Assembly (NCBI GenBank): GCA_013288015.1
Contig: JABDCR010000005.1
Coordinates: forward strand, 1-64,000
DNA length: 64,000 nt
From: Bacteroidota bacterium
Lineage (GTDB): Bacteria; Bacteroidota; Bacteroidia; B-17B0; Aurantibacillaceae
Direction of reading: 5' to 3'
Of this stretch, positions 1 through 64,000 are shown one piece after another. Both the position numbers and the translations under genes were made by a program. The stretch's first letter is position 1. Every line of letters begins with the position of its first letter. The notes under the pieces were generated by a model. That model did no database searches and had not been told where the DNA came from. It was given only the letters and a program-made list of their open reading frames with translations.

Positions 1-160
1 TCGTATTTTTTACATATAAAAATTCAAGGTTATGAAAATGTTTTTAAGGTTGTAAAAGCAGAGTAGCTTATCTCAAACTAATTACCGGTGTTTATAATCA
101 TAAGCACCAGTACTTAGTTTTATTTTAAAAAATATCTAAGGAGTTATTATTAACTTTGGT

Positions 161-236
161 CAACATTACTTTCCCATTCCGAAAGTACTTTTGCCCTATT
201 GTCACGCTATCACGCCAGTCGGGTAACAAACTGGCG
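161..236 (+). repeat. Inverted-repeat promoter/leader element, copy 1
   Basis: An inverted repeat, TACTTTC (167-173) and GAAAGTA (181-187) with a 7-base spacer, follows CAACAT and runs into TACTTTTG (186-193), an exact match to the Bacteroidota -7 box TAnnTTTG. A short hairpin, CGCCAG (213-218) with CTGGCG (231-236), follows in what would be the 5' leader of the TPR gene. The same arrangement recurs at 1798-1871, and the palindrome again at 3238-3271. I infer a promoter with an overlapping operator. Bases 1-160 hold nothing else I recognise. Confidence 0.55.
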
Positions 237-281
237 ACAGAAGAATGTATGTTTTCTATAAACTTTTCTTAGATTTGATTA

Positions 282-1754
282 GTGAAAAGATTTGCAGCCA
301 TATTTCTTATCGTTTTTTTTAATTCTTTATTTTTTTATGCGCAAAATAGAAAAATTGACTCCCTTTGGAAAGTATACAACAACAAAACTCAAGCTGATAC
401 TGCTCGCCTGATGGCTATATTTAAAATGGCCAATGGTTACCTAGACAATAATCCTGATTCGGCAATTCTGCTTGCGCAATATCAACTGCAACTCGCTCGT
501 AATACCAAACAAAAGCTCTTTGAAGGAAGGGCTCTTACCACAATGGGTATTGCCCAGTTAAACAAAAGTGATTACTTGGGAGCCATAGAATCGCAAACAA
601 AAGCCTTGAAAATATTCAGGGAAATCAATGATAAAAAAAGAATGGGAAATTGCTTGCAGAATCTTGGTAGTATTTATCTTGACCAGGCTAATTACACTAA
701 ATCACTCGAATATTCACTCGAAGCCTTAAAAATAAGAGAAGAAACAGGCGATAAAGAAGGGGAAGGTGATTGTTATACCAATATTGGTATCGTCTATAAA
801 GAACTGAATAACTTCCCAAAAGCTCTTGAATGTTATTTCAAAGCTTTACACATATTCGAAAAGACAGGTTACACGAATGGTATGGGGGATTGTTATAATA
901 ATATTGGAGTTGTATACCACCAACAATTTAATTACAAAAAAGCTCTTGAATACGCTTTTAAAGGATTAAAAATAAAACAGGAAAGCGGTAATAAATATGG
1001 AGTTGGAATTGGTTACGTCAATATTGCACTTGCCTATAAAGCCCAGGCTGATTATGCCAAGGCATTAATCTATTACAAAAAAAGTCTTGACGTGAAACGT
1101 GAGACTGGTGACAGATACGGAATTGGGATATGTTACCTTAATATGGCAACGCTCTATTATACATTATCAGATTACGGTCTATCCTTAGTTTACAGCGATT
1201 CTGCGTTGAAGGTCAGCAGGGAAATAGGTGATATAGATAGCGAGCGCTTATGTTATGGTAACCTGGCTTTAGTGTATGCAGGCAGAAAACACTATAAAGA
1301 AGCTTATGAATACAATGTAAAATATAAACAACTTACCGATAGCATTTTCAATGCCGATAATAGTAAACAACTTGGGGATATGAAAACCAAGTTTGAAGTA
1401 GAGAAGAAAGAGGCTGAACTAAAAATAAAATCGGATGCGGAACAGGAAAAATTAAAAGCCATTGCAAATGAAGAAAAGAAAAGGCAACTGGTTATTATTT
1501 TTGCAGTAGCAAGCGTTCTCTTAATAGTAGTTATTTTTTCTTTGTTTTTATTTAGACGCTTCCGCATAATTGAAAGACAAAAAACCATTATCGAAAAACA
1601 AAAGCAAAAGGTTGACGAAGCTTATGAGCAATTGCATGAAAAAAATAAAGAAGTGATGGACAGTATCCATTATGCCAAACGCATACAAACAGCTTTAATA
1701 ACCCCGGAAAAATATATTGAAAATAGTTTAAACCGTTTAAGGGGTAATTGTTAG
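282..1754 (+). CDS. TPR-repeat membrane protein lacking its usual output domain
   Basis: This 490-residue protein has an N-terminal signal peptide ending near FFYAQ. Seven to eight tetratricopeptide repeats of about 40 residues follow (roughly 85-370, each with a variant of the A-YYKKSLDVKRETGD pattern), then a charged coiled coil, one transmembrane helix (about 410-430, VIIFAVASVLLIVVIFSLFL) and a second coiled coil. In related Bacteroidota proteins the closing segment KEVMDSIHYAKRIQTALI leads into a SpoIIE-type phosphatase or a kinase domain. Here the protein stops about 25 residues later, so the output domain is missing. It could be a stand-alone sensor or a truncated remnant. The start is GTG; no better ATG is in frame near the signal peptide. 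Confidence 0.85.
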   Translation: MKRFAAIFLIVFFNSLFFYAQNRKIDSLWKVYNNKTQADTARLMAIFKMANGYLDNNPDSAILLAQYQLQLARNTKQKLFEGRALTTMGIAQLNKSDYLGAIESQTKALKIFREINDKKRMGNCLQNLGSIYLDQANYTKSLEYSLEALKIREETGDKEGEGDCYTNIGIVYKELNNFPKALECYFKALHIFEKTGYTNGMGDCYNNIGVVYHQQFNYKKALEYAFKGLKIKQESGNKYGVGIGYVNIALAYKAQADYAKALIYYKKSLDVKRETGDRYGIGICYLNMATLYYTLSDYGLSLVYSDSALKVSREIGDIDSERLCYGNLALVYAGRKHYKEAYEYNVKYKQLTDSIFNADNSKQLGDMKTKFEVEKKEAELKIKSDAEQEKLKAIANEEKKRQLVIIFAVASVLLIVVIFSLFLFRRFRIIERQKTIIEKQKQKVDEAYEQLHEKNKEVMDSIHYAKRIQTALITPEKYIENSLNRLRGNC

Positions 1755-1797
1755 GTAAAAATCTCACCCATCATAGTAAACTCTTTGTAAAAGTAAC

Positions 1798-1871
1798 CAA
1801 CATTACTTTCTCAAACGGAAAGTACTTTTGCCCTAACATTACACCCTCCCGCGCTTCGAGCAACAAACGGG
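1798..1871 (+). repeat. Inverted-repeat promoter/leader element, copy 2
   Basis: Same layout as copy 1: CAACAT, TACTTTC (1804-1810), a 7-base spacer, GAAAGTA (1818-1824), the -7-like TACTTTTG (1823-1830), then CCCTA and a leader hairpin, CCCG (1848-1851) with CGGG (1868-1871). The spacer sequence differs between copies while both palindrome arms are identical, as expected for a dimeric regulator site. It lies about 180 bases before the DUF4419 gene. Confidence 0.55.
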
Positions 1872-2047
1872 CAACATAAGGAATAATAAAGTTCTTTTAA
1901 TAAGAGTGTAGAATTTATAATCTAGGCTACTAATTATAATTTCATTGATAATTGTTCTAATTGGTAGTACAAACTCGGTATAAAATGTATTGCATCTTAA
2001 TCTTATATAAATTACCTTTAACATTAGTAGATATATTTACAAGCAAT

Positions 2048-3181
2048 ATGAAAATAAATATCACAATATTTTTAACCCTAATTACAGTTGAGTTATTTGC
2101 TCAAAATTCTGTAACGACAATTGAATGTGATGATGTAGTTAAAGCAACGACCTCATTAAACGAGGTTAGTTATCAATCTGCTATTGAAACCATATTAAAT
2201 GATAAAATTGAAACCTGTTCAAAAGAGAAACGAAATACAACTTTAGTATCTTCAAAAATGAACCCATTTGTTTTCGCGGTTCACACAGCCTATGCACAAC
2301 ATAGACCGTTAATTATTTCACCTGATATGATTTGGCTTTTAATTTGTCAAGGTTTCACAAAACACGTTGACTATCATTCAGAAGAACTAAGAAGTAAGTT
2401 TGTTCAATTTTCAGGTAAAAGAAAAATCTCAATTGCAACTGAGCCAATCAGTATGAATTTTCATAAGGGAAATATCGACAACCCTTGGGAGTTAATGTTT
2501 CCCGCTTTTGCGGACTCTATTAATAAATACGTTGGTAATGATTTTTCTAAATTAATTGTTTCAAAATTTTCAACCACCACTCCGACAGACAAAGCTGCCT
2601 TTGAAGTTACGCTAATGGACGCGATGAGTAATTACTTTGAATATGAGGTAACAACGTCGTGCGGAATCCCTCAAATTTCTTTAGAAGGTTCATTGAATGA
2701 TTGGGGAAAAATAAAAGAGAACATTCTTAAACTGAAAGGATACAACATTGACAATTGGATAAATTCTTTAGAGCCTTTGATTGACGAATTTATAAATGCA
2801 AAAAAAGGGAAAATAAATCACGAATTTTGGGCATCGATATATAAATTGAACGGAGGTAGCGGTGGGCCATATATTAAAGGGTGGCTCATTAAATTATTTC
2901 CCTACTTGAGTACCACCAGCGATAAACCAAGGCCAAACAATTATATTGATAAAGAACCAACAAGTACCTTTTCTGGCTTAAAGACAAACGATTTTTACAA
3001 CGGTATTTCGCAAGCAGATTTTATATGGAACTATTTCGGGACAAAATTTGAAATGGAGTTTGTTGCAGGTTTTATTGGTGTAAAACAGGACAAGGTTACT
3101 TTAGCCTTACGACCTGAAATTGGTTGGGCGGTCAAGGACAGAAAAAAGGACGATAATAGCAAAACCAAACAAGGTAAGTGA
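2048..3181 (+). CDS. DUF4419-family secreted protein
   Basis: The 377-residue product begins with a signal peptide (MKINITIFLTLITVELFAQ), so the ATG at 2048 was chosen over an in-frame start 29 codons upstream. The body matches the DUF4419 family as I recall it: a region around MIWLLICQGFTKHV, a central PTDKAAFEVTLMDAMSNYFEY segment, then ISLEGSLNDW and a Gly-rich NGGSGGPYIKGWLIKLFPYL stretch. The biochemical function of this family is not known to me. It stands alone in its direction, behind promoter-like repeat copy 2, and repeat copy 3 lies just after its stop codon. Confidence 0.8.
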   Translation: MKINITIFLTLITVELFAQNSVTTIECDDVVKATTSLNEVSYQSAIETILNDKIETCSKEKRNTTLVSSKMNPFVFAVHTAYAQHRPLIISPDMIWLLICQGFTKHVDYHSEELRSKFVQFSGKRKISIATEPISMNFHKGNIDNPWELMFPAFADSINKYVGNDFSKLIVSKFSTTTPTDKAAFEVTLMDAMSNYFEYEVTTSCGIPQISLEGSLNDWGKIKENILKLKGYNIDNWINSLEPLIDEFINAKKGKINHEFWASIYKLNGGSGGPYIKGWLIKLFPYLSTTSDKPRPNNYIDKEPTSTFSGLKTNDFYNGISQADFIWNYFGTKFEMEFVAGFIGVKQDKVTLALRPEIGWAVKDRKKDDNSKTKQGK

Positions 3182-3237
3182 ATTTCAAACAACAGGCAGA
3201 ACGCCATCTGATTCAAAAATTTCGACACCTGTGATAT

Positions 3238-3271
3238 CCACATTACTTTCTGTATCGGAAAGTAATTTGCA
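3238..3271 (+). repeat. Inverted-repeat element, copy 3 (no leader hairpin)
   Basis: CCACAT, TACTTTC (3244-3250), a 7-base spacer and GAAAGTA (3258-3264) repeat the palindrome of copies 1 and 2. The following bases, TAATTTGC, are a poorer -7 box, and no conserved leader hairpin follows. From here to 3611 I see no gene; the stretch is AT-rich, with scattered stop codons in every frame. Confidence 0.45.
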
Positions 3272-3611
3272 AGAAAGTTATTTATAATCCATTCTTTATT
3301 AAATTATATGGGTGTATATAAAGGCATAGGGTTTAGAGATAAAATGGAAGTATATGTAAAAATTGCCACTTAGTCCCTAAACTTGAAAAAGTTGCACATA
3401 TTGTGTTTTCTATCAAAGATTATATTTCTTGGCTAATCCAATGCTAAGTTTTCCTCAAACTGACGAAAAAAACCATATGATGTTTACTGCCAAAATAACT
3501 TATCGAACTTTTTATTGAAAGTTAAAGTTTTTTTAATTGATGATTACACAACTTTACAATATATCTTATTCATTTTATTAACTGCACAAATCTCAAGTTT
3601 GACGATATGGT

Positions 3612-4106
3612 TTAGCGCTTCTTAATAGGTTTTTTTTCGTTGACTTCTTCTTGGTAATTAACAATTTCAAACATCGCATCAAGTACCATTTCAAATTTTT
3701 TCTTGCCTAATACTTTTTGAAGATCAGCATGCAAATCTTTTTGACGGCCACGGCAGGTCAGAATAAATTCTTTGCCTTTATCCGTTAAATATATAATAGA
3801 GCTGCGTTTGTCTTTAGGATTGGTTTGTATTTTAATGTATTTTTTTTCTTCAAGTTCTTGTACTACCTGACTCATCCCTTGCTTGGTAATTCCTGCGCGT
3901 TTGGCCAAATCAGTGTTAGTAATGCCATCCACATCAATATTCATTATTAAAGGCATATAGGCTAGCTTAAAGTCACGAATATCATGAGCATATAATTGCT
4001 CGGCAACCCAGGTGTCAAAATGTTTCTTTAGCTTACTAATGGCTTTACCCCAACTGTGCTTGCTTAATGCGTCTGTTTTTTGTAATTCTCTGTCTAAGTT
4101 TTTCAT
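3612..4106 (-). CDS. MarR-family transcriptional regulator
   Basis: 164 residues with the winged helix-turn-helix layout of MarR repressors: an N-terminal dimerisation helix, then ITNTDLAKRAGITKQGMSQV (the DNA-recognition helix-turn-helix, about residues 60-80) and a wing containing NPKDKRSSIIYLTDKG (the DxRS...T..G signature). MarR proteins typically repress adjacent drug-export operons and are released by ligands. The gene is divergent from the HlyD/DHA2/TolC operon, 97 bases away, and palindromes between them fit autoregulation and repression of the pump. The lysine-rich C-terminus (EKKPIKKR) is unremarkable. Confidence 0.9.
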   Translation of the reverse strand: MKNLDRELQKTDALSKHSWGKAISKLKKHFDTWVAEQLYAHDIRDFKLAYMPLIMNIDVDGITNTDLAKRAGITKQGMSQVVQELEEKKYIKIQTNPKDKRSSIIYLTDKGKEFILTCRGRQKDLHADLQKVLGKKKFEMVLDAMFEIVNYQEEVNEKKPIKKR

Positions 4107-4146
4107 AATAGTATTGCAAATATACTAAAAAATAATAGTAAATTAA

Positions 4147-4178
4147 CTTGACTATTTAGTAAAGTTACTTTACCTTTG
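4147..4178 (+). promoter_or_regulatory. Efflux-operon promoter with overlapping MarR-type operator
   Basis: CTTG (4147-4150), a 20-base spacer and TACCTTTG (4171-4178) match the Bacteroidota -33/-7 promoter pattern. A 15-base palindrome, GTAAAGT-T-ACTTTAC (4159-4173), fills the spacer and overlaps the -7 box, which is the expected position for a repressor site. A second half-site pair, TACTA-N8-TAGTA, lies upstream toward the marR start. That MarR binds here is inferred from position. Confidence 0.6.
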
Positions 4179-4203
4179 TCGCCATAATTTAAAAATCTGT
4201 TTT

Positions 4204-5247
4204 ATGGAACAAGAAATTACTCAGGAAAAGAAAAAGAAAAGCCCTATTATATATGTACTAATGGCAGGTGTTGCAGTAGCTGCCTTTTTTGGAATAAAAA
4301 GTGTTTGGCATGCCTTAAAACATGAGAGCACTGATAATGCCAGTGTGGAGTGTTATAGTATGCCGGTTATAGCACGTGTAGGAGGCTATATAGATAGTCT
4401 GCCTTTAAACGACTATAACACGGTTAAGCAAGGCGATTTGCTTTTAAAAATTGATGATAGAGAATATACCATTGCTAAAGCACAAGCTGAAGCCGATTTG
4501 GCACAGGCTGAAGCCGATTTAGAAAATGCCAAAGCGCAATTAATAAACGCACAGATGAATGCTAAAGTTACAGAGGCAAATGCAAGTGTACAGAAAACAA
4601 GAATTGATAAAGCTAACTATGATTTAAAACGGGATCAGGCATTGTTTAATGATAATTCCATCACTAAAAAACAACTGGATGATTCTAAATCAAATGTAGA
4701 AACGCAGCAAAAACAATTTGATGCTAATAATGACCAAATCAGTTTGGCATCGGCTCAAATTGTAACGTCCAATGCATCTATTAAAAAAGCGGAGGCTGTT
4801 ATAAATACACGTAAAGCGGTGTTAGATGCAGCTAATCTTAAATTAAGCTATACTAAAATTTATGCCCAGGCTACAGGTAAAACAGGTAAACTTAATTTAG
4901 AAAAAGGGCAATTTGTACAAGTCGGACAAACGCTATTTACTATTGTAAACACAAGTGATTTTTGGATAGTGGCCAATTTTAAAGAAACACAAATAGAGCA
5001 TTTAAAAGAAGGTAAAGCAGTTGATATTTATGTAGATGGGTTTCCGGATGTAACTATTAAAGGAACCATTTCATCTTTGAGTGAAGCTACAGGGGCTAAA
5101 TATTCTTTATTGCCTCCTGATAATGCAACGGGCAACTTTGTAAAAGTAACGCAACGTGTTCCAGTAAAAATTGTTATTGAAAATCAAGCGCAGTATAAAG
5201 ATATGTTGCGTGCCGGTTTAAGTGTTACTGTTGAAGCTGAAAAGTAA
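4204..5247 (+). CDS. HlyD/EmrA-family membrane fusion protein
   Basis: 347 residues: one N-terminal transmembrane segment (about 14-32), a first half-lipoyl segment around VIARVGGYIDSLPLNDYNTV, a long alpha-helical coiled-coil hairpin (about 95-200, rich in Ala/Gln/Lys heptads), the second half-lipoyl segment near ATGKTGKLNLEKGQFV, then a beta-barrel part with NTSDFWIVANFKETQIEHLK. This is the periplasmic adaptor that links an inner-membrane exporter to an outer-membrane channel. The stop is followed two bases later by the start of the exporter gene, so it is the first gene of a three-gene efflux operon. Confidence 0.93.
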   Translation: MEQEITQEKKKKSPIIYVLMAGVAVAAFFGIKSVWHALKHESTDNASVECYSMPVIARVGGYIDSLPLNDYNTVKQGDLLLKIDDREYTIAKAQAEADLAQAEADLENAKAQLINAQMNAKVTEANASVQKTRIDKANYDLKRDQALFNDNSITKKQLDDSKSNVETQQKQFDANNDQISLASAQIVTSNASIKKAEAVINTRKAVLDAANLKLSYTKIYAQATGKTGKLNLEKGQFVQVGQTLFTIVNTSDFWIVANFKETQIEHLKEGKAVDIYVDGFPDVTIKGTISSLSEATGAKYSLLPPDNATGNFVKVTQRVPVKIVIENQAQYKDMLRAGLSVTVEAEK

Positions 5248-5249
5248 TA

Positions 5250-6845
5250 ATGAATAACGAAATTCATACAGGTACTACTGGTTTAAAGCGAGCCATTATT
5301 GTAATAACAGTAATTGCGGCGGCTATAATGGAGTTAATTGATACTTCCATTGTGAATGTTGCCTTATCGCAAATTAGTGGAAACTTGGGGGCTACTATTG
5401 AAGATACATCGTGGGTTATAACCGGTTATGCTATTGCTAACGTAATTATTATACCAATGACGGGTTTTCTTGCACGCTATTTTGGAAGAAAAAACTATTA
5501 CATCACATCCATCATCATATTTACTGTATCATCTTATATGTGCGGACAAGCAAGCAGTTTAATAGCTCTTGTGTTATGGCGTTTTTTACAAGGCATAGGT
5601 GGCGGTGCTTTATTGTCTACATCTCAAGGCATTTTATTTGATGCTTTCGAAATTAAAAAACGCCCCATGGCCTCTGCTATTTTTGGTATGGGCATTGTGT
5701 TAGGCCCTGCAATTGGGCCAACACTTGGTGGTGTTATTATCGATAATTATTCGTGGCCCTTGATATTTTATATCAACATCCCAATAGGAATTTTAGCGGC
5801 TGTACTTGCTTATACTTTTATTGAAAAAAAACTGGAAGAATTTTCAATTGATAGAAAATCAATAAAAATTGACTATGTAGGAATTTTAGCATTAATAATA
5901 GGTGTGGCTTCTTTACAGTACTTTTTAGAACGTGGAGAAACGGATGATTGGTTTGAGTCAAAAACTATAACCACCATGGCAATTATTGCTTTTACCGGAC
6001 TAACCACATTTATTGTTTGGGAGTTACGGACTAAAAATCCGGTAATAAATCTACATGTTTTAAAAAACAGAAATCTTGCAGTAAGTAACATACTTACGTT
6101 TACGGTAGGCTTTGGTATGTTCTCTTCTGTATTTATATTTCCTGTACTGGCACAACGTGTACTTGGGTTTACTCCAACCGAAACAGGCATTGGCCTTATA
6201 CCGGCAGCAGCTACTGCAATTTTAGTTATGCCGTTTATTGGCAGAGGCATACAAGGTGGTGTTCCGCCTGTAGTGTTTGTTATACTAGGATTTATATTTT
6301 TTATTCTGCATGGTTATACTGGTTCGCAGGCAAATTTAAACGCGGGCAACTCATTTTTCTTTTGGCCAAATATTTTTAGAGGCTTGGGTACGGCCATGTT
6401 AACAGTTCCTTTAATTAATCAAGCAGTTTCAGGTTTAAAGCCACAAGAAATGCCATCCGGAATTTCATTAACTAATATGATTCGTCAGCTGGGAGGGTCA
6501 GTGGGCATTGCAGTAATGAATACATTTATTGTAAATCGCATGGCAGTTCATCGTTCAGATTTGATAAGCAATTTGCAACCAAATGACCCTGAATTAATAG
6601 CACGCGTACAAACCATGGCGCAAGGTGCTATTGCTAAGGGCGGGGCTAGTGCATTTGGTGCAAATAATGCAGCCTATAAAATGTTAGATGGAACTATTAT
6701 GCAGCAAAGTGCACTCCAGTCATACTTAGATGCATTTTTACTCATAAGTGTATTTTTTATTGCAACATCTCCTTTTTTATTGCTTACACAAAATAAAAAG
6801 GTGAGTGCGGAGACCATGAAAAAAGTAGCTGAAGAATCTCATTAA
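5250..6845 (+). CDS. DHA2-family (EmrB-like) multidrug MFS transporter
   Basis: 531 residues and about 14 predicted transmembrane helices, the size and topology of the 14-TMS drug:proton antiporters. Visible motifs are LIDTSIVNVAL in helix 1 (the DHA2 D-T-IVNVAL motif), GFLARYFGRKNYY (motif A, after helix 2), LQGIGGGALLSTSQ in helix 4 and GPAIGPTLGG (motif C) in helix 5. It would export amphipathic compounds through the adaptor and TolC partner encoded on either side. The substrate cannot be read from the sequence. Confidence 0.94.
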   Translation: MNNEIHTGTTGLKRAIIVITVIAAAIMELIDTSIVNVALSQISGNLGATIEDTSWVITGYAIANVIIIPMTGFLARYFGRKNYYITSIIIFTVSSYMCGQASSLIALVLWRFLQGIGGGALLSTSQGILFDAFEIKKRPMASAIFGMGIVLGPAIGPTLGGVIIDNYSWPLIFYINIPIGILAAVLAYTFIEKKLEEFSIDRKSIKIDYVGILALIIGVASLQYFLERGETDDWFESKTITTMAIIAFTGLTTFIVWELRTKNPVINLHVLKNRNLAVSNILTFTVGFGMFSSVFIFPVLAQRVLGFTPTETGIGLIPAAATAILVMPFIGRGIQGGVPPVVFVILGFIFFILHGYTGSQANLNAGNSFFFWPNIFRGLGTAMLTVPLINQAVSGLKPQEMPSGISLTNMIRQLGGSVGIAVMNTFIVNRMAVHRSDLISNLQPNDPELIARVQTMAQGAIAKGGASAFGANNAAYKMLDGTIMQQSALQSYLDAFLLISVFFIATSPFLLLTQNKKVSAETMKKVAEESH

Positions 6846-6854
6846 TTATCGAAT

Positions 6855-8165
6855 ATGAAAACAAATAAAATTATAATTGCTTTTTTACTAGTAGGAAGTT
6901 TTGTAAACGCACAAACTATTTCTATTAATAGTGATTTAAAAACATTAATAAATCAATCGTTCAGCTACTTTCCTAAAATGAAAGAATTGCAACAACAGGT
7001 TGAAACAAATATCTATCGCGCCGATGGAACTAAAAGCGGCTACTTGCCAACAATTAGTGCAAATGCCAGTTATATGTATGTAGCACCTATATCACAAGTG
7101 TTATTTCCTACTGGTCCTGGTCAGTTTACAACACTTTATTTTCAGCCCAATAATAATTTCACTTCGGCACTTACTTTAAATCAAACCCTGTACGATTTTG
7201 GTAAGGTAAAAGCAAATGTAGAAAAAGCAAAGGATGATATTAAAATTTCTAAGGCAAATATAGAAGCCAATAAGGCTTTATTAGCAGCGCAGGTAGCTAA
7301 TATTTATTACAGCATCATCTATCTTAAAAAAGCAATGGATGTGCAGGATAGTTTGTTGTTTACTTTATTTGAAAGCAAAAAATTAATCGATAGCCGGGTT
7401 AAAAATGGCGATGCGCTTGAACTGGATGCACTAACAGTAAAAAACAATATTGATAATGCCAATAACCGGAAAGCCGATTTACAAAACATGCTTGATAAGC
7501 AAATGAATTTACTTAACTACACTGTTGGTCAAACCACAATAAAAACAAATACCCAAACAAATTTTGATTTTAATGTAGGTACAAGCATTGCAGATTCGGC
7601 TACAGCAACAGCACAAAAATTTAACCCCGATATACAAATTACCAAACTTAAAATAGAACAGTCTAAACACGATATTAATGCAAATAAGGCAGCTGCTTTA
7701 CCTGTGTTGAGTTTAAATGGTGCATTAGGATATAAAAACGGATATCAGCCGGATATTTTTCAAGTTCGATTTAATTATCTGGTAGGGGTTAATTTATCTG
7801 TCCCGCTATACCAAGGTGGCAGATACTTGAAACAAACTAAGGTGGCAGAAAGCACTTTATTGCAAAATCAATTATCATTAGAGAGTACCAACAACACACT
7901 TCGCAGGGATATTGCTCAAGCAATAGATGATATTAAACTAAACGAAGAAAAAGTAAAAAATACGACCAGCATGGTGCAACAAGCCGAATTAGCTTTAAAA
8001 ATTGCAAAATCACGTTATACAAACGGAACAATTATTTATGTTGAATTATTTACCGCGCAAAATAATTTGCAAAATGCTCAGCTTTCTAAACTGCAATACG
8101 AATACCAGTTATGTATTGCTAAAATAGAATTAACAAGGCTTACGGGCGCGGCCTACTGGCTGTAA
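6855..8165 (+). CDS. TolC-family outer membrane efflux protein
   Basis: 436 residues with a signal peptide ending at FVNAQ and two repeated outer-membrane-efflux-protein halves. The helical segments are rich in Asn/Gln/Ala, with LNQTLYDFGKVKANVEKAK in the first half and SVPLYQGGRYLKQTKVAES at the equivalent position of the second. It supplies the outer-membrane channel for the pump. It is third in the operon, 9 bases after the exporter. A short GCGTA/TACGC hairpin at 8191-8210 may mark the operon's end, but it has no T-tract. Confidence 0.93.
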   Translation: MKTNKIIIAFLLVGSFVNAQTISINSDLKTLINQSFSYFPKMKELQQQVETNIYRADGTKSGYLPTISANASYMYVAPISQVLFPTGPGQFTTLYFQPNNNFTSALTLNQTLYDFGKVKANVEKAKDDIKISKANIEANKALLAAQVANIYYSIIYLKKAMDVQDSLLFTLFESKKLIDSRVKNGDALELDALTVKNNIDNANNRKADLQNMLDKQMNLLNYTVGQTTIKTNTQTNFDFNVGTSIADSATATAQKFNPDIQITKLKIEQSKHDINANKAAALPVLSLNGALGYKNGYQPDIFQVRFNYLVGVNLSVPLYQGGRYLKQTKVAESTLLQNQLSLESTNNTLRRDIAQAIDDIKLNEEKVKNTTSMVQQAELALKIAKSRYTNGTIIYVELFTAQNNLQNAQLSKLQYEYQLCIAKIELTRLTGAAYWL

Positions 8166-8379
8166 ATTAGTTTATTAAAACTGTAAATTAGCGTATGATT
8201 TTTTGTACGCATGGCTATACTTACAGATGGAATTTAGTCTTACCGAATTGGTGGAATGCAAAACGTTCGTATACTCTGCAAAATCATGCATATGCTTAAA
8301 CGGGTTGATTTAAACGGAGGTAGCAGATTCCGGCGACTTTTGGAAGTTTTAAATGCTAAAAGATTAGATTAAATACTGA

Positions 8380-8520
8380 TCCTTTGCTAAAACTACGTTA
8401 AATGCCAATTCAAGTACAACCATTAGTTATTCTTGGAATCCCGGAAGTTTATCAAGTGCCGCAATTACAGTTACGCCCACTGTAAGTACTACTTATACGG
8501 TAAATGTTTCTGATGCTTAA
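8380..8520 (+). pseudogene. Remnant of an Ig-like/adhesin repeat
   Basis: After a stop at 8377, this frame reads SFAKTTLNANSSTTISYSW then NPGSLSSAAITVTPTVSTTY and TVNVSDA, ending at TAA (8518-8520). The pattern (S)YSWNPG...ITVTP.VSTTYTV.VSDA is the same Ig-like repeat as in the neighbouring giant proteins, but it lies on the opposite strand, has no start and lacks the second Cys-containing half. I read it as the decayed end of another adhesin gene. Bases 8166-8379 show no other gene. Confidence 0.65.
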
Positions 8521-8543
8521 AGTATAATATGTTTTAAAAATGC

Positions 8544-11500
8544 TTAACGTATAACAGAAACCTGCCCGTGGTAGTCGTGTTCCTTTTTAAAAATATCTTT
8601 TAAAACCACTTTCCATACATAGGTGTCTTCTTGTACCACTTCATTGTATCGTTTACTATCCCAGCCTTCATAAGGATTAGTAGTATGAAAAATCATATTG
8701 CCCCATCTGTCAAAAATCCATAAGTCATAATAGTTATTATCCCAACCTTCTCCTATGGGTAAAAATAATTCGTTTTTTCCATCCTCATTTGGTGTAACGC
8801 AATTGGGCGCATAAAAAGTATATTCAGGATTAATGGTAACATTTTTTACTACAGTGTCTTTACATCCAACATTATCTGTAACAATTAATGTAACAGGATA
8901 AACTCCTTCATTAGGATAGGTGTGAGACGGGTTTTGTATTAAATAAGTTGTTGTATCTGTATTCCAGTTCCAACTAACGATATTGCCAATTGATTGATTA
9001 TAGAAATAAATAGTGTTGTTATAAATATCGGTTTCGAAAGCAGATGCCGAGAAATCTGCGGTTGGGTTTTGATGTACATGAATAAAATTTATTTCTTTCA
9101 ATGTATCCAAACAATGATTTTGCGTAAACGCTGTTAAAGTAACATCATAGTTGCCTGTTTTATAATAACAATGTCCAATAGAATTTCCGCTTGCGGTGGT
9201 TCCATCACCAAAACTCCAGTTATATGGCGGTATAATATTGTTTCCCGGTACATTGCTAACTACACCCGCAGTAAAACTAACGCAAACAAAACCGCAACCA
9301 CTGGTAAGTGATGGTGTTATGGTTAAACTCGGTTCAGCATAAATATAAATTTCTGTAGTTGCTGCTATTGCAGGACATAAAGCATCGTGTGCCCAAGCGG
9401 TATAAGAAGTTGTTACGCTTGGATTTACAATTATACTTGATGTGTTTTGCCCGCTACTCCAACTATACGTAAATCCACCTCCACTACCACCTGTAGCATT
9501 TGTTGCTAATGTTGCCTGAGCACCTTTACAAACCGAATCGATAGGTGTTATAGAAATATTTACTGCGGGATACACACTTACAATTCCACTTGCTTGTGCT
9601 GTTTGCGTACAACCTGTATTTTGTGCAATAACTACATAAGTGGTTGTAGCAGTTGGACTAACATTAATTGTTTGCGTGTTGGCATTAGTCGGAGCCCATG
9701 TGTAACTAACCGCACCACCATTTCCTCCTGAAACACTTGCTGTAAGTGAAGTAGTTTGGCCAGAGCAAATTGACAGGTTATTTACAGAAACATTTATTGG
9801 CGGAGGTTGAATAATAGTTAGTGTAGTAGTTGCATGACATAAATTACTATCCACTACAGAAACCGTATATAAACCGACAGCTAAATTTGTGCCGACAGAA
9901 TTTGTTCCTCCGTTTGGTACCCAAGAGTATGTGTAGGTTGTTGGTGTTCCTCCGGTAGCAGATACAGTTGATGAACCTGTACTTGCTCCAAAGCAATTAA
10001 CACTTGTGGTGCCTGAAACAGATAATGTTATGGCAGATGTTTGATTTACTAAAACAGAACCTGCTTGTACGCAATTATTAGCATCGCTAACGGTAACAGT
10101 ATAAATTATGTTTCCGGCTAAATTATTTACGGATAATGAGTTGCTATTAGATGGAACCCAAGTATAGGTATAGTTGGGTGTTCCGCCTGATACATTACAA
10201 CTAACCATGCCGTTTGTGTTGCCACAAGTAGCTAATGTGCTTGTTGGTGTAACAGTTAAAGCTTGCGGTTGCATAATAGAAATTGTTGCGGTAGCCGTAC
10301 AATTTGCTGAATCAATTACAGCAACAATATAATTTCCTGCCGGTAAATTTTGAATAGAAGAATTAGTTACTCCACCAGGTGACCACAGATAAGCAAAAGG
10401 GGCTGTGCCACTATTTACACTCGCTGTGGCACTAGCTGTATTTGCTCCAAAGCAGGTTACGCTGGTTGATGCAACACTTAAAATCGGATTAGGTTTATTG
10501 CCTACAGTAATTGTTTTAGTAGTAATACATTGTAAAGAATCCTCAACCGTTAAACTATATACACCTGGCATTAAACTAGAAGCTGCATTAGATAAACTTA
10601 CGTTAGGGTTCCATGTATAAACATAACCACTTTGTGACGGTGTACCCGCAGTTACAGTAGCCATAACTGTTCCATTATTTAATCCACATGTAGCAGGTGT
10701 ACTGCTTAGTGACAAATTAATGGATGAGTTTGATGTTATTGCAGTTTGTGTTGTATAAGTACAGTTATTAGCATCTTTAATAGTTACATTAAAAATTCCT
10801 GCACCCAATCCTGTTGCATTTGTAGTGTTTCCTCCTATAGGATTCCACATATATGTATAACCCGGAGTTCCTCCGGTTGCAATAACAGTAGCTGAACCAT
10901 TAGTCATGCCACAAGAAGCCGCTGTGTTACTAACTGTTGCGCTTATTGCCGTTGGCTGATTTATAGTAACTACAGATAAGGCTACACAGTTTGCAGAATC
11001 TTTAACTGCAACAGTATAGGTTCCTGCAAGTAAATTTGTTACCGATGGATTTGCGCCTCCGCTTGGCGACCATGAGTAACTGAAAGGAGCAGATCCTGTA
11101 CCTGCATTTATATTTACTGATGCAGATCCTGTAGCTGACCCATTACAAACAATGCTATTTGAAGTAACACTTAAAACAGGTGAAGGATGATTGCCAATAG
11201 TTATACTTTTAGAAACAGAGCAACCTAAGGCATCGCTTGCTGAAACAGTGTAAGTTGTGTTTCCGTTAAGATTGGTAACAGAAGGTGTGTTTGCTCCTGA
11301 ACTCCATGTATAAGTAAGAATTCCAGTACCACCAGTTGCAATTGCAGTAGCTGTTCCGTTTGCGTTACTACAACTTGCAGCGATACCCGTTACCACTAAA
11401 TTTACCGATGGTGTTTGAGCTATAGTTGTTTGTGCAGTAGTAGTACAATTATTGGCATCCTTAATAGTTACAGTATAATTTCCTCCGGCTAAACCTGTTA

Positions 11501-13922
11501 CGTTATTTAAATTTCCGCCACCTGGGCTCCAGATATATGTATAGCCCGGAGTTCCTCCTGATGCAGTTACACTTGCTGTTCCGTTTGCATTACCACAAGT
11601 AGCCGGAGTGTTGATTGTATTTGCTGTTAAAATACTTGGCTGGTTTATAGTTACACTTGTTGCAGCAGTACATAAATTATGATCAGTAACTAAAACCGAA
11701 TAATTGCCTGCGGCTAAATTTGTTGCTGTAAAATTTGTACCACCATTAGGTGACCACGAATATGTATAAGGGCTTGCTCCTCCCGTAGCTATAACTGTAG
11801 CTGCGCCTGTACTGGCACCATTACAAGTAACGCCGGCAGATACTGTTGATAATGAAATACTACTTGGTTGTATAATATTAGCTGTTGCGGTAGCCGTGCA
11901 ACTATGTGCATCACTTACAGTAACTGAATAGTTAGCTGCAGCTAATCCTGCTACTGTAGCTGCGTTACCACCACTTGGCGACCAGGTATAAGTATATGGT
12001 GCTGTTCCTCCTGTTGCAGTAACTGTAGCTGCGCCTGTACTCGCGCCATTACATGCAACACTAGTTGTTAAAGGAGTTAATGAAAGATTACTTGGTTGCA
12101 AAATGTTTGCCGTAGCAGTAATTGTACAACTATTTGCATCGCTTACAATAACTGTATAATTGTTTGCTGCTAATCCGGATGCTGTGGTTGAATTTCCTCC
12201 ACTTGGCGACCAAGTGTATGTATAAGGTGCGGTTCCACCCGCAGGTGTTACGGTTGCGCTTCCGTTGCTTAATCCATTACACGTTACACTGGCAGATGAA
12301 ACACTTGCGGCTACTCCACCTGAATTTGTAACATTTGCAACCGCTGTAGCGGTACATGTATTTGCATCTTTTATAGTTACTGTATAATTTCCTGCTGCTA
12401 AGCCTGTTGCTGTAGCTGCGTTGCCTCCAATTGGCGACCAAGTATAAGTATAAGGCGCTGTTCCACTTGTGGGGGTTACTGTTGCACTTCCGTTAGTCGC
12501 ATTACAAGTTGCACTGGTAGATGCTACACTTGCAGTTACGCCGCCTGTACTTGTAATATTTGCAACAGTAGTAGCAGTACATGTATTTGCATCTTTAATA
12601 GTTACTGTATAATTTCCTACATTTAATCCTGTTGCATTTGCTGTATTACCACCACTTGGTGACCAGGAATAAGTGTAAGGTGCTGTACCTCCCGTTGGAC
12701 TTGCAGATGCGGTTCCGTTGGTGGCTCCGCAAGATGCTGATGTAGTTGTTGCCGTAACAACTAAAGTGTTAACGGTTATTGATGCTACTGCCGTATTAGT
12801 GCAGCCAGCAGCACTGGTACCGGTAACGGTATAAGATGTTGACCCAGGCATAACGCTAAGTGGGTTTGCATTTGAACCCGTGTTCCACGTATAAGTATTT
12901 GCTCCTGCTGCTGTTAAATTGACTGAAGTACCACTACAAACTGAAGGACTATTAACTGTAACAGTAGGCAATGGATTAGCAGTAATAGTAGTTACCGCTG
13001 TATTGGTACAACCGGCAGCACTTGTTCCTGTAACTGTATAGGTTGTACTTGATGCAGTTACCGATAATGGATTAGCTGTTGAACCTGTATTCCATGTATA
13101 AGTTGATGCACCTGCGGCCGTAAGATTAACTAATGAACCTGCACAGGCAGTCGGATTTGTAATGGTAACAGGAGGAAGCGGCGCAGATGTTCCGTCAACC
13201 TCCACCTGAGTAAATGCCCATTCGTGCGTGCCGTTATGTCCGTTTGTGCAATTACAAGTAGTTGCATCGTAAGGAATAATTTTAAAAATAACCGGGGTTG
13301 CCGAACTAAACGGCGTAATATTCCATGTATAAAGAGCCATTGTAGCGCAACCTCCTCCGGGTGCAGCTATCGTGCTACAATTACCGGTTCCGGTAGAACC
13401 TCCTCCGGTTGTTGTATGTGGTAGAGTCCAGGTAGGACCAGTAATCCAAGTAACACCTCCATCGTTAGAATAACCAACCAACACTTTATCGGCTCCTGTA
13501 CTATATACCCCCATTGTTATACAAAATTTATTAATATAAACACAGTTAGATGATACAGGTGTTACCGTAAAAGAAACATAATCGGGTGCAGTCGATAAAG
13601 AAGGAGCTGTATTATGGCAATAGGCAAATCCTGCCTGAGTTGCCGCTGTAATTTGAAAATAACCACAACCCGTAAAAGGAGCCACACAATAACCGTATGG
13701 GGTTAAGGAAGTTGGACTTACCCCTAAAGTACTAAATGTTGCCAAGCCGCTTGAACAAGCCGAGGCATTTAATGAATTAAAAGGAGCCGCATTATAGTTG
13801 GTAGAATTGTACTGTACAAGTACCTGAGAAAAACTAATGGATGAAAAAAAACAAAACAAAGTAAAAACTAAGTTTGGTTTTTTTAATATACCAATGAATA
13901 TTGAACTCTTTTTTATTTCCAA
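8544..13922 (-). CDS. Giant SprB-repeat surface protein with CHU_C C-terminus (T9SS type B)
   Basis: About 1792 residues. A signal peptide ends at SISFSQ. An N-terminal non-repetitive domain (about 350 residues, Cys-rich) is followed by two Ig-like repeats with the SYTVTGTSAAGCTNTAV pattern, about fourteen SprB-type repeats of about 73 residues (CNGASTGAATV, GTAPYTYTWSPSGGN), further Ig-like repeats, two PKD-like domains (YNWSFGDGTTASG; THTYPNEGVYPVTLIV) and a C-terminal gliding-motility-associated domain (APNCVTPNEDGKNELFLP, WNMIF-like core, EDTYVWKVVLKD). This C-terminus directs type IX secretion and surface attachment in Bacteroidota. The frame stays open to a TTG at 13970, but the conserved leader ends near 13947, so I prefer the TTG at 13922, which aligns with the ATG context of the sister gene. 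Confidence 0.88.
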   Translation of the reverse strand: MEIKKSSIFIGILKKPNLVFTLFCFFSSISFSQVLVQYNSTNYNAAPFNSLNASACSSGLATFSTLGVSPTSLTPYGYCVAPFTGCGYFQITAATQAGFAYCHNTAPSLSTAPDYVSFTVTPVSSNCVYINKFCITMGVYSTGADKVLVGYSNDGGVTWITGPTWTLPHTTTGGGSTGTGNCSTIAAPGGGCATMALYTWNITPFSSATPVIFKIIPYDATTCNCTNGHNGTHEWAFTQVEVDGTSAPLPPVTITNPTACAGSLVNLTAAGASTYTWNTGSTANPLSVTASSTTYTVTGTSAAGCTNTAVTTITANPLPTVTVNSPSVCSGTSVNLTAAGANTYTWNTGSNANPLSVMPGSTSYTVTGTSAAGCTNTAVASITVNTLVVTATTTSASCGATNGTASASPTGGTAPYTYSWSPSGGNTANATGLNVGNYTVTIKDANTCTATTVANITSTGGVTASVASTSATCNATNGSATVTPTSGTAPYTYTWSPIGGNAATATGLAAGNYTVTIKDANTCTATAVANVTNSGGVAASVSSASVTCNGLSNGSATVTPAGGTAPYTYTWSPSGGNSTTASGLAANNYTVIVSDANSCTITATANILQPSNLSLTPLTTSVACNGASTGAATVTATGGTAPYTYTWSPSGGNAATVAGLAAANYSVTVSDAHSCTATATANIIQPSSISLSTVSAGVTCNGASTGAATVIATGGASPYTYSWSPNGGTNFTATNLAAGNYSVLVTDHNLCTAATSVTINQPSILTANTINTPATCGNANGTASVTASGGTPGYTYIWSPGGGNLNNVTGLAGGNYTVTIKDANNCTTTAQTTIAQTPSVNLVVTGIAASCSNANGTATAIATGGTGILTYTWSSGANTPSVTNLNGNTTYTVSASDALGCSVSKSITIGNHPSPVLSVTSNSIVCNGSATGSASVNINAGTGSAPFSYSWSPSGGANPSVTNLLAGTYTVAVKDSANCVALSVVTINQPTAISATVSNTAASCGMTNGSATVIATGGTPGYTYMWNPIGGNTTNATGLGAGIFNVTIKDANNCTYTTQTAITSNSSINLSLSSTPATCGLNNGTVMATVTAGTPSQSGYVYTWNPNVSLSNAASSLMPGVYSLTVEDSLQCITTKTITVGNKPNPILSVASTSVTCFGANTASATASVNSGTAPFAYLWSPGGVTNSSIQNLPAGNYIVAVIDSANCTATATISIMQPQALTVTPTSTLATCGNTNGMVSCNVSGGTPNYTYTWVPSNSNSLSVNNLAGNIIYTVTVSDANNCVQAGSVLVNQTSAITLSVSGTTSVNCFGASTGSSTVSATGGTPTTYTYSWVPNGGTNSVGTNLAVGLYTVSVVDSNLCHATTTLTIIQPPPINVSVNNLSICSGQTTSLTASVSGGNGGAVSYTWAPTNANTQTINVSPTATTTYVVIAQNTGCTQTAQASGIVSVYPAVNISITPIDSVCKGAQATLATNATGGSGGGFTYSWSSGQNTSSIIVNPSVTTSYTAWAHDALCPAIAATTEIYIYAEPSLTITPSLTSGCGFVCVSFTAGVVSNVPGNNIIPPYNWSFGDGTTASGNSIGHCYYKTGNYDVTLTAFTQNHCLDTLKEINFIHVHQNPTADFSASAFETDIYNNTIYFYNQSIGNIVSWNWNTDTTTYLIQNPSHTYPNEGVYPVTLIVTDNVGCKDTVVKNVTINPEYTFYAPNCVTPNEDGKNELFLPIGEGWDNNYYDLWIFDRWGNMIFHTTNPYEGWDSKRYNEVVQEDTYVWKVVLKDIFKKEHDYHGQVSVIR
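9790..12790 (-). repeat. SprB-type tandem repeat array inside the adhesin gene
   Basis: Coding repeats of about 216-222 bases, each translating to a roughly 73-residue SprB unit: CNG/CG-NGTATV, GGT.PYTYTWSP, GGN....GL.AGNYTV, D.N.CTAT. Neighbouring units are very similar, while outer ones diverge. SprB repeats are known from the Flavobacterium gliding adhesin. Boundaries are approximate. Confidence 0.75.
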
Positions 13923-13946
13923 AATAATTGACACAAAATTATTTTT

Positions 13947-14000
13947 GAAAGTGGTTAAGAGTTTTACCAAACTAAAACTTCTTTAGGGTGTTCACTTTTG
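13947..14000 (-). promoter_or_regulatory. Conserved leader upstream of adhesin gene 1
   Basis: Read on the minus strand, this 54-base block starts CAAAAGTGAACACCCTAAAG, continues AAGTTTT, and ends CTTAACCACTTTC. The same two blocks, at the same spacing, precede the second giant gene (21338-21391). The ends AAAGTG and CACTTT are complementary and could close a stem. Shared promoter or structured 5' leader is inferred from this duplication; bases 14001-14109 hold nothing else. Confidence 0.6.
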
Positions 14001-14109
14001 TTGCATCAAAATTATTCTATTCTACTCCAAAAAAGCGTATCTCAAAATTACCTTATTGTAAAGCTTTCCTTTTTAATAGTTAACGGTAAGTATACTTCTT
14101 CTTTAAATA

Positions 14110-17100
14110 TTATCTAACAAGCATCAAAGTGCCTTGTTGTTTAAATGTTTGTCCATCTAAACCTTTTGCTTCAAGTATATACATATAAGTTCCCTCAGGT
14201 GCTTTATCACCATTAGGTGTTACACCATCCCAACTTTGATTTGGGGCATTTAACGTGTATAATAATTGTCCCCAACGATTATAGATGTCGCAATTTAAAC
14301 TTGCCATACCTGTATTAGGAATAAAAAATTCATCGTTTACACCATCGCCATTTGGAGAAAACACATTCGGAATAATTATAGTAGTTGGTATATTAGCTAT
14401 TACAGTAATTCTAAATGTATCAGAGCATGTTCCGTTTATAGCAGCAAGCACAACAGTATATGTATCCACATTAGTATATGTATTAGATGGATTTATAACT
14501 GTTGAAGTGTTACCATCTCCAAAAGACCAAGTATAATTAATAGCCCCAATTGATGTATTACTAAAGCTTATAGCCAAAGGAATGGTGCCCACTGCCGGAT
14601 TTGGATTAGTAATAAATGAAGCTGTAACCGATAATAAAGGAATACTGAAAGTAGGAGAAACAGTTCCTGTAACATTTGCTATACAACCATTAGCATCGGT
14701 TACTTGTAAACTATATGTACCATTTGGTTGATTGGTAAATGAAGGTGATGTTGAAATAATAACTCCGGTACTTGTGTTAGTCCATTGATAAGTATAAGGT
14801 GCTAAACCACCTGAAACATTAGCGGCACTAATGTTTGAAACACCTCCGTTTGATTGATTACATTTAGCTGTATCTATACTTGCTCCTGTAAGATTAAATA
14901 TAGGCGTTTGGTTAACAATTACGGATGCTATACCGGCATCAGTTGCGGCATTTGAACATCCTGTTGTTCCATCAGTTCCATTAATAGTATAAGTTATACT
15001 GCTTGTTGGACTTACGTTGAAACTTGTACCAACTTGACCGCCGGGATTTAAAGTATAAGTAGGTGAATTACTTATAGGATTCATACTTGGGGTGACAACT
15101 ACTGATGTACCACTACAAATCACACTATTGCTTCCTAACGGATTGATACTAATAGTCGGCGTTGGATTTACTGTAATAACAGCTAAACCTGCATCTGCAG
15201 CAGCATTTGGACATCCTGTTGTTCCATCTGTTGCATTAATAGTATATGTTATACTGCTTGTTGGGCTTACTGTAAAGCTGGTGCCTATTTGGTTACCCGG
15301 GTTTAATGTGTAGGTTGCCGAACTGCTTGGATTTACAGTTGGAGTGATAACTACTGATGCTCCGTTACAAATTACACCATTGTTTACTAATGGATTTATA
15401 CTAATGGTTGGTGTTGGATTTACTGTTATAGATGCTAAGCCTGCATCAGCTGTGGCGTTTGTACACCCTGTAGTTCCATCTGTTCCATCAATTGTATAAG
15501 TTGTGTTGCTGTTTGGGGTTATCGTAAAACTTGTTCCGGTTTGATTACCTGGATTTAATGTATACGTGTTTGCACCACCTGGCGTTATAACCACCGATGC
15601 GCCATTACAAATTACACTATTACTTCCTAACGGATTTATACTAATTGTTGGTGTTGGATTTACTGTTATAGGAACTGAAGCTGCATCAGTTGCAATATTT
15701 GAACATCCGGTTGTACTATTAGTTCCGTCTATCGTATAAGTTGTGTTACTGTTAGGACTTACAGTAAAGCTTGTGCCTGTTTGATTACCAGGATTTAAAG
15801 TATAGGTTGCTGCAGTATTTGGATTTATAATTGGAGTTATTACTACTGATGAACCATTGCAGATTACACTGTTGCTTCCTAAAGAATTAATACTAATAGT
15901 TGGTGTTGGATTTACTATTACAGGTGCTAAACCTTCATTAGCTATTGCATTAGAGCATCCTGTAATTGCATCAGTTCCGTCAATTGTATAAGTTGTACTG
16001 CTGGTTGGGTTCACTGTAAAACTTGTGCCTGTTTGATTACTAGGGTTTAATGTATATGTAGTTGCGCCACTTGGGTTTATAACTACCGAAGCACCGTTAC
16101 AAATTACACTGTTGCTTCCTAATGGGTTTATGCTAATTGTTGGAGTTGATAAAATAGTTATTGTTATTGGTCTGCTAGTGCCTATACAGCCATTAGATAT
16201 AGCTGCAACATACAATGTAGTTGTACCAATAGGTAAACTTGCAGGTGGCGTATATGTATTTGTATTGGTAGCCAAAGCAGTAGTTAAACCTGCATCGCTA
16301 TACCAATTTATAGTTGGAGTAACTGTACCACTGTTTGCCACGCTTACGGTTAAGGTTTGTATTATAGTACCCTGACAATAAGTTGTATCGTTACTCGCTG
16401 TTGTTAACACAGGTTGTGCAGGCGCACTTGCATTGGTAACTGTTACTGAACAGAAACTATTTTGACAAGTGTTTCCATCAGTAACATTTAAACAATATAC
16501 ACCAGCCGATACATTTGATAAAGTAGCATCAGTTCCGCTTCCGTTAGCTATTACAGCACCTGTTGGAAGCGCAGTTCCACTTGTCCAGGTATATGTAATG
16601 GTTGGCGCTCCGGTAACAGTAACATTTGAAATTCCTCCGGTTGCTGAAGTGCAATTAGACTGTGTAATAATAACACCGGTAGTATCAATAGTTGGTAATG
16701 GATTTACTGTGATAGTGCCATTTGCAGAAGTTGATGCCGAACAGTTTGTAGTGTTATCTGTTACTGTTACCGAATAAGTATCAGATACGTTAACAGATAA
16801 AGTGTTGCTTGTTGCTCCTGCAATAATTCCACCATTATTACCCCACTGATAACTATAAGCTCCTGTTGGAGTAACCGATAAAGTAGTTGAACTACCTTGA
16901 CAAATTTGTGAGGTTGAACTGCTTATAGCAGGATCAGGTAAAGGATTTACAGTAATACTTGTAGTACCAGCAACGCCTTTGCAACCGGCTGCTGTTGCTG
17001 TTACGCCAATGGTATAAGGGTTTGGTGAAGCAGGTATATTAGTTACTGTATAAGTATTACCTGTACCTGTGTTACCGTTTGCCTCTGTCCAGTTATAAGT

Positions 17101-20100
17101 TGTTCCTATCGGAGCAGGAGGGTTAGCGGTTAAGATTACTGTGCCTCCTACGCAAGCAGCAGTTGAACTAGGTGTTACCGCAGGAGGTGCAGGTGCTCCA
17201 GCATTTGATATGGTAAAGTTTTGAGAGTATATACAACCCGTAACATTATCTTTTATTTGTAATGGGTAAGTGCCGGCGGAATCCATTAAGGAAGAACTTG
17301 CAACAAAACCACCGGTGTTGTTCCACTCGTAACTATAATTTCCGCTACCACCTGTACCACTTGCTCCTGTTATGGTTCCATCACTTAAACCACAACCGGC
17401 AGGATTAATTATATCTCCTGTTTCACCAGGTAAAGGGTTAATTGTAATGGTATAATTTAATTGTGTGCTATTTGTAGATGTACAACTAGCTACTATAGAA
17501 CTTGCCGTAATTATACCTGTTGTTTGTGCGGTAACAGTTGGAGCAGGATATCCTGCTATGTTACCATTTCCAAACGAAGCTACACCAATACTTGTATTAT
17601 TATTTGTCCAACTAACCGAGCCTGATGGAGTAGATGTAAATGTAATTCCGCTAACGGTAGCATTTGTAAGACCACCACCACAAACTGTTTGAGAATTTCC
17701 TCCTCCACCAACAACACTTACAGTAGGTGTTGGATTTACAGTTATACTAACTGTGTTTTTATTTACACAATTATTAGCATCTGTTCCGGTAACTGTATAA
17801 ACGGTTGGTGTTGCTGTATTAGTTGGTGTTGCTGTTACAACTGAGCCGGTAGGTGAACTCAATGTAGCAGCATTCATCCATGTATAAGTACTTGCACCAC
17901 TTGCTGTTAAAGTTGAACTACCTCCACCCGAACAAATAACTGTACTTGAAGGAACAACTGAAATAGTTGGTAAAGGATTTACAGTTAAGGTAAGTGTTAA
18001 TGGACTACTAGAGGCACAACCACTTGCCGTACCGGATACCGTATAAATTGTTGTTGTTGCAGGGCTTGCTGTTGGATTTGCTGTATTTGCACCTGTTAAT
18101 CCAGCCGCTGCTGGAGTCCAGGTATAAGTATTTGCACCACTAACTGTAAAAGTTTGTGAACCTCCGTTACAAATGCTATATGAGTTTGCAGCCAAACTTA
18201 ATGATGGTACCGGTGTAACATTTACTGTAACAGTAGCCGGTGTTGCATTACTACAACCAAGTGCGCTTGTACCTGTAACACTATAAATTGTTGTTGTAGT
18301 AGGACTTGCTGTTGGAGTAGCTGTGTTTGCGCCTGTTAAAGTAGCAGCCGGTGTCCAAGTATAAGTACTTGCTCCGCTAACGCTAAAAGTTTGCGAGCCA
18401 CCATTACACATAGTGTATGAGTTTGCCGCTAATGTATAACTTGGTTTTGGGTTTACAGTTACAATTACTGTAGCAGGTGTTGCATTAGTGCACCCATTTA
18501 CACTTGTGCCGGTAACACTATAAATTGTGGTGGTGGTTGGGCTTGCTGTTGGGCTTGCTGTATTTGCTCCTGTTAAAGTTGCTGCAGGTGTCCAAGTATA
18601 AGTACTGGCACCGCTAACGGTAAATGTTTGTGAGCCTCCATTACATATTGTGTAAGAATTTGATGTAAGCGAATAAGTTGGTAAAGGATTTACTGTTAAT
18701 GTAAGTGTAAGTGGGCTACTAGGCGCACAACCTGCAGCTGTACCTGCTACTGTATAAATTGTAGTGGTAATAGGTGTTGCTGTTGGATTGGCTGTGTTAG
18801 CATTGGTTAATGTTGCAGATGGAGTCCAAGTATATGTGCTTGCTCCGCTTGCTGTAAATGTTTGCGAACCTCCATTACAAATAGTATATGAATTTGCTGT
18901 TAAACTTAAAGTTGGTACAGCACTTACAGTAACTGTTACAGTTGTAGGTGTTGAGTTACCACAACCAAGTACGCTTGTACCAGTAACACTATAAACAGTA
19001 GTTGTAGTTGGACTAGCTGTTGGGTTAGCTGTGTTAGCATTTGTTAATGTTGTTGATGGAGTCCAAGTATAAGTGCTTGCTCCGCTAACAGTAAATGTTT
19101 GCGAACCCCCGTTACAAATTGTATAAGCATTACCTGTTAAAGTATAACTTGGTTTTGGGTTTACGGTTACTGTTACGGTAGCAGGTGTTGCATTATTACA
19201 ACCGCTAGCACTTGTACCTGTTACACTATAAATAGTTGTAGCGGCAGGTGTTGCAGTGGGATTAGCTGTGTTAGCTCCAGTTAATGTAGCTGATGGAGTC
19301 CAAGTATAAGTACTTGCTCCGCTAACAGTAAATGTTTGAGAACTTCCGTTACAAATTGTGTATGTATTTGATGTAAGAGAATAAGTGGGCAATGGATTTA
19401 CAGTTAAGGTAACTGTATTAGCTGCACTTGTACAACCGCTTGAAGTACCAGTTACACTATAAATAGTTGTTGTGGTTGTTGATGGTGTAACCGTAGGAGT
19501 TGCGATAGTAGAGCCTGCCATGCCTGTAGTCGGAGCCCAGGTGTAAGATGTTGCTCCGTTAGCAGTAAAAGTAACTGGCGCATTTAAACAAGTTGTAAAA
19601 GTTGCCTGTGTAAGGCCTATGGTTGGTGTAGCCACTATAGTAACAGTTGTTGTTTTAGTTGAAGTTTGACAACCAGCAATTGTAGTTCCTACAACGGTAT
19701 ATGTTGCAGGAGAACTTGTAGGAGTGACTGTAACACTTGAGCCGGATGTTCCGCTAAGTCCGCCACCTACTGAAGAACTCCAGGTATATGTGTTAGCTCC
19801 GCTTGCTGTTAACGTAGCACTACCTGATGAACAAACCGTAGCACTACTTGCAATTAAAGTTAATGTAGGTACCGGGTTTATAGTTACAGTAACAGTTGCC
19901 GGTGTTGCATTTGTACACCCACCTGCACTTGTGCCAGTAACACTATATACTGTAGTAGCGGTTGGTGTTGCTATAGGGTTGGCTGTATTAGCATTTGTTA
20001 AGGTAGCTGAAGGAGTCCATGTATAAGTGTTTGATCCGCTCACAGTAAAAGTCTGCGAGCCTCCATTACACAAAGTATAAGAATTTGAGGCAAGTGTATA

Positions 20101-21306
20101 AGTTGGGCTTGGGTTAACTGTTACTGTATAAGTTGCATTGGTAGTGCCACAAGTGTTAGTTACTGCTACACTATAAATTTGTGTGCTCGCAGGAGAAACT
20201 GTGTAGGTGCTACCAACATGTGCGCCAGGGTTCCAGGTAAATGTTCCAGCCCCGCTTGCTGTTAAAACAGTACTACTTCCGTTGCATATTGAAGCTCCGT
20301 TTGAACTCGTTATCGTCGGGCTTGGTGCAGGGTTAATAGTAATAGCAACCGTATTTGTAACAACAGATATGGAGCATTTTCCGTGAGCTGTTAAAGTAAA
20401 AGTAACCGTACCTGATTCCCCTGCACCAGGAGAGTAGGTAGGAGTAACCGTAGTGGTAGTTGTACCAACCCCACTTAAAGTTCCTGTTGGCACACTAATG
20501 GTTCCTGTACCATTCGATGTCCAAGAGTAGGTGGTAGCAGGACCCGATATAACACCAGTAAGAGTTGGAGTTGTATTACTACAAGCACTTGCGGGTGCTG
20601 ATGCACTCACGGTTATTGGAATATAAGGTGCTTGACAACCTCTGTTAATATAAGTAGCAACTCCACCAGGAGTATAATCAACTCCGGCACCATCTTGAGC
20701 AGAATGCCCACCTGATTGATCTATTAATAATGATCTATCATACGATACCGATTCAGAGCAGCCTGCAGGAGGGGAGAATGATACAGTCAATGTTCTTATA
20801 CCTGGAGTTGAAGAGTAGTTTACAAAATGGCCTGCTGTGTTTCCGGCTGCTTGAAAAATTACATATAAAGTATCTGTCAATGATGCAAATGATTGCCCCG
20901 AAGTACACATATCTGTTGAGGTAATTACTAAAACAGTCGCATTTGCGGGTAAAACACCACCAACAGGTTCTTTTAACCATCCGCAACTAATAATTGTACT
21001 ATTTAATGTGTTTACAAGTGGAGTTGTTATGGTTGTATTAGTTTCAATGCCACGCCAAGGATTATTAGGCCAAGTAATGGTTAAGTTAGAAACATTTAAA
21101 GCTGCATTGCCAACCACAAAACTAAACATTTCATTTTGACCTTCAGTTGCTGTGCCTGGGCATGGCGGACCATTACAAGCATCTACCAATATACTTTGTA
21201 TATAAAAGCATTGTGCTTTTACCGGTTGGTAACCTAGCAATAAAAAAGAGAAAATTAAGCAACCTAATAAGTTTTTAAAATTTAAATAAGAGTAATTTTT
21301 TTCCAT
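14110..21306 (-). CDS. Giant Ig-like-repeat surface protein with CHU_C C-terminus (T9SS type B)
   Basis: 2398 residues. A signal peptide ends at VKAQ. The first mature domain (about 33-225, QCFYIQSILVDACNG...WPNNPWRGI) resembles lamin-tail-like domains seen at the head of other Bacteroidota surface proteins. About twenty Ig-like repeats of roughly 80 residues follow in two families (ICNGGSQTFTVSGASTYTW and TISINPLGSNSVICNGASVV), then a SprB-like unit, a PKD domain (YTWSFGDGNTSTV) and a terminal CHU_C domain (VFSPNGDGVNDEFFIP, YNRWGQLLY, APEGTYMYILEAKG). Predicted role: surface adhesion or matrix, exported by type IX secretion. It lies in tandem with the 8544 gene and has the same leader, so the pair probably arose by duplication. 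Confidence 0.9.
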   Translation of the reverse strand: MEKNYSYLNFKNLLGCLIFSFLLLGYQPVKAQCFYIQSILVDACNGPPCPGTATEGQNEMFSFVVGNAALNVSNLTITWPNNPWRGIETNTTITTPLVNTLNSTIISCGWLKEPVGGVLPANATVLVITSTDMCTSGQSFASLTDTLYVIFQAAGNTAGHFVNYSSTPGIRTLTVSFSPPAGCSESVSYDRSLLIDQSGGHSAQDGAGVDYTPGGVATYINRGCQAPYIPITVSASAPASACSNTTPTLTGVISGPATTYSWTSNGTGTISVPTGTLSGVGTTTTTVTPTYSPGAGESGTVTFTLTAHGKCSISVVTNTVAITINPAPSPTITSSNGASICNGSSTVLTASGAGTFTWNPGAHVGSTYTVSPASTQIYSVAVTNTCGTTNATYTVTVNPSPTYTLASNSYTLCNGGSQTFTVSGSNTYTWTPSATLTNANTANPIATPTATTVYSVTGTSAGGCTNATPATVTVTINPVPTLTLIASSATVCSSGSATLTASGANTYTWSSSVGGGLSGTSGSSVTVTPTSSPATYTVVGTTIAGCQTSTKTTTVTIVATPTIGLTQATFTTCLNAPVTFTANGATSYTWAPTTGMAGSTIATPTVTPSTTTTTIYSVTGTSSGCTSAANTVTLTVNPLPTYSLTSNTYTICNGSSQTFTVSGASTYTWTPSATLTGANTANPTATPAATTIYSVTGTSASGCNNATPATVTVTVNPKPSYTLTGNAYTICNGGSQTFTVSGASTYTWTPSTTLTNANTANPTASPTTTTVYSVTGTSVLGCGNSTPTTVTVTVSAVPTLSLTANSYTICNGGSQTFTASGASTYTWTPSATLTNANTANPTATPITTTIYTVAGTAAGCAPSSPLTLTLTVNPLPTYSLTSNSYTICNGGSQTFTVSGASTYTWTPAATLTGANTASPTASPTTTTIYSVTGTSVNGCTNATPATVIVTVNPKPSYTLAANSYTMCNGGSQTFSVSGASTYTWTPAATLTGANTATPTASPTTTTIYSVTGTSALGCSNATPATVTVNVTPVPSLSLAANSYSICNGGSQTFTVSGANTYTWTPAAAGLTGANTANPTASPATTTIYTVSGTASGCASSSPLTLTLTVNPLPTISVVPSSTVICSGGGSSTLTASGASTYTWMNAATLSSPTGSVVTATPTNTATPTVYTVTGTDANNCVNKNTVSITVNPTPTVSVVGGGGNSQTVCGGGLTNATVSGITFTSTPSGSVSWTNNNTSIGVASFGNGNIAGYPAPTVTAQTTGIITASSIVASCTSTNSTQLNYTITINPLPGETGDIINPAGCGLSDGTITGASGTGGSGNYSYEWNNTGGFVASSSLMDSAGTYPLQIKDNVTGCIYSQNFTISNAGAPAPPAVTPSSTAACVGGTVILTANPPAPIGTTYNWTEANGNTGTGNTYTVTNIPASPNPYTIGVTATAAGCKGVAGTTSITVNPLPDPAISSSTSQICQGSSTTLSVTPTGAYSYQWGNNGGIIAGATSNTLSVNVSDTYSVTVTDNTTNCSASTSANGTITVNPLPTIDTTGVIITQSNCTSATGGISNVTVTGAPTITYTWTSGTALPTGAVIANGSGTDATLSNVSAGVYCLNVTDGNTCQNSFCSVTVTNASAPAQPVLTTASNDTTYCQGTIIQTLTVSVANSGTVTPTINWYSDAGLTTALATNTNTYTPPASLPIGTTTLYVAAISNGCIGTSRPITITILSTPTISINPLGSNSVICNGASVVINPSGATTYTLNPSNQTGTSFTVNPTSSTTYTIDGTDAITGCSNAIANEGLAPVIVNPTPTISINSLGSNSVICNGSSVVITPIINPNTAATYTLNPGNQTGTSFTVSPNSNTTYTIDGTNSTTGCSNIATDAASVPITVNPTPTISINPLGSNSVICNGASVVITPGGANTYTLNPGNQTGTSFTITPNSNTTYTIDGTDGTTGCTNATADAGLASITVNPTPTISINPLVNNGVICNGASVVITPTVNPSSSATYTLNPGNQIGTSFTVSPTSSITYTINATDGTTGCPNAAADAGLAVITVNPTPTISINPLGSNSVICSGTSVVVTPSMNPISNSPTYTLNPGGQVGTSFNVSPTSSITYTINGTDGTTGCSNAATDAGIASVIVNQTPIFNLTGASIDTAKCNQSNGGVSNISAANVSGGLAPYTYQWTNTSTGVIISTSPSFTNQPNGTYSLQVTDANGCIANVTGTVSPTFSIPLLSVTASFITNPNPAVGTIPLAISFSNTSIGAINYTWSFGDGNTSTVINPSNTYTNVDTYTVVLAAINGTCSDTFRITVIANIPTTIIIPNVFSPNGDGVNDEFFIPNTGMASLNCDIYNRWGQLLYTLNAPNQSWDGVTPNGDKAPEGTYMYILEAKGLDGQTFKQQGTLMLVR
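14920..16145 (-). repeat. Ig-like tandem repeats, family B (about 245 bp)
   Basis: Five to six coding repeats of roughly 240-250 bases. Each encodes a TISINPLGSNSVICNGASVV unit followed by TYTLNPGNQTGTSFTV and TTGCSNA. Copies are nearly identical in places, which points to recent amplification or gene conversion. Boundaries are approximate. Confidence 0.7.
17980..20125 (-). repeat. Ig-like tandem repeats, family A (about 237 bp)
   Basis: Coding repeats of about 237 bases encode NSYTICNGGSQTFTVSGA, STYTWTPAATLTGANTANP and TTTIYSVTGTSA-GC-NATPATV. Six highly similar units run from about 17980 to 19400. Two diverged Ig-like units interrupt before a last family-A unit near 19920-20120. Boundaries are approximate. 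Confidence 0.7.
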
Positions 21307-21337
21307 TCCAAATTGATTATAATTTATATAATGCTCT

Positions 21338-21391
21338 GAAAGTGGTTAAGAAATTTTAGCGTAAAAAACTTCTTTAGGGTGTTCACTTTTG
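21338..21391 (-). promoter_or_regulatory. Conserved leader upstream of adhesin gene 2
   Basis: Second copy of the block at 13947-14000: CAAAAGTGAACACCCTAAAG at its 5' end (minus strand) and CTTAACCACTTTC at its 3' end, 31 bases before the ATG at 21306. The two ends are conserved while the middle has diverged, so the ends are probably the functional parts. Confidence 0.6.
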
Positions 21392-21601
21392 GCTAAATTA
21401 GATTACTAGCCTTAATACAACTATTTTATTACATTATGTTATTGTAAAGAATTATCTTATGACTGGTTATAATTCTATTTATTATAAACTGTAGTTCGTT
21501 CTAATTTGTTAAAACTTTATTTAAAAATGGTTTTAACTATTAATGATAACGTAACACGATTATTTTCTCTAATGAATAAAACAAGTATAAATTTACTTTT
21601 C

Positions 21602-21691
21602 GTTCTTTATAAAGGGAAAGTATCACTTGTAGCTTTCCGTAATTGACGCATTTTATGGGTTTTTAATCATTCCTATTTAATGCGTTTTTTT
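21602..21691 (+). ncRNA. Candidate small RNA A of a tandem pair
   Basis: No open frame explains this stretch. A -7-like TAAATTTA (21588-21595) precedes it. It contains hairpin 1 (GGAAAG 21615-21620 with CTTTCC 21633-21638) and hairpin 2 (ACGCATT 21646-21652 with AATGCGT 21679-21685), directly followed by a T-run, as in an intrinsic terminator. The same order recurs 235 bases downstream with changed but still pairing stems, which supports an RNA product. Nothing else is seen between 21392 and 21587. Confidence 0.5.
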
Positions 21692-21836
21692 ATTGTGAGA
21701 CAAATTGTATCGTCAGTTCAAATCCGTTATACACAAGAGAAACTAATAAATTTAATAAGTAAAATATACTTTAAAATATCTAAAGCTTAATATAACGGGA
21801 ACATTGAAAAGGAATAATCTAAATAAATTTGTATAC

Positions 21837-21923
21837 GTTCTTTTTTTTAGGTGGTAGTAGGATACTACTCAAGGTAAAGCGCATCTTTTGGGTTTCATAA
21901 TTATACCTGTTAGATGCGTTTTT
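21837..21923 (+). ncRNA. Candidate small RNA B of a tandem pair
   Basis: TAAATTTG (21824-21831) is an exact -7 box, placing a start near GTTC at 21837. Hairpin 1 is GTAGT (21854-21858) with ACTAC (21864-21868). Hairpin 2 is CGCATCT (21880-21886) with AGATGCG (21912-21918), followed by TTTTT. The hairpin 2 loops of A and B share TGGGTTT and a CCT near the 3' side, and a C-G pair here replaces a T-A pair in A. The weak overlapping open frames on both strands look like chance. 21924-22150 shows nothing more. Confidence 0.5.
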
Positions 21924-22153
21924 AGTTTAATTCGATACAGGATTTGGACCATTAGGTCTTTGCCTAAATGTTTTTTTAATACTATGAATATTTGTTTGTG
22001 GAACATGATAATTTTTATGTTAAGAATCAACTTATTATCAATAATTAAAGCATCTTTTTGTGAGAATCTTGTATAAAGTCTTTTTGTTGTATTTTCTATC
22101 ATTAAAATAAATTCGGTTTAAAGTGTTTTCGCCACCTTTTTAAAACTTGATAA

Positions 22154-22167
22154 TGGCACAAAATTTT
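22154..22167 (+). promoter_or_regulatory. TGGCAC-type (sigma-54 -24-like) element
   Basis: TGGCACAAAATTTT lies 36 bases before the small lipoprotein start. It is one of about eleven similar elements in this window. The GG is positioned like a sigma-54 -24 box, but the -12 GC is absent, so the sigma factor is uncertain. Confidence 0.35.
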
Positions 22168-22203
22168 AATTACAGACTTTAGCACACCTATATAAATAGA
22201 GGC

Positions 22204-22437
22204 ATGAAAAAAGGAAAATTATTTTCAGTAATAAGCTTGTTTTTTATTGCATTTGTATTTGAGGCATGTAATCAGAATAAAAATGATAGTGATACTGACA
22301 GTACATTAAGTTTTGAAGGGTTGAACAAACCTTATGTGAAAAATGTTAAAAATGACTCGACTATGCATAACGATACCATTATAACACAACCAGATGATAA
22401 TAACATGAACAAAAATAATCCTGATATCACCAAATAA
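22204..22437 (+). CDS. Small predicted lipoprotein
   Basis: 77 residues. A hydrophobic signal segment ends in VFEAC, giving a plausible lipid-attachment Cys at position 22. The rest is a short, hydrophilic, Asp/Asn-rich tail without recognisable domain (NQNKNDSDTDSTLSFEGLNK...). It is probably anchored in the periplasm or outer membrane; the function is unknown. It precedes the YXWGXW protein by 34 bases on the same strand and may be co-transcribed with it. Confidence 0.7.
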   Translation: MKKGKLFSVISLFFIAFVFEACNQNKNDSDTDSTLSFEGLNKPYVKNVKNDSTMHNDTIITQPDDNNMNKNNPDITK

Positions 22438-22471
22438 GCAATTTTTTTTAATCATTTAAACCAACTAAATC

Positions 22472-22771
22472 ATGAAAAATAAATTAAGTAAATTATTATT
22501 TTTAAGCATCGTTCTTTTCAGCATATCGTCAGCTTCGGCGCAGATATATGTAAAAGTACGCCCTGTAATTCCAATTGTAGTGCAAACTCCTGCGCCAAGC
22601 CCGGCTCATGTGTGGATAGATGAAGAATGGGTGCCTTCTGGCGGAGTTTATATATATGGCGGAGGTCATTGGGAGAGTCCTCCTCATGAAGGTTATAGAT
22701 GGAGGAAAGGATATTGGAGGCATCACAATAATGATGGTGAAGAGTGGGTGCGTGGGCGTTGGGTTAAGTAA
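22472..22771 (+). CDS. YXWGXW-repeat secreted protein
   Basis: 99 residues with a signal peptide ending at SASAQ. The mature part carries W-x-x-G-x-W type motifs: HVWIDEEWVPSGGVYIYGGG, HWESPPHEGYRWRKGYWRHH and EEWVRGRWVK. These match the YXWGXW/BcpO-type repeat family of small periplasmic proteins, whose function is not established. The pattern of aromatic residues and glycines suggests a compact beta structure. No partner gene is evident besides the small lipoprotein upstream. Confidence 0.8.
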   Translation: MKNKLSKLLFLSIVLFSISSASAQIYVKVRPVIPIVVQTPAPSPAHVWIDEEWVPSGGVYIYGGGHWESPPHEGYRWRKGYWRHHNNDGEEWVRGRWVK

Positions 22772-22942
22772 GGATGGTTAGTTTTAAAAACATACCGCTA
22801 TTAAAAGTACAAGCCAAAAACATTACGAAGATACTTTTGTAAAAGTATTTTAACACTTTGATAAAAGGGCATAAACAAATCTTTTATTTAGTTATTTAGT
22901 TCCATGCCGCAATAAGAAACAAGTGTTTTCGTTGAGACGAGA

Positions 22943-22974
22943 TTTGGTTTTTTTAGCCTTATGTTATACTTTTG
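22943..22974 (+). promoter_or_regulatory. Housekeeping-type promoter of the response regulator gene
   Basis: TTTG (22943-22946), a 20-base spacer and TACTTTTG (22967-22974) fit the Bacteroidota -33/-7 consensus exactly. The predicted transcript would have a 5' leader of about 60 bases before the ATG at 23041. Confidence 0.6.
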
Positions 22975-23040
22975 TTATTCATCGAAATATTTATTTAATT
23001 ATCTACATTAATTAAATAGAAGTTATAGGAATGAATAAAA

Positions 23041-23454
23041 ATGAGTAAGGAGATTTTGTTTTTTGTTGTTGATGATGATGCGGATGATAGAGATATCTTT
23101 ACCATGGCTTTGGGTTGTATCCGCCATAAAACCAGATGCATAACTGCCAAAAGCGGAGAAGATGCACTAGAATTATTGAAAAAAAATGAAGAGTTTATCC
23201 CCGATTTTATTTTTTTAGATATAAATATGCCACGTGTTAATGGAAAAGAATGTTTAATAGAAATGCGAAAAATGGAACGGTTAAAAAAAGTTCCTATTTA
23301 TATGTATTCTACTTCTTTTACTGATAAAGATAAAGTAGAAACACTTAGCCTTGGTGCTACTGATTATTTTGTGAAGCCATATTCAGTAAAAATACTTATT
23401 GAAATACTTTCAAAAATCATTTTAAAAAGTGCTTCGCCTCAATTATCTAAATAA
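23041..23454 (+). CDS. Single-domain response regulator (REC only)
   Basis: 137 residues forming one receiver domain: acidic cluster DDDADD (11-16), phospho-acceptor Asp60 in FIFLDINMPRVNG, the Thr/Ser switch region MYSTSFTDKDK and the conserved Lys in FVKPYS. There is no output domain, so it would act through protein contacts or phosphorelay. A close paralogue is encoded at 63475-63888 next to the giant hybrid kinase (shared FIPDFIFLD/NMPRV.GKECLIEMRK). No kinase gene adjoins this copy, so its partner may be encoded elsewhere, possibly that hybrid kinase. Confidence 0.92.
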   Translation: MSKEILFFVVDDDADDRDIFTMALGCIRHKTRCITAKSGEDALELLKKNEEFIPDFIFLDINMPRVNGKECLIEMRKMERLKKVPIYMYSTSFTDKDKVETLSLGATDYFVKPYSVKILIEILSKIILKSASPQLSK

Positions 23455-23677
23455 AAATTGATAATTTCTTTTGAATTTTTTTAATAAAGTGAGAAATACT
23501 ATCCACAATATTATAATAGGTACTCGGTAAATTTTCTGTAAATCCTTTTTTTGTCAATCTGTTTAATGGTTTATAGAGATATGAGGAAATTCGTCTTAAA
23601 AAAAATGAATTTCATCGAAACAGACTGTTTTTCGGCATATTTATTGCTGTTTTGTTTGGTATAATTAATGAAATCTC

Positions 23678-23944
23678 ATGATGGTCGATAGTAAAAAATC
23701 TATTAATGAAAAAAGGGACATATATAGTGAAGAACAAAAAGCCTTATTTATTGAACAATTTAAAGAACTTATACTTACATCGCCCAAAGAAGTATATGAT
23801 GAATTTAATAGAAAACCTGATATAATTTTTAAACCCCTTCAAGATATTCCTACGATACCCATTACCTCTAAATTTGAAGGCAAGTTAAAAGAAGACTACT
23901 TAAGTTTGGTTGACAGGTTAATAAAGGGGAAAATGCTTATGTAA
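23678..23944 (+). CDS. Hypothetical small acidic/basic protein
   Basis: 88 residues with no signal peptide, no membrane segment and no recognised domain. The sequence is mixed-charge and probably helical at both ends (EEQKALFIEQFKELILTSPK), with a Pro/Ile-rich middle (DIPTIPITSK). Two consecutive ATG codons make the start ambiguous by one residue. It converges on the protease gene, and the two stop regions overlap by 8 bases. It could be a regulator or an adaptor; nothing in the sequence decides. Confidence 0.55.
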   Translation: MMVDSKKSINEKRDIYSEEQKALFIEQFKELILTSPKEVYDEFNRKPDIIFKPLQDIPTIPITSKFEGKLKEDYLSLVDRLIKGKMLM

Positions 23945-24611
23945 CTTTTGCATACACATCTGCAATAGAGGTATTTTCAATAGCAATGCCATTAAGCACT
24001 TGAATAGCCGGTTTGTTTTTTTGAGGGATTTGGCGTTGCAAAAATGCAGTATCTACACCATAAACTATACCATTAGTATCAAAAACAGGCGCCCCACTCA
24101 TACCATTTAAAGAGGTGTGCTGTGTAAGAAAACCTGGATATTTTTTTTCATTATCGCTTACCGTTATAACATCAATAATAAAAGTTGGCTGCCAGTATTG
24201 TCTAACAGCATCAACATTTATACTGCCATTTGAGTTTTTAACGAGTTGCGCAAGTGGGTAGCCACACAGGCATACTGATTTGCCAACCTTGGGTTTATTG
24301 AATACAAAAGTTACAGGAATGGTTTCGGTTAGGTTAATTTTACCAAGAAAAATATCTCGGATGGGGTCGCGATAAATTTCGGTTATAACATGTGGTGGGT
24401 TGGTTATGTGATGGGGAATGTTACCGCTGTATTGAAAAATAGAGTTTGCCGGTGTTTGGGTTATAACATGCAATGCGGTAAGAAAATGTCCTTGGCTACT
24501 TATAAAAAAGCCTGTGCCACTAACGCCAATTTGTAAGGTTTTTTCTTGAACTGATTTATAAAAAATCGGAAAAATTGATTTCTTTATTTTTTCGATAGCG
24601 GTTTGATACAT
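23937..24611 (-). CDS. Trypsin-like serine protease (S1 fold), cytosolic form
   Basis: 224 residues with a complete chymotrypsin/HtrA-type catalytic triad in order: His48 in FLTALHV, Asp86 in RDIFLGKI, and Ser172 in LNGMSGAPVFD, preceded by GTGFFIS. There is no signal peptide and no PDZ domain, so it is shorter than DegP/HtrA and resembles the stand-alone trypsin-like peptidase domain found in bacterial stress or defence proteins. Its substrate is unknown. It is encoded alone and converges with the 88-residue hypothetical gene. Confidence 0.85.
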   Translation of the reverse strand: MYQTAIEKIKKSIFPIFYKSVQEKTLQIGVSGTGFFISSQGHFLTALHVITQTPANSIFQYSGNIPHHITNPPHVITEIYRDPIRDIFLGKINLTETIPVTFVFNKPKVGKSVCLCGYPLAQLVKNSNGSINVDAVRQYWQPTFIIDVITVSDNEKKYPGFLTQHTSLNGMSGAPVFDTNGIVYGVDTAFLQRQIPQKNKPAIQVLNGIAIENTSIADVYAKVT

Positions 24612-24827
24612 GGTTTTTATTTGCAGGCTAAGTTTATTTCTCTTATAAAAAAATGTTGCCTAAGAGTTGCTATTAAATTGATTTTTAATTCCCCCTAGGT
24701 TATGCTATAATTGTAGATTTATTTCTACAACTTATTATAATGAAAGTAAAGTCAATTACTATTTGGAAGATTTTTTTAATAAAACATATTTAACATTACT
24801 GGCATACATTTTAATATTATATGTTGC

Positions 24828-24950
24828 AAGATTATCTGTTAGAGGAACATTTCAAACGAGAAATCCGCTGAGAAACCTCACTACCCAATGTAGTAGTTGC
24901 TTTGGGCAATAGGAATCAAGCTAAAGCCCCCTTAAACGGGGGCTTTTTTA
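24828..24950 (+). ncRNA. Candidate structured RNA ending in a strong terminator
   Basis: About 120 bases without an open frame. Upstream, TGGCATACATTTTA (24800-24813) is one of the recurring TGGCA elements, and a weak -7-like TATGTTGC follows at 24820. Inside are hairpin ATTTC-AAACGA-GAAAT (about 24850-24866) and ACTAC/GTAGT, with alternative CCCAA/TTGGG pairing, before a terminator at 24924-24949. It could be an independent small RNA or an attenuator for the hemerythrin-like gene 55 bases downstream. I could not match it to a riboswitch or 6S family by eye. Confidence 0.45.
24924..24949 (+). terminator. Strong intrinsic terminator
   Basis: AAGCCCCC (24924-24931), loop TTAAAC, GGGGGCTT (24938-24945), then a T-run to 24949. 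The eight-base GC-rich stem stands out in this AT-rich window. Confidence 0.85.
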
Positions 24951-25004
24951 ATTAAGTTAAACTAAGCAGCTTGCCGATTAACATACAATACAAAAAAAAT
25001 TAAT

Positions 25005-25715
25005 ATGAAAACAATTAATCAAGCATCAAACTCTAGTCGTAGAAATTTTATTGAAACAAGCATAAAAGTAGCTGTAGGAGTGGGAATAACAGGTGTAGGT
25101 TTTGCATCAGCATGTAATCAATTAAATGTTGAGCAGAACATATCTCCACCCGAAGATCTCATGCAAGAACACGGATTGTTGAACAGGATATTGCTTATTT
25201 ATGATACTTGCAAAATGCAGCTTATAAATAAACAATCTTTTCAAAATGATGCGCTATTAAATTCTGCACAAATTATTAGAAGTTTTGTTGAAGATTATCA
25301 CGAAAAGCAAGAAGAAGATTATCTATTTCCTCGTTTTGAAAAAGCAAATCAATTAACCGATTTAGTACAAGTACTGCGACAACAACATAAAGTAGGCAGA
25401 ATTATAACTGATCAAATTATGCAGCTTAGCAAACCAAAAACACTAAGTGATAGCGAAAATCAAAAACTCATCCAATTGCTTACTGGTTTTAATAATATGT
25501 ATCGCCCTCATGAAGCAAGAGAGGATACTGTATTATTTCCGGCATTCAGAAAAATTGTATCAACTAACGAATACGATTCAATTGGTGAAGAATTTGAAGA
25601 TAACGAGTACAAACTATTTGGCAAAGATGGATTTAAAACAATGGTTGAAAAGGTAACTGGTATAGAAATGCAATTAGGAATTTACAAATTAGCACAGTTT
25701 ACTCCAATAGTATAA
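25005..25715 (+). CDS. Exported hemerythrin-like (HHE) domain protein
   Basis: 236 residues. The N-terminus has a twin-arginine-like motif (SSRRNFIETSIK) followed by a hydrophobic stretch and a lipobox-like FASAC (Cys37), suggesting Tat export and lipid anchoring. The mature part is a four-helix bundle with the HHE ligand pattern: MQEHGLL, FVEDYHEKQEEDYLFP, RQQHKVG and YRPHEAREDTVLFPAF. Hemerythrin domains bind a di-iron centre for O2 or NO sensing, storage or repair, but the metal and role here are not shown. A membrane-protein gene follows after 16 bases, so the two are probably co-transcribed. Confidence 0.87.
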   Translation: MKTINQASNSSRRNFIETSIKVAVGVGITGVGFASACNQLNVEQNISPPEDLMQEHGLLNRILLIYDTCKMQLINKQSFQNDALLNSAQIIRSFVEDYHEKQEEDYLFPRFEKANQLTDLVQVLRQQHKVGRIITDQIMQLSKPKTLSDSENQKLIQLLTGFNNMYRPHEAREDTVLFPAFRKIVSTNEYDSIGEEFEDNEYKLFGKDGFKTMVEKVTGIEMQLGIYKLAQFTPIV

Positions 25716-25731
25716 ATCAATCTTTTATTCA

Positions 25732-26196
25732 ATGCTGCAGGCTAAAATATCTTTTTCAAAAATAAAAAAAACAGTATTTGTTTTTGGAATCGTAAATTTT
25801 GTTGTTTATGTAATACTTTTTTTAGTATTTAAATATCTCAACTTTCTTAATATAACAAGTTTATGGATAGTAAATTATGTAACGCTAACTTTAATTTCTT
25901 TATATCAGGTTCATAAGCTGGTGAAACAAAGTGGAGGCTATGTCCCTTTTTTGCAAACCTTCTGTATGATTTTTTTTACAGGCTCGTGGTCTTTTATACT
26001 TTTTGGTATTTTTATATTTATTTATGCCTGGTTTGATCCGTATTTAAATCAACTATTTGATATGGATGCTGATAGTCAAAGTAGATTGGTATCGGCTATT
26101 TTAGTGTTTTTTGAGGGATCGGGCGCAAGCATTATTATAGCGCTTATTGCCATGTTTTATTCTAGCAGATATGAAGACGGAGAGGCGACTATTTAA
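25732..26196 (+). CDS. Four-helix membrane protein (DUF4199-like)
   Basis: 154 residues with four hydrophobic segments (about 15-35, 40-60, 80-105, 130-148). The loop YVPFLQTF followed by a Gly-Ser transmembrane stretch resembles what I recall of DUF4199 proteins from Bacteroidota; this assignment is tentative. It ends tail-to-tail with the minus-strand STAS-like gene 6 bases away. It is likely in an operon with the hemerythrin-like protein. Confidence 0.65.
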   Translation: MLQAKISFSKIKKTVFVFGIVNFVVYVILFLVFKYLNFLNITSLWIVNYVTLTLISLYQVHKLVKQSGGYVPFLQTFCMIFFTGSWSFILFGIFIFIYAWFDPYLNQLFDMDADSQSRLVSAILVFFEGSGASIIIALIAMFYSSRYEDGEATI

Positions 26197-26202
26197 TTTG
26201 TA

Positions 26203-26595
26203 TTACTTTTTATATTGCTGTAACCATAACTTTGCTTCTTCTTCGTCAGTAAACAACTTAGCCGGTAAATTGGGTGTTTTTATTAAACTTAAATTAATAA
26301 ATATGGTTGCAATAAATTTATTAAATGGATTTTTTACTATAAATGCCCCTGCAGTAATGCCTTTAGTTCCATCTCCTTCAGCAATATAATCTCTTGCATC
26401 GCTATGCGTATTTTTTATATTTCTAACATCGGCAAGCATTGGATAACTTTTACCATTACAAAGTTTCAATCTTTCAGCAACACAAATTTCAGCTATTTCT
26501 AACGTTATTTCAAGATTGAAAGCATATTTTACATATAAAATACCATCTTCAATTTTCATAAAAGTGTATTTATTTTTAAAACAACTATTGTCCAT
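26203..26595 (-). CDS. STAS/SEC14-like small protein (DUF7793-type), copy 1
   Basis: 130 residues from the ATG at 26595; a TTG directly upstream is less likely. The layout fits an alternating beta/alpha STAS-like fold: a beta-strand pair (IEDGILYVKYAF), a helix (LEIAEICVAERLKL), YPMLADVRNIK as the central strand, an exposed Thr-rich loop, and the terminal helix EEEAKLWLQQYKK typical of this group. It is paralogous to the 29262 gene (same length; shared ADVR/ADAR, AFIVKN/AALVNN and the EEEA..WL end). The two flank the PLP/GNAT fusion gene, and this copy is divergent from it. The function is unknown. Confidence 0.75.
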   Translation of the reverse strand: MDNSCFKNKYTFMKIEDGILYVKYAFNLEITLEIAEICVAERLKLCNGKSYPMLADVRNIKNTHSDARDYIAEGDGTKGITAGAFIVKNPFNKFIATIFINLSLIKTPNLPAKLFTDEEEAKLWLQQYKK

Positions 26596-26636
26596 CAAAT
26601 ATTTTTTTGTAACTTGAATACAAAGCTATAAAAAAC

Positions 26637-29090
26637 ATGTCTCAAAGAACTAAAATATCTAGTTTTTATGACACGGTAAACGAGTTTATTACTATTGCGA
26701 AAAATAGAAATATTGTTCATTTATATACAGACGACAAGGTAATTAATGGCCGAACAATTAAATTAAATGAGTTTAAAAAGGAGCTGATTAATTTTGGGTC
26801 GTGTAGCTATTTAGGTTTGGAGAAAAACGAACAAATTATAGCTTCAGGGAAAGATTATTTAGAAAGATACGGCTCTCAGTTTTCAAGCTCAAGAGCATAT
26901 ATATCCATTCATCCTTATAAAGAATTAGAAACGCTTTTACGGCAAATGTTTCAACACCCTTTATTGCTTTCTCCCAGCTCAACAATAGGTCATTTTGGAA
27001 CCATCCCTTGTATTGTAGAAGAAAATGACGCTATAATTTTAGATCATCAGGCACATATATCTATGTTTCAGGCAACCAAACTGATTGATAAAAAAGTAAG
27101 CATCAGCCTTTTAAGGCATAGCAAATTGGATGAGCTTCAAAAAAAGATAGATGAGCTTAGCCCCAAACATAGCCGTATATGGTATTTTTTTGATAGCATT
27201 TACTCGATGTATGGCGATGTTGCGCCATTAAAGGAGCTAATGAGTATGCTGGATAAAAACCGTCAGTTATATTTATATGCAGATGATGCACATGGAATGA
27301 GTTGGGCCGGTAAGCATGGCACGGGTTATTTATTAAGTCAGATTGGAAAATTACATCCTAAAATGATTTTGGCAACTTCTTTAGCTAAAGGTTTTGCATC
27401 GGGTGGGGGAGTGTTTGTTTTCCCAACAGAAGAATGGTGTTGGAAAGTGAGAACCTGGGGTGGGCCATTAACCTATTCTGGCCCTCAACAACCTGCTACT
27501 TTAGGTTGCTCTATTGCATCGGCCAAAATTCACCTTACAGAAGATGTTTATATAAAGCAGGATGAACTAATGTCTAAAATTAAATTGTGCAATAAAACAT
27601 TAATTGAACTTGAGGTTCCATTAATAGCAGAGTCTGAAGTGCCTATACGTTTTGTTGGTGTAGGATTGCCAGCAGTAGGGTATAACCTTGTTAATAAACT
27701 AATGCAAGATGGTTATTATACAAACCTTGGAATATATCCTGCCGTTCCCGAAACGTGTACCGGTATAAGGTTTACCATTACAAATAATCAAACTGAAGAT
27801 GATGTTGTAGGCCTGTGTAAAAGCATTGCTAAAAACTTTCCTATTGCATTAAAAGAGGAGGGGAGAACAATAGAAGACATTTACCGAGCGTTTAAAACGC
27901 TTCGCGCTAAACGAACCTTAAAACAGAGCGTAATTAATGACATTATTCAAAATTCAAAATATAAAATTCAAAGAGAGTCTTCTATTAAATATATTCCGCA
28001 ACCAGTTTGGGATAAATTATTAGGGGATAATGGCATGTTTGACTGGAATGGCTTACAACTTCTTGAATCAATTTTTCAGAACAATGAAAAACCTGAAAAC
28101 AATTGGTTGTTTCGATACTATATTGTAAAAGGTGAGCACGATAAAATTGTTGCGGCAACATTTTTTACCGTTGTTTTATCTAAGGACGATATGCTGGCTT
28201 CGGCTGAAGTATCGAACCAAATAGAGTTGCAGCGAAAAAATAATCCTTATTATTTAACTTCCAGATGCCTGATGATGGGAACTCTTTTAACAGAGGGGAG
28301 TCATTTATGGATTGATAGAACATATGATAACTGGAAAGAAATATTAATGTACCTGATTGATGAGATATGGAAAGATCACGAAACACTAAGAACCGATGCT
28401 TTATATTTTAGAGATTTTATGGCTGATGATATAGAGATAAGAGATTATTTGATAGACAGAGGTTTTTTGAAAGTAAACATGCCTAATACAAATAGTATTG
28501 ATTCGTTAAACTGGGACACTCCAACAGAATTTTTAAAACAATTACCACAGAAAAAAAGAAATCGTTTAAAACGAGAAGTAATTCGTTTTCAAGATTTTTT
28601 TGAAACAAGAATAGTGAATGATGCTAATGATGATGAGATAGAATATTGGTATACTTTGTATCAAAACGTGCAAAAAAACAGTCTTAAAGTAAACACGTTT
28701 TTATTACCTGAAAAGCTTTTTTATGAGGCAAGTAGAAATAAAAATATAGACATTATAGAATTGAAATTGAAACCTGAAATTGATAAAAGAGCCCAAAGGC
28801 TTCCGATAGCAATTGGTTTTGTGTACAAATCGCAAAATAATTACTGCCCCTGGGTATTGGGTTTAGATTATAACTTTAAAGAATATCATGTTTATCGCCA
28901 ACTACTTTTTCAGGCAATTTTAAGAGCCAAACAAATTAATAAACATAAAATTTACTTAGGACTTACCGCTGATGAAGAAAAAGAAAAATTTGGGGCAAAA
29001 TCAACTCCAATGACTGCATATATTCAAGTTAAAGATAGCTTTAACTTATCTGTAATTGGTTTAATGCAAACTAATAAAGCACAAGATTAA
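26637..29090 (+). CDS. PLP-dependent aminotransferase fold (AONS/KBL-type) fused to a GNAT acetyltransferase
   Basis: 817 residues in two parts. Residues about 45-415 form a fold-type I PLP enzyme of the alpha-oxoamine synthase group (8-amino-7-oxononanoate synthase, serine palmitoyltransferase): FGSCSYLGL, stacking His140 in DHQAHIS, cofactor-binding DDAHG (216-220) and Schiff-base Lys251 in TSLAKGFASGGG. These enzymes normally condense an amino acid with an acyl-CoA. Residues about 430-817 resemble a GNAT/FemAB-type acyltransferase (PTEFLKQLPQKKRNRLKREV; a terminal FQAILRAKQINKHKIYLGLTADEEKEKFGA region). I recall this fusion as a Bacteroidota family of unknown product. Linking both activities to one lipid or amino-ketone product is my inference. 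A terminator overlaps its stop codon. Confidence 0.87.
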   Translation: MSQRTKISSFYDTVNEFITIAKNRNIVHLYTDDKVINGRTIKLNEFKKELINFGSCSYLGLEKNEQIIASGKDYLERYGSQFSSSRAYISIHPYKELETLLRQMFQHPLLLSPSSTIGHFGTIPCIVEENDAIILDHQAHISMFQATKLIDKKVSISLLRHSKLDELQKKIDELSPKHSRIWYFFDSIYSMYGDVAPLKELMSMLDKNRQLYLYADDAHGMSWAGKHGTGYLLSQIGKLHPKMILATSLAKGFASGGGVFVFPTEEWCWKVRTWGGPLTYSGPQQPATLGCSIASAKIHLTEDVYIKQDELMSKIKLCNKTLIELEVPLIAESEVPIRFVGVGLPAVGYNLVNKLMQDGYYTNLGIYPAVPETCTGIRFTITNNQTEDDVVGLCKSIAKNFPIALKEEGRTIEDIYRAFKTLRAKRTLKQSVINDIIQNSKYKIQRESSIKYIPQPVWDKLLGDNGMFDWNGLQLLESIFQNNEKPENNWLFRYYIVKGEHDKIVAATFFTVVLSKDDMLASAEVSNQIELQRKNNPYYLTSRCLMMGTLLTEGSHLWIDRTYDNWKEILMYLIDEIWKDHETLRTDALYFRDFMADDIEIRDYLIDRGFLKVNMPNTNSIDSLNWDTPTEFLKQLPQKKRNRLKREVIRFQDFFETRIVNDANDDEIEYWYTLYQNVQKNSLKVNTFLLPEKLFYEASRNKNIDIIELKLKPEIDKRAQRLPIAIGFVYKSQNNYCPWVLGLDYNFKEYHVYRQLLFQAILRAKQINKHKIYLGLTADEEKEKFGAKSTPMTAYIQVKDSFNLSVIGLMQTNKAQD

Positions 29091-29106
29091 TCTCTTGTGC
29101 TTTATT
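29076..29106 (+). terminator. Intrinsic terminator overlapping the stop codon
   Basis: AAAGCACAAGA (29076-29086), a 6-base loop that contains most of the TAA stop, and TCTTGTGCTTT (29093-29103), with a T-rich tail. It ends the PLP/GNAT fusion transcript. Confidence 0.75.
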
Positions 29107-29261
29107 ATATCATCAAATCACAAACGTAGTTTTGAGCTACCAATGCATATTCTAACATGAAAAATTATGCCAGTAAGAAATAGCAATTGTTAACTAATAG
29201 TTTAATAAAAATATAATAACATTTACATAATAATTTATCAATTTTTTAGTTTTGCGTAAGC

Positions 29262-29654
29262 ATGAATAAGATTATAAACGAAATTGAATTGCCATATGCA
29301 AGTATAGTATGTATCGAACCCGTTGTTTATTTTACTTATAAAGAAGGCGCAGAGTTAGGGTTTCCTGAAATCCGCGAACTTATTGCTTATGCCGAAAAAT
29401 TAAGTGAGTATAAGCCCTATGTTACTTTTGCCGATGCCCGGGTAAACATAAATGTAACTAATGAGGGGAAACGGATTTTAGCTGACGTGAAAAACATGCC
29501 TCTTTTTAGAGGAACTGCCGCCTTAGTGAACAATAGTATATATAAGCATGCTGTTAATTTTCTTAGCTATTATGATAGACCTAAATACCCTTTTCGTGCC
29601 TTTACATTAAAAGAGGAAGCGGTTAACTGGCTTTTATCTTTACCGCTTGAATAA
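29262..29654 (+). CDS. STAS/SEC14-like small protein (DUF7793-type), copy 2
   Basis: 130 residues, the same length and apparent fold as the protein encoded at 26203-26595: strand VVYFTYKEGAEL, helix FPEIRELIAYAEKL, central strand YVTFADARVNINV, ALVNNSIYKHAVNFL, and a terminal helix LKEEAVNWLLSLP. It has its own TAGTTTTG -7-like box a few bases upstream of the start, giving a very short leader. Its position on the far side of the PLP/GNAT gene from its paralogue suggests a shared context, although that gene has its own terminator. Confidence 0.75.
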   Translation: MNKIINEIELPYASIVCIEPVVYFTYKEGAELGFPEIRELIAYAEKLSEYKPYVTFADARVNINVTNEGKRILADVKNMPLFRGTAALVNNSIYKHAVNFLSYYDRPKYPFRAFTLKEEAVNWLLSLPLE

Positions 29655-29679
29655 TTAATAGTTTGAACCTATAGGTTGT

Positions 29680-29778
29680 TTATTTTATTGCCAACCGTAA
29701 TACGATAACTAGTACTACAAGTATAGTAGTAATAAAAGTCCATATATTTTCTTTTACTTTTTTCTTTTCGGCATTCAT
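29680..29778 (-). CDS. Small single-span membrane protein (32 aa)
   Basis: The frame reads MNAEKKKVKENIWTFITTIL followed by VVLVIVLRLAIK: a basic N-terminus, then a clear transmembrane helix. It starts two bases after the stop of the 40-residue gene upstream. The size and topology are those of small membrane peptides that often escape annotation. The evidence is only an intact frame and the hydrophobic pattern. Confidence 0.45.
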   Translation of the reverse strand: MNAEKKKVKENIWTFITTILVVLVIVLRLAIK

Positions 29779-29780
29779 AA

Positions 29781-29903
29781 TTATACAATATTTACTTTGC
29801 AAATAATAATTCCCAGAATAAGACCTAATATTAGTCCGTACAATAGAAATCCAACTCTTTTCCTTTTATGATAATTATATATCTGATTACTTAAATATTT
29901 CAT
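29781..29903 (-). CDS. Small single-span membrane protein (40 aa)
   Basis: The frame reads MKYLSNQIYNYHKRKRVGFL followed by LYGLILGLILGIIICKVNIV, with a positively charged segment before one Gly-rich hydrophobic helix, as in a membrane-inserted peptide. It is immediately followed by the 32-residue gene, so the two would form a small operon, and it lies 20 bases downstream of the beta-barrel gene's stop on the same strand. Confidence 0.45.
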   Translation of the reverse strand: MKYLSNQIYNYHKRKRVGFLLYGLILGLILGIIICKVNIV

Positions 29904-29923
29904 GAAACACTAGGCCATAATTT

Positions 29924-30550
29924 TTACTCAGATTTTTTATTACCAAGCTTAACACCTATTCCAAAAACAAGTTTGTAAGGCTCTTTAAAGGTCGCATTCT
30001 CTACATTGGAAGAGTAATAAGCAGCTCCTTCATAACTTACATGTGCTAAAAACCATCCTATTGTAACCACAGCACCTACACGGTAACCAATTCCATTTCT
30101 TTGTATGCTTACATTATTTGCGTCAAAATTGCCTGTAGATTGAATAACATAATTGTAAACAGGCCCGGCTTCTATACCAAGTATACCTATTTCAAATCCT
30201 CCTAACAGCGGTATTTCAAATTTTTGAAAATCAAAGTTATTGGTGTGATTTGTAACCACTCCATTATCATCCTGAGTTTGATAAGTTACATTTCCTGAAT
30301 TAAAATTATAAAGCCCCATGGCTTTTATATAAAAGGGTTTTAATTGCAGTTTTGCGAAAGCACCTACTTCAAAGCCATATACATCATTTCCTTTAATAAG
30401 ATTGGTAAACTTGGTGCCTATGTCTTCTATTTTAACAGCGCTTGTACTTAGTCCGCCAACTACACCACCGCCAAATATTTGAGCTTTTGAATTTGACAGT
30501 TCTACTAATAAAATAAATACAAATACGAGATTTTTGATTTTTGTTTTCAT
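29924..30550 (-). CDS. Outer membrane beta-barrel protein (PorT/OMP_b-brl-like)
   Basis: 208 residues from the ATG at 30550, chosen because it begins a signal peptide (MKTKIKNLVFVFILLVELSN, then SKAQ); the frame stays open 28 codons further upstream without a sensible start. The mature part consists of alternating amphipathic strands (VYGFEVGAFAKLQLKPFYIK, FEIPLLGGFEIGILGIEAGP, GYRVGAVVTIGWFLAHVSYE) ending with a strand typical of barrels (LVFGIGVKLGNKK). This is the 8-stranded outer-membrane beta-barrel pattern common in Bacteroidota. The specific role is unknown. Confidence 0.8.
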   Translation of the reverse strand: MKTKIKNLVFVFILLVELSNSKAQIFGGGVVGGLSTSAVKIEDIGTKFTNLIKGNDVYGFEVGAFAKLQLKPFYIKAMGLYNFNSGNVTYQTQDDNGVVTNHTNNFDFQKFEIPLLGGFEIGILGIEAGPVYNYVIQSTGNFDANNVSIQRNGIGYRVGAVVTIGWFLAHVSYEGAAYYSSNVENATFKEPYKLVFGIGVKLGNKKSE

Positions 30551-30578
30551 CTTTATAAATATTATAAGGTTATAAATA

Positions 30579-30755
30579 TTAAATCTTTTTTTTCGGAACT
30601 TTGGCACCTGCTTTACGAGCCTCTGAAAGACCAATTGCTATAGCTTGTTTTTTGCTTGTAACTTTTTGGCCTGAGCCACTTCTTAAAGTGCCTTCTTTTC
30701 TTTCATGCATTACCTTTTCTATTTTTTCCTTCACTTTTTTAGAATATTTTGCCAT
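30579..30755 (-). CDS. DUF6496 small basic protein
   Basis: 58 residues: MAKYSKKVKEKIEKVMHERK, EGTLRSGSGQKVTSKKQAIA, IGLSEARKAGAKVPKKKI. The V..VMHE.K.G.L.SGS...V.S.KQAIAIGLSEAR pattern is that of DUF6496, a family of about 60-residue, Lys-rich proteins. The high positive charge suggests nucleic-acid contact, but the function is unknown. It is 28 bases upstream of the beta-barrel gene start on the same strand. Confidence 0.85.
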   Translation of the reverse strand: MAKYSKKVKEKIEKVMHERKEGTLRSGSGQKVTSKKQAIAIGLSEARKAGAKVPKKKI

Positions 30756-30932
30756 GTCTTTTTAACGTTATAATTAAAGTTTATATCAGATTAAGTAATA
30801 TTGTTTTCACTTTCTTTATTGAGATTATTTTTGCTCGTTGCAAATACAGGCATAAAATAAAAACACTTGATATTGTATATAATTTTAATGTTTTCATAAT
30901 TGATGATTGACCATAGTTAAAAAACAAGTTTT

Positions 30933-31340
30933 TTATTTTTCCTGATTTGCCGCTGTTTTTTCTTTATCTATGCTTAAAGGACCCGATCCAAAATAGGAGA
31001 TTAATAAGGCGGCTCCTATTAAAGAGAGATTTTTCATAAAATTTGCCATCTGCATTTGCATTTTCATCGGATCAGTTTCTTTCCAAAAAGCATGCATATA
31101 AAAAGTTACAGGAATTAAAAAAATAATTAGCAGCCACGCACCTGCTTTTGCTTTATAACCTAATATAATACTTAGCGCTCCAACAGAGGCTATAATGCCT
31201 GATAGAGGTACAAGGTAAGATGCTGCAGGTACTCCTTGTGAAGAAACATAATCAATGGTTTGTTGTTTAAAGTGACCCATTAAAGTCATTAAAAAAATTA
31301 GGGAAAAGAAAATTCTTCCTACTATAACTAAATATTTCAT
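30933..31340 (-). CDS. DoxX-family membrane protein
   Basis: 135 residues and four transmembrane helices (about 5-20, 45-65, 70-90, 105-120). The family signature is visible: RIFFSLIFLMTLMGHF at the N-terminus, VPAASYLVPLSGIIASVGAL in the middle and HAFW followed by MANFMKNLSLIGAALLISYF. DoxX-like proteins are small integral membrane proteins associated with redox or thiol stress in some bacteria; the role here is not shown. It is monocistronic, with AT-rich flanks. Confidence 0.88.
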   Translation of the reverse strand: MKYLVIVGRIFFSLIFLMTLMGHFKQQTIDYVSSQGVPAASYLVPLSGIIASVGALSIILGYKAKAGAWLLIIFLIPVTFYMHAFWKETDPMKMQMQMANFMKNLSLIGAALLISYFGSGPLSIDKEKTAANQEK

Positions 31341-31529
31341 GTATTTATTATTTTATAATTGCTTAACTAAAAAGTATGCCACTCTTTATGCATATAATTC
31401 TGCAGTAATAAATATTTTATATAACATTTTTTTAAAAAATGAAATAAAATGAGAAATCTTTTCCTCATATAGATTTAAAATTTACTCAAAGCATTGATTT
31501 GGCGATTGAATTTTGTTATTCGCAACTGA

Positions 31530-31543
31530 TGGTACAATATTTT
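31530..31543 (+). promoter_or_regulatory. TGGTAC-type (sigma-54 -24-like) element
   Basis: TGGTACAATATTTT lies 39 bases before the secreted-protein gene at 31583. It matches the recurring TGGYAYANNATTT element; the -12 position reads TC rather than GC. Confidence 0.35.
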
Positions 31544-31582
31544 CTATTAGACATTTATTATTAATAAATTAATTTAAAAAAA

Positions 31583-32020
31583 ATGAAAAAAATAGTAATT
31601 GTAGTGGCATTAGCCATAATAGGATGCAGTAATGCAATGTTAGCACAGAAAAAAACGGAAATTGTAATGAGTAACAAAGAGGGGTGGCATAAAATAGGCG
31701 AAACTACCGTCGACTTTAAAAAAGAAAAGGAAGAAATTATGATTATGGGAGCTAACCGTTTTGCTTCCATTAAATTTAAGGTTGCTAATGCTCCAATTGA
31801 TATAACTAGTGTTGAGATTTTTTATGAAAGTGGTGACAACCAAATGACAAATCTAAATTGTTCTGTTAAAGCACCTGGTGAGAGTAGCATCGTTAATTTA
31901 AATGGTGGCGAACGTAGTGTAAAGAAAATTGTTTTTGTGTATAAAACACCACCTAACACTAAAGATCTAAAATCACATGTTGAAATATGGGGCTTAAAGA
32001 CAAATACAGATAAGAAATAA
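31583..32020 (+). CDS. Secreted beta-rich protein of unknown function
   Basis: 145 residues with a signal peptide ending around NAMLAQ. The mature part is beta-rich and well patterned (GWHKIGETTVDFKKEKEEIM, RFASIKFKVANAPIDITSVE, a conserved NLNGGERSVKKIVFVYKT, SHVEIWGLKTN). It resembles the small secreted GWHKIGE/VEIWGLK proteins I recall from other bacteria (possibly DUF2541-like), but I could not confirm a family. It is followed 36 bases later, on the same strand, by the T9SS-secreted protein. Confidence 0.65.
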   Translation: MKKIVIVVALAIIGCSNAMLAQKKTEIVMSNKEGWHKIGETTVDFKKEKEEIMIMGANRFASIKFKVANAPIDITSVEIFYESGDNQMTNLNCSVKAPGESSIVNLNGGERSVKKIVFVYKTPPNTKDLKSHVEIWGLKTNTDKK

Positions 32021-32056
32021 AATGAACATCAAAATAATCTTTAAAAAACAGAAACC

Positions 32057-34351
32057 ATGAAAAAAATTATTACAAATTTGAAAAAAATGAGCTTAGGCAT
32101 TTTTGCTGTGGTTTTATTTACAAGTAATGCTAACGCAGTAACATACACAGCAACACAATCGGGTAATTGGTCAAGTGCGTTGACATGGGGTGGTGCCGGT
32201 TCTCCCGGAAATAATATTGGCACCGTAGATAATGTGGTTATACCTTTAGGTATAACTGTTACTTTAGATATGGATGTAACAGTAAATAGTTTAGCATCCT
32301 ATATAAATGTTGTTGGGTCTTTAACGTCAACAAGTAATTCATTAACTGTAACGCAGGGTGCTTTACAAGGTACAGGTGTTATGAACATGTCTTATGTTGA
32401 AATAGGTAGTTTAGGGTCTTTGACTTTTAGCGGGACTATGACAACAGAACGTTTTGTAAATTCTGGTGCATCTATCACAATTAGTGGTGGTGTAATTATT
32501 AATGATAGCTTAATTTTGAGTAGTGGCAGTGTTGCTTTTAGTGCAGGCTCAACCTTAACTATGAATAGCAATACAAACATTAAAGTTAATGCAGGTTCTA
32601 TGAGTGTTAGCGGTGGTGTTTTATCGGCAACTAGCATGTATGATGTAATTTATGTAGGAAGCTCTAAAACTTCAGGCATAGAAACCGGCATATCTGCAGG
32701 TTTACATAATGTGTGGGTCAACTTAACTGATAGCACTCAAATATTAACCATGGGAAGTGATATAATTGTTGCTGGAACTATGTATAACACTATGGGTAAA
32801 GTGGCTATAGGTGCTCATACATTAAAACTAATGAGTGATTTTATATCTACTACAAATGGAAAAATACAAGGTAGTTCAACTTCGAGATTAATGTTTGAAT
32901 TATCAACAACAACAACAACTTCTGTTACATTGACTTCTGGCAGCCAATTTCAGTACTTGGAAATAAATTTAGCTACTTCTCCAAGCCTAAATTTTTCCGG
33001 TAGTTTTTCAGTTGATTCTATATATATGAAAAAAGGCTCGGCAGGTTTTGCAAATTCTTCTGTTTTAACTATGGCTTCTAATGGCGTATTTATCTGGGAA
33101 AATGGTTCATTTGCTTTAGGTACAGGTGGTTTTGTGGGAACAAATTCTTACAGTGTTATATATAAAGGAAGCAACAAAATCTCAGCTTATGAAACTACAG
33201 GTTCTGGATTACATAATATTATGGTAGATATGACTTCAAATATAAATTCTGTAAGTATCAATTCTAATTTAACTATACCCGGCATATTAGATTTAAATAT
33301 GGGATCTTTAAACCTTAATTCTCACAAACTATATTTAACAGGCTCTTTTAGCAGCACAGCTAGTGGCACTTTTCAAGGGAACACATCCTCAAGTATTTTT
33401 ATAAATAATACAGCAGCCACTTTTGGAGATACTCTTAATTTTGCAACAGGAGTGGCACAATTAGATAGCCTTTCTATTAATACAATGGCATCAACATGGG
33501 TGTGGCTAGGGACTAGTTTAAATATGAATAATTTGGTTTTTAAAAGTGGTAAACTTATGCTTACTAGTGGAGATTTGACCATTTATTCTCCGGGTGTTAT
33601 TGCAGGATATGATTCTACAAAATATGTAGGAACAAATGGCTCAGGTTCGTTAGTTATGATGGTTAATTTAGCTGCGCCTTATGTTAAGTTTCCGGTAGGA
33701 ACAAACTTAGATTACTCTCCTGCAAGTTTGCAAATAATGGCCGGTACAGCTGGTATGATGCATGTAAATGCACAAAATGGCATGTGGACTAATGGAACAA
33801 CCGGAACTGATTTGTCACTAACTCAAAGTGTTGTAAATCGTACTTGGAACATACAAGCAACACAAACAGGCACTTTAAACGTTAACCTACAGGTAGAATG
33901 GAAAGCTTCAGAAGAAGTTCACAGTTTTGATAGAACACATTGTTTTATAACTCATTATAATGGCATTGCATGGGATGCGAGCACTATTAGTGCAGCAGCT
34001 TCGGCAGCCGGTAGTTATTATCAGATGACTCGTTCTAACCTTACATCATTTGGCCCCTTTGCCGTAGTTGACCAAAACGCAACTACAGGAATTAATAAAG
34101 TAGCTGATAATAATATGCTTTTAGAATTATATCCTAACCCAACATCTGGTTTTGCTATTATTGATTTAAAAAATGCTGATGCAAGATATTTGGAAGTATA
34201 TAACGAAATAGGAAGTAAAGTTTATTCAACAGAAGTAACTAATAAAAATACTGCGTATAAAATTGACATATCTAATTTACCTGCAGGTGTTTATTATGTA
34301 AAAGTTAGTACAACTAATGATTCTATCATTAAAAAATTGATTAAATCATAA
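32057..34351 (+). CDS. Secreted G8/beta-helix-like protein with T9SS type A sorting domain
   Basis: 764 residues. A signal peptide ends near SNANA. The first mature segment (TQSGNWSSALTWGGAGSPGN, VDNVVIPLGITVTLD) looks like the G8-like opening of many Bacteroidota secreted proteins. A long Ser/Thr/Gly-rich repetitive beta-helix region follows. The last 75 residues (LELYPNPTSGFAIIDLKNAD, GSKVYSTEV, ISNLPAGVYYVKVSTT, IIKKLIKS) are a canonical Por-secretion type A tail, which is cleaved on export and anchors the protein to the cell surface. The ligand or substrate is unknown. A strong terminator follows. Confidence 0.88.
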   Translation: MKKIITNLKKMSLGIFAVVLFTSNANAVTYTATQSGNWSSALTWGGAGSPGNNIGTVDNVVIPLGITVTLDMDVTVNSLASYINVVGSLTSTSNSLTVTQGALQGTGVMNMSYVEIGSLGSLTFSGTMTTERFVNSGASITISGGVIINDSLILSSGSVAFSAGSTLTMNSNTNIKVNAGSMSVSGGVLSATSMYDVIYVGSSKTSGIETGISAGLHNVWVNLTDSTQILTMGSDIIVAGTMYNTMGKVAIGAHTLKLMSDFISTTNGKIQGSSTSRLMFELSTTTTTSVTLTSGSQFQYLEINLATSPSLNFSGSFSVDSIYMKKGSAGFANSSVLTMASNGVFIWENGSFALGTGGFVGTNSYSVIYKGSNKISAYETTGSGLHNIMVDMTSNINSVSINSNLTIPGILDLNMGSLNLNSHKLYLTGSFSSTASGTFQGNTSSSIFINNTAATFGDTLNFATGVAQLDSLSINTMASTWVWLGTSLNMNNLVFKSGKLMLTSGDLTIYSPGVIAGYDSTKYVGTNGSGSLVMMVNLAAPYVKFPVGTNLDYSPASLQIMAGTAGMMHVNAQNGMWTNGTTGTDLSLTQSVVNRTWNIQATQTGTLNVNLQVEWKASEEVHSFDRTHCFITHYNGIAWDASTISAAASAAGSYYQMTRSNLTSFGPFAVVDQNATTGINKVADNNMLLELYPNPTSGFAIIDLKNADARYLEVYNEIGSKVYSTEVTNKNTAYKIDISNLPAGVYYVKVSTTNDSIIKKLIKS

Positions 34352-34376
34352 ATAGAAACAAATTACTTACTGGTAA

Positions 34377-34412
34377 AATGGTTGAGTTACACGTAACTCA
34401 ACCATTTTTTTT
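34377..34412 (+). terminator. Strong intrinsic terminator after the T9SS protein
   Basis: A 14-base perfect stem, AATGGTTGAGTTAC (34377-34390) with GTAACTCAACCATT (34393-34406), a 2-base apex (so the real loop is larger) and eight T's ending at 34412. Confidence 0.9.
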
Positions 34413-34424
34413 AAGAGAAATAAA

Positions 34425-34718
34425 ATGAAGAGAATAATCTGGGCTGCTATAACATTAATTTTAAGTTTAAATATAATTGCACAAAACAACGATAAATCAT
34501 ATGGAACTAGTTATTGTGCAAAAATGAAAGATGGTATAATAGTTGTTATTTATCAGGGGAATCTAATAACTTCAGATATACTTCTTGATAATGGCACAAT
34601 AATTAAACCTGATGGAGCCATAATAACAAAAGACGGAAACAGAATAACGTTGAAAGATGGAGAATGTATCAATCAAGATGGTACAATGCCTGCTAAAGAG
34701 AAAAATAGATTGAAATAG
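34425..34718 (+). CDS. DUF6799-domain secreted protein
   Basis: 97 residues. A signal peptide ends at NIIAQ. One or two short beta repeats follow with the DUF6799 pattern: YCAKMKDGIIVVIYQGNLIT, LDNGTIIKPDGAIITKDGNR, ITLKDGECINQDG. Proteins of this family in Bacteroidota are small, secreted and of unknown role. It starts 12 bases after the preceding gene's terminator, so it would need a promoter within or before that hairpin, or depend on read-through. Confidence 0.8.
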   Translation: MKRIIWAAITLILSLNIIAQNNDKSYGTSYCAKMKDGIIVVIYQGNLITSDILLDNGTIIKPDGAIITKDGNRITLKDGECINQDGTMPAKEKNRLK

Positions 34719-34782
34719 TTTTTTTAACTCTAATTAAAATATACAAATATCTAACTGGCATTAAATTTTGTAGCGTATAATT

Positions 34783-34855
34783 GTGATAACTTATTGGTTT
34801 TTAGTTCTTCTCCTTTAAATTAGCCCATATTACGCTCATAGTATGGGCTTTCCTT
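34783..34855 (+). ncRNA. Candidate small RNA unit 1 of a tandem set
   Basis: TGGCATTAAATTTT (34756-34769) and -7-like TATAATTG (34776-34783) precede a non-coding stretch that ends in a hairpin, AGCCCATA (34822-34829) with TATGGGCT (34842-34849), and a T-rich tail. The same order, with the same 17-base gap between TGG and TATA, is repeated about 113 bases later. Confidence 0.4.
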
Positions 34856-34895
34856 TTTCTAATTTCTCTGGTACAAAATTTTGTAGTTTATATTT

Positions 34896-34958
34896 GACAA
34901 ACACTCTCTATATATCCCAGCCCATGTTATAAATTGTATAGCGTGGGCTTTCTCTTTT
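34896..34958 (+). ncRNA. Candidate small RNA unit 2 of a tandem set
   Basis: TGGTACAAAATTTT (34869-34882) and an exact -7 box TATATTTG (34889-34896) precede a short stretch ending in AGCCCATG (34919-34926) paired with CGTGGGCT (34942-34949), then TTCTCTTTTT. A third, weaker promoter-like copy, TGGCATATAATTTT (34999-35012), follows without a second hairpin and may instead serve the small genes at 35158. Confidence 0.4.
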
Positions 34959-35157
34959 TATCCTATAACATTTTTTCTTTTATTTATATTATGTAAACTG
35001 GCATATAATTTTATGCATTAATAGTGGTATGAAATTTTTGAGCGAATATAATAGCCGGTAAGAATTTCTGTTATATGATATTACAACAAGAGCTATGTGT
35101 AAAAAACACTTCTTGTATAAGATAATTATATTAAAATAATTTCAAATATATGTGAGA

Positions 35158-35331
35158 ATGAGAGAAGTTAAGTTAAATGATTTTTATGAAACAGAGAGTA
35201 TACGGAATTTCAATCAGCAAATAAAAGATGAGTTTGCTAAAAACATTAAAACTCTTGAAGCAGAATTGCTGCAATTAAATGAATTATTAATTCGGAAAGG
35301 GAATTTAATTAATAATGGAACGGAAACCTAA
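35158..35331 (+). CDS. Small coiled-coil protein (57 aa)
   Basis: MREVKLNDFYETESIRNFNQ, QIKDEFAKNIKTLEAELLQL, NELLIRKGNLINNGTET. Heptad-like Leu/Ile spacing (IKTLEAELLQLNELLI) predicts a helical coiled coil. No family is recognised. Its last 17 bases overlap the start of the next small gene in another frame, which suggests coupled translation. Confidence 0.45.
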   Translation: MREVKLNDFYETESIRNFNQQIKDEFAKNIKTLEAELLQLNELLIRKGNLINNGTET

Positions 35332-35482
35332 GCAACCTAAAACTAAAAAATCGGTAAAATTATTTTGCGATTCAATAATTTTAGAAAAGCGAATAAAAAT
35401 GCTTGAAGCAAGAAAAGTGGCCATGCTTAAATTATTAAAGGAAGTAACTGATATAAGCGCACATGGTGAGTTTTATTCTTAA
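35315..35482 (+). CDS. Small basic coiled-coil protein (55 aa)
   Basis: MERKPKQPKTKKSVKLFCDS, IILEKRIKMLEARKVAMLKL, LKEVTDISAHGEFYS. A Lys-rich head is followed by a Leu/Ile heptad helix. It begins inside the end of the preceding gene (17-base overlap). The two could form a small heteromeric helical complex, which is inference from the shared pattern and coupling. Confidence 0.45.
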   Translation: MERKPKQPKTKKSVKLFCDSIILEKRIKMLEARKVAMLKLLKEVTDISAHGEFYS

Positions 35483-35562
35483 ATACAAACAATTATAATG
35501 GCTCTAAAACGAATTAATATACTTTTAATGATTAACCAATACTAAAACCAACTACTAATGTT

Positions 35563-35760
35563 ATGGCAAGCAGAAAAATTGAAGTTGGAGATATAGTTAG
35601 TTTAAAATCCGAATCCCCACAAATGGTAGTAGTTAAAGTAAGTAATGATAAAGTAAAGGATAGTGAAGATATTATTTCATGTTTTTATTGGAATAGTATT
35701 AAGGGCGAGTTTTCAACTCAGGATTTTTTGGCGTATATGCTTAAACTAATTAATGAATAA
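35563..35760 (+). CDS. YodC-like DUF2158 protein
   Basis: 65 residues: a short SH3-like beta barrel with the DUF2158 pattern IEVGDIVSLKSESPQMVVVK followed by SCFYWNSIKGEFSTQDF. These small proteins share the (F)xxGDxVxLKSGGPxMTV core; the function is unknown. It converges with the HxlR gene, with a 5-base gap between the two stops. Confidence 0.8.
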   Translation: MASRKIEVGDIVSLKSESPQMVVVKVSNDKVKDSEDIISCFYWNSIKGEFSTQDFLAYMLKLINE

Positions 35761-35765
35761 AATTA

Positions 35766-36122
35766 CTAATCTTTAGAAGACATTTTCTTTCTATACGAAA
35801 CGCCCCAAGAACCCATTTCTAAAATAACTTTTTTTAATGTTAAACCCGTTTTAGTTACCGCATACTCAACTGTTGCAGGTTTAGTATCGTGAACTGTTCG
35901 ACTGATTAATTTATTCATTTCTAAATCTTGTAATTCTCTGGTTAACATCCTTGGGCTGATGTGTAATTTTCTTGAGAGCTCTTTAAATTTATAAGGCTTT
36001 TCAAATAAGGTTATTAAAATAGGTAACTTCCACTTTCCACTAATTATTTCGGTCAAATCTTTAATGCCTCTGCGGGTTTTAGCTGAGTAAGTAGATTGAT
36101 AGATGTTAGTTTTTTTAGCCAT
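35766..36122 (-). CDS. HxlR-family transcriptional regulator
   Basis: 118 residues with the winged-helix pattern of HxlR/YodB regulators: LTEIISGKWKLPILITLFEK (first helices), FKELSRKLHISPRMLTRELQ (recognition helix), DLEMNKLISRTVHDTKPATV, EYAVTKTGLTLKKVI (wing and dimer helix). The usual thiol-sensing Cys near the N-terminus is absent. The direct repeat AACTACTTAC at 36170-36179 and 36269-36278, upstream of this gene, may be its operator. Confidence 0.88.
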   Translation of the reverse strand: MAKKTNIYQSTYSAKTRRGIKDLTEIISGKWKLPILITLFEKPYKFKELSRKLHISPRMLTRELQDLEMNKLISRTVHDTKPATVEYAVTKTGLTLKKVILEMGSWGVSYRKKMSSKD

Positions 36123-36310
36123 GTGTTATTAAATAAAACTTCGTACTTCTCTTGTGTTTTTTAATGGAAAACTACTTACTCTCTTATGTTTTAATGATTA
36201 GTAACATCATATGTAATTTCTGTTTTGTTCTTTAAATACAAAGTTTGTTTTATTTTTGATAGTTTAGTAACTACTTACATAGTGTATACTGGTTACAAGT
36301 TATATAGCAC

Positions 36311-36430
36311 ATGGCATCGAAAATGATTGGAAAATTTGATTAGATAAATTTAGATCCTGATAAAACTGCATTTGTAGAATTATTGCGCCCTGATTTTAAT
36401 GATCAAATCATGATTATTCTTGGAAACTAA
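36311..36430 (+). pseudogene. Small open frame interrupted by one in-frame TAG
   Basis: MASKMIGKFD, TAG at codon 11, then INLDPDKTAFVELLRPDFND and QIMIILGN, ending in TAA. The downstream half reads like real protein, and the frame is continuous apart from the TAG, so this may be a recently broken small gene. The remainder of 36123-36620 holds the HxlR promoter region and no other gene that I can see. Confidence 0.3.
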
Positions 36431-36620
36431 TATTATTTGGCTTTAAATTTTGTGGATTTTTATCTACAAAGTGGGAATTTTTAGCGCTCGATTTGTACTG
36501 AGTATTTTTTTAAAACTTAGATACATCAATGAAATATACATAATATCACTTTTCATGATAAGAGGGCATATTTATTTGAAGTAAATACACTGAGATACTA
36601 TAAAGATTATTTAACTGAAA

Positions 36621-37385
36621 ATGAGTTTCCGGTCTTTCTTCCAAGACTTTTTTATTGAAACAGGAGAAATCACTAAGTTTTCGCTTAGGGTTTTTAAAGA
36701 AGTATTTGTGCCACCATATGAGTTTAAAGAATTTCTTATTCAATGTTATAATGTTGGATGCAAATCAATTCCATTAGTTGGTGTAACTGCATTTATAATG
36801 GGTTTAGTGGTTACTCTTCAGTCGCGACCTACACTTGTTCAATTTGGAGCGGGGTCATGGCTTCCGGCTATGGCATCTGTGAGTATAGTAAGAGAAATAG
36901 GACCTGTGGTTACCGCGCTAATGTGTGCAGGTAAAGTGGGTTCAAATATTGGTGCAGAGCTTGGCTCAATGAAAGTAACAGAACAGATAGATGCAATGGA
37001 AGTTTCCGGTACAAATCCTTTTAAGTTTGTTGCAGTTACCAGAATATTAGCTACTACGTTTATGGTGCCTGTTTTGGTAGTATTTGCTGATTTTTTTTCA
37101 CTAATTGGCTCTTTTATTGCAGCAAATATTAAAGGCCAGATAAGCATTTATTTGTTTTTTAACCAAGTATTTGAAAAGTTGGTTTTTTTGGATGTTATTC
37201 CTTCTATTTCAAAGGCATTTTTCTTTGGTTTTGTTATTGGTTTAATAAGTTGTTACCAAGGCTATAATTCTAAAAAGGGAACAGAAGGGGTAGGGAAATC
37301 AGCTAATGCTGCGGTGGTAATTTCTTCTTTATTAATTTTTGTTATTGATTTATTGGCTGTTCAAATTACAAATGCATTTATATAA
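36621..37385 (+). CDS. mlaE: MlaE/YrbE-type ABC transporter permease
   Basis: 254 residues and five to six hydrophobic segments with the MlaE signature: VGVTAFIMGLVVTLQSR, FGAGSWLPAMASVSIVREIG (the conserved G....RELGP element), PVVTALMCAGKVGSNIGAEL, GSMKVTEQIDAME. It forms the inner-membrane channel of a phospholipid or lipid transporter that maintains outer-membrane asymmetry in Gram-negative bacteria. It is first of three genes with the ATPase and MCE protein (gap of 11 bases, then a 1-base overlap). MlaC and MlaB homologues are not next to it. Confidence 0.93.
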   Translation: MSFRSFFQDFFIETGEITKFSLRVFKEVFVPPYEFKEFLIQCYNVGCKSIPLVGVTAFIMGLVVTLQSRPTLVQFGAGSWLPAMASVSIVREIGPVVTALMCAGKVGSNIGAELGSMKVTEQIDAMEVSGTNPFKFVAVTRILATTFMVPVLVVFADFFSLIGSFIAANIKGQISIYLFFNQVFEKLVFLDVIPSISKAFFFGFVIGLISCYQGYNSKKGTEGVGKSANAAVVISSLLIFVIDLLAVQITNAFI

Positions 37386-37396
37386 TAATAGGCTAT

Positions 37397-38164
37397 ATGA
37401 ATTCTGCTCATGTTGATTTAACTGCAAAAAAATCTCAATCTCCGGTTATTGAAATTAGTAAGTTGAAAAAGTCATTTAAAAACAATCATGTATTAAAAGG
37501 CATAGACCTAACACTTAAAAAAGGAGAAAGTATTGTTGTTTTGGGTAAATCAGGTTCCGGAAAATCTGTTCTTATTAAATGTATAGTTGGGTTACTTCGT
37601 CCTGATTCGGGTATATTAAAAGTATTTGAAAAACCGGTTTTAGAACTTAACCACCAAGAGCTCGATAAAATAAGGGAAAAGATTGGGTTTGTATTTCAGA
37701 GTAATGCATTATACGATTCTATGACAGTAAGAAAAAACCTTGAATTTCCTTTAAGAAGGCATTTAGAAAAAGAAAGTAAAGAACAAATTAACCAACGCGT
37801 TAAAAATGCACTAACGAGTGTAGGATTATTAAATACAATCGATATGATGCCTTCTGAGCTTTCGGGGGGGATGCGAAAAAGAATAAGCCTGGCTCGTTGC
37901 CTAATATTGAACCCTGAAGTAATGTTATATGATGAGCCTACTACCGGGTTAGACCCTATAACCGGAGAAGAAATAAGCAGGTTAATGGTACAAATGCAGA
38001 AAAAATATAATAGCTCATCTATTATTATTACTCATGATATGAAGTGCGCTAAATTAACAGCCAACCAAATGTTAGTGTTAATTGACGGCTTGATTTATGC
38101 TAAAGGAACTTATGCTGAGCTTGAAAAATCAAAGGATAAAAAAATAAAAGCATTTTTTGAATAA
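37397..38164 (+). CDS. mlaF: MlaF-type ABC transporter ATP-binding protein
   Basis: 255 residues, a complete nucleotide-binding domain: Walker A GKSGSGKS (50-57), Q-loop FVFQSNALYD, signature LSGGMRKRISLARC, Walker B VMLYDEPTTGLDP, and switch His in ITHDMKCA. The GGMRKR variant of the signature is typical of the Mla/Ttg2 lipid-transport ATPases. It powers the permease encoded upstream. Its stop codon overlaps the start of mlaD (the final A of TAA begins ATG at 38164). Confidence 0.94.
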   Translation: MNSAHVDLTAKKSQSPVIEISKLKKSFKNNHVLKGIDLTLKKGESIVVLGKSGSGKSVLIKCIVGLLRPDSGILKVFEKPVLELNHQELDKIREKIGFVFQSNALYDSMTVRKNLEFPLRRHLEKESKEQINQRVKNALTSVGLLNTIDMMPSELSGGMRKRISLARCLILNPEVMLYDEPTTGLDPITGEEISRLMVQMQKKYNSSSIIITHDMKCAKLTANQMLVLIDGLIYAKGTYAELEKSKDKKIKAFFE

Positions 38165-38856
38165 TGAAAAAAGAACATTTAGATAAAGAAACTCGTAACA
38201 CATTAATATTAGGTGTTTTTGTAACTGTTGGGTTAATTCTCCTAATAGTTTCTGTTTATTTAATAGGATCAAAAAAGAATTTGTTTACATCTAATTTTCA
38301 TATTACGGCTTCTTTCCGCGATGTAAATGGATTACAAAATGGAGACAATGTTAGATTTCGCGGAATTAATATTGGAACTGTGAAAGAAATGAATGTATTA
38401 AATGATTCAACCATAAATGTGATTATGATTTGCGAAGAAAAAATGAAGATATATATTAAAAAGAATGCTGTTGCAAGCATAGCAACAGATGGCTTAATGG
38501 GTAATAAAATGGTAAGTCTTAATAATGGAACTGCTATTTCAAAAATTATTGAAGAAAATGATACATTACAAACATTGCAGCCCCTTGATATAACTGAAAT
38601 AGAGCAAAAACTAAAATATTCGAACGACAATATAGCTAGTATAACAAATAACTTATCGAATATTATAGGTGAAATTAATAAAGGAAAGGGAGCAATAGGT
38701 ACGTTGGTAATGGATACTGTTTTTGCTAAAAATATGAATGAAAGTATGAAAAATTTACGAACCAGTACAACTAACCTAAGTAAAGAAAGCGAAGCTTTAA
38801 AACATAATTTCTTATTCAAAAAGTATTTTAAGAATAAGGACGAAAAAGAAAAATAA
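38164..38856 (+). CDS. mlaD: MlaD/MCE-domain lipid-binding protein
   Basis: 230 residues: one N-terminal transmembrane helix (about 14-32), an MCE domain (about 45-125: ITASFRDVNGLQNGDNVRFR, GINIGTVKEMN, ASIATDGLMGNKMVSL), then a Ser/Asn-rich helical tail (SNDNIASITNNLSNIIGEIN). MCE proteins form hexameric rings in the periplasm that pass lipids to or from the permease. The tail after the domain is longer than in E. coli MlaD, as is common in Bacteroidota. Confidence 0.92.
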   Translation: MKKEHLDKETRNTLILGVFVTVGLILLIVSVYLIGSKKNLFTSNFHITASFRDVNGLQNGDNVRFRGINIGTVKEMNVLNDSTINVIMICEEKMKIYIKKNAVASIATDGLMGNKMVSLNNGTAISKIIEENDTLQTLQPLDITEIEQKLKYSNDNIASITNNLSNIIGEINKGKGAIGTLVMDTVFAKNMNESMKNLRTSTTNLSKESEALKHNFLFKKYFKNKDEKEK

Positions 38857-38873
38857 GGTTATTATATAAATAA

Positions 38874-39908
38874 CTAATGAGGTGTGTTGTCAATTACTGA
38901 AAGAACAATTTTACCTCTTGTTTTTCCTGACTGACTTAACTCATGTGCTTCTTTTACTTGTGTAAGCGGAAACTTTTTATCAATAACAACTCGTAGCATG
39001 CGTTTGTCAATAAGTCCGGCAATTTCCTGAAGTCGCGCACCATTAGATATGGTCATAAAAGACTTTCCAACTTTACCATTCTTCTTTGCTTCTTCTTCAT
39101 TAATGCCAACAGTAGAAACTAGTATTCCATCTTTATTCAAAATTTGCCATGAACGTGTTTGAGTTTCACCGCCAATAGTATCAAACACTAAATCGAAATT
39201 TTTTAACGTACTAAAGTTTTCTTTTTGGTAATCAATAATTTCATCGGCACCAAGCGATTTTATAAGTTCTTTATTTGGGGCTGATGTAGTTGCTGCAACA
39301 TAAGCTCCGGCAATTTTTGCCAGTTGTACAGCAAAAATACCTACTCCACCGGAAGCACCATGAATAAGTACCCTTTGATTTCTTTTTAAATTACCTACTT
39401 CAAAAAGCCCCGTCCAGGCTGTTTGAGATGCAAGAGGAACTCCTGCTGCTTGAGATAAAGAAATGCTGACCGGTGCAAAGGCAACATCACTTGCTTTTGC
39501 AATTGCATATTCTGCATAACAGCCATTTTGAGAAATATCAGGACGTGCGAACACAGCATCACCCGCTTTAAAACGGCTAACAAGGCTGCCGACACTAACA
39601 ATAACACCTGCCATATCCCATCCTAAAATAAGCGGAAAATCATATGAAATAAAATCTTTCATTTTTCCTTCGCGAATTTTCCAGTCAACAGGATTAACCC
39701 CTGCGGCGTAAACTTTAATAAAAACTTCATTAGGTCCCGCTTCAGGTACAGGGGCATTTTCATATACTAATGTTTCTAAGCCACCGTATTTGTGAATTCT
39801 AACTGCCTTCATCTTTCCCGACGAAGGACTGGTTTCAACTTTTTGCTCTTTTGTAGCAATTACTTCTTCTTCCTCAACAACAATATCTGCATTTGTGCTT
39901 TTTTCCAT
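38874..39908 (-). CDS. Quinone-oxidoreductase-like MDR family dehydrogenase
   Basis: 344 residues of the medium-chain dehydrogenase/reductase superfamily: the N-terminal GroES-like part (PVPEAGPNEVFIKVYAAGVN, PVDWKIREG), then a Rossmann NADPH site (LIHGASGGVGIFAVQLAKIA) and ADEIIDYQKENF. It lacks the Zn-binding Cys cluster, as in quinone oxidoreductases. An acidic 32-residue extension precedes the usual start (Met33, MKAVRIHKYGG, position 39812); either start is possible. The substrate is unknown, probably a quinone or enone. It converges with the mla operon. Confidence 0.87.
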   Translation of the reverse strand: MEKSTNADIVVEEEEVIATKEQKVETSPSSGKMKAVRIHKYGGLETLVYENAPVPEAGPNEVFIKVYAAGVNPVDWKIREGKMKDFISYDFPLILGWDMAGVIVSVGSLVSRFKAGDAVFARPDISQNGCYAEYAIAKASDVAFAPVSISLSQAAGVPLASQTAWTGLFEVGNLKRNQRVLIHGASGGVGIFAVQLAKIAGAYVAATTSAPNKELIKSLGADEIIDYQKENFSTLKNFDLVFDTIGGETQTRSWQILNKDGILVSTVGINEEEAKKNGKVGKSFMTISNGARLQEIAGLIDKRMLRVVIDKKFPLTQVKEAHELSQSGKTRGKIVLSVIDNTPH

Positions 39909-39925
39909 AATACAAAAAATTAATG

Positions 39926-40222
39926 TTAACTACCTAGCCACCATTCTTCAACCAATTTACTGACTGTTTTTTCTGAAAATTCTTTCGTTAATATATTTTC
40001 CTGATTTCTTTCGTTTTGTCTAAAATTGTAATTTAACATATCATCCCAGTACCATTTTAAGTCATTTTTTAATTTCGTACACACGTCTTCCACGTTATTT
40101 TTTTTAATGCTTTGGAACTTAGAAAATATTTTTGGATTGCGCCCTTCATCCCCAATAATTTCTGTTTTGCGAGCAGTAGACTTTTTTAGCCCATATTTCC
40201 GAACTTTTGTTATTGTTTTCAT
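39926..40222 (-). CDS. Hypothetical basic protein
   Basis: 98 residues, Lys/Asn-rich, with no signal peptide or membrane segment. The first third is strongly basic (MKTITKVRKYGLKKSTARKT); the rest is mixed-charge, with two Trp-rich spots (DLKWYWDDMLNYNF and LVEEWWLGS). No family is recognised. It lies on the same strand 17 bases upstream of the oxidoreductase gene and may be co-transcribed with it. The composition suggests a small nucleic-acid- or protein-binding factor, but this is not shown. Confidence 0.55.
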   Translation of the reverse strand: MKTITKVRKYGLKKSTARKTEIIGDEGRNPKIFSKFQSIKKNNVEDVCTKLKNDLKWYWDDMLNYNFRQNERNQENILTKEFSEKTVSKLVEEWWLGS

Positions 40223-40262
40223 TTTATCTTTTAAAGATTGTATATTTCATAAACTCTGTATT

Positions 40263-40715
40263 TTACCCTACTTGAATTTCTTTTTTTTGTTTACTTATAC
40301 TAACTTCTTTTTTAGGAATAGAAATATGTAACATGCCATTATCATACTTAGCACTAATTTTATCTTCCTTTACATTTTCGGGTAATTGAAAAGAACGGGT
40401 GAAACTGTTATACGAAAATTCTCTGCGTTTATAATTTTCAGTATCATCTTTGTTTTCTTCTTTCTTTTCGCTGCTTATGATTAAAGTACCATCTTCTATT
40501 TCTAGTTTAAAATCACTTCTTGTTAAGCCCGGAGCAGATAAATCAATACGAAACTCTTCTTTTGTTTCTGATATATTTGCCGGCGGTACTTTAAAACCTC
40601 TATCCAACAGGTCGCTACCTGCATTTATAAGGTTAGGCCAAAAAAAGCCATCATCAAAAAGGTCGTTTTTAAGGGATGGAAATAAATCTCCGTTTCTTCT
40701 TCTTAATAAATTCAT
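40263..40715 (-). CDS. hsp20: Hsp20/alpha-crystallin small heat-shock protein
   Basis: 150 residues from the ATG at 40715 (MNLLRRRNGDLFPSLKNDLF); the frame extends 21 codons further upstream, but that part does not look like protein. The alpha-crystallin domain (about 45-140) shows PPANISETKEEFRIDLSAPG, LTRSDFKLEIEDGTLIISSE, EFSYNSFTRSFQLPENV and ISAKYDNGMLHISIPKK, followed by a short basic tail. Small heat-shock proteins hold unfolding proteins in a refoldable state. A TGGCACATTATTT element lies 49 bases upstream. Confidence 0.95.
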   Translation of the reverse strand: MNLLRRRNGDLFPSLKNDLFDDGFFWPNLINAGSDLLDRGFKVPPANISETKEEFRIDLSAPGLTRSDFKLEIEDGTLIISSEKKEENKDDTENYKRREFSYNSFTRSFQLPENVKEDKISAKYDNGMLHISIPKKEVSISKQKKEIQVG

Positions 40716-40764
40716 GACGTTAAATTTTAAATTATTTAATAGGTTTATTATAGCTTTTTCTTGT

Positions 40765-40777
40765 AAATAATGTGCCA
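40765..40777 (-). promoter_or_regulatory. TGGCAC-type (sigma-54 -24-like) element before hsp20
   Basis: Minus-strand TGGCACATTATTT, preceded by T, is 49 bases upstream of the Hsp20 start. The identical 13-base core precedes the giant hybrid kinase (61558-61570). The -12 position reads AC rather than GC. Confidence 0.45.
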
Positions 40778-40891
40778 ATTAAGAAAAGATTACATAGGAC
40801 TTTTCTTGATATTGTCAATAGAAATTATTCCTCAAAATGAGATTTTTTGTATACAAATTTGCCTCAATCAAACTATATAAGTTATCTCTAA

Positions 40892-42331
40892 TTATCTTGG
40901 TCTTAAAGTCCCTCCGTGTTGTGGGCTAATTGAATTATTTTGCATGTTAAACCTTGTTGTACTTTGCTGTTGTGGATAATTAATGGGAGCATTAAAGTGT
41001 GGTTGATTAATTACCTGACTTATGTGCGGATAATAAGTAGCATTATTTTGTAAAAACTCTGGTCGGGTCATATTTCTACCAAAAACCCCTTTTGTACTAT
41101 TGTGATAATCCATTTCAAATTTCCCTAACTCTTTTATCCTCTCAGGTCGTTGGACATCCGCTTTAAAATACCCATTTGGTAAATGAGTTTCGTTAATTCT
41201 AGCCCAACGATATACCTCAGCGTTAAAATCGGTATGCTGGTAGCGTGGACCATAATGTTGCTGATAGTAACCGATTGTATAATCACTAAAGTGAGAATAG
41301 TAATAATGATGATATGGACTATAAAAATACCAATGCATAAAGTACGGAGACGGAAAGCCCAGATATACAATTCCCATAGGCCCCCAATAGAATCCTAAGT
41401 TATACCAGTAGGGGTAGGGGTACCAGTACGGATAATCGTACCACCAAGGATAACCAAACCAATAGGGATATGGTTGAATGTCAGTATAGTCCGTGGGTGG
41501 GTTTGTATATATAGATTCATCTATATACTCTAAAGGAGTCCCTTGGTTGTAAATATCATCTGTATAATAATCATCGGGGTGATTTTCTTTTGTAAACTCT
41601 TCAGCAGCTTGTTCCATTTCTTGTTTTGCTTCAGGGTTTTTCTCTAAACCGTTTTTCCAATCTTCTAAATCTTTTGCACTTTGTTTGTTATGTTCAACGT
41701 TAATTGAATCTAACATTTTTACAGTTTTTTCTGGATTAGACTTGTACATATCGCCTAAAATAATTGCCAAGTGCATGTTGGTACTTAATGTGTTTAAAAC
41801 ATCTGGATGTTTTATCAAACTTCGATAAGTTTTTTGAGCCGGCGGGGGATAATCAGCAAGTATTTTTTCAAATTCTCTCTGAGAATTTGCTTGTAACTTA
41901 TATATCTCTACAAGTGCCTCGTAATGTTTTTTACCCTCGTCTATGATGATTTTATTAAACTCACCTGGATAATTTGCAGCAATCTCTTCCAATTCTTCTT
42001 TTGTTTTTTTTCCGCCGCCAACAATTTCGTATATTAAATTTGGTTGTCTCGATAGATTCCAAAGTTTTCGTTGCTCATCTTTGTTATAATTGCTTACTAT
42101 ATCTTTAAAAGATTGGCTAGTAATTTTTTGTAAAACTTCTATATTAACAAGTACTTCTAGTTTCTGGCAAGCTTGTAATGTTTTTGTTCGTACACTATCG
42201 GGATATGAAGCTATAGTGAGTAAAGCTGTGCTGTCATCCGAACTAAAATCGTTATTTAGTTTAGGATTACTCTGTGCTAATGTCAGCAAAGATGGAAACA
42301 AGAAGGGTAAAAAAAATAATATTCTTTTCAT
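40892..42331 (-). CDS. Secreted protein with an aromatic-rich Tyr/Trp/Pro region
   Basis: 479 residues from the ATG at 42331, which begins a signal peptide (MKRILFFLPFLFPSLLTLAQ). Residues about 20-270 are helical and charged, with no domain recognised. Residues about 280-360 are extraordinarily aromatic (PYPYWFGYPWWYDYPYWYPY, then PYWYNLGFYWGPMG and FMHWYFYSPYHHYYYSHFSD). The tail is Asn/Gln-rich. Similar Tyr/Pro/Trp stretches occur in the DUF3300 group, a tentative comparison only. The gene starts one base after the stop of the universal stress protein gene, so the two form an operon. Confidence 0.65.
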   Translation of the reverse strand: MKRILFFLPFLFPSLLTLAQSNPKLNNDFSSDDSTALLTIASYPDSVRTKTLQACQKLEVLVNIEVLQKITSQSFKDIVSNYNKDEQRKLWNLSRQPNLIYEIVGGGKKTKEELEEIAANYPGEFNKIIIDEGKKHYEALVEIYKLQANSQREFEKILADYPPPAQKTYRSLIKHPDVLNTLSTNMHLAIILGDMYKSNPEKTVKMLDSINVEHNKQSAKDLEDWKNGLEKNPEAKQEMEQAAEEFTKENHPDDYYTDDIYNQGTPLEYIDESIYTNPPTDYTDIQPYPYWFGYPWWYDYPYWYPYPYWYNLGFYWGPMGIVYLGFPSPYFMHWYFYSPYHHYYYSHFSDYTIGYYQQHYGPRYQHTDFNAEVYRWARINETHLPNGYFKADVQRPERIKELGKFEMDYHNSTKGVFGRNMTRPEFLQNNATYYPHISQVINQPHFNAPINYPQQQSTTRFNMQNNSISPQHGGTLRPR

Positions 42332-42332
42332 A

Positions 42333-43157
42333 TTAATGAATAGCGAGTAGGGGAACATTTGTATGAAAAGCCATTTTTTTTGTTTCACTTTTTTGTAGAA
42401 AGCGCTCTAAAATATTATGTTTTTTAGGCAGCATAATTACTAAATTGCTTCTGTGCAGATGAACAAAATCATTGATGCCCTCCACTACATTTTCGTTATC
42501 TATAGAATGGTAAGAATGATATATTTTCCTGATTTTATTGTCGAATTTCAATCTTCCGGGTGTTTTTTTCTCTGGATTGGATTGTCGCTTAATTTTATTT
42601 ATATGAACAATGTCGAGTCTGGCTTGAAACAACATAGTGAATTTAATAATTTGATTTATTAAGTTGTTAGGCTGAGGATGATTGTAATCGCAAGCAAAAA
42701 CTATTCTTGATATTGGTTTATATACCGCTTTAGGGGGGACAATTATTACAGGACAATTTATATAAGGTATAATATTTAATGTATTACTACCAAGTAGTAA
42801 CTCTTTCATTTTACTTGCTTCAGAAATTCCCATAATAATCCAATTTATTTTTTTCTGTTCGCAAACTTCTTTTATTTGATCAATAAGCAATCCAGTATTT
42901 ACTTCACAGGTAATTTTAATATCGCCTCCAAATTGATCTAATATTGTTTTTTTGATTTTCATTAATTGATTAATAGATTCCTTTTCTACATCCTCAAGCG
43001 TAGCAACCATCAATCTATCTCCTTCATTGGCAACGGGTAAGTGAAACACATTATATAATAAAATTTCGCCAGTAATTGCTTTTGAAAACTGAGCTGCGTA
43101 TTTTGCTGCATTTAATGCCGTAGCGGAAAAATCAACGGGAACTAATATTTTTTTCAT
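42333..43157 (-). CDS. Tandem universal stress protein (UspA-like)
   Basis: 274 residues with two UspA-type domains. The first (1-140) has KKILVPVDFSATALNAAKYA, then WIIMGISEASKMKELLLGSN and CPVIIVPP, resembling the G-2x-G-9x-G ATP-binding motif in a degenerate form. The second (150-274) is more diverged (RIVFACDYNHPQPNNLI, NLVIMLPKKHNILERFLQKS, VPLLAIH). Such proteins accumulate under starvation or hypoxia. It is followed by the aromatic-rich secreted protein gene with a 1-base gap. Confidence 0.88.
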   Translation of the reverse strand: MKKILVPVDFSATALNAAKYAAQFSKAITGEILLYNVFHLPVANEGDRLMVATLEDVEKESINQLMKIKKTILDQFGGDIKITCEVNTGLLIDQIKEVCEQKKINWIIMGISEASKMKELLLGSNTLNIIPYINCPVIIVPPKAVYKPISRIVFACDYNHPQPNNLINQIIKFTMLFQARLDIVHINKIKRQSNPEKKTPGRLKFDNKIRKIYHSYHSIDNENVVEGINDFVHLHRSNLVIMLPKKHNILERFLQKSETKKMAFHTNVPLLAIH

Positions 43158-43216
43158 CTTCTAGCTGATTTAATTAAACTTGTATTTTGATATGCATTAA
43201 CACTATAATTATAATT

Positions 43217-43612
43217 TCAGTTAGTTTTACTAGCATTGATTTGGCATTCGTTTTCAAATTTTGCCGTAATTATAATCCCATTTATATTGAAAGATGGTTT
43301 GCAGTATAAAAAAGTATTTGTGGGCATTTGGGCTGTAAACCCATCTAAACCGTAATGCACTAGAGGTTTACTTAATGACGATTTGGAATCATATATAAAT
43401 ATAATATTGCCAATTATAGAAGAATTATCAATTACTTGAGTATCGGTGTCAAATAAATAAACCTCTAAATAATTAGCACAACCAACTAATTCTATTTGGT
43501 AGTTACCTGATTTTTTTAATCTCCCTCTATGGGGGCCATAACCATCTTGTGCATTTAAAACGCTGTTAAAAAGGAATAAAACAAAAATTAGAATTGTAGT
43601 TTTCATATTCAA
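43217..43612 (-). CDS. Small secreted protein with a PHRG..GNYQIELV motif
   Basis: 131 residues with a signal peptide ending at VLNAQ. The mature part resembles the periplasmic small proteins that start PHGG..K..GNY.IE and accompany metal-efflux systems: GPHRGRLKKSGNYQIELVGC, YLEVYLFDTDTQVIDNSS, a NIIFIYD strand and GIIITAKFENECQIN. The family relation is tentative, and no efflux genes lie nearby. The first Met and Met3 are both possible starts. Confidence 0.6.
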   Translation of the reverse strand: MNMKTTILIFVLFLFNSVLNAQDGYGPHRGRLKKSGNYQIELVGCANYLEVYLFDTDTQVIDNSSIIGNIIFIYDSKSSLSKPLVHYGLDGFTAQMPTNTFLYCKPSFNINGIIITAKFENECQINASKTN

Positions 43613-43702
43613 TTTTGTAAAACAACTCCCAAATTACCTTTATGAATAATTACTCATATCTTACGGGATACAAGTGAAATTATTCAAGAAAAGATTGAAT
43701 TG

Positions 43703-44194
43703 TTATTCAATATTTTCAAAATTATAATTATACCTATGATTGCGATCGGCAATTGAATGTAATGTGTTCATTACATTTTCTTCTCCGGTATATTGTTCTT
43801 CAACTTTTTCATTGTTTTCATGATGGTGGCGCACAATGCCATTTAAACTAACAACACCTTTAAGACGGCCATCTTTATCTACTACGGGTAAACGACCTAC
43901 TTTTTTGGTTCGCATAATTTTAAGGGCGGTGCTGGCGTCATCTTCAGGTGTACAAGTATGTGCTTGTGAACTCATAACTTCCAGCACTTTAAGTTCGTTA
44001 AGTGGTTTATTTGTGTTACTCAGTCTAACACAAATATCGCGATCAGTAATAACACCAATTACTTTTTTATCTTTATCTACCACGGGTAATGATCCTATGT
44101 TTGATTTTGACATTTCAGTAATAACACTTTGTAACGATTGATTTTTTTCACAATGCTTAGGTGTGTCAATCATCATTTCTTTTATTTTTTTCAT
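43703..44194 (-). CDS. Two-CBS-domain protein
   Basis: 163 residues comprising two CBS motifs in tandem: MIDTPKHCEKNQSLQSVITE with IGSLPVVDKDKKVIGVITDR (first) and VMSSQAHTCTPEDDASTALK with VGRLPVVDKDGRLKGVVSLN (second), followed by a short hydrophilic tail. Paired CBS domains bind adenine nucleotides and often report energy status. There is no catalytic or transporter domain, so it would act as an adaptor. It sits among stress-response genes. Confidence 0.92.
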   Translation of the reverse strand: MKKIKEMMIDTPKHCEKNQSLQSVITEMSKSNIGSLPVVDKDKKVIGVITDRDICVRLSNTNKPLNELKVLEVMSSQAHTCTPEDDASTALKIMRTKKVGRLPVVDKDGRLKGVVSLNGIVRHHHENNEKVEEQYTGEENVMNTLHSIADRNHRYNYNFENIE

Positions 44195-44250
44195 TTTTCT
44201 TTTGGTTTTAATTATTTTCCCGTTTTTTTAATGGAATCAGGATTGCCATT

Positions 44251-44787
44251 TTAATTATTGTTAGTGAATTGATTTGCTTTTTCTTGTTTTTTAAATTGTT
44301 CTTGTTTATTTTCTGATTTATCAAATATTTCATATCCTTTTAAAAAATCAGACCAAAATTTTTCGTTTTGTTCTACTGCTAAACGAAGCTGATTATTTAT
44401 TTCTTCTATTAATTTTTTATTTAATTCAATTGAAAAATCCATCCGTTTAGTATGAGCTTCTATCATAGAAGCCATTATATTATCGGTTATTTCCCATTTT
44501 TCTCCCATAATTTCCTGTGATTTTCCATTTAATTTGTTCCAATTAATCTGAATATTTTGAAATTGTTTTTGAAATTCGGCGACCCAATCAGCATTAAACC
44601 TCATTGCCTGACTATGAAGAGCTTTAAACTGGTTGGCAAAAGCATCATTGTAAAAGTCAAAAACCAGGCTTAACTGTTTTTTATAAATATCCATTATTTC
44701 GGAATTTATTTCTTTAAACCGTTTATCAGATGTTTGAATGTTCTCATCAAACATGTGAGCTATTTTGCTAAAACTTGTTGTTTCCAT
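44251..44787 (-). CDS. Phasin-like protein, copy 1
   Basis: 178 residues, helical, amphipathic, without signal peptide. It shows the phasin-like layout: NSEIMDIYKKQLSLVFDFYN, ADWVAEFQKQFQNIQINWNK, a Met/Glu-rich middle and NNQLRLAVEQNEKFWSDFLK, then a disordered Lys/Gln tail. The 46097 gene encodes a longer paralogue sharing the EINSxxMDIYxKQLxLV, WxxELQKQFxxxQINWxxL and NNQxxLAxxQxEKFWSDxLK blocks. Phasins coat PHA granules. The adjacent PHA synthase and SDR genes support the call, but family membership is by pattern only. Confidence 0.7.
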   Translation of the reverse strand: METTSFSKIAHMFDENIQTSDKRFKEINSEIMDIYKKQLSLVFDFYNDAFANQFKALHSQAMRFNADWVAEFQKQFQNIQINWNKLNGKSQEIMGEKWEITDNIMASMIEAHTKRMDFSIELNKKLIEEINNQLRLAVEQNEKFWSDFLKGYEIFDKSENKQEQFKKQEKANQFTNNN

Positions 44788-44850
44788 TTTTAAGTACTAA
44801 TTGGTGTTTTAATTTCTGATTTCCTGTGCCTTTTTTGATATTAATTTAAT

Positions 44851-44866
44851 TGCAAATGATATTCCT
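44851..44866 (-). promoter_or_regulatory. GGAAT-N5-TTTGC (sigma-54-like) element before phasin 1
   Basis: On the minus strand, AGGAATATCATTTGCA has GG and GC separated by 10 bases, the sigma-54 -24/-12 spacing, with a consensus TTGCA at -12. It lies 63 bases before the phasin-like start. Confidence 0.4.
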
Positions 44867-45080
44867 ATTTTAAAATAGAATAAGTAGTTTGGAAGTTAAA
44901 AAAACGCCCCCCTTTTCTAATTATCTAATAAGCAGAGATAAAGCTTAAAAGGATTATAATTACCCCCCCCTTTAAAAGGACTAAAAAAAAATTGACCATG
45001 TAGAATAAAACCTACAAGAAGGGGCCGAAAATTCACGTTTCTGTAACCTTTTATATAAACGTTAATTCTGTTATTTTTTT

Positions 45081-45093
45081 TGGTATAAAATTT
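45081..45093 (+). promoter_or_regulatory. TGGTAT-type (sigma-54 -24-like) element before the SDR gene
   Basis: TGGTATAAAATTT lies 28 bases upstream of the SDR start. The -12 position reads CC, so it matches the -24 half only. Confidence 0.35.
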
Positions 45094-45121
45094 CCTTTGA
45101 AAAAATTACAAAATAAACAAG

Positions 45122-45883
45122 ATGAGAAAACTTGAAAATAAAGTAGTTTTTATAACAGGAGGGCTATCGGGTATAGGTAAAGCGTGTGCTATTGCTGCGG
45201 CAAAAGAAGGAGCTGATATAATATTGGCCGATTTTAAATCAGATAAGGTAAACAAAGTAATAGAAGAGATTGAAAAAGAAAATGTTAAAGCTATATTTGT
45301 AGAATGTGACGTTTCAAAATTTAAACAAGTTGAAACTATTATTCAAAAGGTAATAGATACATTTGGAACAATCGATATAGCTTTGAATAATGCAGGCATT
45401 GGCGGAACAGCAAGCAAAGTAGGGAAAATGACTGAGGAGATGTGGTTGCAGGTTGTAAACATAAATTTAAACGGCGTTTTTAATTGTATGAGGCATGAAT
45501 TGGCACATATGTGGAAACAAAAAAAAGGAGTTATTGTAAATATGTCTTCAGTAATGGGTAAGGTTGGTTTTTCTACATCATCTCATTATGTGGCTGCAAA
45601 ACATGGAGTTATCGGTCTTACTCAAACAGCTGCACTTGAATATGCTACTGATGGGATAAGAATAAATGCTATTTGCCCTGGTTTTATTGACACCCCTTTA
45701 CTAACTAAAATTGGCATAAATAACCATGCTGATGCAAAACAACGTATAATAGATTTGCATCCAATGAAACGGTTGGGAAAACCAGAAGAAATTGCTAATG
45801 GTTTTATTTTTCTTGCTTCGGATGAAAGCTCATTTATATCTGGAACTACGCTTGAAATAGATGGAGGTTATTTATCTGAATAA
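45122..45883 (+). CDS. SDR-family 3-oxoacyl/acetoacetyl-CoA reductase (PhaB/FabG-like)
   Basis: 253 residues with all classical short-chain dehydrogenase landmarks: TGGLSGIG (12-19), NNAG (89-92), Asn115, Ser143, Tyr156 and Lys160 (YVAAK). The cofactor loop after strand 2 (ILADFKS) has Asp37, which usually favours NAD(H) over NADP(H), unlike typical PhaB. Its position directly before the phasin and PHA synthase genes suggests it makes or breaks down 3-hydroxyacyl-CoA for the polymer. It could also be an unrelated SDR oxidoreductase with the same fold. Confidence 0.88.
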   Translation: MRKLENKVVFITGGLSGIGKACAIAAAKEGADIILADFKSDKVNKVIEEIEKENVKAIFVECDVSKFKQVETIIQKVIDTFGTIDIALNNAGIGGTASKVGKMTEEMWLQVVNINLNGVFNCMRHELAHMWKQKKGVIVNMSSVMGKVGFSTSSHYVAAKHGVIGLTQTAALEYATDGIRINAICPGFIDTPLLTKIGINNHADAKQRIIDLHPMKRLGKPEEIANGFIFLASDESSFISGTTLEIDGGYLSE

Positions 45884-46027
45884 TCTCTATTGAAAAATGC
45901 TAAACATGGGGATTTTTCGCCCCTTTATGTGATTTTATTCCGCATTTTATTTGGTTATTAGTTGTAAAATAATTCTAATTGAAACGATATCCCTTTGTTA
46001 GTTAGAAACCGCATAAACAAAAGTAAT

Positions 46028-46042
46028 TGGAATGGTTTTTGC
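46028..46042 (+). promoter_or_regulatory. Sigma-54-like -24/-12 element before phasin 2
   Basis: TGGAATGGTTTTTGC has GG and GC 10 bases apart, the best full sigma-54 match in the window, 54 bases before the phasin-like start. Confidence 0.45.
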
Positions 46043-46096
46043 TAATTTAAGTAAGGCAGGAAGAAATTTAAATTAACAATTTTAAAAAATAAAAAA

Positions 46097-46789
46097 ATGG
46101 AATCAACAACTTTTAATAAAACAAACGAAAAATTTTATGAAACAGTTCAGGGTGCAAATAAAGGGTTTAATGAAATAAATTCTACAGCAATGGATATTTA
46201 TAGTAAACAACTGAATTTGGTATCTAGCTTTTACAAAAATTTATTTAATTCTTTTCCATGGGTTAATAAAAATGTATGGAACGCAAATATAGATTTTACC
46301 AAATACTTTGGTGCAGATGGAGCATCAAAATTATTTACCCCTTTTAATTGGTTTAAAACTAACGACTATTTAGGTTATTTTTTCAAACCTCAGTCAGAAG
46401 ATTTGCTATCGAAAATAATTGAATTTAATAATAATTGGTTTACCGAGCTTCAAAAACAATTTAAAATTATGCAAATTAATTGGGCGGAGTTAAGTGAAAA
46501 AATGCAAGAAATTATAATGGAAGAATGGAAAACCACCTATAGTAGCATAAACTCACTTATTGAGACTTATAATAAACAAGCTGATTTTTCAATAGAATCG
46601 AATAAAAAAATTATGGAAAAAATAAATAATCAATTTGATTTAGCTGCAAAACAAAGTGAGAAATTTTGGTCTGATGTTTTAAAAACGGTACACCCTTCTG
46701 ATAAGTCTGAGATAGAAAATGAACAACTGCAACCTGTGTCAAAAAAACAAAACAAAGTGGAGTTTAGCACACACAACAATAAACATTAA
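46097..46789 (+). CDS. Phasin-like protein, copy 2 (longer)
   Basis: 230 residues, amphipathic and helical, with the same conserved blocks as the 44251 protein: NSTAMDIYSKQLNLVSSFYK, NNWFTELQKQFKIMQINWAE and NNQFDLAAKQSEKFWSDVLK. About 50 extra aromatic residues are inserted (LFNSFPWVNKNVWNANIDFT...YLGYFFKPQ), which could provide an extra surface for binding the polymer. It lies 26 bases before the PHA synthase gene, so the two are co-transcribed. A role as granule coat protein is inferred from context and pattern. Confidence 0.72.
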   Translation: MESTTFNKTNEKFYETVQGANKGFNEINSTAMDIYSKQLNLVSSFYKNLFNSFPWVNKNVWNANIDFTKYFGADGASKLFTPFNWFKTNDYLGYFFKPQSEDLLSKIIEFNNNWFTELQKQFKIMQINWAELSEKMQEIIMEEWKTTYSSINSLIETYNKQADFSIESNKKIMEKINNQFDLAAKQSEKFWSDVLKTVHPSDKSEIENEQLQPVSKKQNKVEFSTHNNKH

Positions 46790-46815
46790 GGGTAAAAGAT
46801 TTATCGATTATAATT

Positions 46816-48582
46816 ATGGAAGCAGTAGAAAACTTCAGTACAGAAAAATTGTTTCATAATATTTTAAAGGCCAGTAAAAAAATTTCTGAAAATTATCTTG
46901 AAAATTTTTCGGGCTATCATCGAGATGCTCATGATATAGCATTAACCTACTGTTATTTTTTCACGAAATTATTTGCTGAGCCTAATGAAGTTATAAAGGT
47001 TCAAAATTATTACATAGATTTTTTGCAAAAACAACAAGATCTTTGGCAAGGGGTCATAACTAATTGCGAAAATGATCAAAGAGATAAACTTGCACCTTTT
47101 ATTTCGCTTGAAAAGGGAGATAAGCGTTTTATGTCTTCTCAATGGAATAAAAACATATATTTTGAATTTATTAAGCTGAATTATTTATTAATTGAAAAAT
47201 TAGTTCTGAAAATTGTTGATGAAGTTGAAATGGGCGAGCCGATTCGGAAAAAATTGGATTTTTATACTCAACAGTATACTAATTTGTTTTCTCCCGCTAA
47301 TTTCCTTTTGACGAATCCGGAAATATTAGAATTGACTATAAAAACAAAAGGTGAAAATTTATGGAAAGGGTTTAATTATTTAATAAAAGATATTGAAAAA
47401 GGTAGAATTACTCAAATAGATGAATCTGTTTTTGAATTGGGAAAAACCTTAGCTATAACTGCTGGGGCTGTTATATACGAAAATGAGTTAATACAATTAA
47501 TTCAATACACACCGAGTTCAAAAAATGTATATGAAGTACCTTTGCTTATTATTCCGCCCTGGATTAATAAATATTACATTCTTGATTTACAGTCCGAAAA
47601 TTCCTTTGTAAAATTTATGGTCAATCAAGGCTTTTCAGTGTTTATTGTCTCATGGAAAAATCCCCCTCCCAAAATGGGTTATTTTACATTTGATGATTAT
47701 GTAAATAAAGGAGCTTTAGCTTCTATAGACGTTGTTCAAAATATTTCTGAGGCAAAAAAAATTAATGTCCTTGGTTATTGCCTAGGAGGCACCTTATTAG
47801 GCATTACTTGTTCTATTTTATCTGCGCAAAAAAGGGATGTCATTAATTCTGTAACCTTTTTGGCTTCTATGATTGATTTCTCTGATATTGGTCCAATGGG
47901 TGATGTTATTAATGAGGCTTTGGTAACAAAACTTGAAAAAGGAGAATTACTTAAAGATGATGTAATGCATGGGCATGATATGGAACGAGCATTTAATCTT
48001 ATAAGGTCAAAAGATTTGATATGGAATTATGCTATAAATAATTATTTGAAAGGAATAGAACCTGCTGCCTTTGATGTAATTTATTGGACAAATGATAATA
48101 CAAATCTTCCTGCAAGCATGTATATATATTATATGAAGCAAATGATATTTAAAAATAGATTAAGTAGGAAAAATGCGCTACGTATATCAGATACTCTTAT
48201 AGATATTGGTAAAATTAAGTCACCGGTATATGTAATTGCTTTGAAAGAAGATTACATTTCTCCTCCACAAACTGCATTTACTACAACTGAACTTGTGGAT
48301 GGACCTGTTGAATTTATACTTGGAGGGTCAGGGCATGTTATGGGAGTTGCTAATCCGCCCTCTAGAAAAAAATATGGTTACTATCTCGATGGTAAATTAG
48401 GATATGGATATGATGAGTGGAAGAGAACAGCTCACTTTTTTGAAGGTAGTTGGTGGATGCCATGGAGTGATAGGTTGAAAAAAAAATCGGGAAAACAAAC
48501 TCCGGCATCAAAGCTTTTAGGTAACAAAAAATATAAGGAGGTAGAGCCGGCCCCAGGCAGCTACGTAAAAGAAACGTGTTAG
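46816..48582 (+). CDS. phaC: Poly(3-hydroxyalkanoate) synthase, class I
   Basis: 588 residues, the length of class I PhaC. The lipase-box-like GYCLGG contains catalytic Cys322; the other members of the triad are Asp479 (VIALKEDYISPP) and His507 (GGSGHVMGVANPP). Further marks are LLIIPPWINKYYILDL, SVFIVSWKNPPP, and SDRLKKKSGKQTPA near the end. It polymerises 3-hydroxyacyl-CoA into PHA granules in the cytoplasm. It is the second gene of the phasin-phaC operon and converges with the pyruvate-oxidase-like gene. Confidence 0.95.
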   Translation: MEAVENFSTEKLFHNILKASKKISENYLENFSGYHRDAHDIALTYCYFFTKLFAEPNEVIKVQNYYIDFLQKQQDLWQGVITNCENDQRDKLAPFISLEKGDKRFMSSQWNKNIYFEFIKLNYLLIEKLVLKIVDEVEMGEPIRKKLDFYTQQYTNLFSPANFLLTNPEILELTIKTKGENLWKGFNYLIKDIEKGRITQIDESVFELGKTLAITAGAVIYENELIQLIQYTPSSKNVYEVPLLIIPPWINKYYILDLQSENSFVKFMVNQGFSVFIVSWKNPPPKMGYFTFDDYVNKGALASIDVVQNISEAKKINVLGYCLGGTLLGITCSILSAQKRDVINSVTFLASMIDFSDIGPMGDVINEALVTKLEKGELLKDDVMHGHDMERAFNLIRSKDLIWNYAINNYLKGIEPAAFDVIYWTNDNTNLPASMYIYYMKQMIFKNRLSRKNALRISDTLIDIGKIKSPVYVIALKEDYISPPQTAFTTTELVDGPVEFILGGSGHVMGVANPPSRKKYGYYLDGKLGYGYDEWKRTAHFFEGSWWMPWSDRLKKKSGKQTPASKLLGNKKYKEVEPAPGSYVKETC

Positions 48583-48609
48583 CAATTTATCCTGTTCTCG
48601 ACTTATAAT

Positions 48610-50277
48610 TTAAATAAAAATTTCTTTTACCTTGGCTTTTAGGTAATTAAATGCTTGGCCAAATTCTATATGAGGAGGGTAGGTAAGTTCTTCCGGATTT
48701 ATAAGCACATTAATTATGCAAGGTTTCTGTGATTTTAAAACAATTGGTAATATTGATTTTAGATCTGTTGGATTTTTAACTAAAAAACCTGTTCCACCAC
48801 AACTTTGTGCAAATAATACATAATCAGGATTGTGCAATTCTGTTTCATATTCGGGGTTACCTCTTTTAGCTTCTTCTTCCATTTGAATAAGCCCCAGTTT
48901 TGAATTATTGAAAATAAATACTTTTATATTTAGCTTATATTTTACCGCTGTTGCAAAATCACTCATTAGCATAGCAAAACCGCCATCACCACATAGGGCT
49001 ATTACTTGTTTTTCAGGATACAAAAGTTTAGCACCAATGGATGCAGGTAGCGCAAATGCCATACTGGCAAGTCCCCCGGATAAAATAAAACGCTGGGTTC
49101 CTTTTAGTCTAAAATTTCTTGCTCCCCAAACGGTTACCGTACCGGTATCGCAGCAAATAACGGCATCATCATCTGCGAAATCACTTATAGCTCTTGCCAG
49201 CATTTGTGGATGGATAGGTATAGCATCTAACAGTTCTTTTTTATCTTGTTGCTTTAACCAGTTTTGCATGTTTGCCTGACACTCTTTTAAAAATAAGTCG
49301 TTTTCTTTATTAAGTACCAGATTAAGTAATTCTACTAATGTTGATTTTGAATCACCCACCAAAGGAATAATAACAGGATGTCTTTTGCCAATCTGTTCGG
49401 CATTAATATCAATCTGAATAACGGGTATGTTTTCTTCAGGATAAAACTCCCCATAAGGAAGATTTGAACCAATCGAAATTAATAAATCACAATCCTTAAT
49501 GGCTTTGTATGATGTTGATGTCCCTAATAAACCTATACCACCAATAGTTAATGGGTGTAAGTCAGGTAAAAGGTCTTTTGCTCCTAATGTTTTAATTATA
49601 GGGGCTTTAATTAAGGTTGCAAATTGCAATAATTCATTTATCCCATCTTTTGATCCTATACCGGCTAAAATGCATGGTCTTTGCGCTTCATTGATAATAG
49701 ATGCAGCTGTTTGTATATTAAATGAGTTAGGGATAATAAAACTTTCAGTATGTAAATATTTTTTTCTTTCGACTGGGTTTACATTTTGAATAGAAACATC
49801 AATTGGAATACTAATATGCGCAATGCCTTTTTTAGCCAAGGCGGTTTGGCAAGCTAAAATAACCAGTTCTGGCATTTGGTCAGGGTTTACAATAGTTTGG
49901 TTAAATGATGCTACATCCTGAAATAAAGCTTGAAGATTGACTTCTTGATGGTATGATGTACCCATTAAAGCTGTATCAACCTGACCTGTTATAGCTAAAA
50001 CCGGTGCATGGTCTAATTTAGCATCATATAATCCATTTAATAAATGTATGGCGCCAGGACCCGATGTGCCAACACAAACAGCTAACTCACCTGTTAGTTT
50101 TGCTTGTGCCGATGCAGCAAAAGCACCTGCTTCTTCATGCATTACGTGGATAAATTTAATTTTGTCTTGTTTTCGTATAGCTTCAATAAGCTCATTGATA
50201 GAATCTCCGGGGATGCCGAATATATATTTCACACCAAAATCAGTAAGTACATTTAATAGGGCTTCACAGACGTTCAT
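48610..50277 (-). CDS. Thiamine-diphosphate enzyme, pyruvate-oxidase-like (PoxB family)
   Basis: 555 residues in three TPP-enzyme domains: the N-terminal PYR domain with the activating Glu (HVMHEEAGAFAASAQAKLTG, Glu48/49), a central dinucleotide-type domain (AIKDCDLLISIGSNLPYGEF) and the C-terminal PP domain with the GDGGFAMLMSDFATAV...FIFNN TPP-Mg motif. It resembles pyruvate oxidase or pyruvate:quinone oxidoreductase more than acetolactate synthase, although the exact substrate cannot be read. Its start overlaps the end of the aconitase gene by 14 bases, so translation may be coupled. Confidence 0.9.
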   Translation of the reverse strand: MNVCEALLNVLTDFGVKYIFGIPGDSINELIEAIRKQDKIKFIHVMHEEAGAFAASAQAKLTGELAVCVGTSGPGAIHLLNGLYDAKLDHAPVLAITGQVDTALMGTSYHQEVNLQALFQDVASFNQTIVNPDQMPELVILACQTALAKKGIAHISIPIDVSIQNVNPVERKKYLHTESFIIPNSFNIQTAASIINEAQRPCILAGIGSKDGINELLQFATLIKAPIIKTLGAKDLLPDLHPLTIGGIGLLGTSTSYKAIKDCDLLISIGSNLPYGEFYPEENIPVIQIDINAEQIGKRHPVIIPLVGDSKSTLVELLNLVLNKENDLFLKECQANMQNWLKQQDKKELLDAIPIHPQMLARAISDFADDDAVICCDTGTVTVWGARNFRLKGTQRFILSGGLASMAFALPASIGAKLLYPEKQVIALCGDGGFAMLMSDFATAVKYKLNIKVFIFNNSKLGLIQMEEEAKRGNPEYETELHNPDYVLFAQSCGGTGFLVKNPTDLKSILPIVLKSQKPCIINVLINPEELTYPPHIEFGQAFNYLKAKVKEIFI

Positions 50278-52234
50278 AAGCTTGTTTGTTTTTTTGTTTA
50301 TAATAGTTAATCATTCCTCCTGCTAACACTATTTGTATTTGTCTTCTTGAGAGTCGGTGTTTGACTCTAATTTCTTTTTTATTGGTGATGACAATAATTT
50401 CATTTGATGTTAATGTTTCTTCATTTATGTTTTCGAGTTTTAAAATATCATTTACATTAATGGTTTTATAATCATCCGCATTTTCAAATTCAAATGGCAG
50501 TATGCCAAAATTGACTAAGTTTTGCCAACCAATACGGGCATATCCAATAGCAATTACGGCTAGCTGTCCAAGATATTTCGGGGCAAGCGCAGCATGTTCT
50601 CTTGACGAACCTTGCGCGTAATTTTTACCGGCAACTATAATATGCCCACCATATTTTTCTTTTGCTTTTAATGCTTTGTCATAAAAATTATTATCGAGTT
50701 GATGATACGCCCATTTACTGATTTCAGGAATATTACTTCTAAGAGGCAAAACTTTAGTTCCGCCACTTAAAATTTCATCAGTGGAAATATCGTCGCCAAC
50801 TTTTAAAAGCACGGGTGCCTCAAACTTATTAATCAAAGCATCAAGTTTTGGTAAAGGAGGAATGTTGGAACCTTTCTCAAGTTGAATAGACTCATTATGT
50901 TTTTTTGGAGAGAATAGCAAAGGAAGGTTAATGATTTCTTTTTTCGGATGTTCGTATTTTGGATATTTAATTCCTAATAATTTTTCTAAATCCCGAGGAT
51001 CGGTAATCTTGCCAGTTAAGGCTGCTGCCGCCGCCGTTTCAGGACTACATAAATAAACTTTGTCATCAAGAGTGCCCGACCTTCCCGGAAAATTTCTGGG
51101 CATAGTACGTAAACTTATTTTTCCTTCGGCGGGCGCTTGTCCCATACCAATACAGCCTAAACAACCTGTTTGATGAAAGCGCGCACCCGATTTTATTAAA
51201 TCCGGTAATCGCCCACTAACAGATAAATTTTCAATTACTTGTCTTGTAGATGGATTAACATCCAATGATAAACCAACTGGTGCTGTTTTATCTTTCATAA
51301 TTTCGCTTACAACTGTATAGTCTCTCAAACCTGGATTTGCAGATGATCCTATAACAACCTGATGAACAGGCAAACCTTGTACCTCACTAACTTTTTTAAT
51401 ATTCCCAGGGCTACTTGGGCATGCAATTAAGGGTTCTAGTTTCGAAAGATTGATTACCATTGTTTTATCATAAGTAGCTCCTTTGTCTGGAACTAATTCA
51501 ATCCAAACTTCTGATCTTTCTTGTGCTGTTAAAAATCGTTTTGTCTCTTCATCAGATGGAAACACGGTTGTTGTTGCTCCCATTTCTGTCCCCATATTGG
51601 CAATTACCAACCTATCCATAACACTTAATTCCTTCAGGCCCTCTCCAAAATATTCAAAAATATATCCTCTGCCATTACTTACACCAAATATTCTTAGCAT
51701 TTCAAGCACAACGTCTTTTGCGCTAACCCATGCAGGTAATTTTCCTTTTAACTCAACTCCAAAAACTGAAGGCATTACTACACTATAAGGTTCACCTGCA
51801 ATAGCAAGCGCCACGTCAAGTCCACCTGTGCCAATTGCCAACATCCCCAAAGCACCGCCTGATGGTGTATGGCTATCAGAACCTAACAATGTTTTACCCG
51901 GAATGCCAAAGTGATGTATGTGCAATGGGTGGCTAATGCCATTACCTGCACGACTATACCAAATGCCATATTTTTCAGCAGCACTTAAAAGAAACGCATG
52001 ATCTTCAGCATTTTTATTGTCTGTTTCAAGAATGTTGTGATCTACATATTGTACGGATAATTCAGTTTTGGCTTTTTTAACCCCCATTGATTCTAACTCA
52101 AGCATAATAAGTGTGCCCGTAGCATCTTGGGTAAGTGTCTGGTCTATTTTAATACTAATCTCTTCGCCCGGAATCATATTTCCAGAAACCAGATGTGTTC
52201 GAATTAATTTATTCGTAACATTTTGAGCATTCAT
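50264..52234 (-). CDS. Aconitate hydratase (Aquifex-type, about 656 aa)
   Basis: 656 residues, the length of the shorter bacterial aconitase family, against about 890 for AcnA. The Fe-S ligands are visible: Cys in LIACPSSPGN, then HQTGCLGCIGMGQ (two Cys). Other landmarks are LGSDSHTPSGGALGMLAIGT, the FPGRSGT loop and, in the swivel domain, GDDISTDEILSGG and YAQGSSREHAALAPKYLG (catalytic Ser/Arg). It interconverts citrate and isocitrate in the TCA cycle. It is 5' of, and overlaps, the TPP-enzyme gene, linking pyruvate use and TCA entry in one operon. Confidence 0.93.
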   Translation of the reverse strand: MNAQNVTNKLIRTHLVSGNMIPGEEISIKIDQTLTQDATGTLIMLELESMGVKKAKTELSVQYVDHNILETDNKNAEDHAFLLSAAEKYGIWYSRAGNGISHPLHIHHFGIPGKTLLGSDSHTPSGGALGMLAIGTGGLDVALAIAGEPYSVVMPSVFGVELKGKLPAWVSAKDVVLEMLRIFGVSNGRGYIFEYFGEGLKELSVMDRLVIANMGTEMGATTTVFPSDEETKRFLTAQERSEVWIELVPDKGATYDKTMVINLSKLEPLIACPSSPGNIKKVSEVQGLPVHQVVIGSSANPGLRDYTVVSEIMKDKTAPVGLSLDVNPSTRQVIENLSVSGRLPDLIKSGARFHQTGCLGCIGMGQAPAEGKISLRTMPRNFPGRSGTLDDKVYLCSPETAAAAALTGKITDPRDLEKLLGIKYPKYEHPKKEIINLPLLFSPKKHNESIQLEKGSNIPPLPKLDALINKFEAPVLLKVGDDISTDEILSGGTKVLPLRSNIPEISKWAYHQLDNNFYDKALKAKEKYGGHIIVAGKNYAQGSSREHAALAPKYLGQLAVIAIGYARIGWQNLVNFGILPFEFENADDYKTINVNDILKLENINEETLTSNEIIVITNKKEIRVKHRLSRRQIQIVLAGGMINYYKQKNKQAYERL

Positions 52235-52288
52235 ATTATTGTAGGCATATTTTTCTTTATTTATGAAAAGGAAATCAAACCTCGATTG

Positions 52289-52639
52289 TTAAATTGCAGA
52301 CTCTTTTTTGGATTCAATAAAAGGAAATTCAGCTAACTGTAAAGGGTTATTATAAGTTACAATGTTGCAAAAGTCATCGAATTTTTTTTCATAATTCCTC
52401 AAAATTGTTATTTGCCAAGAATTTAATTTGGCGGATATGATTATTGAAGAAAGTAGACTATTTAACTTATGATGATAATCTTTTTTATAGAGAATAATAT
52501 TTTTATTTAAACATTCAGCTAATTCATTCATTAATAAAACTTCGTAAGAATTTGGTATATATAACTCTTCCCAATCTATTTTTGATTTTATAGATGAAGG
52601 GAGAGAGTGTAAAAAAGGATAAAATTTTATTATTTCCAT
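52289..52639 (-). CDS. Hypothetical protein
   Basis: 116 residues with no signal peptide, no membrane segment and no recognised domain. It is probably helical in the middle (SYEVLLMNELAECLNKNIIL, SSIIISAKLNSWQITILRNY) with Pro/Phe-rich ends (FYPFLHSLPSSIKSKIDWEE). It lies 54 bases upstream of the aconitase gene on the same strand and may be co-transcribed with it. Its composition differs clearly from the low-complexity proteins upstream. Confidence 0.55.
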   Translation of the reverse strand: MEIIKFYPFLHSLPSSIKSKIDWEELYIPNSYEVLLMNELAECLNKNIILYKKDYHHKLNSLLSSIIISAKLNSWQITILRNYEKKFDDFCNIVTYNNPLQLAEFPFIESKKESAI

Positions 52640-52654
52640 TTTATAAAAGATTAA

Positions 52655-52876
52655 TTAAAACCAATCAATTATTTGTTGGGGTTTATCTGGTGATGGTTCA
52701 TCAATCCGAGTTGGGTCATTTTTTTCTGGCTCGTTAATTCTGGTCGGATCAATTTTTTTAGGGTCATCATTTTTTTTCTTAGTTGGATCTGGGTCTTTAT
52801 CTGGTTTTGTAGGAATATGTTTTTCCGGATCATTTGGTGTTCCATTTCCTAATTTGTCTTTTAAATTGGTTTTCAT
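52655..52876 (-). CDS. Disordered Pro/Asp/Lys-rich protein
   Basis: 73 residues of low-complexity sequence built from repeats of the (K)xDPTRI(N/D)EPxx type: PDKDPDPTKKKNDDPKKIDP, TRINEPEKNDPTRIDEPSPD. It has no signal peptide. It is a clear candidate for an intrinsically disordered protein; small hydrophilic proteins of this kind are often induced by desiccation or stress, but that is analogy. It is 15 bases upstream of the 116-residue hypothetical gene on the same strand. Confidence 0.5.
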   Translation of the reverse strand: MKTNLKDKLGNGTPNDPEKHIPTKPDKDPDPTKKKNDDPKKIDPTRINEPEKNDPTRIDEPSPDKPQQIIDWF

Positions 52877-52992
52877 TTAATTTTTGTGAGTTAAATCAAT
52901 AATATGGCTTTGTATTGTTTAAGTAAAAATAAAGTGAGGAAATAATTATTTATTACTAACGCCCACTTTATTTTAGCTTTTTTTTAATCCTC

Positions 52993-53190
52993 CTACTTTG
53001 ATTGATTTTTTTGATTCAAATTTTTATTTGAGTTATTTTTTTTAGTTGATGTTCCTCGGTCATCATTTGAAACATGCTGTTTTTCTAATCTGCTATCACT
53101 TTTTCTCTTGTTCTCATCATTTTGAGTGCGTCTGTTTTCTTGATCATTTGAATTGCTTTGATTCTTTTGATCTTTTTGATTTTCTTTCAT
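52993..53190 (-). CDS. Disordered Asn/Gln/Lys/Asp-rich protein
   Basis: 65 residues without a single aromatic residue and almost no hydrophobic ones: MKENQKDQKNQSNSNDQENR, RTQNDENKRKSDSRLEKQHV, SNDDRGTSTKKNNSNKNLNQ. It is a second intrinsically disordered protein near the first, on the same strand, but with a different composition (Asn/Gln instead of Pro). Function unknown; hydrophilin-like stress protection is only a guess. Bases 53191-53440 hold no other gene. Confidence 0.45.
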   Translation of the reverse strand: MKENQKDQKNQSNSNDQENRRTQNDENKRKSDSRLEKQHVSNDDRGTSTKKNNSNKNLNQKNQSK

Positions 53191-53440
53191 TTTTTTTAAT
53201 TTAATTGTTATTTCCTTTTTAATTGAATTATCATTTAATTCGTTTTTAAATTCTTAAACCATTAGGCAAAATATCCTTAATAACACTGTAAATCAAATGG
53301 TTATAAAAATGTATTGAAATAAAAAATGCAGCTCGTGTATTTTTTTCTACAAATTAGGAATGAATTTTCTCAGAGATTATGTGTGCTTTATCTTTAGATA
53401 CCAAATTTGAAAATTTAGTGTAATAGGTCGAAACAAAAAA

Positions 53441-54721
53441 TCATAAAGAATTATCAGCTACCTGAGCAGGAACATGGATTTCAAGCGGGAAGCTAATAGT
53501 AAATGTTGTTCCATTATTAATCTCACTCTTTGCACTTATGTATCCATTGTGCTCCTCAATAATTTTTTTACAAATTGCCAAGCCAATGCCTGTTCCTGCA
53601 TATTCAGAATTCCCATGAAGTCTTTTGAACATCTTAAATATCTGCTCTGCATATTTCTGCTCAAAGCCTATTCCATTATCTTGAACTTGAATCCTGCAAT
53701 ATTTTTTTATGGCGATATTATCAGACGAGTTTTCAGGCGTTTCTATTTTTGATGTGATTTTTATAATAGGAGCAATGTTCTTTTTCGAATACTTAAGTGC
53801 ATTATTAATTATATTCTGAAACAATAGTTTGATTAACGTTGGATATACAAATAGTTTTGGTAGTGGGTCAATTGTGATTTGAGCATTTTTTTCATTAATC
53901 TGCAAGTCCATGTCTGATAGTATGTCTTGAAGTATGACATTCATATCAGAGTATACAAGTAAATCTTTTGTTCCGGCAATTTTACTGAATGCTAAAATAT
54001 CATCTATTAGTGTTTGCATCCGCTCGCATGCTCCCTGCATCTTATCAAGATACAATTTTCCATCGCTATCTAATTTATCAGAATATTTGGTAGCAATCCG
54101 ATCACTAAAAGTTCTAATCTTTCTAAGAGGTTCTTGAAGGTCGTGAGATGCAATAAAGGCAAATTGGTCCAACTCTTTGTTAGTTGATTCAAGTTCTTCA
54201 ATGTTTTTTAATAATTGTTTGTTTAGCTCTTTTATTTTTTCTTCAGAAGCAATTCTGTCATTCACTTCTATCTCTAAACTTTTATTTATAGCTCTTAATT
54301 TTTGCTCCTGTTCAATTAGTTGGCGATTTTTTTTAAATAGCTCAATATATACTGAAACCTTTGCTCGTAATAAATTTGGTTGAATTGGTTTGTAAATATA
54401 ATCTACTGCACCGGCTTTATAAGCTTTAAAAATACTCTCATCTCCGTAACTGTGTGCAGTAATAAAGATAATTGGAATTTGTTGCAGCTTTTCTCGCTGA
54501 TAAATTAGGGTTGCTGTTTCAAAACCATTAAGGTCAGGCATTTCAACATCCATCAAAATCAATGTAAAATCCCATTCTTTTAATAATATTTTTAATGCCT
54601 CTCTACCTGAATTTGCTCTTGTTATCTGGTAGTTATCTTTTGCAAAGATACTTTCCATTGAGAGTAAATTGTTTTCTTTATCATCAACCAATAAAATTTT
54701 TATTCGCAATACTTTTTGCAT
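53441..54721 (-). CDS. Response-regulator/histidine-kinase hybrid
   Basis: 426 residues: an N-terminal receiver domain (acidic pair LVDDKE, phospho-Asp58 in LILMDVEMPDLNGF, Lys in YIYKPIQ), a coiled-coil linker (about 130-185), a HisKA domain with phospho-acceptor His193 (AFIASHDLQEPLRKIRTFSD) and an HATPase_c domain (N-box FQNIINNALKYSKKN, G1 QVQDNGIGFE, G2 YAGTGIGLAICKKIIEEHNG). It has no membrane segment, so it is a cytosolic receiver-kinase. It lies 8 bases downstream of the giant poly-HAMP kinase gene and is probably its co-transcribed phosphorelay partner. Confidence 0.93.
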   Translation of the reverse strand: MQKVLRIKILLVDDKENNLLSMESIFAKDNYQITRANSGREALKILLKEWDFTLILMDVEMPDLNGFETATLIYQREKLQQIPIIFITAHSYGDESIFKAYKAGAVDYIYKPIQPNLLRAKVSVYIELFKKNRQLIEQEQKLRAINKSLEIEVNDRIASEEKIKELNKQLLKNIEELESTNKELDQFAFIASHDLQEPLRKIRTFSDRIATKYSDKLDSDGKLYLDKMQGACERMQTLIDDILAFSKIAGTKDLLVYSDMNVILQDILSDMDLQINEKNAQITIDPLPKLFVYPTLIKLLFQNIINNALKYSKKNIAPIIKITSKIETPENSSDNIAIKKYCRIQVQDNGIGFEQKYAEQIFKMFKRLHGNSEYAGTGIGLAICKKIIEEHNGYISAKSEINNGTTFTISFPLEIHVPAQVADNSL

Positions 54722-54729
54722 AGCACATT

Positions 54730-57700
54730 TTATTTATAAAACCATATTCTCATCATTGATAATAATTGATCCATTTTCAAAGGTTTTGTAATATAATCTG
54801 ATGCTCCTGCTTCAATACATTTCTGACGGTCACCTTTCATTGCTTTTGCAGTTACAGCAATAATTGGCAGTGTATTGTTTTTGTGTTCTCTTCTTATTTT
54901 TTGCATGGTTTCATATCCATCCATTTCCGGCATCATAATATCCATTAAAACCATTTCTATGTCATTGGATTCATTCATCAAGTTTATAGCTTCTTTACCA
55001 CTTTCAGCAGTAATAACGTCAATGTTGTATCTTTCAAAAACAGTTGTAATGGCAAAAAGATTTCGTACATCGTCATCTACTACAAGGACTTTTTTTCCGG
55101 CTAAAATATCGTCTTTCATCCTGAACTTTTCCATAATCTTACGCTTCTCCAGTGGAAATTTCGCGTAATTTACGTGTAAAAACATCATCGTTTCCTCCAA
55201 CAATCTATCAAGTGAATTTACATCTTTCAAAACAATTCGGCTCGAAATTTTATTTAACTGAGATAGTTCACGTTTACTAAAATCTTTGGCAGAATAAATA
55301 ATTATTGGAACTAATGTAAGTTTATCATTGTTTATTTTTTTGATGAGATCTAACCCTGAAATATCCGGTAATGTATAATCCAAAATAATTGTATCAAACT
55401 CTTTACTGTTTATTAGCTGAAGGGCTTTTTCTCCTGTTGATGCAATTGTTATTTCAATATTTTCTTCTTTAAGCAGTTTTACAATTTGCGATGATTCTAA
55501 TTCATTGTCTTCAACAACTAATAATTGCTTTATTTCTCTTGAGTTAAAATCAATAATGTCAGAAAAAAGACTATCTAATTGTTCGTTACTTAAAGGTTTA
55601 AGTAAAAAACTACGTGCTCCACGCTGTAAAGCAAGTATTTTATTTTCTTCGCCCGATATTAAGTGGATAGGGATATGTCTGTAATTCAAATCATTTTTAA
55701 GTAAATCAAGTACTTTCCAACCACTTGTGTCGGGGAGCTTTACATCAAGTGTAATGGCAATTGGTTTAAAGCGTGCTACATAATTAAATATTTCAACATA
55801 GTTTGTTGCAATAATAACTTTGAGTCCGTCAACGTGTGCGCGGTCAATCATAATTCTTCCAAAGCGAGGATCATCTTCAATTACCAATACTATTTTATCG
55901 TTTGGTAAAATATTATTTCTATCATCACCTGTTTCGTTAATCATCTCATCAACCCCACTTAATTTTTTAATTTCGATGCCATCATCTGTCATCTTTAATG
56001 AATTAAGTATATCATCTAATTCCTTTTTTTCAGGTTTAAGTGATTCTGAACTTTGTGTGCTATCAAAATACGATGACTCGGCAATTTTATCTAAAGGAAG
56101 GAATAGGGTAAAGGTGCTTCCACGCCCGGCATCACTTTCTAATTCAATTGTTCCGCCAAGTAGCTCGGCTAAACCACGACTAATGGATAATCCTAAACCT
56201 GTTCCACCGTATTTACGACTGGTTGAACCTTCTGCTTGCTGAAACGCTTCAAAAATAATTGCCTGTTTATCTTGTGGAATACCGATACCTGTATCGATAA
56301 TAGAGAATGCAACTACTTTCTCTGCTTTATCAAGCGTAACGGTTCCCGGTTTCCAAGAATGATTAGCTTCGTAAATCTTTAATTTAACTTCTCCTTTTTC
56401 TGTAAATTTAAATGAATTTGAAAGTAGGTTTTTTAGAATTTGATTTAATCGCTGAGAGTCAGTATCTATTGATTGAGGCAGGGTAGGGTCCATCTCAATT
56501 TTAAATTTAAGATTCTTAGCTTCAGATAATGGTTTAAATGTTGTTTCAACAAATGTGGATATTTCAGAGAAATAAATAGTTGAAATGTTAGCAGAAATAA
56601 ATCCGGATTCAATTTTTGAAAGGTCAAGTATATCATTAATTAATTGCAATAAGTCATCACCACACGAGTGAATTGTTTTTGCATAGCGCGTTTGTTTATC
56701 ATTTAAGTTACCTTCTGCATTTTCATATAATTGTTGCGCAAGAATTAATAATGAGTTAAGCGGTGTACGTAACTCGTGTGACATATTTGCCAAGAACTCT
56801 GATTTATATTTAGACGTAAGGGTAAGCTGTTCTGCTTTTTCTTCTAATGAACGACGAGCTTCTTCCACCTCTTTGTTTTTCGCTTCCACCTCGTTTTTTT
56901 GTTTTACAAGCAATAGTGCTTTATCTTGTAATTCATCATTTGTTCGTTTTAGCTCTTCTTGTTGTGTTTTTAACTCACCTGCCAATGATTGCGATTGCTC
57001 AAGTAACTCTTCTGTACGTGTATTTGTTTCAATTGTGTTTACAACTATACCAATACTCTCTGTTAACTGGTTTAAAAAATCTAAGTGAGTTTGACTGAAT
57101 GTTTCGAGTGACCCTAATTCAATAACCGCCTTTACATTATTTTCAAATAATACAGGAAGTACAATTAAGTTGGCAGGTTTTGCTTTTCCAAGCCCCGAAG
57201 TAATTTTTATATAATCGTTAGGAACGCTTGAAAGTATAATTCTTTCTTTTTCAAAAGCACACTGCCCTACTAAGCCTTCGCCAATAGCAAATTCTTTTGG
57301 AACATGTTTGTCTGATTTATAGGCGTAAGATGCAAACAATTTTAATTTTGATTTTTCTTCTTCAGAAGATAGAATATAAAAGGCTCCGTAATGTGCTGTA
57401 ACCACCTGTGCTAATTCGGAAAGGATTCGCATAGCAACAGTATGTAAATCTTTTTGCCCTTGTAACATTTGTGTAAATTTTGCAAGGTTAGATTTTAGCC
57501 AATCTTGTTCTTGGTTTAATAAGGTTGTTTCACGAAGGTTAGTAATCATTTGGTTGATGGTATCTTTTAACTCTTCCACTTCACCTTTAGCATCTACACG
57601 AATGTTACGTGTTAAGTCGCCTTTTGTTACCGCCGATGCCACCTCAGAAATTGAACGTACCTGTGTTGTTAAATTTTGCGCAAGCTGGTTTACGTTCTCT

Positions 57701-60700
57701 GTTAAGTTTTTCCATATACCTGAGGCACCCGGTACACTTGCCTGGCCACCTAATCGTCCTTCAACACCCACCTCACGTGCCACGTTAGTTACCTGGTCGG
57801 CAAACACGGCAAGTGTTTCAATCATCTCGTTAATTGTATCTGTTAATTGTGCTACCTCTCCTTTTGCATTGATAGATAATTTTTGACGAAGGTCACCGGT
57901 TGCTACCGATGTTACAACTTTAGCAATACCACGTACTTGTGATGTTAAGTTAGATGCCATCATGTTTACCGAGTCAGAAAGATCTTTCCAGATACCCACA
58001 ACACCTTTTACTTCAGCTTGTCCACCCAATTTACCTTCGGTACCAACCTCACGTGCCACACGTGTTACCTCAAAAGCAAATGAGTTTAATTGCTCCACCA
58101 TTTTGTTAATAGTGTTCTTTAAATCAAAAATTTCACCTTTAACGTCAATGGATACTGTTTTAGATAAGTCACCACTTGCCACCGCTTTTGTTACTTCGGC
58201 AATGTTACGTACCTGTGCTGTTAAGTTACCCGTCATTTGGTTTACAGAGTCCGTTAAATCTTTCCATGTTCCTGCTACACCCGGTACAAAGGCTTGTCCG
58301 CCAAGCTTTCCATCTGTTCCCACCTCACGAGCCACACGTGTTACCTCCGATGCAAATCCGCGAAGCTGATCCACCATTGTGTTTAGTGTTTCTTTTAATT
58401 GTAAAATTTCTCCGCGTACGTCAACCGTAATTTTTTTAGATAAGTCACCATTCGCAACCGCAATTGCTACATCAGCAATGTTACGCACTTGTGTAGTTAA
58501 GTTACCTGCCATTTGGTTTACCGAGTCGGTCAAATCTTTCCACGTTCCTGCAACACCTGGTACGTGAGCTTGCCCACCTAGTTTACCTTCTGTTCCCACC
58601 TCACGAGCCACACGAGTTACCTCCGATGCAAATCCACGAAGCTGATCCACCATCGTGTTAATTGTATTTTTTAATTCTAATATTTCACCTTTAACATCCA
58701 CCGCAATTTTACGCGATAAGTCACCATTCGCAACCGCAGTTGTTACCTCTGCAATGTTACGTACCTGCGATGTTAAGTTAGATGCCATTTTATTTACCGA
58801 GTCAGTTAAATCTTTCCATGTTCCACCAACACCGGGTACATAGGCCTGACCACCTAACTGCCCTTCAGAACCTACCTCGCGCGCCACACGTGTTACCTCT
58901 GAACCGAATGAGTTCAGCTGATCCACCATGGTGTTAATTGTATTTTTTAATTCAAGTACTTCTCCTTTTACGTCCACCGTAATTTTACGCGATAAATCTC
59001 CTTTCGCCACAGCAGTTGTCACCTCTGCAATATTACGTACCTGTGCTGTTAAGTTAGCCCCCATCTGATTCACCGAGTCAGTTAAATCTTTCCATATACC
59101 ATCTACACCTTCTACCGTTGCTTGTCCACCCAGTTTACCTTCACTACCAACCTCACGCGCCACACGTGTTACCTCTGAACCAAAAGAGTTCAGCTGATCC
59201 ACCATCGTATTAATTGTATCTTTTAATTCTAATATCTCTCCTTTTACGTCCACCGTAATTTTACGCGATAAATCTCCTTTTGCCACGGCAGTTGTTACTT
59301 CGGCAATGTTACGTACCTGACCTGTTAAGTTACCGGCCATTTGGTTTACCGAGTCAGTCAAGTTTTTCCATGTTCCACCAACACCGGTCACTGTTGCTTG
59401 TCCGCCCAGTTTACCTTCTGTTCCAACCTCAAGTGCCACACGTGTTACCTCAGATGCAAATGAGTTAAGCTGATCCACCATTGTATTAATAGCGTCTTTT
59501 AATTCAAGAATTTCTCCTTTAACATCCACTGTAATTTTACGTGATAAATCTCCTTTTGCCACGGCAGTTGTTACATCGGCAATGTTACGCACCTGTGCCG
59601 TTAAATTTCCTGTCATCTGATTTACCGAGTCAGTCAAATCTTTCCATACACCATCCACACCTACAACCGTTGCTTGGCCACCTAACTTACCTTCGCTACC
59701 AACCTCACGCGCCACACGTGTTACCTCTGAACCGAATGAGTTCAGCTGATCCACCATGGTGTTAATTGTTCTTTTTAATTCAAGAATTTCTCCTTTAACG
59801 TCCACTGTAATTTTACGCGATAAATCTCCTTTTGCCACCGCAGTTGTTACTTCGGCAATATTACGTACCTGTGCCGTTAAGTTAGATCCCATCTGATTTA
59901 CAGAATCCGTTAAATCTTTCCAGATACCATCTACACCTTCCACCGTTGCTTGTCCACCCAGTTTACCTTCGCTACCAACCTCACGCGCCACACGTGTTAC
60001 CTCTGAACCAAAAGAGTTCAGCTGATCCACCATGGTGTTAATTGTTCTTTTTAATTCAAGAATTTCTCCCTTTACATCCACCGTAATTTTGCGCGATAAA
60101 TCTCCTTTTGCCACGGCAGTTGTTACTTCAGCAATGTTACGCACCTGTGATGTTAAGTTAGATCCCATCTGGTTTACCGAGTCGGTCAAATCTTTCCACA
60201 CACCGGCAACCCCTTTTACTTTTGCTTGCCCACCCAGTTTACCTTCGCTACCTACTTCACGTGCCACACGTGTTACCTCAGATGAAAATGAGTTAAGCTG
60301 ATCCACCATTGTATTGATGGTGTTTTTTAACTCTAAAATTTCTCCTTTAACGTCAACAGTAATTTTACGCGATAAATCTCCGTTAGCCACAGCAGTAGTT
60401 ACCTCTGCAATGTTACGTACCTGACCCGTTAAGTTACCGGCCATCTGATTTACCGAATCAGTCAAATCTTTCCATGTACCGGCAACACCTTTTACTTGCG
60501 CTTGTCCACCCAATTTACCTTCTGTTCCCACCTCAAGCGCCACACGCGTTACCTCAGATGAGAAAGAGTTAAGCTGATCCACCATCGTGTTAATAGTATT
60601 TTTCAGCTCTAAAATTTCTCCTTTTACATCCACCGTAATTTTTTTCGATAAATCTCCTTTAGCCACCGCAGTTGTTACATCAGCAATGTTACGTACCTGT

Positions 60701-61428
60701 GCCGTAAGGTTTACGGCCATTAAGTTTACCGAGTCGGTCAAATCTTTCCACACACCTGCCACACCTTTTACTTTTGCTTGCCCACCCAACTTACCTTCCG
60801 ATCCCACCTCACGTGATACACGCGTAACCTCCATGGTAAATAGATTTAACTGTTTTACCATATCATTCACCTCTTTGGCAATACGGGCAAATTCTCCTTG
60901 TAACGAATGATCTCCTGTTTCAATTGGAATTTGTTGTGAAAGATTTCCTTTTGCTACCGCAGAAATTACACGATCTATCTCTCTTACTGGGTAAACCAAA
61001 TCTGAAATAAGTGAATTAAGATCTTCAACACTATTTTTCCATTCGCCTTGCGCATATGGTAATGCAATGCGATGGTTTAATTTCCCTTCTTTACCAATTG
61101 TAATTCTTGCTCTCGAAAATTCTTTCACTAATTTTTTATTCATTGAAATAATTTCGTTCAATGTATCGCATATTTTTCCGCTTATGCCAACTTTATTGAT
61201 TGGCATTTTTGCATCAAAATTTCCGTTTTTAACTTCAGTAAGAATTGAGAGCAATTCATTTGCATCTAACAAATAGCCCCCATTATCTTGAAAAATAGTT
61301 TCTTTATTTAACGATTCTTCTATTGAAGCTTTTCCGTTTTTTGTTTTTTTTACACTAACTTGTGCATCAAGTATTTTAGCATCTGCAGAATAGGATGCGA
61401 TTTTTGTTTTTTTTAATCCCGTCGCCAT
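54730..61428 (-). CDS. Giant soluble hybrid histidine kinase: 12 poly-HAMP repeats, GAF, HisKA, HATPase, three REC domains
   Basis: 2232 residues and no transmembrane segment. Residues 219 to about 1305 hold twelve 92-residue units ([71 protein letters not shown]), each equivalent to a HAMP pair, after diverged HAMP-like sequence from about 60. Then come a GAF domain (about 1320-1480), a coiled coil, HisKA with His1551 ([14 protein letters not shown]), HATPase_c ([35 protein letters not shown]) and three receivers, the last with [11 protein letters not shown]. Fungal group III (Nik1/Os-1) osmosensing kinases use a comparable but shorter HAMP array. A role in osmotic or internal sensing is inferred from this. 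Confidence 0.93.
57516..60774 (-). repeat. Twelve tandem 276-bp coding repeats (HAMP pairs)
   Basis: Twelve 276-base units code the 92-residue HAMP pairs of the giant kinase. Central units are almost identical at the protein level while the outermost ones (first, eleventh, twelfth) have diverged, the pattern expected for an array that expands and contracts by recombination. Copy number may differ between strains. Confidence 0.85.
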
Positions 61429-61557
61429 TTATTAGTTTTTTAAATTACTAACACTAATATTTCTTATAATGTCAAAGCTAATTTAATTTAATAAAAGGCT
61501 CAAAGATTGTTGATAAATCAACTGGTTGGGGAATTTTTGCCACACTTTTTACATCTC

Positions 61558-61570
61558 AAATAATGTGCCA
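61558..61570 (-). promoter_or_regulatory. TGGCAC-type (sigma-54 -24-like) element before the giant kinase
   Basis: Minus-strand TGGCACATTATTT, followed by GAG, lies 129 bases upstream of the kinase start; its 13-base core is identical to the element before hsp20. No other gene is seen between 61429 and the IS at 61697. Confidence 0.4.
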
Positions 61571-61696
61571 ATATTTGATTTTTTCAGATGAATTTACAAT
61601 TTAAGACTATAATGCTAATCATCTTTTTGACGATGAATAAGTTTGGGGATATTTAGTCTTAAAAAAAAGAATTAATAAAAAACTATTAAAATTAAT

Positions 61697-61722
61697 GGCT
61701 CAACTCTAATTAGTGACTGATA
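61697..61722 (+). repeat. IS left terminal inverted repeat
   Basis: 26 bases identical, on the opposite strand, to 63446-63471. The preceding 8 bases (61689-61696, AAATTAAT) are the target duplication. Confidence 0.95.
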
Positions 61723-61856
61723 AAATTAAAGATAGCAATATTTTTAAAGATATTTATCATAAACACATCTATTTCATATGCAATATTCTAATTTTTCAGG
61801 AAGTAATAATTGTAGTATAATTAAAAATACTACCTTGGCAGGATACAACCCAATTT

Positions 61857-62264
61857 ATGCCCATTTTAACGAGCAGATTTACAGAGATTCGTCCGGCAAT
61901 AAATGGAAGTGTTTATCATCAGGGCATACTACTGGAAGCAACAGTGCGTATGTTAATAGATACTGGTGCAGGGAAGACGGCCATATCTCACAAACTTTTC
62001 CTGGATAATAATATAACACCTTTGAGACTTGGGACAACAAGAACTCCTTATAAAAAAAGAGCCAAAACCGCAATTTATCAAAATGTTAGAATTGTTTTAC
62101 GTGATGATGCTGGAATAACATTCGAATTAATATTTTCAGAAATTGAATCTATAATAGGCAGCACTTATGATTTCCCTGTTATTTTAGGAATGGATGTTTT
62201 GGATTTAGGAAAATTTACTCTTTGGGGAAGAGATAATAAGAGATTTACTCTTGTTTTACCTTAG
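61857..62264 (+). CDS. Retropepsin-like aspartic protease, IS passenger gene
   Basis: 135 residues, the size of a single retropepsin (clan AA) monomer. The catalytic motif is LIDTGAGKTAIS (Asp35-Thr-Gly-Ala), with a preceding strand HQGILLEATVRM and the second hydrophobic Gly motif FPVILGMDVLDLG near residue 110. Such proteases act as homodimers. It has no signal peptide or membrane segment, so it would be cytosolic. It lies tail-to-tail with the transposase gene, 8 bases apart, inside the IS. The overlapping 76-codon frame from 61778 is a shadow. What it cleaves is unknown. Confidence 0.85.
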   Translation: MPILTSRFTEIRPAINGSVYHQGILLEATVRMLIDTGAGKTAISHKLFLDNNITPLRLGTTRTPYKKRAKTAIYQNVRIVLRDDAGITFELIFSEIESIIGSTYDFPVILGMDVLDLGKFTLWGRDNKRFTLVLP

Positions 62265-62272
62265 AAATTACT

Positions 62273-63367
62273 TTACGCGGCCATTTTATTCGCGTAATAA
62301 TGGTGTTTGCAATCTCCATGATTTGTTCTGCCGTTATTCTTTAAGAACCGGATAAAACTTAATTCGGATTGTCTGTACAATTCAATTCCAAACTTGTCTT
62401 TGGCAATGGTATCACAAATTTCATCTGTTACATTAAATTTCAATTCATCTTTCTTATGCATCTGAAGTTTGCTTTCGTGTATAAATTGGTACCACTTGAT
62501 ATAATGCTCTAAATACTTTGTAGATACACCTCTCATGTGCTCATTAACAAAATACTTAAATCCCCTGATTAAGGAGTTTGCTGTTTGGTTGTGGACTTCT
62601 TTATTCAAAAAACTTATGTGGTTTTTTCCAATGAATGTTTGATGCTCGATGTTATTGGCTTTGAAAAAAGACTTGTAAGTTACGTGGGCATCGCTGAAAA
62701 CAGATATGTCTTTGAATTTATCTTTGATAAAATAGTTTTCCATATCCTTTCTTGATGTTCTGCCGGTATGTGATTGGTGAACATCCAATTTCTTACTTTT
62801 ACGTCCAGACGAAAAAAATACTTTTACATTGTAAGGCGAATCTCCAACTTGTTTTTTTCTCCAAGCCCTGTAAACGGCCGGGTCTTCGATACCCATATTC
62901 CTTCTTCCTTTTCTTGAAAGCCGGAGCCAGGTTTCATCAAATTCAATAGCTTCTTCTGTAAAGGTGATATTTGTTTTTGGAGCAATAGCTGAAAGTAATT
63001 TTTGTCTCCAGTTAAAGGCAGTCTGTTCGCTTATACATAATTTCTTGCTCATTGCCTTAAGTGAAGGTATATTCAACGAAGTAAAGTCATCCACGAATTC
63101 ATTCCACTTGTTTAATTTCTGTACTTTAGAAAGTACGGTATTGGTTTTATAATTGAAGTTTTTCTTGCAGTCTTTACAAATGTATTTCTGTATTCCTTTT
63201 CTTGTTCCGTTTTTAACGATATAGTCTGAGTGACACTCTGGACAAGCTTTGACATTAATAGAATACTCATCAAAAACACTATAACTGCTTTTGATGTAAT
63301 CTATCAGTTCTTTTTTATCACTGATAGATAAATGCTTTATTCCTTTCTTTATTATCCTTAAACTCAT
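62273..63367 (-). CDS. IS1595-family (ISXO2-like) transposase
   Basis: 364 residues. An N-terminal zinc ribbon (ACPECHSDYIVKNGTRKGIQ, KYICKDCKKNF; four Cys) and a helix-turn-helix (LKAMSKKLCISEQTAFNWRQ) are followed by a DDE-type catalytic core: Asp in AIEFDETWLRL, Asp in VFSDAHVTYKSF, and the NQTANSLIRGFKYFVNEHMR segment holding the third acidic/Asn position. HYIKWYQF marks the ISXO2-like end. The frame is intact, and its ends lie within perfect inverted repeats, so the element may be active. Confidence 0.93.
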   Translation of the reverse strand: MSLRIIKKGIKHLSISDKKELIDYIKSSYSVFDEYSINVKACPECHSDYIVKNGTRKGIQKYICKDCKKNFNYKTNTVLSKVQKLNKWNEFVDDFTSLNIPSLKAMSKKLCISEQTAFNWRQKLLSAIAPKTNITFTEEAIEFDETWLRLSRKGRRNMGIEDPAVYRAWRKKQVGDSPYNVKVFFSSGRKSKKLDVHQSHTGRTSRKDMENYFIKDKFKDISVFSDAHVTYKSFFKANNIEHQTFIGKNHISFLNKEVHNQTANSLIRGFKYFVNEHMRGVSTKYLEHYIKWYQFIHESKLQMHKKDELKFNVTDEICDTIAKDKFGIELYRQSELSFIRFLKNNGRTNHGDCKHHYYANKMAA

Positions 63368-63445
63368 TCTGGACTTTATACATTAAACGTACAAAGACCG
63401 AAATTTGTTACAGATTTTCCGTTATTTTTGGGGTTTTGAGTGAAA

Positions 63446-63471
63446 TATCAGTCACTAATTAGAGTTGAGCC
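63446..63471 (-). repeat. IS right terminal inverted repeat
   Basis: Reverse complement of the left repeat over all 26 bases. The next 8 bases (63472-63479) repeat AAATTAAT and include the stop codon of the response regulator gene. Confidence 0.95.
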
Positions 63472-63474
63472 AAA

Positions 63475-63888
63475 TTAATTTGATTTGCCAGTAGTAGTCG
63501 AAATAATTTGAGAAAGTATTTCAACAAGTTTTTTAATGGTGTAAGGCTTTGTTATAAAACCAGTTGCTCCCATATTAAGCAATTCTAATTTGTCTCTGTC
63601 AGATGAAGAAGTGGTATAAATATATATTGGAATGTTTTGCAAACGCACAATTTTTCGCATTTCAATTAAACACTCCTTTCCACTAACACGAGGCATATTT
63701 AAATCTAAAAAAATAAAATTAGGAATAAAATTTCCGTTATTTTCAATAAAATCTAATGCTTCAGCACCATCTTTTGCTGTTGTATATTTGATGGAAGAAT
63801 CAATGTCTTTCAGGGCTAAAGTAAAAATTTCCCGATCGTCGATGTCATCATCAATTAGAAAAAATGAAATCTCTGGTTGCATAAACAA
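63475..63888 (-). CDS. Single-domain response regulator, paralogue of the one at 23041
   Basis: 137 residues, one receiver domain: DDDIDD acidic cluster, Asp62 in FIFLDLNMPRVSG, TTSSSDRDK switch region and the conserved Lys in FITKPYT. Close similarity to the 23041 protein over the whole length indicates a duplication. It lies upstream of the giant kinase gene on the same strand, separated by the inserted IS, whose target duplication covers its TAA. It may have been co-transcribed with the kinase cluster before the insertion. 63889-64000 shows only AT-rich sequence. Confidence 0.92.
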   Translation of the reverse strand: MFMQPEISFFLIDDDIDDREIFTLALKDIDSSIKYTTAKDGAEALDFIENNGNFIPNFIFLDLNMPRVSGKECLIEMRKIVRLQNIPIYIYTTSSSDRDKLELLNMGATGFITKPYTIKKLVEILSQIISTTTGKSN

Positions 63889-64000
63889 AGTTTATTAGCA
63901 CAATAATAATTCTTTTTATTAAAAAGTTAAGAAAAGTAAATAATAAAATAACCTTAAGTAGTGGTTTCTAGTACTATAAGTTTTTTAATGAGGATAAAAT

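Follow-up and report, generated by a model that had tools for sequence, protein, structure and literature searches.

Most of what is known of retropepsins comes from retroviruses and retrotransposons, in which these enzymes process the proteins of the element. Bacterial retropepsin-like proteases have also been characterized, namely APRc (PMC4140852), RimB (PMC11957791), and the Pseudomonas aeruginosa enzymes (PMC12239564). As for mobile elements, insertion sequences (IS) of the IS1595 family are distinguished by 8-bp duplications, an N-terminal zinc finger, and a conserved catalytic domain, the zinc ribbon being present in every group except IS1016 (PMC8101967). IS that carry passenger genes with no part in transposition form an established class, the transporter IS, which was defined on this family (Siguier, Gagnevin and Chandler, 2009, as cited in PMC3129680); in ISSag10, the passenger lnuC lies directly downstream of the transposase. 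The original prediction, made from the DNA alone, likewise took passenger genes to be known in IS1595 relatives. Passenger-bearing IS and bacterial retropepsins are both known, and what is new here is a retropepsin as IS cargo: a search of the open-access literature found neither an aspartic protease described in the role of IS passenger nor a bacterial retropepsin linked with transposons.

The window analyzed, a stretch of 64,000 nucleotides from a Bacteroidota bacterium, contains a complete IS1595-family element of 1775 bp (61697-63471). The perfect 26-base inverted ends and the 8-base target duplication that had been claimed for it were both recovered (Table 1); the automated repeat call is 27 nt, since one flanking base pairs too, and we count the inverted ends as 26. 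Such an end pair with an 8-bp duplication around a transposase excludes chance. The protease gene lies within the ends and the duplication encloses the whole unit, transposase and protease; hence, the retropepsin is cargo of the element, as had been proposed, and not a resident gene around which the two ends inserted independently.

Table 1. Coordinates of the element, its genes, and its insertion site in the window (TSD, target site duplication).
Feature	Position	Strand	Details
Left TSD copy	61689..61696	.	8-bp target site duplication AAATTAAT
Left terminal inverted repeat	61697..61722	+	GGCTCAACTCTAATTAGTGACTGATA; matches right end 26/26
Retropepsin-like aspartic protease	61857..62264	+	135 aa, intact; convergent with transposase
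Catalytic Asp-Thr-Gly codons	61959..61967	+	D35, T36, G37; invariant in alignment with three homologues
Gly-Met-Asp of second conserved motif VILGMD	62187..62195	+	G111, M112, D113; alignment with three homologues
Hairpin across convergent gene junction	62263..62318	.	inner stem TTACGCG/CGCGTAA, 62273-62297
IS1595-family transposase	62273..63367	-	364 aa; D144, D226, N264, K271; zinc ribbon C42, C45, C64, C67
Right terminal inverted repeat	63446..63471	-	26/26 identity to left end
Right TSD copy	63472..63479	.	AAATTAAT; includes response regulator gene stop codon

The element is inserted between the genes for a response regulator and for a 2232-aa histidine kinase, and because the stop codon of the regulator gene falls within the duplicated 8 bp, neither flanking gene was broken. 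The kinase (54730-61428, minus strand) is of the hybrid type and contains a long series of near-identical HAMP-like repeats. The element is present in a single copy in its genome (the assembly is 58% complete); no empty site was found, the response regulator flank being without an orthologous neighborhood in the sampled relatives. Within the element, the stop codons of protease and transposase are 9 bp apart, tail to tail, and the hairpin spanning this junction may serve as a bidirectional transcription terminator.

The transposase scores 89.9 bits against the NCBIfam IS1595 model NF033547 (curated cut-off 75) and its zinc ribbon 46.9 bits against NF050000 (cut-off 28), the four cysteines being invariant in the alignment. 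When aligned with ISSag10, ISMsa1, and DDE-type members, D144, D226, N264, and K271 occupy the catalytic columns; Asn replaces the Glu of the DDE-type members (D-D-N-K), as it does in ISSag10 and ISMsa1. With the score above the NCBIfam cut-off and both the catalytic residues and the zinc ribbon intact, the earlier assignment to an IS1595-type transposase gene stands. The protein falls under the gathering score of Pfam DDE_Tnp_IS1595 (17.5 vs. 27 bits), but the 67%-identical transposase of a relative (L039, see below) passes it with 27.8 bits, and the window transposase is therefore best read as a divergent member of the family rather than a non-member. The nearest named elements, ISSag10, ISCco2, and ISMsa1, belong to zinc-ribbon transposase groups and are 27–28% identical to it. 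In addition to the NCBIfam match, the zinc ribbon, and the 8-bp duplication, the element shares with the family its terminal GG, and it resembles transporter IS in having a passenger gene within the terminal repeats and sibling elements that bear other genes. It differs from ISSag10 in that the passenger is a retropepsin and is encoded on the opposite strand.

The passenger had been described as an intact 135-residue protein with the retropepsin motif LIDTGAG, and this description is upheld: the reading frame is open and contains both LIDTGAG and VILGMD, and a profile built from 29 other bacterial retropepsins, the window protease left out, matches it with alignment of both motifs (E 1.6e-11). 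Its scores are just below the Pfam cut-offs for gag-asp_proteas (PF13975, 25.7 vs. 28.2 bits) and Asp_protease_2 (PF13650, 23.6 vs. 24.3 bits). Codon usage agrees with that of the host in the protease frame and in no other frame of the same stretch; a single-sequence structure prediction gave a pLDDT of 34. A 76-aa ORF (61778-62008) that mostly overlaps the protease in another frame has no Pfam match and was treated as non-coding, though its short upstream part scores coding-like, and a phmmer match to PCNA (3k4x, E 2e-4) contained no significant stretch and was taken as chance. In its single-domain size and its one DTG and one hydrophobic-hydrophobic-G-x-D motif, the protein is similar to bacterial retropepsins of PF13975/PF13650. 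Unlike the characterized ones, it resides on a transposable element, is below the Pfam cut-off, and has neither a membrane anchor nor a signal peptide that could be seen. A clear signal peptide is absent from three of the four element-borne retropepsins, and the protease would be a soluble, cytoplasmic homodimeric aspartic protease.

Four relatives of the window transposase were identified at 50–67% identity (L039, L121, L122, and L047), three of them as part of bounded elements flanked by 8-bp duplications. When about 85,000 genomes were scanned for peptide patterns of the transposase, a single close relative emerged, L039 (67% identity), so the window element is rare; L121 and L122 came from a broader transposase profile search that was blind to the protease. 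Searches of plasmids, phages, and viral contigs added no further copy besides L121. The ends of all four bounded elements, the window element included, begin with GGYTCWA, and all duplications are 8 bp long and A+T-rich. L039 (2247 bp, duplication AAAATGTT) has the same type of ends, and its cargo consists of ParB-like and HAD_SAK_2 genes with no protease. In L121 (6382 bp, duplication AATAATAT, transposase 52% identical to that of the window), a 169-aa retropepsin is located 5 bp tail-to-tail from the transposase, along with several lipoprotein-like and membrane ORFs. In L122 (G531; 2722 bp, duplication AATAAGTT, transposase 55% identical), the far end is occupied by a retropepsin-like gene of 190 aa that is convergent with the transposase, and a HigB-type toxin and an HTH antitoxin are situated between them (L122:4027-4820). 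This protease has no Pfam match; the retropepsin profile detects it (E 3e-6), and its LIDTGAG and FIIGWDI motifs are at the expected positions.

Thus, the retropepsin is convergent with the transposase in two of the three further bounded elements, or three of four counting the window, and the initial reading from L039 alone, that the protease is a one-off, was overturned by L121 and L122; the same IS does not occur elsewhere always without the protease. There is a cargo slot beyond the transposase 3′ end whose contents differ between relatives, an opposite-strand retropepsin being the most frequent. In its structure, the element is a genuine cargo-carrying ("transporter") IS, and the retropepsin is a new recurrent type of cargo.

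Several observations on related loci were made in passing. At L047 (G481:C2, 4065-6829), the 50%-identical IS1595 transposase is tail-to-tail with a gene weakly similar to proteasome subunits (Ntn hydrolase); a right-end-like sequence is present there, the left end was not found, and this neighbor was not counted as cargo. The L121 element (also L127) is in an IMG/VR contig, with neighboring ORFs that, read by eye, appear phage-like (dUTPase-like, thymidylate-synthase-like). Among other IS1595 loci, the 3′ end of a conserved membrane-like ORF (175–177 aa) overlaps the transposase start at L031:475-2557 and L024:896-2397; L031 has ends of 26 bp, and its 8-bp duplication is GATAATAA. The gene directly after the transposase encodes a DNA methylase–HNH nuclease fusion at L010:1321-3620 and an Eco57I-like methylase at L011:1429-3306.

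A second case was found in the genome of the host itself. Contig C36 (L129; G000:C36:1-10000) starts within a DDE-type IS1595 transposase (PF12762, 82 bits), and a 193-aa retropepsin (650-1231, minus strand; PF13975, 33 bits) is located 2 bp tail-to-tail from the transposase stop, with ribosomal-protein-like genes adjoining the pair. The transposase is cut by the contig edge and the ends are unreadable, and the locus was therefore excluded from the bounded elements.

With two of the three further bounded elements and one independent DDE-type transposase (L129), the protease co-occurs with the transposase above chance, a check proposed together with the original prediction. The background is 38 retropepsin profile matches in 395 genomes of the phylum, a frequency that we estimate at about 3e-5 per gene. 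If it is set generously at 1e-3, the probability of finding two retropepsins among the approximately 12 cargo genes of two elements is still, by our arithmetic, on the order of 1e-5. As a control, no retropepsin was present at some 21 further IS1595 loci of more distant relationship with several kb of flank. The association looks like a repeated partnership. Moreover, the DTG and hydrophobic-hydrophobic-G-x-D motifs are intact in every element-borne protease despite almost no overall similarity, which implies selection on activity.

On balance, we think it somewhat more likely than not that this is a transporter IS with interchangeable cargo, in which repeated capture or replacement supplied the protease and an effect outside transposition maintains it. 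The DDN-K transposase would, as known for the family, recognize the 26-bp ends and insert the element in A+T-rich DNA, copying 8 bp. The protease may have been captured or replaced on several occasions and would be retained for its action on a cellular or invading protein, providing a stability, defense, or fitness trait; in this it would serve as the toxin-antitoxin cargo of L122 does, and not the chemistry of transposition. One argument is the contrast in divergence, the proteases of these elements being far more diverged than their transposases (50–67% identity to that of the window). Neither the L121 nor the L122 protease is among the best 12 matches of the window protease (E up to 0.0037), and these two score just 6.9 bits against each other. 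Each element-borne protease is better matched by non-element homologues or by L129 than by the copy of another element. A matched pair of protease and transposase should diverge together, and the contrast thus appears to favor repeated capture or replacement, with a role outside transposition, over a co-evolved transposase-processing enzyme, and speaks against a dedicated role of this kind, one of the functions that the original prediction offered next to action on a host factor and a stability trait for the host. In the protease tree, the element-borne copies are not grouped; long branches weaken this tree, and constraining the three element-borne proteases to one clade gives an AU p of 0.236 and is not rejected, so a single ancestral protease with very fast evolution may have been their source. 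Four bounded elements are known in all. Neutral cargo would predict less specificity than is seen in the repeated occurrence of one fold on one strand, in one case (L129) next to a transposase of a different IS1595 subgroup.

Another reading is a functional partnership of IS1595-family transposons with retropepsin-like proteases, in which the protease convergent with the transposase would act as its dedicated accessory, rapidly evolving in specificity, and would either control it or remove a block to transposition set by the host or a competitor; we regard this as doubtful. A rival reading, in which the protease regulates transposition by cleaving the transposase or an inhibitor, thereby limiting or triggering jumping, and is ancestral in the IS subgroup and lost in L039, is unlikely in our estimate. 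The recurrent convergent placement at 5–9 bp from the transposase stop (window and L121), or 2 bp (L129), the presence of a protease in three of four bounded elements, and the compatibility of the data with a single protease clade are all consistent with it, but a co-adapted pair should diverge jointly, and L039 retains intact ends and a duplication without any protease.

The closest homologues of the window protease in the 395 genomes are 23–29% identical. Among the 12 strong homologues outside the elements, 11 have a small gene weakly related to DUF5678 directly upstream, as do two more remote ones, with a short overlap or spacing of the kind seen in many two-gene modules. This DUF5678-like/retropepsin module, found at L076-L087, L094, and L103 in Bacteroidota genomes, is possibly an undescribed system, and it holds the closest homologues of the window protease (21–27 bits by phmmer), whereas the partner gene is missing from the element. 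At L071:5877-6437, the protease of such a module bears a C-terminal SEC-C metal-binding motif (PF02810). The partner is likewise absent from L121, L122, and L129, as expected if single genes were captured, and it was not detected in the window's genome (58% complete). Upstream of the window protease, one frame looked by eye like a remnant of the C-terminal part of the DUF5678-like protein; a profile search gave nothing, and this reading was dropped.

The conserved upstream gene, the toxin-antitoxin pair of L122, and the methylase-like or phd/relE-like ORFs that, read by eye, adjoin some chromosomal homologues would fit an addiction, anti-phage, or competition module in which a toxin-like protease is held in check by the DUF5678-like partner in chromosomes and is partnerless here. 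However, an unguarded toxin is unlikely unless regulated in some other way, and no PADLOC match to a known defense protein rose above noise; we consider such a module distinctly improbable. Finally, a neutral accident, in which a passing gene was trapped once between the ends and has no function for element or host, agrees with the single copy in the window's genome and with the scan of some 85,000 genomes, which gave a single close relative, but is very improbable given the recurrence at L121, L122, and L129, the rarity of retropepsins in the background, and the catalytic motifs kept everywhere.

A recurrent link of free-standing bacterial retropepsins with a DDE/DDN family of DNA transposons would show a route by which these proteases spread among bacteria. 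The exchange of protease, toxin-antitoxin, and ParB-like/HAD genes in the same slot amounts to gene exchange within very small elements. The association also poses a testable question, namely, whether a DNA transposon uses the protease for itself or merely carries one; if the partnership is true, a protease of the retroviral type would serve a DNA transposon.
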